From an uncultured Opitutia bacterium (lineage in GTDB: Bacteria > Verrucomicrobiota > Verrucomicrobiia > Opitutales > Opitutaceae): a stretch of 50,306 nucleotides of DNA. This document shows, piece by piece, positions 1 to 50,306 of the stretch. The translations under genes and the position numbers were made by a program. The DNA lies in NCBI GenBank assembly GCA_903861185.1, contig CAIOTK010000147.1, positions 1 through 50,306 of the forward strand. The letters run 5' to 3'. The notes beneath the pieces are model-generated. The model did no database searches. It was not told where the DNA came from and worked only from the letters and a program-made list of their open reading frames with translations. Within the stretch, counting starts at the first letter, position 1. Each line of letters starts with the position of its first letter.

Positions 1-73
1 CAGATCGGCTGGTGGCGGCGGGCATACTCGGCCTCGGCGCCGGGATGGACACTCATCACGAAGGCCTTGCGGA

Positions 74-1828
74 TCATTTGCGGGCGGCGGAAGCAGGTGG
101 CGGAATCGGAGGCGCGGGCGCGGCCGAGGGCCGTTCGAGCGTGGTCAGGCCGTCGAGGAAGGAATCTCGGGCCGGCGCCGCCGCCGCGGGCGCGGCCGAA
201 CCGGCGGGCGCGGGCGCATCGAGCGAGGCGCGCAGTAATTGGAAACGTTCCCGTTCGGCGGGCTCGCGGGCGAGTTTCACGCCGCGCTCGGCCATTGCCT
301 TCGCCTCGGTCGGGAAGCCGCGGCGGTGGGCGAGCAGCGCCGCCTGCTGGAGCAGCACGAGGTCGCGGGGGAACCGGTTGAGCCCCTCGATCACCACGGC
401 GAGATGCTCCGCCTGCGGGGGGACCGCGGACTGCATCCAAGTCTCGGCGATCAACCCGTAAGCGGCCGCCAGCGGCGGCGGCTGTTTGAGCGCGGCGAAA
501 AGCGGTGTCAGCACGGCGGTGACCTGCGCCTCGTCTAGGCGACCTGCCGGCGCGCCGGGCCGCTGGCGAACCTCCTCCAATCGCAGCCGGGCCAACTCGA
601 CGTGCGCGCGCGCCCGGACCGCCCCGGCCTGCGCCGCCGCCTCCAGGAAACGGCGCGCGCGGTCGCGGCGGCCAGCCTCCAGTTCGTCCAGCCCGAGCGC
701 CGCCAGCAGCCGCGGGTCCCGCTCGCCGCGCACGTAGGGCGCGATCAGGGCGTTGCGCGCGGAGTCACCGTGGCCACCTAGGCGCAGCACCTCACCCTTG
801 ATGCGCCCGACGTCCGCGTCTGCGGCCGCCCGCAGCTCGACCGGCGGCGGCGGAGGCAGCGCCTCGCCCTTCTTCGCCTGGAAACGCGTCGCGTTGTATA
901 CCGTGAACTCGCAGTGGCTCCGGATCTCGAGGGCCATCTGCCGGTAGGTCCGGTTAAAACACTCCTTGAAGAGCTGCTCGCTCAGCGGCTCGGTGCCAAG
1001 GCGCGTCACGAACTGCAGGAAGGGCTTCTGGTACTTCCGGTTGTTCCCGTAAAGGCAGAGGTGGACGAACGCGTAGCACTGGGCCTTCCAGTAACGCGTG
1101 CGCTGGCGCGGCCCCTCCGTCCGCAGCATCTCACCGAGCGGCACGAGGGCCTTGCGCGAAAGGACTTGGTTGAAGTCGCCCAGCTTCTCCGCGCCGAACC
1201 CGTCCCCGATCTGGCCAAAGGTGATCGTCTCGCGCGAGAAATCGATCGCCCCGAACAACTGCACGAGGCCTTCCTCGAACCAAGCCGGCGGCGCCTGCGC
1301 GAGTTGGCGGCGGATCAGGTGGCGGAAGTACTCGATGTAGAACGAGCGGTACGGGTCGCTTTCGACTGTCTCCGCGTCGCTGAAGCGAAGCTCCTGCAGG
1401 GCGAAGTCGACGACGATCGCGGCCCGTTCCGGGTTCTGGAGGAACAGGCTGTTCATCGCGAACCGCTCCGCCCGGTCGCGCACCGGGAGGAACTCGTCGA
1501 ACCCGCGGCCCCGGCCGCAAAGGATGAGCGCCGTCGGCACCGCGACCTGCCCCCGCGTCAGGCCCGGCATAATGATCTCGATCACCTGCTGCAGCAGCAG
1601 GAAGTCTGCGACAAAGCGCCGCGTCTCCCGCTCCGACAGGCGCGAGAGGATCTCAAAGCCCGGGATTTCCGCGTACCGCCACTCCTCGGGCGGCGGGAGC
1701 ACCCGCGAGTCGCTCACCTCGAAGACCGGCAGCTCGACGACGGGACCCGGCGCGGCCGGCGGGGCGGCGGCGGGCAGGCACGGAGCGGCGGCGAGGAGCG
1801 CGGCGAGGAGGAGGGACCGGGATCGCAT
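74..1828 (-). CDS. Secreted DUF1570-like / TPR-containing protein (tandem paralog 1)
   Basis: Complete ORF with signal peptide (MRSRSLLLAALLAAAPCLPAAA); 'PAWFEEGL' motif; repeat-rich C-terminus; clear similarity to the neighbouring ORF (VVELPxFxVxDxRxLPPPExWRYAxIPGFEILS). Confidence 0.75.
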   Translation of the reverse strand: MRSRSLLLAALLAAAPCLPAAAPPAAPGPVVELPVFEVSDSRVLPPPEEWRYAEIPGFEILSRLSERETRRFVADFLLLQQVIEIIMPGLTRGQVAVPTALILCGRGRGFDEFLPVRDRAERFAMNSLFLQNPERAAIVVDFALQELRFSDAETVESDPYRSFYIEYFRHLIRRQLAQAPPAWFEEGLVQLFGAIDFSRETITFGQIGDGFGAEKLGDFNQVLSRKALVPLGEMLRTEGPRQRTRYWKAQCYAFVHLCLYGNNRKYQKPFLQFVTRLGTEPLSEQLFKECFNRTYRQMALEIRSHCEFTVYNATRFQAKKGEALPPPPPVELRAAADADVGRIKGEVLRLGGHGDSARNALIAPYVRGERDPRLLAALGLDELEAGRRDRARRFLEAAAQAGAVRARAHVELARLRLEEVRQRPGAPAGRLDEAQVTAVLTPLFAALKQPPPLAAAYGLIAETWMQSAVPPQAEHLAVVIEGLNRFPRDLVLLQQAALLAHRRGFPTEAKAMAERGVKLAREPAERERFQLLRASLDAPAPAGSAAPAAAAPARDSFLDGLTTLERPSAAPAPPIPPPASAARK

Positions 1829-1834
1829 TAGGGT

Positions 1835-3619
1835 TCAGGGCCGCGACGTAGTGGCCGCGGGGGTGGCGGGCGCGGTGGCGGCCGGCGCAGGCGGCAGGGA
1901 TTCCTTGAGGCCGGTGAAGCGCTGGCGGGCCTCGGGGGTCGGCGCGTACTTCACGCCGTGGTCGGCCAAGGCGTGGGCCGACTGGAGGTCGCCGGCATCG
2001 CGGGCCAGCACCCCAGCTTGGTAGACCGTCCGCAGCCGCGTCGGAAACAGCATCGCGCCCTCGACCATCAGCTTGGCCTCGTCGCGGGTCGGCACAGTCG
2101 CGCTGCGCGCCCAAACGTCGCCCGCGACGTCATAGACGGCCGGCAGCAACGGGGGCTTGCCGTGCGCGAGCTGCAGGGGAGCGAGGACGGCACGGGTCTG
2201 GCTCGGCGCAAGTTGGGTGCCGGCTCCGGGCGCCGCGAGCGCCTCGGCCAGACGCAGGCGGGCGAGCTCTAGGTTGGCCTCGGAGCGCCGGGCGCCCCCG
2301 GCAAAGGCCGCCTCGAGGAACTTGCGCGAGCGGACCGCGTCACCGTGGCGCTGCTCGTACAAACCAAGCGCAGCCAGGAGGTAGGGGTCGCGCTCGCCGC
2401 GGGTGTACGGGGCGACCAACTCCGCCCGGGCCGGTTTTACCCGCCCGGCCAGCACCATCGCCTCCCCCTTGATTCGCCCCACCTCGGCCTGAGTCGCGTC
2501 ACGCAGCTCCACCGGCGCCGGCGGGACGATGACGTCCTCCTTCGATCGATACTCGCGATGCTGATAGACGGTGAAGTCGATGTAGCCGCGCAGCTCGATC
2601 AGCATCTGTTTGTACGTGCGGTTAAAGACCTGCCGGAACAGCTCCTCGCTCGCCGGTTCCCGCGCCAGCCGCTGCAGGAAGGTCGCGAACGGCTTCTGGT
2701 ATTTCCCGTTCAGGCCATAGAGGCACATATGGACGAACGCGTAGGCCTGCTTCGCCCAGCGGTTGTTCCCGAGCACGTTAGTCGCCTCGGAGGAATCGTG
2801 GGCCACAGCGAAAAACTTATCCAGGGGCACCAGCGCCTTGCGTTGGAGCGCCGCGTTAAAGTCCCGATCCTCCGCCGGCGCGCCCGGTAGCGCCATTGAC
2901 TCCGCGCCCTCCTCGCCCGCCCCCAGCGCGTTGATTTGCTGCACCATCGCCGCCTGCGCGGAGATGGTGTTCGGGTCCTCCAGCTTCGCGAAGGAGATCC
3001 AGCGCCGGTCGAATTCCATCCGCATAATGATCTGCGAGAGGCCCTCCTCCACCCACGCCGGCAGCCGCGGTTCGCTGCTGCTCAAAAGGTAGCGCACGTA
3101 CTCGCGGTACAGTTGCTTGTCGTGGTCGACCGAGACCATCCCCGAGTCGGTGCCCGTCGCCGCGTCGTTCAGACCATCGACGTTCAGGACGTTCAAGGTC
3201 GTCGCCTGCAAATCGATCACGATCGCCGTCTGCGCTCCCTGCTTGAGGAAGACGCTGGCGAAGCCCGCGTCGGGCACGTAACGCCCCGCCGGGATGAAGT
3301 CCTGAAACTTTCCCCGCTTCGCACAGAGGATCAGGGACGTGGTCTGCGGGTGGCGCCCGGGTTGGGGCCAGACGTGCCCCAGCGCCTGGCGAAACATTGC
3401 GAAGTCTCGCAGCAGCCGCTGCGTGGCCCGATCCGACGCGTTGCTCAGGATCTCAAAGCCCGGGATTGCCGCGTAACGCCACGCTTCCGGGGGTGGAAGC
3501 TCGCGATTGTCAGTCACCACGAACCGGGGCAGCTCGACGACGGATTCCGCGGCAGCTCCGAGTTCCGCGGCGGCCAGCGGGCCGGCCAGCGCTAGCAGGG
3601 CGACGAGGGTCGATCTCAT
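1835..3619 (-). CDS. Secreted DUF1570-like / TPR-containing protein (tandem paralog 2)
   Basis: ORF start trimmed to MRSTLVALLALAGPLAAAE (signal peptide); paralogous to 74..1828; 'LPAWVEEGL' motif; 6-nt gap to paralog 1. Confidence 0.75.
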   Translation of the reverse strand: MRSTLVALLALAGPLAAAELGAAAESVVELPRFVVTDNRELPPPEAWRYAAIPGFEILSNASDRATQRLLRDFAMFRQALGHVWPQPGRHPQTTSLILCAKRGKFQDFIPAGRYVPDAGFASVFLKQGAQTAIVIDLQATTLNVLNVDGLNDAATGTDSGMVSVDHDKQLYREYVRYLLSSSEPRLPAWVEEGLSQIIMRMEFDRRWISFAKLEDPNTISAQAAMVQQINALGAGEEGAESMALPGAPAEDRDFNAALQRKALVPLDKFFAVAHDSSEATNVLGNNRWAKQAYAFVHMCLYGLNGKYQKPFATFLQRLAREPASEELFRQVFNRTYKQMLIELRGYIDFTVYQHREYRSKEDVIVPPAPVELRDATQAEVGRIKGEAMVLAGRVKPARAELVAPYTRGERDPYLLAALGLYEQRHGDAVRSRKFLEAAFAGGARRSEANLELARLRLAEALAAPGAGTQLAPSQTRAVLAPLQLAHGKPPLLPAVYDVAGDVWARSATVPTRDEAKLMVEGAMLFPTRLRTVYQAGVLARDAGDLQSAHALADHGVKYAPTPEARQRFTGLKESLPPAPAATAPATPAATTSRP

Positions 3620-3705
3620 AACGGAGGAGACGAACGCCGCGGGCGGAAGTTGCCCAGCCCAAAGCATCCCGGCGGCACCGGGCGCTCTCCGGCGCGGTCC
3701 GACGC

Positions 3706-5745
3706 TCAGGGCGCAGCCCAGCGGAGCAGCGCGATAAACAGCAGCACGATCGCCCCGGAAAGAGCGCAACAGGCGAGAAAGCCGATGGTGTCGACCCGAT
3801 CCCAGCGGCAGAACTCCCACTGGGAACGCGGCCACAACTTGGTGTGGTCAAAGCGGTCCGGACGACGTTCGGTTTCCGCTAGGGCCGCCTGTTCCAACTC
3901 GGGCGTTGCCCCCACCGGCGTCTTCATCCGCCCGTAGAAGCGGGCGACGCGCGCCGGGGCGGTGGGGCGTGTCACCAGGCTCACGCCGAGCAACACGAGG
4001 AACGGAAACACGGCGTCGAAGAGGAACTGCAGGGTGACGCGCTCGGTGCGGGAGCGGCCGGCTATCTCGACCCCGCAACGGGACAGCAGCCAGCACTCCA
4101 GATTGAAGCGGTTTAGGCCGGGGCCGGCGACCAGCGTGCTGGCGGGGTCTCCCGAACGCGCGCGTACCAGCTGGTTGAAGTAGACCGGGACCGACGCGGC
4201 GCCCGGGGCCCCGGCAGCGACCGTCAACGCCGGGTGATCCCGCAGGCCCGGCAAGTGCGAGGCCGTCCACGGCACCACCAGGACCACCAGCGTCGTGAGG
4301 AGGACGCACCACCACACCCCCGCAGCCGTGACGCGCCGCCAGAAGAACGTGACCAGCACGGCGGCCCCGAAGGGCAGGTTCACCGTGAGCACCAAATTGA
4401 TGATCGAGAAGAAGTCCCGCATCAGCCATCCGGCGACCGTACCGAGGACGAGCACGGCGACGATGGTGCAGCGAGCGAGGAAGACGCCCTGGGCCTCGGA
4501 AAGGTCGGGCCAGATCTGGCGGAACACGTTGCGGACGAAGAGGGAGGAGATGGCGAGCGCCTTGGCCGCGAGGGTGGACATCGTGCCCGCGATGACCCCG
4601 GCGAGCATTAGGCCCGCGAGGCCGGGGCCGAGCAGCCGGTTGGACATCGCGCCCCAAGCCGTATCGGGATCGGAGAGCCCGCCGACCCCGAAGAGCGCCA
4701 CCGCGATCAAGCCGGCGAAGGCCCAGAGGATAATCATCAGCCGCTTGAGGTACGTGCCGGAGACCCCCGAGCGCGCCGCGAACTCATCGCGGGCCGAGCC
4801 GCAAATGCCCATATTGTGGCTCAGGCCCGCATTCTGCACTACGCTCACCAGTAGAATGGCGACGAGACCGAGCACCGAAAACTGCCCGGCGCCCCCAGAC
4901 CCGAAGAGGTCGAAAAAATGGGCGGGGATCTTACGTCCCAACTCGGCCCACCCCCCAATCGCCGCCAGGCCCGTCGGGATCAGGATGACCGAAAAGGCGA
5001 TGATCAGGATGCTCTGCAGCCCCTCGTTGGCCGCGGCCGCCGCCATCCCGCCCATCACGATGTAGGTGCCTACCACCAGCGTGAACACCGCGTAGAACAG
5101 GACGTCGTTGAGCAGAGTCACCTGGCTCGTGAGCTCCCCCCGCGCCGCACGATCGCGCAACTGCTCGAGCCGGGGCTGCGCGGCCGGAGCGAGCCGGCCT
5201 TCCCGCTGCTCGCGTTCGAGCGCCTTCCATTCCCGGTAACCCTCGACCCCGGCGCGCTCGACCCCAGTCCAAGCAGCCTCCGGCTTCACCACCAGCGAGG
5301 AAGCGATCTTGTAAGCGGTGACGTTCCCGAATCCGAGGAACACGCACGCCACCAGGATCTGAAACGTGGCGTAGAAGAGGCTCAACCCGCGGCTGGCGAA
5401 TCGCTCTTCAAACAGGTCCGAGAGCGTGGTGAGCCGCACCCGGCGGAACCAAACGTTCATGAACCAGAAGTACGGGTTCATAAAGACCGTCTGGAATGAC
5501 AGCCAGCAGCCCGGGGCCCCCTGCTGGTAGACGAAGCTCGCGGTGCTCACCGCCCCCTGCGGCTCAGTCGAGTTCCCGAAGTTCAGAAAGAATTGGTACA
5601 ACTTACCCAGCCCGCGCCCCGCGAGAAAGAATCCTTCCTCGGACTTTGCCGCCCGCGACGCCCGATATCCGAGATAAAGGACCGCGAGCAGGTAGGCGGC
5701 GATGATCGCCACATCGAGGACGTGCAGGGAGCCAAGGAGCATCAA
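3706..5745 (-). CDS. Sodium:solute symporter (SSS) family transporter
   Basis: 679 aa multi-TM protein; 'GFFLAGRGLGKLYQFFLNFGNSTEPQGAVSTASFVYQQGAPGCWLSFQTVF' resembles the SSS core. Confidence 0.8.
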   Translation of the reverse strand: MMLLGSLHVLDVAIIAAYLLAVLYLGYRASRAAKSEEGFFLAGRGLGKLYQFFLNFGNSTEPQGAVSTASFVYQQGAPGCWLSFQTVFMNPYFWFMNVWFRRVRLTTLSDLFEERFASRGLSLFYATFQILVACVFLGFGNVTAYKIASSLVVKPEAAWTGVERAGVEGYREWKALEREQREGRLAPAAQPRLEQLRDRAARGELTSQVTLLNDVLFYAVFTLVVGTYIVMGGMAAAAANEGLQSILIIAFSVILIPTGLAAIGGWAELGRKIPAHFFDLFGSGGAGQFSVLGLVAILLVSVVQNAGLSHNMGICGSARDEFAARSGVSGTYLKRLMIILWAFAGLIAVALFGVGGLSDPDTAWGAMSNRLLGPGLAGLMLAGVIAGTMSTLAAKALAISSLFVRNVFRQIWPDLSEAQGVFLARCTIVAVLVLGTVAGWLMRDFFSIINLVLTVNLPFGAAVLVTFFWRRVTAAGVWWCVLLTTLVVLVVPWTASHLPGLRDHPALTVAAGAPGAASVPVYFNQLVRARSGDPASTLVAGPGLNRFNLECWLLSRCGVEIAGRSRTERVTLQFLFDAVFPFLVLLGVSLVTRPTAPARVARFYGRMKTPVGATPELEQAALAETERRPDRFDHTKLWPRSQWEFCRWDRVDTIGFLACCALSGAIVLLFIALLRWAAP

Positions 5746-5813
5746 GGGGGAGGCGCGGCGGGCCTAGGGGCAGTTCCGGAGGCGAGGTCGACCCTCTGCG
5801 CACCGCAACAAGA

Positions 5814-5821
5814 AACGCGTT
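5814..5821. promoter_or_regulatory. Candidate LacI-type operator core (AACGCGTT)
   Basis: Perfect 8-bp palindrome AACGCGTT with flanking GCAAC...GTTGC repeat, in the divergent symporter/LacI intergenic region. Confidence 0.35.
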
Positions 5822-5863
5822 GCCATCGCCGGCGACGGTCGAAGTGTGCGGACAGTCCGACCC

Positions 5864-6895
5864 ATGCCGTCCGCCGCCCCCACCCTCCGCACCCTCGCGC
5901 GGGACCTCGGCCTGTCCCGCACCACCGTGTCCGACGCGTTGCGCGGCTCGGCGCGGGTGGATCCCCGGACCGCAGAGCGGGTGCGGCGCGCCGCGGAGGC
6001 GGCAGGTTACCGGCGCAATCCGCTGGCCGGCGCCCTAATGTCAGAGCTGCGGCGCTCGCGCGGGGGCGAGTTCCGCGGCGTCCTCGCGGCGGTGGACTTC
6101 CACGAGGCCCAGCGCCCGGAGGGAGCGGCCGCGTACCACGGCAAGCTCGCCCAAGGGCTGGGCGAGCGAGCCGCCGAACTGGGCTTTAAGCTCGAGCGCT
6201 TCACCGCGGGCACCGAGGGGCTGAGCGTGCCCCGGCTCGGATCCATCCTGCAGTCGCGGGGCATCAGCGCGGTCGCCCTGCTGCCCTCCTGGGTCCCACC
6301 GGACCTTTCCGCCCTCGACTGGACCCACTTCACCGGCGTTTACACAGACTATCTGATCGAGCGGCCTCGATTGCACGCTGTCTGCTCGGACCAGTACCGC
6401 TCGCTCCTCGGTGCGCTGCGGCAACTCCAAGCCCGGGGCTACCGGCGACCCGGTCTCTACCTGCAACGCCGGCAGGACGAGCGCCTGCAATTCCGCTGGA
6501 GCGCCGCGTTCCGTGCATTTCAGGAGGCCCTACCCCGCGCCGACCGGACCCGCCCCCTCGTGGTCGAGGCGTATGCGCAGCCGGCCTTCACCACCTGGTT
6601 CCAGCGGGAACGTCCGGATGTCGTCCTAAGCCACCACTCGCCCGCAATCGGATGGATGGAGGCGGCCGGCGCCCGCCTGCCCAAGACCCACGGTTTCGCC
6701 TGCCTGAACCTCGACATGGCCGACCGGCCGTGCGCGGGCCTCGACCTGCAGCCCAGCCTGCTCGGCGCCCGCGCCGCCGAGCTGCTGATCGCCCAACTGC
6801 AACGTAACGAAACGGGCATCCCCGCCTGGCCATCGACCACGATGATCTCCGCCCGCTGGACCGAGGGCCCAACCCTGCGGCCAGCGGGCAGCTGA
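5864..6895 (+). CDS. LacI-family transcriptional regulator
   Basis: N-terminal HTH 'TLRTLARDLGLSRTTVSDALRGSARVDPRTAERVRRAAEAAGYRRNPLA' followed by a periplasmic-binding-like domain; start could also be 5846. Confidence 0.9.
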   Translation: MPSAAPTLRTLARDLGLSRTTVSDALRGSARVDPRTAERVRRAAEAAGYRRNPLAGALMSELRRSRGGEFRGVLAAVDFHEAQRPEGAAAYHGKLAQGLGERAAELGFKLERFTAGTEGLSVPRLGSILQSRGISAVALLPSWVPPDLSALDWTHFTGVYTDYLIERPRLHAVCSDQYRSLLGALRQLQARGYRRPGLYLQRRQDERLQFRWSAAFRAFQEALPRADRTRPLVVEAYAQPAFTTWFQRERPDVVLSHHSPAIGWMEAAGARLPKTHGFACLNLDMADRPCAGLDLQPSLLGARAAELLIAQLQRNETGIPAWPSTTMISARWTEGPTLRPAGS

Positions 6896-6950
6896 ACGGT
6901 CGGATTTTGCGGCTGGCGCCCCGCCGATCCGGCCGCCTCTCTGGAGTCTA

Positions 6951-7952
6951 ATGCCCGTCCCGTCCCGCCGCGCCCGCGTCTACTCCGGCACCGCCCGCAA
7001 TCTCGCCCGCCTCGCGGGGACCTTGCGTCGCGGGGGACTCGTAGCAGTGCCGACGGAGACCGTCTACGGCCTTGCCGCGGACGCACTCGACGCCCGCGCT
7101 TGCGCCCGCATCTACCGCGCCAAGGGCCGCCCAGCGACCGACCCGCTGATCGTGCACCTCGCCGCGGCGGTTGAGCTCGAGGCTGTCGCCGAGGGGAACG
7201 CCGCAGCTCACCGGCTCGCGGACGCCTTTTGGCCAGGGCCCCTCACTATGGTCCTGCCGCGGCGGCCAGCCGTGCCCGCGCTGGTTTCTGCCGGCTTGAG
7301 TAGCGTCGCGGTGCGCGTGCCCGCCCACCCGCTCTTCCGCCGGCTCCTGCGTCTCACCGGCCGGCCCCTCGCGGCCCCGAGCGCCAACCCCTTCGGCTAC
7401 GTTAGCCCCACCACCGCGGAACACGTCCGCGCCGGCCTCGGCGGCCGGATCGGACACATCCTCGACGGAGGCCCCTGCGCGGTTGGGGTCGAGTCAACCA
7501 TCGTCGACCTCCGCGACCCGGCCCGGCCCAAGCTGCTGCGGCCCGGTGCGATCTCCCGGGCGCAGCTGGAGTCCGTGCTCGGCGTACGCGTCGCGAACGG
7601 CGGTCCGGTCGGTAGCGCGCGGCGGGCGCAGGTCGCCCCGGGCCAACTGGCCCGCCATTACAGTCCCCGCACCCCGGCGACCTTGCACGCGCGGCTCGAT
7701 CCGGCGGCGGCCGCCGCGGGTCGCGCGGACGAGGCGTGGCTTTTCCTCGCCCGTCCGCCCGGCCCCGCGCGGACCAATGTCCGCTGGCTGGACGCGCGCG
7801 GCGATTTGCGCGGCGCGGCCCGCCGGCTCTTCGCGCGCCTGCGTGAACTCGACGCCGCCGGCTACCGCCACTTGCACCTCGAGTCGGCGCCCGGCGAGGA
7901 CGGCTTCGCGCTGGCGATTAACGATCGCCTCCGCCGCGCCGCCGCCCGCTGA
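6951..7952 (+). CDS. L-threonylcarbamoyladenylate synthase (Sua5/YciO/YrdC family)
   Basis: 'GGLVAVPTETVYGLAADALDARACARIYRAKGRPATDPLIVHLA' and C-terminal Sua5 domain ('SPRTPATL'). Confidence 0.92.
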   Translation: MPVPSRRARVYSGTARNLARLAGTLRRGGLVAVPTETVYGLAADALDARACARIYRAKGRPATDPLIVHLAAAVELEAVAEGNAAAHRLADAFWPGPLTMVLPRRPAVPALVSAGLSSVAVRVPAHPLFRRLLRLTGRPLAAPSANPFGYVSPTTAEHVRAGLGGRIGHILDGGPCAVGVESTIVDLRDPARPKLLRPGAISRAQLESVLGVRVANGGPVGSARRAQVAPGQLARHYSPRTPATLHARLDPAAAAAGRADEAWLFLARPPGPARTNVRWLDARGDLRGAARRLFARLRELDAAGYRHLHLESAPGEDGFALAINDRLRRAAAR

Positions 7953-7970
7953 GGCGGTAGGCTTGGCGCG

Positions 7971-9374
7971 TCAGTCAGTCCGCCGGCAAGGCAGCAGGGC
8001 CGCGTCCTGCATGCCGTGAATGATTTTCTTGTCGGCCGGGCAGAAGGTCGCGAGCGCCCCCGAGAGCCGGGCCTGGCCGCCGGCGACGGTAAAATAGGGG
8101 CAGAGGCGGAGGCGACCGGGCTGCGACCGCGCGTCCGTGACTGCGACGGCATCCGGCGGGTAGATCGGATGTTCCAGCAGACGCGGTTTGCGAAAGACCT
8201 GCAGCACACGGGGATGGTGGGCCGCCTCCGCGAGGGCCTGTTCGAGGGCGGCCTGCCAGACCTCACGCGGGACGTCGCTGCCTAGGGTGACGCCACGCGC
8301 CCCCCAAGCGGACTCGTGAAACCCGCTGATCTTAAGGATCAGGTCTCGTTCCCGCTGCGAGGCGGAGGCCAGCTCCCGCCAATCGTGGAGCGGACGCCCG
8401 CCGACCAGCGGACCGTCGAGCACGGCGCCGGGCGGAAGGGTCGCCGGGTCCACGATCCACGTCGGCGGGATCAACGCGGACAAGATCCGCCGCGCCCCGG
8501 CGCTGAGCACCTCGCCCCAGAAGTCCCGCAACCGGGGGTGGTGAAACAGGGCGAGCGAAAGTTTCTCCTCCTGAAAGGCGCGCAAGGGGGGCGCGACTGC
8601 GACCTCGCCCGCCGCCCACGCATCGAGGATGAAGCGGTGCGCCGGGATATTCGGTAGGTCGAAGAGCTCGAAAAACCGGTAAATGATCTCGATGCGTTCC
8701 GGATTCCCGTCGACGGCTAGGCATAGCGTCGACCCCAGCGGGAAGAGTTCCTCGGGCCGCACGCAATGCACCCGCTGCCCCTGCAGTTGCAGTTGCTGCG
8801 CCAGCCACTCCAGCTCAGGCCGGTAGGTTTCCGCCTCCGCGCTAACTACCAACGCGATGACCGGGTTGCGCACCGCCGGCCGGAGCGCCGCGAGGGCGGC
8901 GTGGAACCGCGTCACCAGTGCATCGCCCGCGCCGAGGATCTCGCCCGTGCCGGCGTAGAGGCGGTTGAGGAAGGCGGTTAGGCCCACGCCGCCCGGGACC
9001 GAGTCCAGTTCGGTCAGGGCCCAGCCCTCTGCCGTGAGCAGCAGATCGGGGCGCAGCAGGGTCGGCAGGGCGCCGCGATTAGCGGGATGGCGCCCGTGGG
9101 CGATCAGTTCCGGCGGCTTGCCCCGGTCGAGGTACTCCGCGACCCACGGCGCGATCAACGGACGGTTACGGAGCAGGTTACGGCCCGCCGCGGAACGCAG
9201 GTAGAGCGTCTCCAGCGCCTGGTGAAACTCGAGGCACGCCGCGCCAATCGCCTCCAATTCGGCAACTTGGGCGCCCGTCAACGGCCAAGCTTCCGGGGAG
9301 AGGCGCCACGTCTTGGCCTCGAAAAAGGTCTGCGCGGCGAAGGCGCCGCGGAGTTCCGCGGGGGACAGGGACAT
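7971..9374 (-). CDS. Conserved hypothetical protein, possibly ATP-grasp / glutathionylspermidine-synthase-like
   Basis: 467 aa ORF; 'RPDLLLTAEGWALTELDSVPGGVGLTAFLNRLYA' and 'LILKISGFHESAWGARGVTLGSDVPREVW' recall ATP-grasp-type motifs; no firm family assignment by eye. Confidence 0.5.
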   Translation of the reverse strand: MSLSPAELRGAFAAQTFFEAKTWRLSPEAWPLTGAQVAELEAIGAACLEFHQALETLYLRSAAGRNLLRNRPLIAPWVAEYLDRGKPPELIAHGRHPANRGALPTLLRPDLLLTAEGWALTELDSVPGGVGLTAFLNRLYAGTGEILGAGDALVTRFHAALAALRPAVRNPVIALVVSAEAETYRPELEWLAQQLQLQGQRVHCVRPEELFPLGSTLCLAVDGNPERIEIIYRFFELFDLPNIPAHRFILDAWAAGEVAVAPPLRAFQEEKLSLALFHHPRLRDFWGEVLSAGARRILSALIPPTWIVDPATLPPGAVLDGPLVGGRPLHDWRELASASQRERDLILKISGFHESAWGARGVTLGSDVPREVWQAALEQALAEAAHHPRVLQVFRKPRLLEHPIYPPDAVAVTDARSQPGRLRLCPYFTVAGGQARLSGALATFCPADKKIIHGMQDAALLPCRRTD

Positions 9375-9417
9375 CGCCGGGAGGGAGAGGACGGCGGTGA
9401 GCCGGCGCGAGCCGGAC

Positions 9418-10564
9418 TCACTCGTCGTCCATCTGGATCTCCTTGTTGCGGTGCCGCGGGCAACCGGCGCGGAGCCACGCGTTAATGAATCGGTCGAGGT
9501 CGCCGTCGAGCACGCCCTGGGTGTCGCTGGTACTCACGCCAGTGCGGAGGTCCTTCACCATCTGGTAGGGCTGGAGGACGTAGCTGCGGATCTGGCTGCC
9601 CCAGCCGATCTCGCCCTTCTCGCCGTAAAACTTATCCATCTCCGCGCGCTGCTCGTCTTGGCGCTTCTCGTAGAGCCGCGCCTTGAGGACGTTCATCGCG
9701 CTGGCGCGGTTCTTGATCTGGGAGCGCTCGTTCTGGCAGACCACCACGATGCCCGAGGGCAAATGCGTGATGCGCACGGCGGAGTCGGTGGTATTGACGC
9801 CCTGACCGCCCTTGCCGGACGAGCGGTACACATCGACCCGGATCTCGCCGTCGGGGATCTCGATGTTTATCTCCTCGTTGATCTCGGCGATCACATCGAT
9901 TGCGCAGAACGAGGTGTGGCGGCGCTTGTTGGCGTCGAACGGGCTGATGCGCACCAGCCGGTGCACGCCGCGCTCTGCCTTCACGTAGCCATAGGCGTTC
10001 TCGCCCTTCACCAGCATCGTGGCGCGGCTGATGCCGGCCTGGTCGCCGGGCTGCACGTCCTGCAGCTCCACGGTGAAGCCGCGCCGCTCGGCCCAGCGGG
10101 AGTACATCCGGAACAGGATGTCGGCCCAGTCGTTAGACTCGGTGCCGCCGGCGCCGGACTGGATGGAGAGGATGGCGTTGTTGCGGTCGAACTGACCGGT
10201 GAGGAAGGCCCCGATCTCAATCGCATCGAGCTCCCGGACCATCGCGGTCACCTGATCATTGAGCTCGGCGGCGTACATCTCCTGCTCGGCGCCGGAGGCG
10301 GCCTCGACGAGTTCCACCATCACGCCCACGTCGTCGACCTTCTTGCGGAAGGCGACCACGGGGAGCACGGCCTTCTTTAAGCCGTTGAGCTTCGCGATGT
10401 GACGTTGGGCGCGCTCGCTGTGGTCCCAGAAAGTGGGCGAGCCCATCTCGGCCTCCATCGCCTCGATCTCGCGCAGTTTTTGTTCGCCGTCAAAGAAACC
10501 TCCACAGGTGGCCGGCGCGCTTCTTGATGTTCTCGATGTGGTTGAAGGTCTCGGGGGCGATCAT
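9418..10564 (-). CDS. prfB: Peptide chain release factor 2, with +1 programmed ribosomal frameshift: join(complement 10564..10493, 10491..9418)
   Basis: Zero frame [24 protein letters not shown] then TGA; +1 frame [22 protein letters not shown]...; GGQ loop '[24 protein letters not shown]' and 'SPFD' motif. Confidence 0.95.
10484..10505 (-). promoter_or_regulatory. prfB recoding site: GGAGG-TTT-CTT-TGA-C
   Basis: Minus-strand TGTGGAGGTTTCTTTGACGGCG: SD-like GGAGG 3 nt upstream of the CTT slip codon followed by TGA C, the same layout as the E. coli prfB site. Confidence 0.95.
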
Positions 10565-10637
10565 AGTGGCGAGGAGGCAGGCAACCGCCCCGGGCGGAAA
10601 GCACAAGCGCGCATTCCGACCGGGGGGGGGCTCCACG

Positions 10638-11864
<1,227 letters not shown>

Positions 11865-11884
11865 AGGAAGGGGGTAGGGCCGGC

Positions 11885-12832
11885 TCAGCGACGGCCGGCG
11901 AGGCGGGTGAGGATCGCCTTCTGCATGTGGAGGCGGTTCTCCGCCTCGTCGAAGATGAGCGACCGCGGGCTCGCGAGCACCTCGGGCGAGACCTCCTCGC
12001 CGGGATGCGCGGGCAAGCAGTGGAGGAAGAACGCGTCGGGGCGGGCGGCGGCGAACAGCTTGGGCGTGACCGCGTACGGCGCCATCTGCCGGCGGCGGGC
12101 GCGGGACTCCTCCTCCTTACCCATGCTCACCCATACGTCGGTGTAGACCACATCGGCGTCGCGCACGGCTTCGTAAGGGTCGGTGGTGAAGGTGTAACCG
12201 CCGGTGAGGCCGGACTCCCGCAGCAAGGCGTCGACCGCCGGGGTGGGCGCGAAAGCCTTCGGTCCCGCAAGGGCGACCTTCATCCCGAAGAGGTTGCCGC
12301 CGAGGATCCACGAGTTGGCCACGTTGCAGGCCGCGTCGCCGAGGAAGGCGATCTTGCGCCCGCGGAGGGAACCAAAGAGCGCCGCGCCCGAGGTGCCGCG
12401 GGTCCAGCGCTCCGCGAGAGTGAACGCGTCCGCGTAGATCTGGCAGGGATGCAACAGATCGGTGAGGGCGTTGATCACCGGCACGGTGCCGGCGGCCGCG
12501 AGGCGCACCACATCTTGGTGGTCGAAGGTGCGGACGATCAGCCCGTGGACAAAGCGGGAGAGGACGCGCGCGGTATCCTCGATCGACTCACCGCGGCCGA
12601 GCTGGATGTCGTTGCGGTTAAGAAACAGGGGGCGGGCGCCGAGCTCGTGGAGACCGACCTCGAAGGAGACGCGAGTGCGGGTCGAGGACTTGGAGAAGAT
12701 GAGGGCCCAGGTCTGTCCCTCCAAGGGGCGGGGTCCCTTCCGGCCGCGGCGGCGCTTAAGGTCCCGGGCCAGGGCGAACAACCCGGGCAGGGCGGAGCGC
12801 GGGACGTCGGTTTCTTGGAGGAAGTGCGGCAT
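11885..12832 (-). CDS. argF: Ornithine carbamoyltransferase
   Basis: '[19 protein letters not shown]', '[15 protein letters not shown]', '[13 protein letters not shown]'. Confidence 0.95.
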
Positions 12833-12889
12833 CGGAAAGGGTCGGACCCTAGGCGGCGGCGGCGCGGCGAACGAGGAAAAAACCGCCGC

Positions 12890-14110
12890 TCAGGCCGCGG
12901 CACCGAGCACCGCGCGGAGGATCGCGACGGCCTCCGCCAGCTCGGCGGACGTGGCGTTCAGCGGGGGTAGCAGGCGGATGACATTGCCGCCCGCCGCGGC
13001 CGCGAGGAGGCCACGCTCGCGCAGGGCGGCCAGCACGGGCGCGGGATCCGCGGCAAACTGGAGTCCGACGAGGTAACCTTGGCCACGCACCGCGAGTACC
13101 TTGGCCGGATGCTCCGCCGCCAAGGCCCGCAATTCGGCCAGCCACGGGGCGCTACGGGCGCGGACGGCCGCGAGCAGGTCCTCGCGCTCAAGCACATCAA
13201 GCACGGCCAACGCGGCCGCGCAGGCCAGGGGGGTGCCCCCGAAGGTGGTCCCGTGGTTGCCCGGTTGGAACAGGTCCGCGTGCGGTTCGCTGAGCCAGAT
13301 TGCGCCGATGGGGAACCCGCCCCCTAGGCCCTTGGCCATCCCAATGGCGTCCGGCCGGACGCCCGCGTGCTCGAACGCGAAAAAGTGCCCGGTCCGGCCG
13401 ATGCCGCACTGCACCTCGTCGAGCAGCAGGAGCAGGTTGCGCTCCGTGCACAGGCGGCGGAGTCCTTGCAGGAATTCCGGGGTACAGGGCTGGATGCCGC
13501 CCTCGCCTTGGATCGTCTCCACGAAGATGGCGGCGGTCTCGTCATCGACCAGCCGGGCGAAGCCGTCGAGGTCGTTCAGATCCGCGAAGGCGAACCCGGG
13601 AACGAGCGGGCGGAAGCCACCCTGAATCTTTTCCTGCGGGGTCGCGCTCATCCCTCCGAACGTACGACCGTGAAAGGCGTTCCGCGCGCAGATCACCTTG
13701 TAGCAACGCCCCTCGACGCCGCCGGACTTCCGGCGGCCGTGGAGGCGGGCGAGTTTCAACAGGCCCTCGTTCGCCTCCGCCCCACTGTTACAGAAGAACA
13801 CCCGGCCCGGCCCGGCGTGGCCAACCAGCCGGCGGGCCAGCTCGCCCTGCCCCGGGTTGCGGAACAGGTTGCTCACGTGCACCAGCTCCGCGGCCTGCCG
13901 CTGCACCGCGGCGACCCAATGCGGATGGCAATGGCCGAGCGCCGACACCGCGATGCCCGAGGTGAAGTCGAGGTAACTCCGGCCGGCGTCATCCCACACG
14001 CGGGTGCCCGCGCCACGCACGAGCGTGAGCGGAGCCCGCGCGTAGTTGCGCATCACGTGCGCGTCATAGAGGTCAGCGGTGGAGGCGCGGACGACCGGGG
14101 AAGGATCCAT
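12890..14110 (-). CDS. argD: Acetylornithine aminotransferase
   Basis: Class-III aminotransferase: 'FCNSGAEANEGLLKLAR', 'LLLDEVQCGIGRTGHFFAFEH', 'MAKGLGGGFPIGA'. Confidence 0.95.
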   Translation of the reverse strand: MDPSPVVRASTADLYDAHVMRNYARAPLTLVRGAGTRVWDDAGRSYLDFTSGIAVSALGHCHPHWVAAVQRQAAELVHVSNLFRNPGQGELARRLVGHAGPGRVFFCNSGAEANEGLLKLARLHGRRKSGGVEGRCYKVICARNAFHGRTFGGMSATPQEKIQGGFRPLVPGFAFADLNDLDGFARLVDDETAAIFVETIQGEGGIQPCTPEFLQGLRRLCTERNLLLLLDEVQCGIGRTGHFFAFEHAGVRPDAIGMAKGLGGGFPIGAIWLSEPHADLFQPGNHGTTFGGTPLACAAALAVLDVLEREDLLAAVRARSAPWLAELRALAAEHPAKVLAVRGQGYLVGLQFAADPAPVLAALRERGLLAAAAGGNVIRLLPPLNATSAELAEAVAILRAVLGAAA

Positions 14111-14167
14111 GGAAAAAAGAGAGAAGGGCTAAACCCGCGGCAGCCGCCGGCGGACAGCCGAAGGCGT

Positions 14168-15049
14168 TCAGCCGAGCACGATCTCGGTACCGATGCCCTT
14201 GTCGGTGAAGATCTCCAACAAGAGCGAGTGGGCGAGCCGGCCGTCGATGAAGTGCACGCGCTGAACGCCCTCCTGCAGGGCCCGCACCGCGCTCTGCACC
14301 TTGGGCCGCATCCCCTTGTCGATCACACCGCGGCGCTTGAGCTCCTCGACCTGCCCCGTCTTCAGCGTGGAGATCAACGAGCTCGGGTCCGAGGGATTGG
14401 AGAGCAGGCCCGGCACGTCGCTCATATACACCAACCGCCGGGCGCGCAGCGCACTGGCCACCCGGCCGGCGGCGAGGTCGGCATTGATGTTATAAGGCTT
14501 GCCGTCGTAACCCTCCGCCACAGGCGAGATGATCGGGATGAAGCCCTCGCTGATCTCCTTCTTGATCAGCTTAACTTTCACCTCCGTGACGTCGCCCACG
14601 TAGCCGAGATCCACCGCGTTGCCATCGTCGTCGGTGGCCAGCTTCTGGCAGACGAGCACGCTGTCCCCCGGGAGTCCCTTGGGTCGGGCTTTGGCCGCGG
14701 CCACCGCCTCGCAGACGTCTCGGTTGACGATCTCGTCGAGCGTCTTCTTGACCACCGCGATGGTCGCGGCGTCGGTCACGCGCAGGCCGTTCACGAAGGA
14801 GGCCTTGAGGCCGGACTCCGCCATCGCCTTAGTGATGGCCTTGCCGCCGCCGTGCACCACCACGACGTTGATCCCGCAGGCGGCGAGGAAAGCGATGTCG
14901 TGCGCGACCCGCGTGCGCGCCGCCGGGTCGGGGTCGTCCATGAAACTGCCCCCGTACTTCACGACGAAGGTGGAGCCCCGGAAATCCTGGATGTAGGGCA
15001 AGGCCTCGAGCAGCACCTTGGCCTTAGCGGTGACTTCGGCGACGTTCAT
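14168..15049 (-). CDS. argB: Acetylglutamate kinase
   Basis: '[12 protein letters not shown]', '[14 protein letters not shown]', '[15 protein letters not shown]'; start trimmed to [11 protein letters not shown]. Confidence 0.96.
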
Positions 15050-15246
15050 CGGGCGGTCAGGACGCCCGGCCAACGGCCGGGAGGGAGCGGGGGAAGGCGG
15101 AGCGCGCGTTCACGGAATCAAGCGAAGAGGAGCGACTAAGACACCCTCGGCCGGCATTTCCACCAAAAACTTCGCGCGCCGGCCCCGCGAGTGGCGCGCG
15201 CCGGTTTTGCCTTCACACCTTGCCGCGACCCGCCCACTTCTCTCGC

Positions 15247-16563
15247 GTGCCCAGCACGCAACTCACCTTCGCCGACCGCGCCGCGCACCGCGCGTGGCTC
15301 GCGGCCCAGTCTTCCCTCCCCGCCGGATTCCGCGTCGGCCGCGCCAGCTTCGACTTCACGCCGCGCGAGGCGCCGAAGCCCGCCCGGATGAACCTGACCG
15401 TGATCGCGCTGGACCAGCCGACCCCCGCGTTCGCCGCCCTGTTCACGCGCAACGCCTTCCCCGGCGCGCCGGTCATCATCGGTCGAACCCGGCTCGCGGA
15501 GCCCTCGCTCGGCGCCATCGTCATCAATAACAAGATCTCCAACGTCTGCGCACCCGACGGCGTCGCGACCGCCGAGCGCGTGTGCGCCGCCGCCGCCGCG
15601 CAGCTCGGGCTCTCCCCGCGCCAAGTGCTCCCCTCCTCCACCGGCGTCATCGGCTGGGCACTGCCCGAGGAGGCGATGATCGCCGCCCTGCCCGCCGCCG
15701 TCGGCGCGCTCGCGCCAGGCTCCGTCCTACCCGCCGCCGAGGGCATCGTGACCACCGACCTGTACCCGAAGGTCCGCCGGGCGGACGTCGGCGGTGGCAG
15801 CATCGTTGGCATCGCGAAGGGCGCCGGGATGATCGAACCCAACTTGGCCACGATGCTCGTGTACATCCTAACCGACATCGCGGTGCCCCGCGCGGAGCTC
15901 CGCCAGATGCTGGCCCGTGCCGCAGACGCCAGCTTCAACGCCATCAGCATCGACAGCGACACGAGCACCTCCGACACCGTGGTCGCACTCTCCTCCGGCC
16001 GCGTGCCCTTCGCGGACTGGGGCGCCTTTGAACGCGCCCTGCACCAGGTCTGCCGCGACTTGGCGGAGGACGTCGTCCGCAACGGCGAAGGGATCCGCCA
16101 CGTGATCCGGGTCACGGTCCGCGAAGCGGCGAGCCCCGCGCTAGCTCGCGCCCTCGGCAAGGCGGTCGTCAATGGACCTCTATTTAAGTGCGCCGTCGCC
16201 GGCAACGACCCGAACGTGGGTCGCCTGATCCAGGCGATCGGTAAGCACGTGGGCGCGCACGCGCCGGGCACCGACCTCTCAGGCCTGCGGGCCTCCCTCG
16301 GCGGGATCGAGATCTTCTCCGGCGGCGTATTCCGTCTCAACCCGGAGAAGGAGGCCGCGCTCGTGGCGCACCTCCGCAGCGCGGAGCTCTACGCCAGCCA
16401 AGTAGGACCCGACGGCGTGTTCAGTGCGCCGATCGACTTCCCGCCGCACGAGCGCGCGGTCGAACTCGAAATCGCCCTCGGGAACGGCGCGGCCTCCGCC
16501 ACCGTCCTCGGCGGCGATCTTACCCACGAGTACGTGAGCGAGAACGCCGACTACCGCTCCTGA
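15247..16563 (+). CDS. argJ: Glutamate N-acetyltransferase / amino-acid acetyltransferase
   Basis: 'SSTGVIGWALP', autoprocessing motif 'GIAKGAGMIEPNLATMLVYILTD', C-terminal 'EYVSENADYRS'; GTG start proposed. Confidence 0.95.
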   Translation: MPSTQLTFADRAAHRAWLAAQSSLPAGFRVGRASFDFTPREAPKPARMNLTVIALDQPTPAFAALFTRNAFPGAPVIIGRTRLAEPSLGAIVINNKISNVCAPDGVATAERVCAAAAAQLGLSPRQVLPSSTGVIGWALPEEAMIAALPAAVGALAPGSVLPAAEGIVTTDLYPKVRRADVGGGSIVGIAKGAGMIEPNLATMLVYILTDIAVPRAELRQMLARAADASFNAISIDSDTSTSDTVVALSSGRVPFADWGAFERALHQVCRDLAEDVVRNGEGIRHVIRVTVREAASPALARALGKAVVNGPLFKCAVAGNDPNVGRLIQAIGKHVGAHAPGTDLSGLRASLGGIEIFSGGVFRLNPEKEAALVAHLRSAELYASQVGPDGVFSAPIDFPPHERAVELEIALGNGAASATVLGGDLTHEYVSENADYRS

Positions 16564-16586
16564 AACGCCGGCGGCGGCCGCCGAGC

Positions 16587-17612
16587 TCAGGCAAGACCCG
16601 CCGTCTCGGGGAAGCCGCACCAAAGGTTCATAATCTGAACCGCTTGGCCGCTCGCCCCCTTCATCAGGTTATCCTCCGCGATGGTGAGGACGAAATTACC
16701 CGTGCGCGGATCGTGCGCGGCCCCGAGATCCACGCGGTTGGTGCCGACGACGTGAGCCGTGTCGGGCGTCTCCCCGGCGGCGAGTAGCTGGACGAACGGC
16801 CGCCCCGCGTAGGCTGCCTGCCACGCGGCCTGGAGCGCCGCGAGGTCAGCTCCCGGGGCGGCGGGCACGGTGATGGTGGTGGCGATGCCGCGGCGCATCG
16901 GCGCTAGGTGCGGATTGAACTGGATCACCGTCGGCGCACCGGTCTGGAGCGCGAGCTGCTCCTCGACCTCCGCGAGGTGGCGGTGCTTCACCAGCCCGTA
17001 GGCCTTGATGCTTTCCGCCCGCTCCACGAACAGGTACATCTCCTCGGCCTTCTTCCCGGCACCGCTCACCCCGCTGTAGGAATTTACGACGATGTGCTGC
17101 CGCGAGATTACCCCCGCGCGCAACAAAGGGATCAGCGGGATCAGGATGCTGGTGGGATAACAGCCCGGCGCCGCGACGAGCCGCGCCTCCGTGCGCCAGG
17201 CGGGCGCGGTGAGCTCGGGCAGCACGAACCGCGCGGAGGGCAAAAGCTCCGGCGCGGGGTGCGGGCCGTAGTAACGCTCGTAGGTCGCCTGATCGGCGAT
17301 GCGGAAGTCCGCGCTGAGGTCGATGACGCGCTTGCCCGCGGCCACCAGGACCCTCGCGTAGGCGGCGGCGGCCCCGTGGGGCAGCGCGAGGAACAGCAGG
17401 TCGAGATCGGAGGCCGCCAGCGCGGCCGCATCCGAATCAGTGAAGTGCAGCCCCCGGTCGAGCCCACGCAGCGCGGGGATGACGGCCGCCAGCCGTTTGC
17501 CCGCCTGGCTCCGCGAGGTGACCGCGGCCAGCTCCACCCGTGGATGACCGAGCAAGAGCTTGACCAAGACTTCACCGGAATAACCCGAGGCGCCAACAAT
17601 GCCGACTTTCAT
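16587..17612 (-). CDS. argC: N-acetyl-gamma-glutamyl-phosphate reductase
   Basis: 'MKVGIVGASGYSGEVLVKLLLGHPRVELAAVTSRS', 'VAAPGCYPTSILIPL', 'HRHLAEVEEQL'. Confidence 0.96.
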   Translation of the reverse strand: MKVGIVGASGYSGEVLVKLLLGHPRVELAAVTSRSQAGKRLAAVIPALRGLDRGLHFTDSDAAALAASDLDLLFLALPHGAAAAYARVLVAAGKRVIDLSADFRIADQATYERYYGPHPAPELLPSARFVLPELTAPAWRTEARLVAAPGCYPTSILIPLIPLLRAGVISRQHIVVNSYSGVSGAGKKAEEMYLFVERAESIKAYGLVKHRHLAEVEEQLALQTGAPTVIQFNPHLAPMRRGIATTITVPAAPGADLAALQAAWQAAYAGRPFVQLLAAGETPDTAHVVGTNRVDLGAAHDPRTGNFVLTIAEDNLMKGASGQAVQIMNLWCGFPETAGLA

Positions 17613-17712
17613 AAAGGAAGAATCTCCCACGCTCACCTTCCCTCCGCCCCAAGGCCAGAGCGAAGTGCCCCCTAGGGAAACCGTCGCGGACGAGCGCCCC
17701 GCGCTAGGTGCG

Positions 17713-17753
17713 AAAACAAAAAGGGCGGCGCCCGGGAATCCGGAGCGCCGCCC
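17713..17753 (-). terminator. Rho-independent terminator downstream of the TorF-like porin
   Basis: GGGCGGCGC (17723-17731) pairs with GCGCCGCCC (17745-17753); on the minus strand the stem is followed by TTTTTGTTTT. Confidence 0.85.
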
Positions 17754-17771
17754 GATTTCGGAACCGGGACG

Positions 17772-18560
17772 TCAGAACGAGACCGAGTAGCCGACCGAAG
17801 CCACCCAGCGGCCGACGGCGAGGGTGTTGATCGCCTTCGGCGTGTTGCCCTGCTTCAGGAAGGCGTCGCGGCCCTCGGTATACGCCACACCCAAAATGAC
17901 CTTCGACTCCTTGCTCACTTGGACCGGCAAGGAAGCGCCGAGCAGCCAGTAGTCACCCCAGGACTTCACCGCGGGCGAGGTGCCGTTGGCCGCGTCCTTG
18001 AGCAGGAACGTGCCCAGCTGCGCCGTGAGGGCGAGCTCGGTGCCCAGATCCTTCAGCGCCACCGCGTAGGCGGCCGTGACCTCATAGGTCGCCCCACGCA
18101 GCGTCACGTCGTAGTACACCTTAGGCGTGAATTTGATGCCCTCGACGGTGTAGTTCACGGCCACGCTGGGCTCGAAGGTCGACTTGTAGAAGCCGGCGGC
18201 CTTGTCCGCCTTCGGGTAGGTATAGAGAGTCGCTCCGGGGACAATCGAGAGGTCCTTGCCGAGCGCCATCGTGTAGGAACCGTAGAGATCCAGTTCCGGA
18301 TCCGAGCTGCCCGGGACCTGATCATCGATCACGAAGTTGCCCCAGACACCGGCGGTGAAGTCGCCGGCCGCCGCCTCAATGGTCGGCTGGAAGCCGCCGG
18401 CATTGAGCCGCTGGCCGCGGAACATATACTGAGTCACGAGGGTGCCGGTAGCGGTGATCGCAACCGCCGGGGCGGCAGCGGCGGGGGCGGCCGGAGCCTG
18501 GCCGAACGCAGGCAGGGCAACGGCGGAGCCGAGGAGAACAAGGAGGAGTTTGTGGTTCAT
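17772..18560 (-). CDS. TorF-family putative outer-membrane porin
   Basis: Signal peptide MNHKLLLVLLGSAVALPAFGQA; 'GTLVTQYMFRGQRLNAGGFQPTIEAAAGDFTAGVWGNF...ELDLYGSYTMAL'; aromatic C-terminus (SVGYSVSF). Confidence 0.75.
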   Translation of the reverse strand: MNHKLLLVLLGSAVALPAFGQAPAAPAAAAPAVAITATGTLVTQYMFRGQRLNAGGFQPTIEAAAGDFTAGVWGNFVIDDQVPGSSDPELDLYGSYTMALGKDLSIVPGATLYTYPKADKAAGFYKSTFEPSVAVNYTVEGIKFTPKVYYDVTLRGATYEVTAAYAVALKDLGTELALTAQLGTFLLKDAANGTSPAVKSWGDYWLLGASLPVQVSKESKVILGVAYTEGRDAFLKQGNTPKAINTLAVGRWVASVGYSVSF

Positions 18561-18597
18561 GGTGGGAGGTTGGATTGAATCGAACGAGCCCACGTAA

Positions 18598-18612
18598 GCA
18601 GACTTCGGGCCA
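18598..18612 (-). promoter_or_regulatory. Candidate sigma-54 (RpoN) promoter for the TorF-like gene
   Basis: Minus-strand TGGCCC-GAAGT-CTGC; GG and GC dinucleotides separated by 10 nt; ~26-nt leader to the ATG at 18560. Confidence 0.5.
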
Positions 18613-18635
18613 ATTCCGAGCGCGACTGAAAGTTT

Positions 18636-18660
18636 TTCATACCAGATGAGCTCGTATGAA
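18636..18660. promoter_or_regulatory. Dyad TTCATAC-N11-GTATGAA, candidate enhancer-binding-protein site
   Basis: Perfect 7-bp inverted repeat with an 11-nt spacer between the two candidate sigma-54 promoters. Confidence 0.5.
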
Positions 18661-18762
18661 TAGAATGCGTACATCCCGGGCGCGCCCCAGAGGGAAACTT
18701 TTTTTCCAGAAGGCGCCGCTGACTTTTCCGCCGGACGGGGAGGCCCGGGAGCCCACTTTGGC

Positions 18763-18778
18763 TGGCACATGTGGTGCT
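18763..18778 (+). promoter_or_regulatory. Candidate sigma-54 (RpoN) promoter for the porin upstream of the urt operon
   Basis: TGGCAC-ATGTG-GTGCT; perfect TGGCAC -24 element, GC of the -12 element at correct spacing; ~50-nt leader to the ATG at 18841. Confidence 0.65.
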
Positions 18779-18840
18779 AAACGCTGGGACCGGTTCTGAA
18801 CCGGCCAACCAACCCGAAAGCAACCACGCAGCATCCACCA

Positions 18841-19808
18841 TGAACCTCCGTTCCCAGCTCGCCGCCAGCCTCGCGCTCGCGGCATCCGCCACCGCCTTTG
18901 GTGACATCAAAATCAACGACGCCCTCTCGGTCGGCGGCTACGCCGTCGGCTCCTATCGCACGATGGACCCCGCTCCAGGGCCCGCCACCGATCGGATGGA
19001 CCTCGATGCCGCCAAGACGCTCTTCACGACCTCCTTCAAGCCTGTCACCGGCGTGGTCAGCCTCTATTACCAGCCAGGCGCACCGAGCGACGTCACCATC
19101 CTCGACGCCTACGCCACGGTCGACGTGGGGGGAGGCTCGACCGTCACCGTGGGCAAGTTCTTGAGCTACCTCGGCTATGAGGCCTTCGACATCCCGAACA
19201 TGTCGCAGATTTCCTACGCCAACGGCGACTTCCTCGGGCCCATCCCCGGCTACCACAGCGGGGTGAAGTGGGACTACGCCGACAAGGACGTCGGCTTCGG
19301 CCTCGGCCTGCTCGACTCGGTCTACTCCGGTCCGAACTACCTCAAGGGCGACGGAGAACTGAAGCGTAACGCCGGCTTCGAGGGCTACTTCACCTACAAG
19401 GGCACGCCCGATCTTACCCTCTGGGCCGGCTTCGCCTACGACACCGAAGGCAATGTGCTCCACAAGAACGATGCCATCCTGACGCTGGACTTCTGGTTGA
19501 GCTACGCGCTCAGCAAGGAAGGCACGCTCGCGCTCGAGTACGCCCACAAGGACGGCGGCGCTGGCGACGAAGGTTACAACTGGCTCGTCTTCTACGGCCA
19601 CAAGTTCAGCGCCAAGACCTCGGCCGCCTTCCGCGTCAGCGGTGAGAAAATGAAGAACGGCGCCGGCTTCACCAAGTACACCGTCAGCCCGACCTGGGCC
19701 GTCAACGATGCCTTCGCCGTCCGGGCCGAGCTCTCCGCCTACGACTACTCGAAGCACAGCGCCGACCGCGCCCTCTTCTTCGGAGTGCAGACGCTGCTGA
19801 AGTTCTGA
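18841..19808 (+). CDS. Outer-membrane beta-barrel porin (OmpL-like / BBP2-type), probable urea/amide-associated porin
   Basis: Signal peptide MNLRSQLAASLALAASATAFG; 'DAYATVDVGGGSTVTVGKFLSYLGYEAFDIPNMSQISYANGDFLGPIPGYHSGVKWDY'; C-terminal F; located directly upstream of urtA. Confidence 0.7.
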
Positions 19809-19831
19809 TCCCGCGCGGAACGCGTAATTCC

Positions 19832-19857
19832 GAACCCCGGGGCCCAATTCGGGGTTC
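19832..19857 (+). other. Intercistronic hairpin between porin and urtA
   Basis: GAACCCCG (19832-19839) / CGGGGTTC (19850-19857), no U-tract; second small stem GGCAG/CTGCC at 19861-19874. Confidence 0.5.
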
Positions 19858-19911
19858 CGGGGCAGGCTCCTGCCGCGCGTCCCCACCCCTCCCTCTCCTC
19901 TTTCCTCCCTC

Positions 19912-21162
19912 ATGAAACTCAAATTCCTCCTCGCCTCCGGCGCGATCGCGCTAGGCCTCTCCAGCTCCGGGCTCCGGTCCGCCGAAACCGTGAAGGTGGG
20001 CGTGCTCCACTCGCTCTCCGGAACGATGGCGATCAGCGAAACTTCGCTCCGCGACATCCTCCTGTTCACCTTCGACGAGATCAATGCCCGCGGCGGTGTT
20101 TTGGGCCGCAAAATTGAGCCGGTCGTTGTGGACGGCGCCTCGAACTGGCCGCTCTTTGCCGAAAAGGCCAAGCAACTTCTCGAGCAGGATAAAGTGGCGG
20201 TCACCTTCGGCTGCTGGACCTCCGTCTCCCGGAAATCGGTCCTGCCCGTCTACGAGCGGAACAACGGCCTGCTCTTCTACCCCGTGCAGTATGAGGGCGA
20301 GGAGGAGTCCCAGAACGTGGCTTACACCGCCGAGGCGGTGAATCAGCAGGCGACCCCGGCCGTCGATTACTACCTGAAGGAGGGCAAGAAGAAGTTCTAC
20401 CTCCTCGGCTCCGACTACGTCTATCCCCAGACCACGAACCTAGTCCTCCTCGAGTACCTCCTCAGCAAGGGCGTTCCGCTGGCGAACATCGGGGGCGGCT
20501 TCCGGCGCGATGGCGCGGGCAAGATCATCTCCGCAGGAAAGTACACCCCGTTCGGCCACACCGACTACCAGCAGATTGTCGCGGAGATCAAACAGTTCGC
20601 CGCCTCGGGCGACGCCTGCGTCATCTCCACCCTGAATGGCGACACCAACGTGCCGTTCTTCAAGGAGTACGCCGCCTCCGGTCTGACCGCCGAGACGTGT
20701 CCCGTGGTGTCCTTCTCCATCTCGGAAGACGAGTTCCGCGGCCTGCCGGCGGATAAGTTGGTCGGCCAACTCGGCTGCTGGACCTACTTCCAGTCGCTGA
20801 ACACCCCCGCGAACAAGAAGTTCGTCGCTGACTTCCAAGCCTGGCTCAAGAAGAGCAGCGTACCCGGACTGGTGAAGGAGGGTCGCGTCACCTGCTCCCC
20901 GATGGTGCTGAGCTACGTGGGCGTCTACCTCTGGAAGGCCGCCGTCGAGAAGGCCGGCTCGTTCGAAGTCGACAAGGTGCGGGCAGCTTGGAAGTCGGGC
21001 CTCACTTTTGACGGTCCCGGCGGCAAGGTCACCACGCAGAAGAATATGCACCTGACCAAGAACGTCTACATCGGTGAGACGCGGGCGGACGGTCAGTTCA
21101 AGATCGTGAGCTCATTCGACCACGTTTACGGCGAGCCCTGGCTGAAGGGGAAGTTCAAGTAA
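19912..21162 (+). CDS. urtA: Urea ABC transporter substrate-binding protein
   Basis: '[66 protein letters not shown]...[15 protein letters not shown]'. Confidence 0.96.
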
Positions 21163-21189
21163 GCCTCGCGGGCCGTAAACCCACCACCG

Positions 21190-21220
21190 GGGCGGACGCC
21201 GATAACGTCCGCCCTTTTTT
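21190..21220 (+). terminator. Rho-independent terminator between urtA and urtB
   Basis: GGGCGGAC(G) (21190-21198) pairs with (C)GTCCGCCC (21206-21214) followed by TTTTTT. Confidence 0.85.
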
Positions 21221-21253
21221 CTGGCACGATTCCAGCATTCCCCCCGGCACTCG

Positions 21254-23035
21254 ATGAAGGCCTTTCTGCTCCTCCCCTGCCTGCTGGCGCTCCTGTTCGC
21301 CACGCCGGGCCGGGCGGCTGCCACCGAGAACCCGCGCGCCCTCATCGCCCGCGCCGCGACCGAGGCGCAGCCAGCCCAAGCCCGGCAACTCCTCGCCGCC
21401 GCCGTGGGCCGGGCGGACGAATCGGTGGCTCCGCTGCTGGATGCCTGGCGGCGGGACGCCCTGTTCCTCCACGCCCAGGCCGATGGCGGGCGCGTCGCGG
21501 TGTTGCTGACGGGCGAGAAGGATGAACGCGGGGCCCAATCCGCCCTGCGGGCCGCCGATGGCCAGCCGTTGCAGGACGAGGCCGGTCGCCCGGTGCGATT
21601 GGTGGCGGCTGACCTCCCCGCGGCCGAGCACGACGCGAGCCTGCGCCGAACGATGAAGGCCATCCTAGATTTGGCGGAACTGGCGGCGGTGGATCCGACC
21701 CGCCGCGCCCGCTCGGTCCGAAACCTCGGCCTCGCGCAAGACGCGGAGAAGCTGCCGGTGCTGCTCGCGCGGGAGTCGGTCGAATCGGCGCCGGAGGTCC
21801 GCCGGGCGCTCCGGGAGGCGATCGCGCTGCTTCGGTTAAAGGACCCCCGGGAGGAGATCCGGGTCGCCGCACTGCAGGAACTGCAGGCCGTCTCCTCGCT
21901 GGCCACGTCGGATTTACTGGCCCGCGTCGTCCAGGAAGAGGCGGCGGCGGGCAACCGGCTCGCCCTGGAGGCGGCCCGGAGGGCGCAGCAGGCGGTCGAG
22001 TGGCACCGCACTAAAGTAGATTTCGCCGGCACCCTGTTCCGCGGCCTGAGCCTAGGCAGCATCCTCCTCGTAGCCGCCCTAGGGCTGGCCATCACCTTCG
22101 GGCTGATGCGCGTGATCAATATGGCGCACGGGGAGCTGATCGCGGTCGGGGCCTACACGACCTACCTCACCCAAGCGGTGTTCGGCACCGGGATGACCCT
22201 CCCCTGCTTTGGCCTGAGCGTCCCGATCCCCGGCCTCCAATTCTCCGGCGCCGCGCGGGAGGCGTATTTTATCGCGGCCCTGCCCGCCAGCTTCCTGGCG
22301 GCCGCCACCGTCGGCCTTCTACTGGAGCGGGGCATTATCCGTTTCCTCTATCGGCGTCCCCTCGAGAGCCTCCTCGCCACCTGGGGCGTCTCCCTCGTGT
22401 TGCAGCAGGCCTTCCGCCTCATCTTCGGCGCGAACAACGTCCAGGTTTCGAGCCCTTCCTACCTCAGCGGCAACTGGCTGGTCGGGGATGTAATCCTCGG
22501 TTGGAACCGCGTCTTCGTGATCGGCTTCGCTCTGCTCATCGTACTCGGTATGGGTCTGGTTCTAACGCGCACCTCCCTGGGCCTCCTGATCCGCGCCTCG
22601 ATGCAGAACCGCACGATGGCGGCGTGCCTAGGGGTCCGCACCGAGCGAGTAAACGCGCTCACGTTCGCCCTCGGGAGCGGCCTGGCTGGGCTGGCGGGGG
22701 CCTTCCTGAGCCAGATCGGCAATGTGGGCCCCTCACTCGGCCAGGGCTACATCATCGACTCGTTTATGGTAGTCGTAGTGGGCGGGGTGGGCAGTCTCGG
22801 CGGCACTATCCTAAGCGCGTTCGGCATCGGAGGCATCGATCAGGTACTGCAGCAATATCTGCCGCTGGTCGCACCCGGGCTCGCCTGGGTGCCCGGCATC
22901 GGCGGCTTCCTCCAGAATCTCGCCCAGGACGCCGCCGTTTTCGGCAAGATCCTCGTTCTCGCCGGCATCATCCTCTTCCTGCAATGGCGGCCTGCCGGAC
23001 TGTTCGCGCCGCGCAGCCGCTCCTTGGACGAATGA
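21254..23035 (+). CDS. urtB: Urea ABC transporter permease UrtB
   Basis: N-terminal exported region plus BPD_transp_2-type permease: 'ITFGLMRVINMAHGELIAVGAYTTYLTQ'. Confidence 0.95.
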   Translation: MKAFLLLPCLLALLFATPGRAAATENPRALIARAATEAQPAQARQLLAAAVGRADESVAPLLDAWRRDALFLHAQADGGRVAVLLTGEKDERGAQSALRAADGQPLQDEAGRPVRLVAADLPAAEHDASLRRTMKAILDLAELAAVDPTRRARSVRNLGLAQDAEKLPVLLARESVESAPEVRRALREAIALLRLKDPREEIRVAALQELQAVSSLATSDLLARVVQEEAAAGNRLALEAARRAQQAVEWHRTKVDFAGTLFRGLSLGSILLVAALGLAITFGLMRVINMAHGELIAVGAYTTYLTQAVFGTGMTLPCFGLSVPIPGLQFSGAAREAYFIAALPASFLAAATVGLLLERGIIRFLYRRPLESLLATWGVSLVLQQAFRLIFGANNVQVSSPSYLSGNWLVGDVILGWNRVFVIGFALLIVLGMGLVLTRTSLGLLIRASMQNRTMAACLGVRTERVNALTFALGSGLAGLAGAFLSQIGNVGPSLGQGYIIDSFMVVVVGGVGSLGGTILSAFGIGGIDQVLQQYLPLVAPGLAWVPGIGGFLQNLAQDAAVFGKILVLAGIILFLQWRPAGLFAPRSRSLDE

Positions 23036-24117
23036 ATACGCCTGCTCGCCAAGTCCCCCGGCTGGAAACCATCCTCCTCCTCGCGCTGGGTGTGGCCCTC
23101 GTCGTCGTGTTACCCTTGCTGCACGCTGCCGGGCTCCTCAGCAGCTTTACGCTTGGCGTCTGGGGCAAGTACCTGTGCTACGCCATGCTCGCCCTCTCCG
23201 TGGATCTGCTCTGGGGGCACACCGGCCTGCTTTCGCTGGGGCAGGCGCTCTTCTTCACCCTCGGCGGCTACCTGCACGGGATGTACCTGATGCGGATGAT
23301 CGGTGAGCTAGGGCAGTACCGGAAACCGATCCCCGACTTCCTCGTGTTCCTCGGCTGGGAACGGCTGCCCGCCTTCTGGGAACCCTTCGCGAGCTTTCCC
23401 TTCGCGGTCGCGATGGTGTTCCTCATCCCCGGCTTGGTCGCCTTCGGCTTCGGGTACCTCGCTTTCCGGTCCCGAGTGAAAGGCGTGTACTTCTCGATCC
23501 TGACCCAGGCGCTGACCTACGCGGCCTCGATCATGTTCTTCCGCAACAACCTCCTCCTCGGAGGCAACAACGGGTTCACCGACTTCAAGTTCATTCTCGG
23601 CCATCGCCTCGATGACCCCACGACCACCCGCGCGCTCTACCTCGCCTCCGCCGTCGCCCTCTTCCTCGCGGTGGCTTTCTGCCGCTGGCTGCGGGGCACC
23701 AAATTCGGCCTCGTGCAGCACGCCATCCGCGACGGCGAAAACCGGGTGCTCTTCAGCGGCTATGCGGCGGTCCACTTCAAGCTCTTCGTTTTCGTGGTCG
23801 CCGCCCTTATCGCCGCCGTCGGCGGGGCCCTTTACACCCCCCAGGTCGGCATCATCAACCCAGGAGAAATGCAGCCCGAGAAGTCCCTCGAAGCTGTCGT
23901 CTGGGTCGCCCTCGGCGGCCGCGGAACCCTGCTGGGGCCCGTCCTCGGTGCCGTCAGCGTTAACGCCCTCAAGAGCTGGGCCACGCGCGCCTACCCGGAC
24001 CTCTGGCTCATCCTCCTCGGCGGCATCTTCGTGCTCGCTGTCCTCTTCCTCCCCGGAGGGCTGGTCAGCTTGCCTGCCCGCCTGCGCGCCCTGTTCTCCC
24101 GGCGCCCCCCTTCCTGA
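23032..24117 (+). CDS. urtC: Urea ABC transporter permease UrtC
   Basis: ATGA overlap with urtB; 'YLCYAMLALSVDLLWGHTGLLSLGQALFFTLGGYLHGMYLMRMIG'. Confidence 0.95.
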   Translation: MNTPARQVPRLETILLLALGVALVVVLPLLHAAGLLSSFTLGVWGKYLCYAMLALSVDLLWGHTGLLSLGQALFFTLGGYLHGMYLMRMIGELGQYRKPIPDFLVFLGWERLPAFWEPFASFPFAVAMVFLIPGLVAFGFGYLAFRSRVKGVYFSILTQALTYAASIMFFRNNLLLGGNNGFTDFKFILGHRLDDPTTTRALYLASAVALFLAVAFCRWLRGTKFGLVQHAIRDGENRVLFSGYAAVHFKLFVFVVAALIAAVGGALYTPQVGIINPGEMQPEKSLEAVVWVALGGRGTLLGPVLGAVSVNALKSWATRAYPDLWLILLGGIFVLAVLFLPGGLVSLPARLRALFSRRPPS

Positions 24118-24118
24118 G

Positions 24119-24895
24119 ATGCCTCATCCCCTGCTCACCGTGGAAGACGTGGCCAAGGCCTACGACGGCTTTCAGGCCATCTCGAACCTCAACTTCTACC
24201 TGTTCGCGGGCGAACTCCGCACCGTCATCGGTCCGAACGGAGCGGGCAAATCGACCTTCTTCGACCTCCTCACCGGCCGGGCCAAGCCGGACCGCGGTCG
24301 GCTCGAATTCGGCACGGATCCCGCCGCCTCCCACGACCTCACTCGGCTCTCCGAGCACGAGATCAGCCGCCTAGGCATCGGTCGAAAGTTCCAGACGCCG
24401 AGCGTCTACGCGGATCACTCCGTCTGGGAAAACCTTCTGCTCTCCCTGCGCGGCCCCCGGGGGGTCTTCGCCGCCCTGTTTCAGCGAACCGGTCCGGCCG
24501 ACCGTGCCCGCATCGACGACCTTCTAGAAATGGTCCGCCTCGGCGACAAGCGCCACTGGCGCGCCGGACTCCTCTCCCACGGCGAGAAACAGTGGCTGGA
24601 ACTGGGGATGCTCCTCGCGCAGGAGCCCAAGGTGCTCCTGATCGACGAGCCCGCCGCCGGCATGACCGACGAGGAAACCCACCGGACCGGCGAACTCCTC
24701 CTCTCCCTCGCCGGCCGCCACAGCCTCATCGTCATCGAGCACGATATGACCTTCGTGAAGCAAATCGCGCAGCAGGGGCAGGTGACGGTGCTCCACCAGG
24801 GGAGCGTGCTATGCGAAGGTCGCTTCGAGGAGGTGCAGTCCGACCCCAAAGTGCGCGAGGTCTACCTCGGCCGAGGCAAACACGACCGGCGATGA
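24119..24895 (+). CDS. urtD: Urea ABC transporter ATP-binding protein UrtD
   Basis: Walker A 'GPNGAGKST', 'LSHGEKQWLELGMLLA', 'LLIDEPAAGMTDEET'. Confidence 0.95.
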   Translation: MPHPLLTVEDVAKAYDGFQAISNLNFYLFAGELRTVIGPNGAGKSTFFDLLTGRAKPDRGRLEFGTDPAASHDLTRLSEHEISRLGIGRKFQTPSVYADHSVWENLLLSLRGPRGVFAALFQRTGPADRARIDDLLEMVRLGDKRHWRAGLLSHGEKQWLELGMLLAQEPKVLLIDEPAAGMTDEETHRTGELLLSLAGRHSLIVIEHDMTFVKQIAQQGQVTVLHQGSVLCEGRFEEVQSDPKVREVYLGRGKHDRR

Positions 24896-25665
24896 CCCCG
24901 CTCCTCGAAATATCCGGGCTGGAAACGCACCTCGGGGGCTCGCGCATCCTCCGCGGGGTGAACCTTGCCGTAGGTCCGGGAGAAATTGTCGCCCTGATGG
25001 GCCGCAACGGGGTCGGCAAGAGCACGACCCTGCGCTCCATCACGGGCGTGGTTCCGGTGCACGCGGGCAGCATCCGCTTCGCCGGTCGCGAGCTGCGGGA
25101 GCTGCCGCCGGACGCAAGGGCGCGGGCCGGGATCGGCTATGTCCCCCAAGGGCGCGACATCTTTCCCCATCTCACCGTGGAGGAGAATCTGCGGGTAGGC
25201 CTCGTGGCGCACGGGCGCCGGGGGCCCGCCGCGCGCGCGGCCCTCGATCGAGTCTTCGCCCTGTTTCCCGTCCTCCGGGACATGCTCGGACGTAAGGGGG
25301 GCGTGCTTTCCGGAGGTCAGCAGCAGCAGCTCGCGATCGGACGCGCCCTGCTCACCGATCCGCGGCTCCTCATCCTCGACGAGCCCACGGAAGGGATTCA
25401 GCCATCGATTATCGAGCAGATCGGGGACACCCTGCGCCGTCTGCGCCAAGAGGGCTTGGAACCCGACCCGACGCACGAGATCCGCCACGCGTTACAGGAG
25501 CTCAAACGCGAGGGTCGGTTGGCCATTCTCCTCGTCGAACAATTCGTCGACTTCTGCCGCGAATGCGCGGATCGCTTCTACGCGATGGACCGCGGGGCGG
25601 TGGTCGCCGCCGGCACGGTCCAGGAGCTCACGGACGAGGTGGTGCGCCGCCACCTTCAGGTCTGA
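24892..25665 (+). CDS. urtE: Urea ABC transporter ATP-binding protein UrtE
   Basis: Walker A 'GRNGVGKST', 'GYVPQGRDIFPHLTVEENL', 'LSGGQQQQLAIGRAL', 'LDEPTEGIQPSII'. Confidence 0.95.
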   Translation: MTPLLEISGLETHLGGSRILRGVNLAVGPGEIVALMGRNGVGKSTTLRSITGVVPVHAGSIRFAGRELRELPPDARARAGIGYVPQGRDIFPHLTVEENLRVGLVAHGRRGPAARAALDRVFALFPVLRDMLGRKGGVLSGGQQQQLAIGRALLTDPRLLILDEPTEGIQPSIIEQIGDTLRRLRQEGLEPDPTHEIRHALQELKREGRLAILLVEQFVDFCRECADRFYAMDRGAVVAAGTVQELTDEVVRRHLQV

Positions 25666-25677
25666 CTCCTTTCCTCC

Positions 25678-25980
25678 ATGCACCTGACCCCGCGCGAACG
25701 AGAGAAACTCCTAGTCGTGGTAGCCGCCGATCTGGCGCGCCGCCGGCAGGCCCGCGGCCTAAAACTGAACCACCCCGAGGCCGTGGCCATCATCACCAGC
25801 GAGATTCTTGAGGGCGCCCGGGACGGGCGTAGCGTGGCCGAACTGATGAGCCTCGGCACCAAAATCCTCACGACCGCGGACGTGATGCCCGGAGTGCCCA
25901 GCCTGATCCCCGAGGTGCAGGTCGAGGCGACGTTCCCCGATGGCACCAAACTCGTCACCGTCCATCAGCCCATCCGCTGA
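25678..25980 (+). CDS. ureA: Urease subunit gamma
   Basis: '[60 protein letters not shown]'. Confidence 0.98.
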
Positions 25981-25983
25981 ACC

Positions 25984-26298
25984 ATGATCCCCGGAGAAAT
26001 CATTCCAGCCGACGGCCCGGCGCTCCCCGCCAATTCCGGTCTCCCCACCTTACGCCTCGAAGTCACCCACACGGGCGACCGGCCGGTGCAGGTCGGCTCC
26101 CACTACCACTTCGCTGAGACCAACTCTGCGCTCCGCTTCGACCGCTCCGCCGCCCGCGGCTTCCGGCTCAACATTCCCGCCGGCACCGCCGTCCGATTCG
26201 AAGCGGGCGACACCCGGGAAGTGGAGCTGGTTGCCCTCGCCGGCCGCCGGGAGGTCCACGGCCTGAACGCGCTCATCAACGGCCGCCTCGATCCCTGA
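25984..26298 (+). CDS. ureB: Urease subunit beta
   Basis: 'MIPGEII...[57 protein letters not shown]'. Confidence 0.98.
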
Positions 26299-26301
26299 CC
26301 C

Positions 26302-28065
26302 ATGCCCCTGCACCTTTCCCGTCGGCAATACGCCGAGATGTTTGGCCCCACGGTCGGCGACCGCGTGCGGCTCGCCGACACCGACCTCTTCGTCGAGGTG
26401 GAGCGCGACCTCGTGGCCGTGGCCGGCTACGGTAACGAAATCAAGTTCGGCGGCGGCAAGGTCATCCGCGACGGGATGGGACAGTCGCCCACGGCCCGCG
26501 ATGCCGAGTGTCTCGACCTCGTGATCACCAACGCCCTCATCCTCGATCCGCGCTTGGGGGTGGTGAAGGCCGACATTGGCATTAAACACGGCCGCATCGT
26601 GGGCATCGGGCACGCGGGTAACCCCGGCATCCAATCCGGACTCGGCTCGGCCTACCCCGATCCTGCGACGGGCCGCCTCGACCCAATGACCGTAGGCGCG
26701 GCCACTGAGGTCATCGCCGGCGAAGGCCGCATCATCACAGCCGGCGGCATCGACACCCATATCCACTTTATTTGTCCGCAGCAGATCGACGAGGCCCTGA
26801 GTTCCGGTGTGACCACGCTCCTCGGAGGCGGCACGGGGCCAGCCCACGGTACCCTCGCCACCACCTGCACCCCGGGCCGCTGGAACCTGCATCGGATGCT
26901 GGAGGCCGCCGAGGCCTATCCGGTAAACCTCGGTTTCCTCGGCAAGGGGAACTGCAGCACCCCAGACCCGCTGCGGGAACAGATCGTCGCTGGGGCCATC
27001 GGGCTCAAACTCCACGAGGACTGGGGGACCACGCCCGCCGCCATCGACACCTGCTTGGGCGTGGCGGAAGAACTGGATGTTCAGGTGGCCATCCACACCG
27101 ACACGCTCAATGAATCCGGCTACCTCGACGACACCCTCCGGGCGTTTCGCGGCCGCACGATTCACACGTTCCACTCGGAAGGAGCCGGCGGCGGGCACGC
27201 CCCAGACATCATCCGCGTCTGCGGGGAGCCGAACGTCCTGCCTTCCTCCACCAACCCCACGCGGCCGTTCACGGTCAATACTGTGGATGAGCACCTCGAT
27301 ATGCTGATGGTCTGCCATCATCTGGACTCCAAGATCCCGGAGGATGTCGCCTTCGCTGAGTCGCGGATCCGGCCCGAGACCATCGCGGCGGAGGATCGGC
27401 TCCACGATCTCGGCGCCATCTCGATTATGTCGTCGGACTCCCAGGCCATGGGCCGAGTCGGGGAGGTGATTCTCCGGACCTGGCAGACGGCCCACAAGAT
27501 GAAGGTCCAGTTCGGCGCCCTAGCCGATCAAACCCATCCCGCCGCGGATAACTTCCGGGTGCTACGCTATCTCGCCAAATACACGATCAACCCGGCCGTG
27601 GCGCACGGCATCAGCCACCTCGTCGGTTCGGTCGCCGTGGGTCAGCTGGCGGATCTGGTGATCTTCCGGCCGGCCCTTTTCGGGGTGAAGCCGGAGACTG
27701 TGCTCAAGGGTGGCTTTATCGCCTGGGCAAACATGGGGGACCCAAATGCTTCGATCCCCACCCCGCAGCCGACGTTCTACCGGCCCCAATTCGGCGCGGC
27801 GGGAGCGGCCCTCGGGTCCACCTGCCTGACCTTCGTGAGCGCTGCCGCCCTGCAGGAGGGTAGCCTCGCTGGGCTTAGCCTGCGCCGGCGCCTCGAGCCG
27901 GTCCGTCGCTGCCGCCAGTTGGGTAAGCGGGATATGGTGCTCAACGCCGCGCTGCCACGGATCGAAGTCGATCCGGAAACTTACGAGGTACGCGCAGACG
28001 GCGAACTCCTGCGCTGTGAACCCGCCCGGGAACTGCCGCTGGCCCAACGCTACTTCTTGTTCTAG
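26302..28065 (+). CDS. ureC: Urease subunit alpha
   Basis: '[12 protein letters not shown]', carbamylated-Lys motif '[14 protein letters not shown]', 'MVCHHLD'. Confidence 0.98.
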
Positions 28066-28090
28066 GCCCAGCCGCATTGTTCACTGGTCT

Positions 28091-28552
28091 ATGCAGCTGA
28101 TCACCGGCCCCCTAGCCTCCAGCGACCCCAACTTGCCGGAGATTGCCGTCCCGGTGGATCGTCAGACCCTCGCGAAGCGCCTGTGGCGCGGCACAGCCGA
28201 GGACGGGCGGGAATTCGGTTGTGAGCTCGCGTCTCCACTGCGCCACGGCGAAGTCCTGCAGCAAACCGCCTCCGCCCGCTACGTCGTGCGCCAGACGGAG
28301 GAACCCGTAGTCGAGGTGGACCTCAACCTCGCCCCCTCGGCGGCGGCGGGCATTGGCTGGGCCATCGGCAACCTGCACTTGGAGCTCGCGGCCGAGCCGC
28401 AGCGTCTGCTCGCCCCAGATGAACCCGCGGTGCGGCAGCTGCTCGAACGCCTGAAGGTCCCATTCCGGACCGGCCGGGCCGTCTTTCGACCCGGCCGGTT
28501 CAGTCGCGGCGCCCAGCCCAGCCATGAACTCGGCCCCAGCCACCGGCATTGA
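28091..28552 (+). CDS. ureE: Urease accessory protein UreE
   Basis: Position between ureC and ureF; 'GREFGCELASPLRHGEVLQ...AIGNLHLELAAE...LLERLKVPFRTGRAVFRPG'. Confidence 0.85.
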   Translation: MQLITGPLASSDPNLPEIAVPVDRQTLAKRLWRGTAEDGREFGCELASPLRHGEVLQQTASARYVVRQTEEPVVEVDLNLAPSAAAGIGWAIGNLHLELAAEPQRLLAPDEPAVRQLLERLKVPFRTGRAVFRPGRFSRGAQPSHELGPSHRH

Positions 28553-29243
28553 GGAGATCCCGGCCTGGTTGCCCGGCCTCCTGCAAACCTGCGACTCTGC
28601 CTATCCCACCGGAGGCTACGCCCACTCCGGGGGCCTCGAAGGTCTGGTCCAGGCAGGAGTTGTGCGGGATGCGGCGTCGCTCGGGCGGCATCTTCAGGAG
28701 ATCATCCTCCCGGCGCTCCGCCAGGTTGATCTGCCCCTCGCCGCCCAAGCCTGGCGGGCGCTCGCGCGGCCGGACTGGGAACGCGTGGGCGAACTCTGCT
28801 TTCTTTCCTCCGCGCTCCGGCCTGCCCGGGAGTTGCGGCTGGCGGCGGAAAACACCGGCCGGCAGCGGGTCGAGCTTCTCGCCCACTTGCACCCTGACAG
28901 CCTCGCCACCGCCTTTCACGCCGAGGCGGTGCGGGGCCGCTGGCCCGGCGCTCACCCGATCGCAGCCGCACTGGAAGGACGCCTCTGGGGCGCCCCCGAA
29001 CAGGCCGTCCTCGTGAGCCTCGGGTACAGCACCCTCGCGGCCTCCCTCGCGGCCGCGATGAAGCTCCTGCGGATTGGGCAGAATGCCGCCCAGGGGTTGC
29101 TCACCACCGCCCTGCGCCAATTACCCGAAGCCATCACCACCGCCCGCCAACTCCGGGATCCGGAGATGGGTTGGTTTAACCCCTGGCTTGAAATCGCCTC
29201 CGCCCGCCATGAATCCGCCGACCACCGTATGTTCATCTCCTAA
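28524..29243 (+). CDS. ureF: Urease accessory protein UreF
   Basis: '[27 protein letters not shown]', '[27 protein letters not shown]'; overlaps ureE by 29 nt. Confidence 0.93.
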
Positions 29244-29889
29244 CCCGGGCCGTCGCCCGCCCCGCATCGGCATCGGGGGCCCCGTGGGCTCCGGTAAAAC
29301 CATGCTTTGCCTGCGCCTTTGTCAGGCCCTCCGCGATCGCCTCTCGCTCGGCGTGGTGACCAACGACATCTACTGCTCCGAGGACGCGGATTTTCTGCGC
29401 CAGCAGAGTGCCCTCGAGCCGGGGCGCATTCTCGGGGTCGAAACTGGCGGCTGCCCGCACACCGCGATCCGCGACGACACCACGATGAACGAGCAGGCCT
29501 GCCGTGACCTCGAAGCCCGCTTTCCCGACCTACAACTGCTGCTGGTCGAGAGCGGCGGCGACAACCTCACCGCCACCTTCTCACCCGAACTCGTGGACGC
29601 GTTCATCTATGTGATCGACGTGGCCGAGGGGGATAAGATGCCCCGCAAGGGAGGGCCGGCCATCCGGCACAGCGATCTTCTGCTCATCAACAAGATCGAT
29701 CTCGCCCCGCTAGTCGGGGCCGACCTCGACGTGATGGATCGGGATGCGCGCCGCCAACGGGGGACCCGGCCGTTTCTGTTCTGCGACCTCAAACGGCATC
29801 ATAACCTGCCGGCGGTGCTCGACTGGATCGAACACCACGTGCTCTTCGCGACCGCAGCCCGCGCCGCAGAGCCCCCGCGCCATGGCTAA
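29209..29889 (+). CDS. ureG: Urease accessory GTPase UreG
   Basis: '[45 protein letters not shown]', '[15 protein letters not shown]'. Confidence 0.97.
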
Positions 29890-30712
29890 GCTCACCGGCC
29901 ATCTCGACTTCCGCGCCGTACCGCGGGCGGATGGCCAGACCGTCCTAAAGGACCAGTCCTTCCGGGCCCCCTTTCATCTCAGCAAACCGTACTGGGATTC
30001 GGAGGCCCGCATCCTAATCGTCCAAGTCGTCAATCCGACGGCCGGAATCCTCGCCGGGGACGAGCTCGACGTGCGGATCGAGGTGGAGCGAGGAGCCGCT
30101 CTCATTGTTACCACGCCCGGGGCCAGTCGGGTCTTCACAATGCGCCACGGCGCGGCCGTGGCCCGCCAGCAGATCTCCGTCGCGGACGGCGCGTGGCTCG
30201 AATGGATTCCAGAGCCACTGGTGACGCACCGCGAATCCACGTTTCGGCAAATCACCCGGCTTGAACTCGGTGCCAGCGCGGCCGTTTTCTACGCGGATCA
30301 ATGGATGCCCGGACGGCTGGGCCACGGGGAGGCGTGGGCCTGGCGTCAGCTGGAACTGCTCCTCGAGGTCCGGCAAGCCAACCGGCTCGTGCTCTGCGAG
30401 CGAATGGCGGCCTCCGGCCCGGAACTCCGGTCAATTGCCGCCCTACACGGATCCGGGCCCGAAGCGTGTTTCCTGAACGCAGTGCTGGCCGGCCCCGCGC
30501 TCGGCCCCACGGAAGGAACGTGGCGGAACGAGTTGGAGCGTCTCCAACAGCCCGGCATCTGGATCGGGGTGAGCAGCTTAGCCGGTCAGGCCGCTTGGAC
30601 TCTCAAAGTGGTCACGGAAAACGCGCGCCGCTTGCGGGAAACCGTCCGCGCCATCCGTGCGGCGCTAGCGCCGCACCTGCCTTACTTGGCGACAGACTTG
30701 CGCAAGCTCTGA
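29882..30712 (+). CDS. ureD: Urease accessory protein UreD/UreH
   Basis: '[34 protein letters not shown]...[39 protein letters not shown]'. Confidence 0.93.
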
Positions 30713-30930
30713 GCACTGACGCGGCGGGAGCGGAGGTGACTCACCCCGGCCCAGAGCGCGGCGCCGACGATCAGTAGGCAGGCGGCGGACGCCAGCGGGT
30801 GAGCGGCTAGGTGGCTGAAATCCCAAGTGAAATCGCCGCCCTCGTGCCCGTCATGGCCGGGGTGCGCGCGGGCGACGGCGGCAGAAAGAACAACGAACAC
30901 CACGGCGGAACGGACAAAAAACTGGTTCAT
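30682..30930 (-). CDS. Small exported/membrane His-rich protein (HPGHDGHEGG), possibly metal-related
   Basis: 82 aa: signal-like MNQFFVRSAVVFVVLSAAVARA, then HPGHDGHEGGDFTWDFSHLAAH, then one TM; convergent with ureD (31-nt 3' overlap). Confidence 0.6.
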   Translation of the reverse strand: MNQFFVRSAVVFVVLSAAVARAHPGHDGHEGGDFTWDFSHLAAHPLASAACLLIVGAALWAGVSHLRSRRVSAQSLRKSVAK

Positions 30931-31014
30931 GCCGCCGATACAGCAGGACCCATTCCGCTTCGCCAACAAAAAAGTGGCCTGCGGGCCCAAGTGCGCGGGT
31001 CCATCTTCCAACGC

Positions 31015-31046
31015 AAAAAAACCGCCGTCCCGGATAGGGACGGCGG
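31015..31046 (-). terminator. Rho-independent terminator downstream of rpsI
   Basis: CCGCCGTCCC / GGGACGGCGG 10-bp stem with GGATA loop; run of A on + strand (31015-31021) gives a minus-strand U-tract. Confidence 0.88.
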
Positions 31047-31070
31047 CGGAAGATAAAACTCCGACAGCGC

Positions 31071-31475
31071 TCAGCGCTTGGAGAACTGGAACCGCTTGCG
31101 GGCGCCCGGCTGACCGGCCTTCTTGCGCTCCTTCTCGCGCGGATCGCGCTTGAGGAAGCCGCTCTTCTTGAGCTTAGGACGGTGCTCGGCGTTCAGCTTC
31201 TGCAGCGCGCGGGCGATGCCGTGCGCGACCGCGCCGGCCTGGCCGGCGACGCCGCCGCCGGAGACATTGACGGTCACGTCAACCTTCTCCTTGAGCTCCA
31301 TCGTCAGCAGCGGCGCGTAGGCCTGCTTGGCGAAGTTCTCGTGCGAGAAGTAGTCGTCGAAGGTGCGGCCGTTGACGGTCAGCTTGCCGGAACCCTCGGT
31401 CAGGCGGACGCGGGCAGTCGAGGTCTTGCGGCGGCCGGTGCCGAGGAACACGGTGGCGGGGGAGGCAGCGCTCAT
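31071..31475 (-). CDS. rpsI: 30S ribosomal protein S9
   Basis: '[14 protein letters not shown]', '[19 protein letters not shown]', C-terminal 'RKRFQFSKR'. Confidence 0.98.
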
Positions 31476-31494
31476 AGCGGTCGGTGGGAGGGGT

Positions 31495-31923
31495 TCAGAC
31501 GGTGATCTTCTGCGGGGCGTTCGCCTCGTGGGTGTGGGCGGTGCCAGCGAAAACGCGCAGCTTGCGCAGCATCGTCGCGGCAATCCGGTTCTTCGGGAGC
31601 ATCCCCTTGACGGCGTGCTCGATGATGAACTCCGGGTGGCGCTCGCGCATCAGGGAGACCTTGCGGTAGCTCTCGCCGCCGACGAAGCCGGAGAAGAACA
31701 TATACTCGTTCGCCTCCTCCTTACGACCGGTGAGGACCACCTTCTCGGCGTTGATGACCACCACGAAATCACCGGTGTCCACGCTGGGGGTGTAGCTCGG
31801 CTTGTGGCGGCCGCGGATAATGTTGGCGGCTTTCACGGCGAGGCGACCGAGCGGCACGCCGGCGGCATCGATAAGATACCACTTGGGCTGCACTGCCTCC
31901 TTCTTGGCGAGGAACGTTTTCAT
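31495..31923 (-). CDS. rplM: 50S ribosomal protein L13
   Basis: '[55 protein letters not shown]'. Confidence 0.98.
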
Positions 31924-32064
31924 GCGAAAAGAGGTCAAGAGCTAAGGTCCGCCCCGTGAGTGTCAACCGAGTTTTGGGTGGAAAATCCACTGGGCGCTTT
32001 CCCGCCCTCCACCCGGAACGCCTGCGGCCTTGTTTCCCGGAGACTCCCGGCGCAACCTCTGACG

Positions 32065-32472
32065 ATGTCCTCCCCTTCCCTGCCCGCCCGCCGTGCGCTC
32101 GGTGCGGCTGGCTTGCTCGGTCTGAGCGGCGTGGCCCTCGGCGCCCTCGGCGCGCACGCCCTGAAGGGCACGCTCGCGGCGCGCGGGATGGAACCAGTCT
32201 GGTCCACCGCCGCCCAGTACCACCTCGGGCACGCTCTCGCCCTCGCGGCACTGGCCGCCTGGCTGCGCGGGGATCCGACTCCCACCCCGAGCCTCGCCTG
32301 GGTGAGCCGCTGCTGGACGGCCGGGACGGTCCTGTTTTCGGGCTCCTTGTACCTGCTCGCCCTCGGCGGTCCCCGCTGGCTGGGGCCGGTGACCCCGATA
32401 GGCGGAGTTGCGTTGCTCGCCGGCTGGTTGCTCCTCTCGCTGGCCGCTCTGCGCGGTCGCCGGACGGAATGA
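32065..32472 (+). CDS. DUF423 family membrane protein
   Basis: 'GLSGVALGALGAHALKG...YHLGHALALAALAAWL...FSGSLYLLALGGPRWLGPVTPIGGVALLAGW'. Confidence 0.88.
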   Translation: MSSPSLPARRALGAAGLLGLSGVALGALGAHALKGTLAARGMEPVWSTAAQYHLGHALALAALAAWLRGDPTPTPSLAWVSRCWTAGTVLFSGSLYLLALGGPRWLGPVTPIGGVALLAGWLLLSLAALRGRRTE

Positions 32473-33920
32473 ACGCGCCTCTGCTGCTGCCGCCGGACCT
32501 GCGGGCGATGCTCGAGGCCGTCCGCCGCGTCGGCCGGCCGCGCATCGTCGGCGGAGGCGTGCGGGACTGGCTGCTGGGTCTCGAGCCGAAGGATCTCGAC
32601 GTCGAAGTAGGCGGCATCGACTTCGAAACGCTGCACCGGACGCTCGCGCCGTTCGGGGCGACGGACGTGGTGGGCCGAAGTTTCGGCGTGATCAAGGTGA
32701 GGAGCGCCGCCTCAGGGACGGAGTACGATTTTTCGCTGCCGCGCCGCGAGTCGAAGACCGGGTCGGGCCACCGGGGTTTCGCGGTGGCGCCGGAACCCGG
32801 GCTGGGAGACGCGGAGGCGGCGGCGCGGCGCGACTTCACGCTGAACGCGATCGCGTACGATCCGTTCTCCGACGCGATCATCGATCCGCACGGCGGACGG
32901 GAAGATCTGGCGCGCCGAATCCTGCGCCATACCAGTCCGGCCTTCGCGGAGGATCCGCTACGGGTGCTCCGCGGGTTCCAGCTCGCGGCGCGGTTCGATC
33001 TAACGCTCGCCCCGGAGACCGCGGCCGTGTGCCGGGCCATTGCGCCGGCGTACGCCGAGCTGCCCGTGGAGCGCGTCTGGGGCGAATGGGAGAAGTGGGC
33101 CGCCAAGGCGCTGCGGCCCTCGCGCGGCCTGGCCGTGCTGGAGGCAACCGGCTGGCTCGCGCATTTCCCGGAGGTCGCCGCGCTCCGCGGGACTCCGCAG
33201 GATCCGCAGTGGCACCCCGAGGGCGACGTGTTCGTTCACACGGGACATTGCCTGGACGCACTGGTGCAGCTGGCGGGCTGGCGGGAGCGGGACGCGGGCG
33301 GGCGAGTCCTGCTGACCCTCGCGGTGCTGGCGCACGATTTCGGGAAACCGGCAACCACCGTGCGGGTGGAGCGGCCCGGCGGCGCGCGCTGGACCAGCCC
33401 GGGGCACGAGGCGGCGGGCGGACCACCCGCGGAAGCCTTCCTCACGCGCCTGGGCGCGCCGACGCGCTACCTCGCGCCGGTCCGGGCCCTGGTCGTCAAT
33501 CACCTCGCGCACCATCACGGGCAGGGGGAATTTTCCGACTCGGCGGTGCGACGCCTCGCCCGCCGGCTCGCCCCGGCGACCGTGGACGAGTTGGCGCTCG
33601 TGATGCGGGCCGACGCGGAGGGCCGGCCCCCGCTGCCGGCGGCGGACGTGCACGCACGCATCGACGCCCTTGTGGCGCGGGCCCGCGCCCTAGCGCTCGA
33701 GCAGCTCGCGCCGCGGCCGATCTTGCTCGGGCGGCACCTGATCCGCTTGGGCCTCCCTCCCGGTCCAGACTTCAGCCCACTGCTGGAGGCTGCGTTCGAA
33801 GCTCAGCTCGACGGCATATTCCAGGACGAGGCGGGCGCGCTGGCGTGGGCCCAGGCGCGCCTGAGGCCGCGCGACGCTCACCACAAGCCTTCCCCACCGC
33901 CCCAGCGCGGCGGTAAATAG
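32469..33920 (+). CDS. CCA tRNA nucleotidyltransferase / polyA-polymerase-family protein with HD domain
   Basis: 'RIVGGGVRDWLLGLEPKDLDVEV', 'RRDFTLNAIAYDP', HD motif 'LAVLAHDFGKPATT'; ATGA overlap with the DUF423 gene. Confidence 0.88.
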   Translation: MNAPLLLPPDLRAMLEAVRRVGRPRIVGGGVRDWLLGLEPKDLDVEVGGIDFETLHRTLAPFGATDVVGRSFGVIKVRSAASGTEYDFSLPRRESKTGSGHRGFAVAPEPGLGDAEAAARRDFTLNAIAYDPFSDAIIDPHGGREDLARRILRHTSPAFAEDPLRVLRGFQLAARFDLTLAPETAAVCRAIAPAYAELPVERVWGEWEKWAAKALRPSRGLAVLEATGWLAHFPEVAALRGTPQDPQWHPEGDVFVHTGHCLDALVQLAGWRERDAGGRVLLTLAVLAHDFGKPATTVRVERPGGARWTSPGHEAAGGPPAEAFLTRLGAPTRYLAPVRALVVNHLAHHHGQGEFSDSAVRRLARRLAPATVDELALVMRADAEGRPPLPAADVHARIDALVARARALALEQLAPRPILLGRHLIRLGLPPGPDFSPLLEAAFEAQLDGIFQDEAGALAWAQARLRPRDAHHKPSPPPQRGGK

Positions 33921-33933
33921 CCCCAAAAGCAAC

Positions 33934-33960
33934 GGGGCGGCCGGTGAAACCGGCCGCCCC
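33934..33960. terminator. Strong hairpin between convergent genes (bidirectional terminator candidate)
   Basis: Perfect 12-bp stem GGGGCGGCCGGT-GAA-ACCGGCCGCCCC; no strong U-tract on either side. Confidence 0.7.
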
Positions 33961-33990
33961 GGGGAGGGAACGGAACTTGGGCGCGGGAGC

Positions 33991-36939
33991 TTAGAAGCTC
34001 TTGCGCACCGACATGTAGAAGAACCGGCCCATCGGACGGGAGACGTAGCCGCTCTCGTAGCCGATCGAGTCGTAGTAAAGGGGCGGCGCCTTATCCATCA
34101 GGTTGTCCACGCCCACGGTGACGCGGGTGTTGTTCAGGTACGGGCTCAGCCCGGCCGGAATGTCCCAGCCGTAGAACGCGTTGTAGGTGTAGTAGGCGTC
34201 CACCTCGTAGCCGTCACGGTTGATGTCGCTATAGGAGGCGATATGGTTGTTCGTGATGCCAGCGCTGTGCTCCTTGCGGGTCCAGAGCAGGCTGGTCTGG
34301 ATGCGGGTGCGGGGGAAGCCGTCGCGGCCGGCGAGGTTCGCCGGGTTCACCGTGCGGGTGAAGCCGTAGAACTTCAGGTAGGTGGCGTTGCTCCGGAGGC
34401 TGAACTGGCCGAAGTCGGTGGTCCGCTTGCGGTAGTTCACCTCGAAGTCGTAGCCCTCGACCTTCTGGAAGGCCAGGTTCACGACGCTATCGCTGATGTA
34501 GCGGATACGGCCGGGGACCGTGACCGTCTGGCCGGGGGCGACCGGGGAGACGGCGCCGTTCGGGCCGGAGAGCACGTTGATCGGGCTGGTCGTGCGGTTG
34601 GTGTAGGTCTCGGTGCCCGCGTCGCGGACGACGAGGTCCTCGGTGCCGCCGCCGACCTCATTCTGACGAATGTAGGAAGTGCCGACAGAGGTGATGATGT
34701 TGCTCTGCTCGATGTGGAAGAACGACGCGCCGAGCGAGAGGCCCTGGAGGGCCTTGACCGGGACGTCGTACACGAAGCCGTACTGCCAGCCCTTGGCGGT
34801 CTCAGGCGTCAGGTTCGGGTTGCCGCCGGCGCGCACGAGGCGCTGGGTGGCGGCGCCGTCGAACGGATCCCCGGTGAGGAGCTGCGGGCGGCGAAGGTCG
34901 GCGAGGCCGTTGGGGAGGGACTCACGGACGCCACCGTAGAGCTGGGGCAGCGTCGGGGAGCGGAAGGCCTCGTTGTACGTACCGCGGAGCATCAGGGACT
35001 TCACCGGCTGCCAGCGCAGGCCGACGTAGGGCGTCAGGCCGGAGTCATAGCCGTCGGAGAACTGCTCGTAGCGGCCGGCGAGTGTGAGCTCGAGGCGGTT
35101 GATGCCCTTCACGGTGCCCGCCTTGACGAGCGGGGCGTTGAGCTCGATGGCGCCGGCCTTCACGCGGCGGCTGGCATCGGTGGAGTCGGCGAGGCGGACC
35201 TGGCCGATGATGTCATCGAGGGTGGTGGAGATGGCGTCGTTAGCCTCGCCGAACTTCTCCTTGCGCCACTCGACGAGGAGCGCGCCGCCGAGGGGGCCGG
35301 TGGGCAGCTGGGCGATCTCACCGGACAGCTGGGCGTGCCAGAGATCCTGAGTGGAGTAACCGCCCTTCTGGGTGGTGACGCGGATGCCATCGAGGACGTT
35401 CTTCGGGTTGCGGTAGGAGGCGCCGCCGAAGATGTTCAGGGCGTCCGGAGTGCTCTTCGCGAGGGCGGCGCGGAGGCGGCTCTCGGAAATGGCATTCTTG
35501 GTCTGATCGACGACCTTGTCGTTGTCGTAGGAGTAGTAGATATCCCAGTTCCAGCGGTCGAGGATGCTACCCTTGGCGCCGGCGACGAGGCGCCAGGAGT
35601 CGTTGGTGATGTCGGCCATCCGGGGGCCGATGTCGACCGGGCGGTAGTTGAACGAGACGTCGACGCCGAAGGGATTCCAGTAGTTGGTCTTCGGGACGAT
35701 GATGTTGTTGTCGCCCGCGGTGGAGATCGGCGAGGGCGCGAGCTCGATGTGGGACTTATTCTGCTGGTAGGCCGTCTCGACGTAGAACGAGACGTCCTTG
35801 GTCAGGTCGTAGCGGAAGGTCGTGTTGATGCCGAGGCGCTCCGTGGCGGGCGTGAGCCAGACAAACTCTTGGAAGTTGTAGAGGTTCGACGGATTGCCCT
35901 GGGGGACGAGGCGCTGGGGCTCGAAGGAGGAAGCGCCCGGCGCGCTGAACGCGCCGCCGGAAGGATTGCGGTTCGCGCTGGCGAAGTTCGGCGAGGCCGA
36001 AGCGAGCGTGCCGGCGACGACCCCACCGGTGCCGGGTAGACGGGTGATGGCGGTGCCCGCGGCCAGGCCGGGGATGTTGACGCCGTTCACGCCGTTGACT
36101 TGGCCAGCGGCGGCGCCGGTCAGGCCGATGCGGGCCTGCGGGCCCGTGCCGGAGCGGAGGTCGAAGGCGCCGGCGGCGACATTGTCCGCGTAGTCCGCGC
36201 CCCGAGCCGCAAAGCGGGCCGAGAGGTCAGCGTTGTTCGCGAACGAGGTGTCCGAGGCGCGCAGCGCGGCGCGCTCGAAGTAGGAGATACCGACCGTCGC
36301 GCTGGCCTTGCCGCTGGCGGCGCCGCCGAAGAACGAGTAGGTCTTCTCGGCGACGTCAGTCTTGAACGAGTTGCCGTAGCTCACGCCCACTTCCGCGCCG
36401 GAGTAGTCCTTGCGCAGGATGACGTTGACCACGCCCGCGGTGGCGTCCGCGCCGTAGATGGCGGAAGCGCCGTCCTTGAGCACCTCAACGCGCTCGACCA
36501 TCGCGATCGGGAAGCGGTTGAGGTCGACGAACACCGTGCCGCCCGAGTTGTTGCCCGTGGGGGCGACGCGACGGCCGTTGACGATGACCAGAGTGTTGTT
36601 GGCGCCGAGGCCGCGGAGGTCGAGGGCGGTGGAGCCGCGGACCGCGGTCACCGTGCCGGCCTCGTTGATGCCGATGTTGCCGCCCTCAGGGAGCTCGCGG
36701 AGGAGGTCGGTGAGGTTGGTACGGCCAGACACATCGATGTCGGCGCGGTTGATGATCTTGATCGGGGAGGGTCCCTCGGTCTCGGCCCGCTTGATGTGGG
36801 AGCCCGTGACCTCGAACTTCTCGAGCTTGATCGGGGCGTCTTCCTTCTTCGCGGGGGTAACGGCCTGGGCCCAGACGACGCTGGCGCCCGCGGAACCCGC
36901 CAGCACGCAGCGCAGGGCCGCGATGGTCAGTTTTCTCAT
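33991..36939 (-). CDS. TonB-dependent receptor
   Basis: Start trimmed to MRKLTIAALRCVLAGSAGASVVWAQ; plug 'KLEKFEVTGSHIKRAETEGPSPIKIINRADIDVSGRTNLTDLLREL', 'VERVEVLKDGASAIYGADATAGVVNVILRKDY', terminal F. Confidence 0.95.
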   Translation of the reverse strand: MRKLTIAALRCVLAGSAGASVVWAQAVTPAKKEDAPIKLEKFEVTGSHIKRAETEGPSPIKIINRADIDVSGRTNLTDLLRELPEGGNIGINEAGTVTAVRGSTALDLRGLGANNTLVIVNGRRVAPTGNNSGGTVFVDLNRFPIAMVERVEVLKDGASAIYGADATAGVVNVILRKDYSGAEVGVSYGNSFKTDVAEKTYSFFGGAASGKASATVGISYFERAALRASDTSFANNADLSARFAARGADYADNVAAGAFDLRSGTGPQARIGLTGAAAGQVNGVNGVNIPGLAAGTAITRLPGTGGVVAGTLASASPNFASANRNPSGGAFSAPGASSFEPQRLVPQGNPSNLYNFQEFVWLTPATERLGINTTFRYDLTKDVSFYVETAYQQNKSHIELAPSPISTAGDNNIIVPKTNYWNPFGVDVSFNYRPVDIGPRMADITNDSWRLVAGAKGSILDRWNWDIYYSYDNDKVVDQTKNAISESRLRAALAKSTPDALNIFGGASYRNPKNVLDGIRVTTQKGGYSTQDLWHAQLSGEIAQLPTGPLGGALLVEWRKEKFGEANDAISTTLDDIIGQVRLADSTDASRRVKAGAIELNAPLVKAGTVKGINRLELTLAGRYEQFSDGYDSGLTPYVGLRWQPVKSLMLRGTYNEAFRSPTLPQLYGGVRESLPNGLADLRRPQLLTGDPFDGAATQRLVRAGGNPNLTPETAKGWQYGFVYDVPVKALQGLSLGASFFHIEQSNIITSVGTSYIRQNEVGGGTEDLVVRDAGTETYTNRTTSPINVLSGPNGAVSPVAPGQTVTVPGRIRYISDSVVNLAFQKVEGYDFEVNYRKRTTDFGQFSLRSNATYLKFYGFTRTVNPANLAGRDGFPRTRIQTSLLWTRKEHSAGITNNHIASYSDINRDGYEVDAYYTYNAFYGWDIPAGLSPYLNNTRVTVGVDNLMDKAPPLYYDSIGYESGYVSRPMGRFFYMSVRKSF

Positions 36940-37098
36940 GGTGGTTTGGTTGGTTGGGAGGGTGCGAATCCGGCGACGGCGCCGAAATCCGATAATGAAC
37001 GGATAAGTGAAAGTGAGGTTAAATTCGCAACGCAACGCCCAACTTTGGCCGCCGGGCGACGTTTGACTCCCGGCCGCAACCCCGCTCTCTCCCCAGCC

Positions 37099-39195
37099 AT
37101 GCGCCGATTCCTGCTGCTCCTCCTGAGCATTTTCACCCTTCCCTGCCTGTCCGCGGCGGCCCCCTCCCCCGCCGCGACCCCGCCCGCCCTCGCGGATCTC
37201 TTCGCGGATCCGGAACTGCAAGCGGTGCAGGTCTCGCCCACCGGGCGTTACCTCACTTGGCTCGCCCCCAAGAACCAGCGGATGAACCTCGCCATCCTCG
37301 ACCGGGAGACGCGCAAGATGCGCTGGCTCACCGACATGAAGATCGAAAGCGTGGTCGCCTACGTCTGGGCCAAGCCCGACCGGATCCTCTTCGCGCAGCA
37401 GTTCGGCGGGCGGGAGCAGTACGGGATGTTCGCGTGCTCCCCGGACGGGACGAACCTTGTGACCATCAACAAGCTAGAGGGCGTGGAGTCCACCGCCGAC
37501 GGCTTGGGGGAAGGCGACGCGCCCTCGTCGGAGCGCGACCTGCCGAAGACCCTAGTCTCGCTGCTGTCCCGGGATCCGGACCACATCCTGATGAACCGCT
37601 TGCGCGGGAATTCCGGGCTGGGCGACGTGATCAAGGTCAACCTCCGGACCGGCCGGGAGACCATCCACGAGCAGAATCACATTAACGCGCGCGTCTGGCT
37701 GGCGGACTCGAAGGGCGTCATCCGCCTCGCGATTTGCACGGACTTCGAGAAGCCGGTGCAGGTAATGTACCGCTCGACCGAAAAGGCGGATTGGCGGCCG
37801 ATCGGGGAGTTCAGCCGCGAAGTGTCGCTGCTGTTTGAGGAGGCGTCGCCCATCGACCCGCACTGGCGGCCAAGCGTCTTCGCCAAGGACGACCGCACCT
37901 TGTACGTCAAAAGCTTCCTCGAGCACGACAAGGCCGTGATCCGGACCCTCGACCCGGAGACCGGCACCTGGGGCCCGATCGTGTTTGAGCACCCGCGCGT
38001 CGAACCGGGAGACCGCTTGGCCAATTACCGGCGCGGCGGCCTGTCCTCTCGGGCGGCGGTCGATGGCCTGCTCTTCAACCCGGCAGGCGACCTCGCGGGC
38101 GTGTCCTTCCACGACGATTATCCGGAGGTCCGCTGGCTCGACCCGGCGATGGCGAAGCTGCAGCGCGACCTCGATGGAGCGCTCCCGGGGACGCGTAACT
38201 TCATCGCCAGTGCCACCCGGGACGGCCAAGTGATGGTGATTCTCGCCGCCAGCGACCGGGATCCCGGGACTTACTACCTTTATGACGCGGGCAAGCAGGA
38301 GATGTCCGTGATCGGCAAGGTGCGGCCCAAGGTGGATCCGGCGCGGATGGCCGAGATGCGCCCGATCCGATTCCCGGCGCGGGATGGCCTCGAGATCCCG
38401 GGCTACATTAGCGTGCCGGCGGGCCGGGAATTGCGGAAACTGCCGATGATCCTCGTACCCCACGGCGGCCCGTACGGTCCGCGCGACCAGTGGGGCTGGA
38501 GCGAGCAGGTGCAGTTCCTCGCCAGCCGCGGTTACGCGGTGCTGCAGGTGAATTATCGGGGCAGCGGCGGCTACGGCCTCTCCTTCCAGCGGGGCGGCTA
38601 CCGGGAATGGGGCGGGAAGATGCAGGACGACCTCACCGACGCCGTGCGCTGGTGCGTCGCGCAGGGCTACGCCGACCCGGCCCGGGTGGGCATCTTCGGC
38701 GCCAGCTATGGCGGCTACGCGACGATGGCGGGCCTGACCTTCACCCCGGAGCTGTATTGCCTCGGCATCAACTATGTGGGCGTGGCGGATCTGGAACTGC
38801 GCGGGGGCGGGCGGAGCTTCGCCCTGCCGCGGATCTTCGCCGAGACGCGTTCGTTCACCAACCTCGACCCGGTGAAGGATGCTGCGCGCCTGAGCGCGGT
38901 GAATCCGATCAACCACATCCCCGCCATCCGCGCGCCCCTGATGGCCGCCTACGGCAAGAACGACCCCCGCGTGCGCTTCGACCAGTGGCAGAAACTGGAG
39001 TCGCGGCTCCGCCAGCACGGCAAGGAGTACGAGGCCATCATCGAGGAGAATGAGGGCCACGGGTTCCGTAAGCTCGAAAACAAGCTCGAATTCTATGCCA
39101 AGGTGGAGTCGTTCCTCGCCCGCAATATGAACGTCCCCGAGGGCCGGGTGAAGGTCGGGACACCGGTCGAGGTGGCGCCGCGACCGGGCCAGTAA
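37099..39195 (+). CDS. S9 family (prolyl oligopeptidase) peptidase
   Basis: Signal peptide MRRFLLLLLSIFTLPCLSAAA; catalytic Ser motif 'GIFGASYGGYATMAGL'; 'APLMAAYGKNDPRV', 'EGHGF'. Confidence 0.95.
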   Translation: MRRFLLLLLSIFTLPCLSAAAPSPAATPPALADLFADPELQAVQVSPTGRYLTWLAPKNQRMNLAILDRETRKMRWLTDMKIESVVAYVWAKPDRILFAQQFGGREQYGMFACSPDGTNLVTINKLEGVESTADGLGEGDAPSSERDLPKTLVSLLSRDPDHILMNRLRGNSGLGDVIKVNLRTGRETIHEQNHINARVWLADSKGVIRLAICTDFEKPVQVMYRSTEKADWRPIGEFSREVSLLFEEASPIDPHWRPSVFAKDDRTLYVKSFLEHDKAVIRTLDPETGTWGPIVFEHPRVEPGDRLANYRRGGLSSRAAVDGLLFNPAGDLAGVSFHDDYPEVRWLDPAMAKLQRDLDGALPGTRNFIASATRDGQVMVILAASDRDPGTYYLYDAGKQEMSVIGKVRPKVDPARMAEMRPIRFPARDGLEIPGYISVPAGRELRKLPMILVPHGGPYGPRDQWGWSEQVQFLASRGYAVLQVNYRGSGGYGLSFQRGGYREWGGKMQDDLTDAVRWCVAQGYADPARVGIFGASYGGYATMAGLTFTPELYCLGINYVGVADLELRGGGRSFALPRIFAETRSFTNLDPVKDAARLSAVNPINHIPAIRAPLMAAYGKNDPRVRFDQWQKLESRLRQHGKEYEAIIEENEGHGFRKLENKLEFYAKVESFLARNMNVPEGRVKVGTPVEVAPRPGQ

Positions 39196-39217
39196 CCCGT
39201 CGAGGGACGCGCTCGGG

Positions 39218-40027
39218 TCAGGGCGCAGGCACCCACCCAACGATCCGCAGGGGAGCGCCGCTGCCCCCGCGGATCTTCATTGGCAGCGCGACGACCCGCG
39301 CTCCGATCGCAGGGAGCGCGTCGAGGGAAGCCACGTTCTCGAAGGCCGGAATCTCACGTTCAAACAGGATACGATGGGACTCAAAGAGCTGGGAGCGGCC
39401 GCGGTCGATGCTGGCCGTGTCGATACCCACCGCCTTCAGGCGGCGCTCCGTCGCTAGCCAGCGCGCGGCCGCCGGCGCGAGCCCCGGGAAACGCAGCTTG
39501 GCCACCGCGGCCGGCCCCTTCTCCGCCGTCCCGAGATAGCGCACCGCGTCGGGCCAACGGGCGGCAAAACCCGTATTCAGCAGTAAAATCGCACCGTCAG
39601 GAATTCGTCCGTGGCGCTGCTCCCAAGCCTGCAGCTCCCCCACCCCCACCTCGTGGTCTGGATCGGCCGCGCAGGCGGCGCGGACATCCACCACCGCCGC
39701 CGCGCCAATCAGCTGGTCCAGCGGGATGCGGTCGACAGTGCGGCGATCGCGGGCGAAGTGGATCGGCGCGTCGAGATGGGTGCCGCCGTGCTCCGAGGTC
39801 CGGAACCGGTTCGCGGCGTAAAAATAGCCCTGCGGCGTAACCCCCTTGAACTCGACCTCAAGCGCGAAGCCATCCGCGGTGGGCCAGTACAGCGTATCCG
39901 CCGCGTAATCGTGCGAGAGGTCCACCCAGCGCCCACCGGCGAAGGGATCGGCAGGGGCGGCGCCGTGGACGGCGGCGCAGGCGGCGAGCAGAAAACCGGC
40001 CAGAGTAGGAAGTCGGAGGACGCGCAT
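39218..40027 (-). CDS. Exported cyclase-family (kynurenine-formamidase-like) hydrolase
   Basis: 'WVDLSHDYAADTLYWP', 'RTSEHGGTHLDAPIHFARDRRTVDRIPLDQLIGAAAVVDV', 'VGIDTASIDRG'. Confidence 0.88.
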   Translation of the reverse strand: MRVLRLPTLAGFLLAACAAVHGAAPADPFAGGRWVDLSHDYAADTLYWPTADGFALEVEFKGVTPQGYFYAANRFRTSEHGGTHLDAPIHFARDRRTVDRIPLDQLIGAAAVVDVRAACAADPDHEVGVGELQAWEQRHGRIPDGAILLLNTGFAARWPDAVRYLGTAEKGPAAVAKLRFPGLAPAAARWLATERRLKAVGIDTASIDRGRSQLFESHRILFEREIPAFENVASLDALPAIGARVVALPMKIRGGSGAPLRIVGWVPAP

Positions 40028-40092
40028 CGCACCGGGGGTACTCCCGCAGCCTTGCACTCCTCAAGGGAAATGTATTGGCCTCCCTAGATCTG

Positions 40093-42090
40093 ATGCGCGT
40101 CTTTCTCCGCCGACTGAGTCTCGGCCTGCTCCTGATCGCCGCCACCTCGGCCGTGCTCCTGCTCTCGGATCTCGGCTCGCGGCGCGAGGCCGCCGCGCGG
40201 ACGCGCGCGGAACCCGGCCGGCAGGTCAGCATCGCGCTGCTACAGCACGCGTCGCAGACCATCCTCGACGATGGGCGCGAGGGGATGGTGAAGGGCCTGT
40301 CTGAAATGGGCTGGGAACAGGGCCGCAACGCCCGGATCAAGCTCTTCAACGCCGAGGGCGACAGCAATGTGTCGCAGTCCATCGCCCGCCAGATGGCCGC
40401 GGGCGGCCACGACCTGCTGATGACGATTACCACGGTTTCCCTGCAGGCCGTGGCCAACGCCAACCGCGCCGGCAAGACGCCCCACGTGTTCGGCTTGGTG
40501 TCCGATCCCTACGGGGCCGGCGTTGGGATCAACCGCGAGAACCACCTAGATCACCCTCCCTACCTCACCGGCTTTGCCACGATGCAGCCGGTCGAGGCCT
40601 GCCTGCGGACCGCCCGGGAGCTGAACCCGGGCCTGCGGCGCCTCGGCGCTCTCTTTAATCCGGCGGAACCGAACTCGCTCTCGCAGATAAAAGTGGCCCG
40701 CGCGACCTGCGCCGCTCTCGGGATCACCCTTGAGGAGGGGAACGCCGAGAACGCCAGCTCCGCCCCAGAGGCCGCGGCCGCGCTGATCGCCCGTGGGGTC
40801 GACGCCCTCTGGCTACCCGGCGACGTCGCGGTGATGGTGGCGCTCGACGGGATCGTCGCTGCTGCACGCAAGGCGCGTATTCCCGTCCTCACCGTCAACC
40901 CGCCGAGCGTCCGTAAGGGGACCCTCTTCGACCTCGGGGCGGATTACTTCGAGATCGGGCGCCTGACCGGCCGGCTCGCCGGCGAGGTCCTCAACGGCCG
41001 CAACCCCGCCACCATCCCGGTCGGCCCGCTGATGGCGGAGAACCTCTGCCTCAACCGGCAAGCCCTCATCGGCCTCCGCGAGGGCTGGTCCTTCCCGCCG
41101 GCCCTTGTCGCCCGGGCCCAGCTCATCCTTGACGAACAGGGCCGCGAGCAACCCCGCGCGGCGCCAGGGCCCAAAGCACCGCCGCCGCCTAGCCCCGGGC
41201 GCACCTACACTCTAGGTTTCGCGGCCTTTGCCCCCGACCCCCAGGTCGACCTCTGCCAGAAGGGCCTGCTGGACGGCCTCCGCGAGCTGGGCTTCGCGGA
41301 AGGAACCAACCTCCGCGTCGTCCGCCAACACGCGCAGGGCGAGGTGGTCAACATCCTGCCGATGATGCGCAACTTCGACTCCTCGGAGGTCGATGTGATT
41401 GTGCCCTTCTCGACGCCGGTGCTCCAAGCCTCATTCCAAGTCCGCGCCAAGCCCGTTGTCTTCACTTACGTGACCGATCCCATCGCGGCCGGCGCCGGGC
41501 GCTCCTTCACCGACCACCTGCCGCACATCACCGGAGTCGGGTCGCTCACGCCGGTCGAGGACATCGTAGCCGCAATGGTGCGTCTGCTCCCTGCCGTGCG
41601 CCGCATCGGCACCGTGTACAACAGCGGGGAGGCGAACTCGGTGAAGGTCATCGGCCTGCTCCGCGAATCGACCCGCCGTCGCGGGATCGAGTTGGTGGAA
41701 CTCACGGCCGGCAACACCAACGAGGTGCTGCAGGCCGCGCAGGGCATCGTCTCGCGCCAGGTCGACGTGTTCTACCTGACGAGCGACAACACCGCGTTCC
41801 TCGCCTATGACGGCATCCGCAAGGTCTGCCAGGACGCGCGTCTCCCCCTGATCGTGGAAGACCCCGACGCCGCCAGCCGGGGCGCGCTGATGGGAGCGGG
41901 ACCAGGCTTCTACCACAGCGGCAAGGCGGCTGCGCCGCTGCTGGCGCGAGTGCTAGGCGGGGAAAGCCCGGCCGGCATTCCGATGGAGAACGTGGCGGTG
42001 AACGAGATCCGGATCGGCCGCGAGGCGATCACGCGGCTCGGGCTCCGCCTCGATCCCGCGCTCGTCGCGGAACTCGAGGGGAAACGCTGA
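40093..42090 (+). CDS. TrpX-like ABC substrate-binding protein with two fused ABC_sub_bind domains and N-terminal anchor
   Basis: Two consecutive domains, 'VSIALLQHASQTILDDGREGMVKGLSEMGWEQGRNARI...' and 'TLGFAAFAPDPQVDLCQKGLLDGLRELGFAEGTNLRV...', joined by a Pro-rich linker. Confidence 0.85.
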   Translation: MRVFLRRLSLGLLLIAATSAVLLLSDLGSRREAAARTRAEPGRQVSIALLQHASQTILDDGREGMVKGLSEMGWEQGRNARIKLFNAEGDSNVSQSIARQMAAGGHDLLMTITTVSLQAVANANRAGKTPHVFGLVSDPYGAGVGINRENHLDHPPYLTGFATMQPVEACLRTARELNPGLRRLGALFNPAEPNSLSQIKVARATCAALGITLEEGNAENASSAPEAAAALIARGVDALWLPGDVAVMVALDGIVAAARKARIPVLTVNPPSVRKGTLFDLGADYFEIGRLTGRLAGEVLNGRNPATIPVGPLMAENLCLNRQALIGLREGWSFPPALVARAQLILDEQGREQPRAAPGPKAPPPPSPGRTYTLGFAAFAPDPQVDLCQKGLLDGLRELGFAEGTNLRVVRQHAQGEVVNILPMMRNFDSSEVDVIVPFSTPVLQASFQVRAKPVVFTYVTDPIAAGAGRSFTDHLPHITGVGSLTPVEDIVAAMVRLLPAVRRIGTVYNSGEANSVKVIGLLRESTRRRGIELVELTAGNTNEVLQAAQGIVSRQVDVFYLTSDNTAFLAYDGIRKVCQDARLPLIVEDPDAASRGALMGAGPGFYHSGKAAAPLLARVLGGESPAGIPMENVAVNEIRIGREAITRLGLRLDPALVAELEGKR

Positions 42091-42094
42091 AACG

Positions 42095-43318
42095 ATGGAC
42101 ATCCAACGCGACAAGCGCGGCGGCGAACTGATTTTGATCCTGCGGGGCCGGCTCGATGCGAGCTGGGCCGGCCACGTGGCCGACGCCCTCACGGCGGCGA
42201 TCCGGGACGGGGAGCACCACCTGCGGACCGAGATGTCGGCCGTGGGCTACGTGAGTTCAGCGGGGCTGCGCACCCTGCTCACCGCCCACCGGCAGGCGAA
42301 GTCCATCGGCGGCAGCTTCGGGGTGCTCGCGCCCTCACTCGCCGTGCGTGAAGTTCTGGAGTTGGCGGGCCTCGAGCAGCTCATCACGACCCCGGCGCCG
42401 GCCGCTGCCCCCGCCGTTTCGGTCGCGACGCGCGTCCACGAGGGCGCGGCGGCACGGCACGAACTGCACCCCGTAGCCGGGGCGCGGCCGGGCGGACTCC
42501 GCGTGCGGATCACCGGCGAAGCAGGCCGGCTGCTCCACGGGGCAACCCCGGAAGCACTCTGCCCCACCCGCTTCGGCCCGGGAACCTTCGCCCTTGGCGT
42601 GGGCGCACTGGGCCCCGACGCGGCGGACAGCCGCAGCCGGCTCGGCGAACTGCTAGCCGCCGGGGGCGCCGCCGCTTACCAGCCGACGGACGGGCCGGGG
42701 CGGCCGGATTTCGTGGTGACCGAGCGCGGCCTCGAGCCGTCCGGCCACCTCCTACTCGGGCTGGCGGGCGAGGGTGACTTCGCCCTGCTCTCCCGCTTCA
42801 CCCCGATGGGTGACCGCCGTTCCGTGCCGCTCGCGGCGCTGGCGGCCGAGGCGCTCGCACTGGGCGCGGCACCCGCGGTCGCTTTCGTCGCCGTCGTCGA
42901 GTCCGCAGGCCTCGTCGGCGCCACCCTGCGCCAGTCACCCGCCGCGGGGACCGGCGCGGACGAGCGCTTCGCTTTTCCGGCCGTGCGGGACTGGCTGTCG
43001 TTCACGCCGGAACGCTCCTTCCGCGACTCGACGGCCCTGCTGGCGGGCGTGGTGGCGCGCGCGGGCACGCCCTTCGAGCCCTTGCTGCGGCCACTCGGCG
43101 GGGACGGCCTCCGGGCGCACGTCCACGCGGCGGTCTTCCCCTACCGTCCCGTGCGGCAGGGCGCGGTCGAACTGGCGGCAACCGTCCGCGAGTTGTTCGA
43201 CGGTCAGGGCCTCCAAGCAATCCTGCATCTACTCGCCGATCCGCGGGGCGCGGGCGGGGCGGGCGACAGCGAATTCCTCCGCGGCGCACTCTGGTGCGCC
43301 CCGGCTCATCCAGCCTGA
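42095..43318 (+). CDS. STAS-domain protein with large uncharacterised C-terminal domain
   Basis: N-terminal STAS: 'GELILILRGRLDASWAGHVADALTAA...MSAVGYVSSAGLRTLLTAHRQAKSIGGSFGVLAPS'; ~290 aa C-terminal region not recognised. Confidence 0.8.
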   Translation: MDIQRDKRGGELILILRGRLDASWAGHVADALTAAIRDGEHHLRTEMSAVGYVSSAGLRTLLTAHRQAKSIGGSFGVLAPSLAVREVLELAGLEQLITTPAPAAAPAVSVATRVHEGAAARHELHPVAGARPGGLRVRITGEAGRLLHGATPEALCPTRFGPGTFALGVGALGPDAADSRSRLGELLAAGGAAAYQPTDGPGRPDFVVTERGLEPSGHLLLGLAGEGDFALLSRFTPMGDRRSVPLAALAAEALALGAAPAVAFVAVVESAGLVGATLRQSPAAGTGADERFAFPAVRDWLSFTPERSFRDSTALLAGVVARAGTPFEPLLRPLGGDGLRAHVHAAVFPYRPVRQGAVELAATVRELFDGQGLQAILHLLADPRGAGGAGDSEFLRGALWCAPAHPA

Positions 43319-43334
43319 CCTCCACCGTCCCGCC

Positions 43335-44261
43335 ATGACCCTCCTCCTCGGCGCGCTGACCCTCGGCCTGATCCTCTCGCTCCTCGCGATGGGCGTGTAC
43401 GTCTCGTTCCGGATCTTCTCGATCCCGGACATCACCACGGACGGCTCCATCACCCTCGGTGCCGCGGTGGCCGCGGTGCTCCTAGTGGGGGGCACATCCC
43501 CCATCTTCGCGACGGCGGCCGGCGCGCTCGCCGGGGCCGTCGCGGGCGCGTTGGCAGGGGTGATCCACACCCGCTTCAAGATCAATTCCCTGCTCGCCGG
43601 CATTCTCGTGATGACGGCCCTGTACTCGGTGAACCTGCACGTGATGGGCCGCAGCAACGTGCCGTTGCTGCAGGCCAACAGCTTCGCCACGCAGGGCGAG
43701 CGCCTCGGGCAAGCCCTATTCGGCGCCGGGCCGCTGCACGTGCTCGGCTGGCCGGTGACCCCCGGCGACCTCGCGGTCCTCACCCTCGCGTTCCTCGCGG
43801 CGGTCGCGGCCGGCGTGGTCCTCTACCTCTTCTTTCGTACCGACGTCGGCACGGCGATGCGGGCGACCGGCGATAACCCGCAGATGGTCCGGGCGCTCGG
43901 GGCCGACGTCGATCGCTACACCATCCTCGGCCTCGCCCTCTCCAACGGCCTGGTCGCGTTATCTGGCGCGCTGCTCGCACAGTACCAAGGCTTCGCCGAC
44001 GCCCAGATGGGCATCGGGATGATCGTGTGGGGTCTCGCCAGTGTGATCATCGGCGAGGCGCTGACCGGCACCCGGAGTCTCGGCCTCGCCCTCGCCGGCG
44101 CCGTACTCGGCTCCGTGCTGTTCCGCCTGCTGGTCGCCGTGGCCCTGCGCTGGGGCCTCAACCCGAACGACCTCAAACTCATCACCGCCCTGTTCGTCTT
44201 TTCCGCGTTGGTCCTCCCGCGCCTCCTCGCCCGCCGGCGGGGCGGCGCCCCGGCCGCCTGA
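43335..44261 (+). CDS. ABC transporter permease (TrpY-like, BPD_transp_2 type)
   Basis: 'MGVYVSFRIFSIPDITTDGSITLGAAVAAVLL', 'NSLLAGILVMTALYSVNLHVMGRSNVPLL'. Confidence 0.88.
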   Translation: MTLLLGALTLGLILSLLAMGVYVSFRIFSIPDITTDGSITLGAAVAAVLLVGGTSPIFATAAGALAGAVAGALAGVIHTRFKINSLLAGILVMTALYSVNLHVMGRSNVPLLQANSFATQGERLGQALFGAGPLHVLGWPVTPGDLAVLTLAFLAAVAAGVVLYLFFRTDVGTAMRATGDNPQMVRALGADVDRYTILGLALSNGLVALSGALLAQYQGFADAQMGIGMIVWGLASVIIGEALTGTRSLGLALAGAVLGSVLFRLLVAVALRWGLNPNDLKLITALFVFSALVLPRLLARRRGGAPAA

Positions 44262-44265
44262 TCCC

Positions 44266-45078
44266 ATGCTCGAGCTCCAAGGCCTCCGCCAGACGTTCAA
44301 TCCCGGTACCGTGAACGAGGTGCGCGCCCTCCAAGGCGTGGACCTCACGTTGGACGAGGGCTCGTTCATCGTCGTGCTCGGCACCAACGGATCGGGCAAA
44401 TCCACCCTGCTCAACGCGGTGGCGGGCTCCTTTTTCGTCGACGAGGGTCGCATCCGCCTCGACGGCCACGATGTCACTCGCTGGCCCGAGCACCGGCGCG
44501 CGAGCCTGATCGGCCGCGTGTTTCAGAACCCCTTCAGCGGGACCGCGCCCGGGATGTCCATCGCCGAGAACTTCGCGCTCGCCGCCCGCCGCGGCCGGGC
44601 CCGCGGGCTCGGCTGGGCCCTCGCTCCCGACCTGATGGGCGCGCTGCGGGAACGCGTGGCCGGACTGCGGATGGGCCTCGAGAACCGCCTCGACAACGCC
44701 ATCGGCTCGCTCTCCGGCGGCCAGCGCCAAGCCCTCACCCTGCTGATGGCGACCTGGCTTCGCCCCCGCCTACTGCTCCTCGACGAACACACCGCTGCCC
44801 TCGACCCCAAGAGCGCGGACCAGGTCATCAGCCTCTCTGACGAGGTAATCCGGCGGGACGGCCTCACCACCCTGATGGTGACGCACTCGATGGCGCAGGC
44901 CGTGGCCTACGGCGACCGCATCATTATGATGCACCGCGGCCAAGTCGTGCACGACTTCCGCGGCGCCGAGAAACGCCGTCTGCGGCAGGAGGACCTGATC
45001 GACCGCTTCGACGAAATCCGCCGCCGTGAGCAACTCGACGAGGGTGCAGCGGCGATGCTGCGGGAGCTTTACGTCTGA
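44266..45078 (+). CDS. ABC transporter ATP-binding protein (TrpZ-like)
   Basis: Walker A 'GTNGSGKST', signature 'LSGGQRQALTLLMATWLRPRLLLLDEHTAALDPKSA'. Confidence 0.93.
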   Translation: MLELQGLRQTFNPGTVNEVRALQGVDLTLDEGSFIVVLGTNGSGKSTLLNAVAGSFFVDEGRIRLDGHDVTRWPEHRRASLIGRVFQNPFSGTAPGMSIAENFALAARRGRARGLGWALAPDLMGALRERVAGLRMGLENRLDNAIGSLSGGQRQALTLLMATWLRPRLLLLDEHTAALDPKSADQVISLSDEVIRRDGLTTLMVTHSMAQAVAYGDRIIMMHRGQVVHDFRGAEKRRLRQEDLIDRFDEIRRREQLDEGAAAMLRELYV

Positions 45079-45081
45079 ACG

Positions 45082-45513
45082 ATGTCCGCCGCGGTCCAGT
45101 TGCTCCCCCTCACGAGCTCGCTCGAGGAAATCCCGGGTCTGGCGGACGCGGTGGAGGCGTTCTGTGCCCCCCTCGAACCCGGGCCGCGCGACCTCCACGC
45201 CCTCCAGTTGGCCCTCGAGGAGGCCGTCACCAACGTGATCACCCACGGCTACGGGGAACAGCCCGGACACGCCTTCACCCTCGAGCTCCGGCGCGAGGAA
45301 CGGCGGGTGACCGCCGTGCTCACGGACGACGCGCCCGCCTACGATCCCCTCGCTCGGGCGGAGGTGGACATCCACGCGCCCCTTGCCGAACGCGCCATCG
45401 GCGGGCTCGGGGTGCACCTCGTGAAAAAGCTGATGGACTCCGCAGGCTACGAGCGTCGGGATGGCCGCAACGTCCTGACCCTCGTCCGCACCTTCGCCCC
45501 TCCCGCCCCCTGA
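45082..45513 (+). CDS. RsbW/SpoIIAB-like ATP-binding regulator (HATPase_c_2)
   Basis: 'LHALQLALEEAVTNVITHGYG', 'VLTDDAPAYDP', 'IGGLGVHLVKKLMDSAGYERRDGRNVLTL'. Confidence 0.92.
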   Translation: MSAAVQLLPLTSSLEEIPGLADAVEAFCAPLEPGPRDLHALQLALEEAVTNVITHGYGEQPGHAFTLELRREERRVTAVLTDDAPAYDPLARAEVDIHAPLAERAIGGLGVHLVKKLMDSAGYERRDGRNVLTLVRTFAPPAP

Positions 45514-45518
45514 TCCTT

Positions 45519-45854
45519 ATGGAAATCACCGCCTCGACCCAGAATGACATCACGGTACTGGCCCTGCAGGGCCGCCTCGATGGCCTCGCCAGTCCCCAAT
45601 TGGAGCAGCGGCTGGACGCCCTAGTCGCAGCCGGTACGCGCAAGGTGGTGCTCGACTGCTCCGCGCTCAACTACGTGAGCAGCGCCGGTCTGCGCGTTTT
45701 CCTCGGTGGCGCCAAGAAGCTCAAGTCCGCGGGCGGCCGCGCGGCGTTCGCCGCCCTCACCCCGGCGGTGCACGAGGTCTTCGAGTTGTCCGGATTCCTT
45801 GAGGTCTTGGCCGTCCACCCCTCAGCCGCCGCTGCCGCCGCCAGCCTCGCCTGA
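45519..45854 (+). CDS. STAS-domain anti-sigma-factor antagonist
   Basis: 'ITVLALQGRLDGLASPQLEQRLDALVAAGTRKVVLDCSALNYVSSAGLRVFLGGAKKLKSAGGRAAFAAL'. Confidence 0.95.
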   Translation: MEITASTQNDITVLALQGRLDGLASPQLEQRLDALVAAGTRKVVLDCSALNYVSSAGLRVFLGGAKKLKSAGGRAAFAALTPAVHEVFELSGFLEVLAVHPSAAAAAASLA

Positions 45855-45856
45855 CG

Positions 45857-46522
45857 ATGATCCCGTCCCACCAGCTCACCTTCGTCGAGGAGATCGCGCT
45901 CCTCGCCCTCGACGACGCCACCGGCAAGCGCCTGCCGATGCCGACCCTCGGCTTCAGCTACGCTCTCGCCGGCGCCGCGCTCTGTGATCTCTTCCATCTG
46001 GGCCGGATCGACACGGACCCCGCCGCGCTGACCGTGCTGAGCACGGCGCCGACGGGGGATCCGATTCTGGATGAGGTGCTGAAGGTTCTCGCCGCGGCCC
46101 GGACCCCGGAGCCCGTCGGCTCCTGGCTCGGCGTGCTCGCCCAACGCTCTGCCTGGCTGGAAGCCGCGGCGGATGACCGGTTGGTGGAGCGCGGGATCCT
46201 GCGGCGCGAGGAGAACAAGGTGCTCTGGGTCTTCGGGGTTCGCCGCTATCCGACGGTGGACAACCACGAGCGGGTCGAGGTGCGCACCCGCCTCCGCACG
46301 CTGATCCTCGGCGACGATCTTCCCGACCCTCGTGACGCGACGCTGCTGAGCCTGCTCTGCGCCTGCCAGCTCGCCGCGGTGATTTTCCGCGGCCCCGAGT
46401 ACAACGCCCGTGCCGACCGCCTCGCCTCCCTTGCGAAGATGGACCTCGTTGGCCGGGAGGTCTCCCGCGCGATCGACGCCCTGGGCAAGGCCCTCCTCGG
46501 TGCCTCGCCGCTGCGCCTCTGA
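45857..46522 (+). CDS. GPP34 (GOLPH3-like) family protein
   Basis: 'LTFVEEIALLALDDATGKRLP...YALAGAALCDLFHLGRIDTD...PTGDPILDEVLKVLA...LVERGILRREENKVLWVFGVRRYP'. Confidence 0.88.
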   Translation: MIPSHQLTFVEEIALLALDDATGKRLPMPTLGFSYALAGAALCDLFHLGRIDTDPAALTVLSTAPTGDPILDEVLKVLAAARTPEPVGSWLGVLAQRSAWLEAAADDRLVERGILRREENKVLWVFGVRRYPTVDNHERVEVRTRLRTLILGDDLPDPRDATLLSLLCACQLAAVIFRGPEYNARADRLASLAKMDLVGREVSRAIDALGKALLGASPLRL

Positions 46523-46534
46523 CCCCGCCCTCCG

Positions 46535-46915
46535 ATGCCCAAGATCCTCCTTGTCGAAGACAATGAGATGAACCGCGATATGCTGTCGCGGCGCCTCCTC
46601 CGCCGCGGCTACGAGGTCGTGATCGCCGTCGACGGCCAACAGGGCGTGGACCTCGCCGGCACGACCCAGCCGAACGTGATCTTGATGGATATGAGTCTGC
46701 CGGTGATCGACGGGTGGGAGGCGACGCGCCGGATCAAGGCGGACCCCGCGACCAAGGCCATCCCGGTGATCGCCCTGACCGCGCACGCGATGGCCGGCGA
46801 CCGCGAGCAGGCGCTCGCGGCCGGGTGCGACGACTACGACACTAAGCCGATCGACCTCACCCGCCTCCTGCCCAAGATCGAGAAGTACGCCGGGCCCGGC
46901 ACCCCAGCGGCCTAA
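46535..46915 (+). CDS. CheY-like single-domain response regulator
   Basis: 'KILLVEDNEMNRDMLSRRL...NVILMDMSLPVIDGWEATRRIKADPATKAIPVIALTAHAMAGDREQALAAGCDDYDTKPID'. Confidence 0.95.
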   Translation: MPKILLVEDNEMNRDMLSRRLLRRGYEVVIAVDGQQGVDLAGTTQPNVILMDMSLPVIDGWEATRRIKADPATKAIPVIALTAHAMAGDREQALAAGCDDYDTKPIDLTRLLPKIEKYAGPGTPAA

Positions 46916-46929
46916 CGCGCCGCCGCCCG

Positions 46930-48399
46930 ATGTCCGACCAAACCGACCGCTCGTCGCTCTCGCACCTGCGGCACGACCTCCGGACGCCGCTCAACCAGAT
47001 CATCGGCTACAGCGAGTTGCTAGCCGAGGAGGCCGCGGACGCCGGGCACGAGACCTACGCACCTGACCTCCAGCGCATCCGCGGCGCCGCCCGACAGCTG
47101 CTGGAGCTGATCAACCGCAACCTCACCGACGAGCGGGTCACCCTCGCGGGCGAGATCATCGCGGCCACCGCGCCCGCTGCCGCCCCGGCCGCCGGTTCCG
47201 CCCCGCCGCTCGCGGCCGCGGAGGACGCGCGCGCCCCGATCACGGGACGAATCCTCGTCGTGGACGACCAGCCCGGGAACCGGGATATGCTGGCCCGGCA
47301 ACTCGAGCGTCAGGGCCACACAACCTCCGTTGCCGGGGACGGCCGCGAGGCCCTCGAGCGCCTGCGCGCCGCCCCCCACGACCTTGTCTTACTCGACCTG
47401 ATGATGCCGGTGCTCGACGGCCACGGCACGCTCGCCGAGATGAAAGCGGACCCCGCGCTCAGCCACCTGCCGGTCATTATGATCTCGGCGCTCGATGAGC
47501 TGGGCAGCGTCGTGCGTTGCATCGAGCGGGGAGCAGAAGATTACCTGCCCAAGCCCTTCAACCCGACGCTGCTGCGGGCCCGCATCGGGGCCGGCCTCGA
47601 GAAGAAGCGGTTCCGCGACCAGGAGCGGGCCTACGTCCGCACCATCGAGGAGACCCAGCAGCGCCTGCAGGCGGAACTGCAGGAAGCGGAGAACTACGTC
47701 CGGTCAATTTTACCCCCGCCCCTCACCTCCGGACCGGTGCGCTCGGAGTGGCTCCTCGTGCCCTCCACCGAACTCGGCGGTGACGCCTTCGGCCACCACT
47801 GGATCGATCCGGACCACCTCGCGATCTACCTGCTCGACGTCTGCGGGCACGGGGTGGGCGCCGCCCTGCTCTCAGTGACGGCGGGCAACGTGCTCCGGCA
47901 CGGGTCGCTTCCGGGCGTAGACTTCCGGGACCCGGGCGCGGTGCTCACCGCCCTCAACGAAGTCTTTCTGATGGAGAACCAGAACGGGATGTACTTCACC
48001 ATCTGGTACGGCGTCTGGTCGCCCTCGTCGCGCCGGTTGCGCCTCGCGAGCGCCGGGCACCCCGCGGCGCTGCTCGCCACGCCGGCGGGCGCGGAGCGGA
48101 AGGTCGAGCGCCTGCGGGGCCCGGGAATGATTCTGGGCGGGATGAGCGGCACCGTGTACCGGACCCTGGAGCGGGCGATCCCCGCGGGAGCGCAGCTCTA
48201 CGTGGTGAGCGACGGCACCTTCGAGATCACCCTGCCCTCAGGCGAGATGTGGCCGGTGACGGACTTCGAGCAGCACTTCACCGCGCCGCCCACGGGCACC
48301 GCCGCGGAGGACCTCGCCGCCTTGCTCGCCCGCGCCCGCGCGCTGCGCGGCGCGACCATGCTAGACGACGACTTCTCGATCATGCGCCTGGACCTCTGA
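46930..48399 (+). CDS. HisKA-REC-SpoIIE (PP2C-type phosphatase) multidomain regulator
   Basis: 'LRHDLRTPLNQIIGYSE' H-box; REC 'ILVVDDQPGNRDML...DLVLLDLMMPVLDGHGT'; SpoIIE 'STELGGDAFGHHWIDPDHLAIYLLDVCGHGVGAALLS'; no HATPase_c domain seen. Confidence 0.9.
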   Translation: MSDQTDRSSLSHLRHDLRTPLNQIIGYSELLAEEAADAGHETYAPDLQRIRGAARQLLELINRNLTDERVTLAGEIIAATAPAAAPAAGSAPPLAAAEDARAPITGRILVVDDQPGNRDMLARQLERQGHTTSVAGDGREALERLRAAPHDLVLLDLMMPVLDGHGTLAEMKADPALSHLPVIMISALDELGSVVRCIERGAEDYLPKPFNPTLLRARIGAGLEKKRFRDQERAYVRTIEETQQRLQAELQEAENYVRSILPPPLTSGPVRSEWLLVPSTELGGDAFGHHWIDPDHLAIYLLDVCGHGVGAALLSVTAGNVLRHGSLPGVDFRDPGAVLTALNEVFLMENQNGMYFTIWYGVWSPSSRRLRLASAGHPAALLATPAGAERKVERLRGPGMILGGMSGTVYRTLERAIPAGAQLYVVSDGTFEITLPSGEMWPVTDFEQHFTAPPTGTAAEDLAALLARARALRGATMLDDDFSIMRLDL

Positions 48400-48422
48400 A
48401 GGCCGCCGGCGCCACTTTCCCG

Positions 48423-50306
48423 ATGGCCCCGAAAACCGCCTTCAACCTCCGCTTCCTCGGCGGCTTCCTCCTCCTCTGCGCGCTGGTCGGCGGCGGCCTC
48501 GCCGGCGGCTTCCGCCTGCTCCGTCAGGAAATCCGCGAGACCCTCCACGCAGAGGTAGACCAGCAGGTGGCTGAGGTCGGCCGCACCCTCTGGACGATGC
48601 GCAGCCTGTACCTCGAGCGGGTCCAGTCCTCGATGCGCGTGCTGCGGCAACTCGCAGCCGCCGAAGGCACGGCCTCCGCGGGGGATCCCGTCGTGGTGGA
48701 GGGACGGACCGTCCGTGACCTCCGTTTCGGCAACCTCCGGGGTGCGGCCGGCAACACGCTGGTCGACCGGACGGTGGACCTCGTCGGGGGGACGGCGACG
48801 CTCTTCACGCGGGACGGCGACAATTTCGTGCGCATCTCCACCAACGTACGCCGCGCCGACGGCAACCGCGCCATCGGCACGGTGCTGGACCCCGCCGGCC
48901 CCGCGATGGCGGCCCTGCGGCGGGGCGATGCTTACTACGGCGTGGCGGACATCCTCGGCCGGGCCTACCTGACCGGTTACGAACCCGTGCGCGACGCAGC
49001 CGGCGCTGTCATCGGGGTGCTCTACGTCGGCTATCCGATCGAGGCCATCTCGCAGGTCGGCCGCCTTTTGGAGGAAGCCCAACTCCTCGGTCAGAGCGTC
49101 ATCGCCCTGCTGGACCGGCGAGGCGATCCCCTGTTTCCCGTGCCCACCACCAAGGTGCAGTTGCTCGAGTCGGCGCGGGCGGGCGCGGCCGGTGCGGCGG
49201 CGAACTGGGTCGACGGCGATTGGTCCTGGCGCAAGGAGCTGTTCCCTGAGTGGGGCTTCACCCTGCTGGTGGGCGTCGATCTCGCCCAGATCGACCGCGC
49301 CTCGTGGGAGCAGGTCCTGCCGGTCTTCGGCTTTATGAGCCCGATGATCCTCACGGCGCTCGGGCTCGGGCTATTCTTCGCCCGGCGGCTCTCGCAGGCG
49401 CTGACCACCGCGGAACGCCTGCGCGAGGAAGCGCGCAAGCTAGCCCTGGTCGCCAGCCGGACCCACAACGGCGTGCTCATCACCGGATCGACCGGCCGCA
49501 TCGAGTGGATCAACGACGCCTTCACTCGGCTCACCGGCTACCCCGAGGCGGAAGCACTCGGCCGCCATCCGGACGAGTTTCTGATGGGACCGGATACCTC
49601 GCCGGCGACGCTGGCCGAGAAGAAGCGGGCGCGGCAGGCGCGGCGCGGCTTCCAGCTCGAGATCCTCAACTACCACAAGTCCGGCCGCCCCGTCTGGATC
49701 CTCGCCGACGGCCAGCCGATTTTGGACGAGCAGGGTGAGGTCCGGAACTACATCGTAGTCCAGACGGACATCACCCACCGCAAGCAGGCGGAGGCCGAGC
49801 TGCGCGCAGCCCAGGAAGCGGCGGAACAGGCGAACCGGACCAAGAGCGCCTTCCTCGCCAACATGAGCCACGAGCTGCGCACCCCGATGAACGCCATCAT
49901 CGGCTACAGCGAGATGCTAATGGAGGAGGCCGAGGACACGGGCCAGGACGCCTTCCTGCCCGACCTGCGCAAGATCCACGGCGCCGGAAAACACCTCCTC
50001 GGGCTCATCAACGACGTCCTCGACCTCTCGAAGATCGAGGCGGGCAAGATGACCCTCTACGTTGAGGCCTTCGGGGTGGCCGAGATGATCACCGAGACCG
50101 CCGCCACCGTGCAGCCGCTCGTCGCCAAAAACGGCAACACCCTCGCCGTCGAGGTCGACCCCGCCGTGGGGCGGATGCGGGCTGACGTGACCAAGGTTCG
50201 GCAAACGCTCTTCAACCTGCTCAGCAACGCGGCGAAATTCACCCATCAGGGCCGGATTACTCTCGGGGTCGCGCCCGCGACCTACGAGGGGCGCGCCTGC
50301 GTCGCG
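48423..50306 (+). CDS. Membrane sensor histidine kinase, Cache-PAS-HisKA-(HATPase), truncated by window end
   Basis: Open frame to window end (absent from the ORF track because no stop). N-terminal TM, Cache-like 'GDAYYGVADILGRAYLTGYEPVRDAAGAVIGVLYVGYP', PAS 'NGVLITGSTGRIEWINDAFTRLTGYPEAEALGRHPDEF', H-box 'MSHELRTPMNAIIGYSEMLMEEAED', 'NLLSNAAKFTHQGRI'. Confidence 0.92.
   Translation, partial: MAPKTAFNLRFLGGFLLLCALVGGGLAGGFRLLRQEIRETLHAEVDQQVAEVGRTLWTMRSLYLERVQSSMRVLRQLAAAEGTASAGDPVVVEGRTVRDLRFGNLRGAAGNTLVDRTVDLVGGTATLFTRDGDNFVRISTNVRRADGNRAIGTVLDPAGPAMAALRRGDAYYGVADILGRAYLTGYEPVRDAAGAVIGVLYVGYPIEAISQVGRLLEEAQLLGQSVIALLDRRGDPLFPVPTTKVQLLESARAGAAGAAANWVDGDWSWRKELFPEWGFTLLVGVDLAQIDRASWEQVLPVFGFMSPMILTALGLGLFFARRLSQALTTAERLREEARKLALVASRTHNGVLITGSTGRIEWINDAFTRLTGYPEAEALGRHPDEFLMGPDTSPATLAEKKRARQARRGFQLEILNYHKSGRPVWILADGQPILDEQGEVRNYIVVQTDITHRKQAEAELRAAQEAAEQANRTKSAFLANMSHELRTPMNAIIGYSEMLMEEAEDTGQDAFLPDLRKIHGAGKHLLGLINDVLDLSKIEAGKMTLYVEAFGVAEMITETAATVQPLVAKNGNTLAVEVDPAVGRMRADVTKVRQTLFNLLSNAAKFTHQGRITLGVAPATYEGRACVA

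Follow-up and report, generated by a model that had tools for sequence, protein, structure and literature searches.

The 50,306 nucleotide stretch of DNA analyzed here, hereafter the window, contains a 279 bp intergenic region flanked by two divergently oriented genes for outer-membrane beta-barrel proteins. The leftward gene, gcw (17772..18560, minus strand, ATG at 18560), encodes a TorF-like / Gcw_chp outer-membrane protein that matches PF09694 (8.9e-10) and scores 43.3 bits to TIGR02001, just under the cut-off of 47.15. The rightward gene, bbp (18840..19808, plus strand, ATG at 18840), encodes a BBP2 (OmpL-like) porin (PF07642, 2.6e-12). It is followed on the same strand by urtA (19912..21162; PF13433, 4.5e-131), which encodes the substrate-binding protein of a urea ABC transporter and shows 81-98% identity in syntenic loci. 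The gene order arg - gcw <> bbp - urtABCDE - ureABC is recurrent across the genus and the family. Database records for the bbp porin, of which the nearest is 95% identical, are from metagenome assemblies of Opitutaceae, Opitutae, and Verrucomicrobia. A search of a plasmid collection gave no match.

The bbp-urt-ureABC block is missing beside gcw in L074, L075, L077, L078, L079, and L096 (also in L113, L114, L122, and L124). Where 20-kb stretches around these bbp-less loci were inspected, gcw faces a ureE-like gene, and L122 retains a short ureC-like tail before that gene. No match to ureF, ureG, or ureD was found beyond the ureE-like gene in the bbp-less loci of the genus.

Candidate sigma-54 promoters of gcw and bbp

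A sequence-only reading of this DNA had proposed divergent candidate sigma-54 promoters for two porins heading the urea locus. Its -24/-12 elements are exact on both strands, and the arrangement, with two outer-membrane beta-barrel genes before urt and ure, proves to be conserved in genus and family. The gcw promoter, TGGCCCGAAGTCTGCT, lies at 18612-18597 on the minus strand, and the bbp promoter, TGGCACATGTGGTGCT, at 18763-18778 on the plus strand. Each matches the sigma-54 consensus, with 10 nt between the -24 GG and the -12 GC, in a TGGCAC-N5-TTGCW-like context. Counted from the T that follows the -12 GC, the start codon is reached after 36 nt in gcw and 61 nt in bbp. Within the 50 kb window, TGGCNCN6TGCT is found at just these two sites, against an expectation of 0.41 occurrences; 6 of 100 shuffles reach two. 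In a sigma-54 matrix scan of 100,582 positions on both strands, the gcw and bbp sites rank as the top two, and the third-best site in the window, at 21222, belongs to the same locus. The weights of this matrix were hand-set after the published consensus; neither the pattern count nor the cross-locus alignments depend on them. A search of the gcw/bbp gap for a sigma-70-like promoter found none.

The gcw core, TTGGCC-N5-YTGCT, is kept in the window and all five close relatives (6/6). The DNA upstream is largely unrelated, because in four of the five bbp is absent and a ureE-like gene stands opposite gcw; the promoter thus persists in close relatives that have lost bbp-urt-ureABC. Across the family, 35 of 49 gcw loci have a site scoring 11 bits or more, compared to 4 of 49 on the wrong strand. 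About a quarter of the loci lack a strong gcw site, including L045 and L049, whose bbp site remains. For bbp, [TCG]GGCA-N7-TGCT is found 54-75 nt before the start in every one of 21 divergent loci examined, and in 11/11 loci from named records, which come partly from the same genomes as the 21. By the strict matrix only 14 of the 21 bbp sites score that high, since the first T is replaced by C or G in several of them. Seven of the 21 regions also score on the opposite strand, where the short gap holds the gcw promoter too. The loci are related to one another, and these counts must be viewed as a measure of conservation rather than as independent trials. From this conservation and from the site sequences, we conclude that the two divergent sigma-54 promoters are very probably real.

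A hairpin in the bbp 5' leader, CCGGTTC-T-GAACCGG (18790..18804, plus strand), has counterparts that are predicted for most relatives, at a mean z of about -1.7, and is G+C-rich in most loci despite differing sequence. The gcw 5' leaders (L080, L083, L086, L090, L053, L092, L091, and others) have a conserved stretch near CGATnTCnTTCATGCGA, at a near-fixed distance downstream of the -12 box, which often is predicted to fold into a hairpin whose loop contains TCATG, at a mean z of about -1.4.

RpoN, candidate activators, and a likely nitrogen link

A search of this genome for the RpoN DNA-binding domain gave no match; the domain was found in 54 of 57 genomes, a set that includes the present one. 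However, the DNA of the sister species' rpoN region matches the end of contig C159, which stops at 20440 inside an open frame with the RpoN activator-interacting (AID) and core-binding (CBD) domains. The gene is therefore present, with its DNA-binding domain beyond the contig end, and we rejected the absence of rpoN as an interpretation.

Domains of bacterial enhancer-binding proteins (bEBPs) are strong at five places in the genome and weaker or partial at a sixth. The best NtrC-like protein, encoded at L005:961-2448 (minus strand), scores 468.6 bits to the NtrC equivalog model, whose cut-off is 558.6; it has receiver and AAA+ domains, but HTH_8 was not detected. All three domains, receiver, AAA+, and HTH_8, are present in the proteins at L007, L008, and L009. 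None of the bEBPs found in this assembly, which is 93.9% complete, passes the NtrC cut-off.

Sigma-54 sites also precede nitrogen genes elsewhere in this genome. Its amtB, beside P-II genes, has the site TGGCACGGCGCGTGCT (14.7 bits), and its glutamine synthetase gene, glnA, has TGGCACGGAAGGTGCT (14.1 bits); a sigma-54-like site is found at many amtB genes of the genus. At L104 and L105 (G000:C71), two P-II genes flank amtB, and the sigma-54 site falls in the gap that separates amtB from the first of them. Within the urea locus itself, the interval between urtA and urtB (21190..21237, plus strand) holds a terminator hairpin, GGGCGGACG-N7-CGTCCGCCC-TTTTTT, and one base later a third candidate sigma-54 promoter, TGGCACGATTCCAGCA (21222-21237). 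Where other urtA loci extend far enough downstream, most show both the hairpin and the site; the comparison covered 13 other loci, with too little downstream sequence at L121 and an unclear arrangement at L115 and L116.

A search for an enhancer common to the urea locus, amtB, and glnA found none. The sigma-54 sites before amtB and glnA of this genome make nitrogen control of the urea locus likely, a conclusion that draws on gene function and shared promoter type. A nitrogen-responsive sigma-54 regulon comprising amtB, glnA, and the urea locus is plausible on the same grounds. The NtrC-type nitrogen control put forward by the sequence-only reading is thus likely as regards nitrogen, whereas its assignment to NtrC and to an inverted repeat is unproven.

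Candidate activator sites between the promoters

Two AT-rich blocks in the intergenic region are each identical at 16 of 17 positions in the sister species G007. The first, CTGAAAGTTTTTCATAC (18626..18642), includes the left arm of the inverted repeat discussed below and the best local match to a motif, TTCTnTGTCATA; the second, around GAAACTTTTTTTCC (18692..18708), is an alternative candidate for a regulator site. The activator site probably lies within these conserved blocks, in 18626-18669, a span that includes the inverted repeat, or in 18692-18708.

In de novo motif searches of inter-promoter segments, TTCTnTGTCATA was the best motif, with log-likelihoods of 59-94 compared to 24-55 for shuffles. 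Most loci that have the element place it 11-12 or 21-23 bp upstream of the bbp -24 box, about one or two helical turns; exceptions to this spacing are L085, L063, and L097. Across 27 genomes of the genus, TGTCATA together with a sigma-54 site gives four matches, three in the gcw/bbp gap and one upstream of gcw. These results speak for a locus-specific regulator that would bind the single element TTCTnTGTCATA near the bbp -24 box, such that the left arm in the window, GTTTTTCATAC, would be a diverged copy and the inverted repeat incidental or lineage-specific. We regard this as possible, but less likely than not. The match in the window is modest: at 10.1 bits it is the best in the intergenic region, but four sites in the window reach 10 bits and three unrelated places exceed it, and 120 bp separate it from the -24 box of bbp. 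Some loci (L080, L082, L084, L086) lack the element, a position so near the -24 box is unusual for a bEBP, and a TGTCATA-like sequence occurs also upstream of amtB in G006 and G008, so that the element may not be locus-specific.

The two -24 boxes are separated by 33 bp in seven members of the genus and by 44 bp in an eighth, and by 150 bp in the window and the sister species. This conserved promoter spacing is the most unusual feature of the locus. The TGTCA element falls at a different place in L085 (33 bp spacing) and L083 (44 bp spacing). A promoter pair set 33 bp apart might be governed by one TTCTnTGTCATA-bound activator, at one or two helical turns' distance from the -24 box of bbp, that would open both promoters in place of a distant NtrC enhancer; we judge this arrangement unlikely.

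The sequence-only reading had instead pointed to NtrC-type control, with the inverted repeat TTCATAC-N11-GTATGAA as an enhancer-binding site; in the full form of this model, an NtrC orthologue would bind the repeat as an enhancer common to both promoters. The perfect repeat is indeed present (18636-18660, spacer CAGATGAGCTC), and its position between the promoters, centered about 36 bp from the -24 box of gcw and 115 bp from that of bbp, suits such a role. In G007 the counterpart is TTCATGC-N11-ACATGAA, with six of seven pairs retained, including one compensatory change, and a spacer that has diverged to 3/11 identity; one pair is broken. Other orthologous inter-promoter regions lack the repeat. 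The window holds no second copy of the exact string (0.00 expected). When the 150 bp inter-promoter segment is shuffled, however, about 12% of the shuffles contain a repeat with any perfect 7-bp arms and a spacer of up to 20; the repeat alone is therefore not significant. Copies were sought near nitrogen genes as well: the repeat is unique in the whole assembled genome at up to two mismatches, is absent from amtB and glnA, and no shared operator was found upstream of either gene. As a genome-wide operator the repeat is therefore rejected, and as a general NtrC site it is not supported. Taken with the lack of a bEBP at the NtrC cut-off and of a detected HTH_8 in the best candidate, these observations leave the full NtrC model doubtful, and the repeat itself a weakly supported candidate enhancer.

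Other elements were considered and set aside. GCAC-N5-GTGC inside the bbp promoter, which resembles a pair of NtrC half-sites, is not kept in G007, and its spacing differs from that of the half-sites in the E. coli NtrC site. The sequence AAAAGTTTTTC near amtB in some relatives resembles the left AT-rich block, but comes from few independent loci. Motif searches with amtB and gcw-only loci added returned mainly A/T runs, some of them probably terminators, and were not used. As a separate observation, AAAGTTTTTC-like stretches upstream of amtB (L136, L137, L150, L144) and of gcw (L094) resemble the block at 18626-18642.

Short single motifs can arise by chance in GC-rich DNA, but it is highly improbable that the -24/-12 matches did so and that gcw and bbp use housekeeping promoters, given their positional conservation across dozens of loci despite diverged flanks, the rank of these sites as the best in the whole window, the lack of a sigma-70-like site, and the presence of rpoN.

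Proposed regulation and comparison with known systems

The explanation we favor as a whole, with a probability of roughly 0.8, is one of back-to-back sigma-54 promoters under a nitrogen-responsive bEBP that would coordinate the entry of urea. The leftward promoter would drive the gene for the TorF-like outer-membrane protein, the rightward promoter the BBP2 porin gene and urtA, and the third, after the terminator, urtB onward. RpoN polymerase would sit closed at the promoters of the locus, and a response-regulator bEBP, presumably active under nitrogen shortage, would open them, with the predicted outcome of a joint increase in entry through the outer membrane, import of urea, and urease.

Sigma-54 control of nitrogen scavenging is ordinary in kind, and as far as a limited literature search shows, its well-supported occurrence here is new for the Opitutaceae lineage; that search found no literature on Opitutus with sigma-54. 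In Proteobacteria, NtrC/RpoN-controlled scavenging genes include glnA, glnK-amtB, and genes for urea ABC transporters and porins, with BCAL3098 and BCAL3473 of Burkholderia cenocepacia among the examples (PMC10117139). The present locus is alike in having candidate sigma-54 promoters before a urea transporter and a porin, and its genome in having the same promoter type at the ammonium transporter and glutamine synthetase genes. Unlike those systems, it belongs to Verrucomicrobiota, has two different beta-barrel families served by back-to-back promoters, and has a separate sigma-54 promoter within the urt operon, and neither an NtrC orthologue nor an NtrC site was identified in it. The FmdC-type porin of comammox Nitrospira, which is associated with short-chain amides and urea (PMC11064514), is likewise an outer-membrane porin tied to urea uptake; the likeness drawn here is one of role. 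By these associations TorF-like and BBP2 proteins, both from poorly characterized outer-membrane families, may be tied to nitrogen or urea acquisition, and the conserved promoter spacing makes it possible to test concretely how close to a sigma-54 promoter an activator may be placed.

A survey of sigma-54 regulons across bacterial classes, Opitutia included, found control of urease mainly in alpha- and beta-Proteobacteria, and for Opitutia a regulon with only reduced nitrogen enrichment (PMC12316311). Against that reduced enrichment, the promoters described here are well supported and point to a plausible nitrogen regulon in Opitutaceae. Sigma-54 control of urease genes is common to the survey and to our proposal, and the present locus adds a conserved Opitutaceae case.
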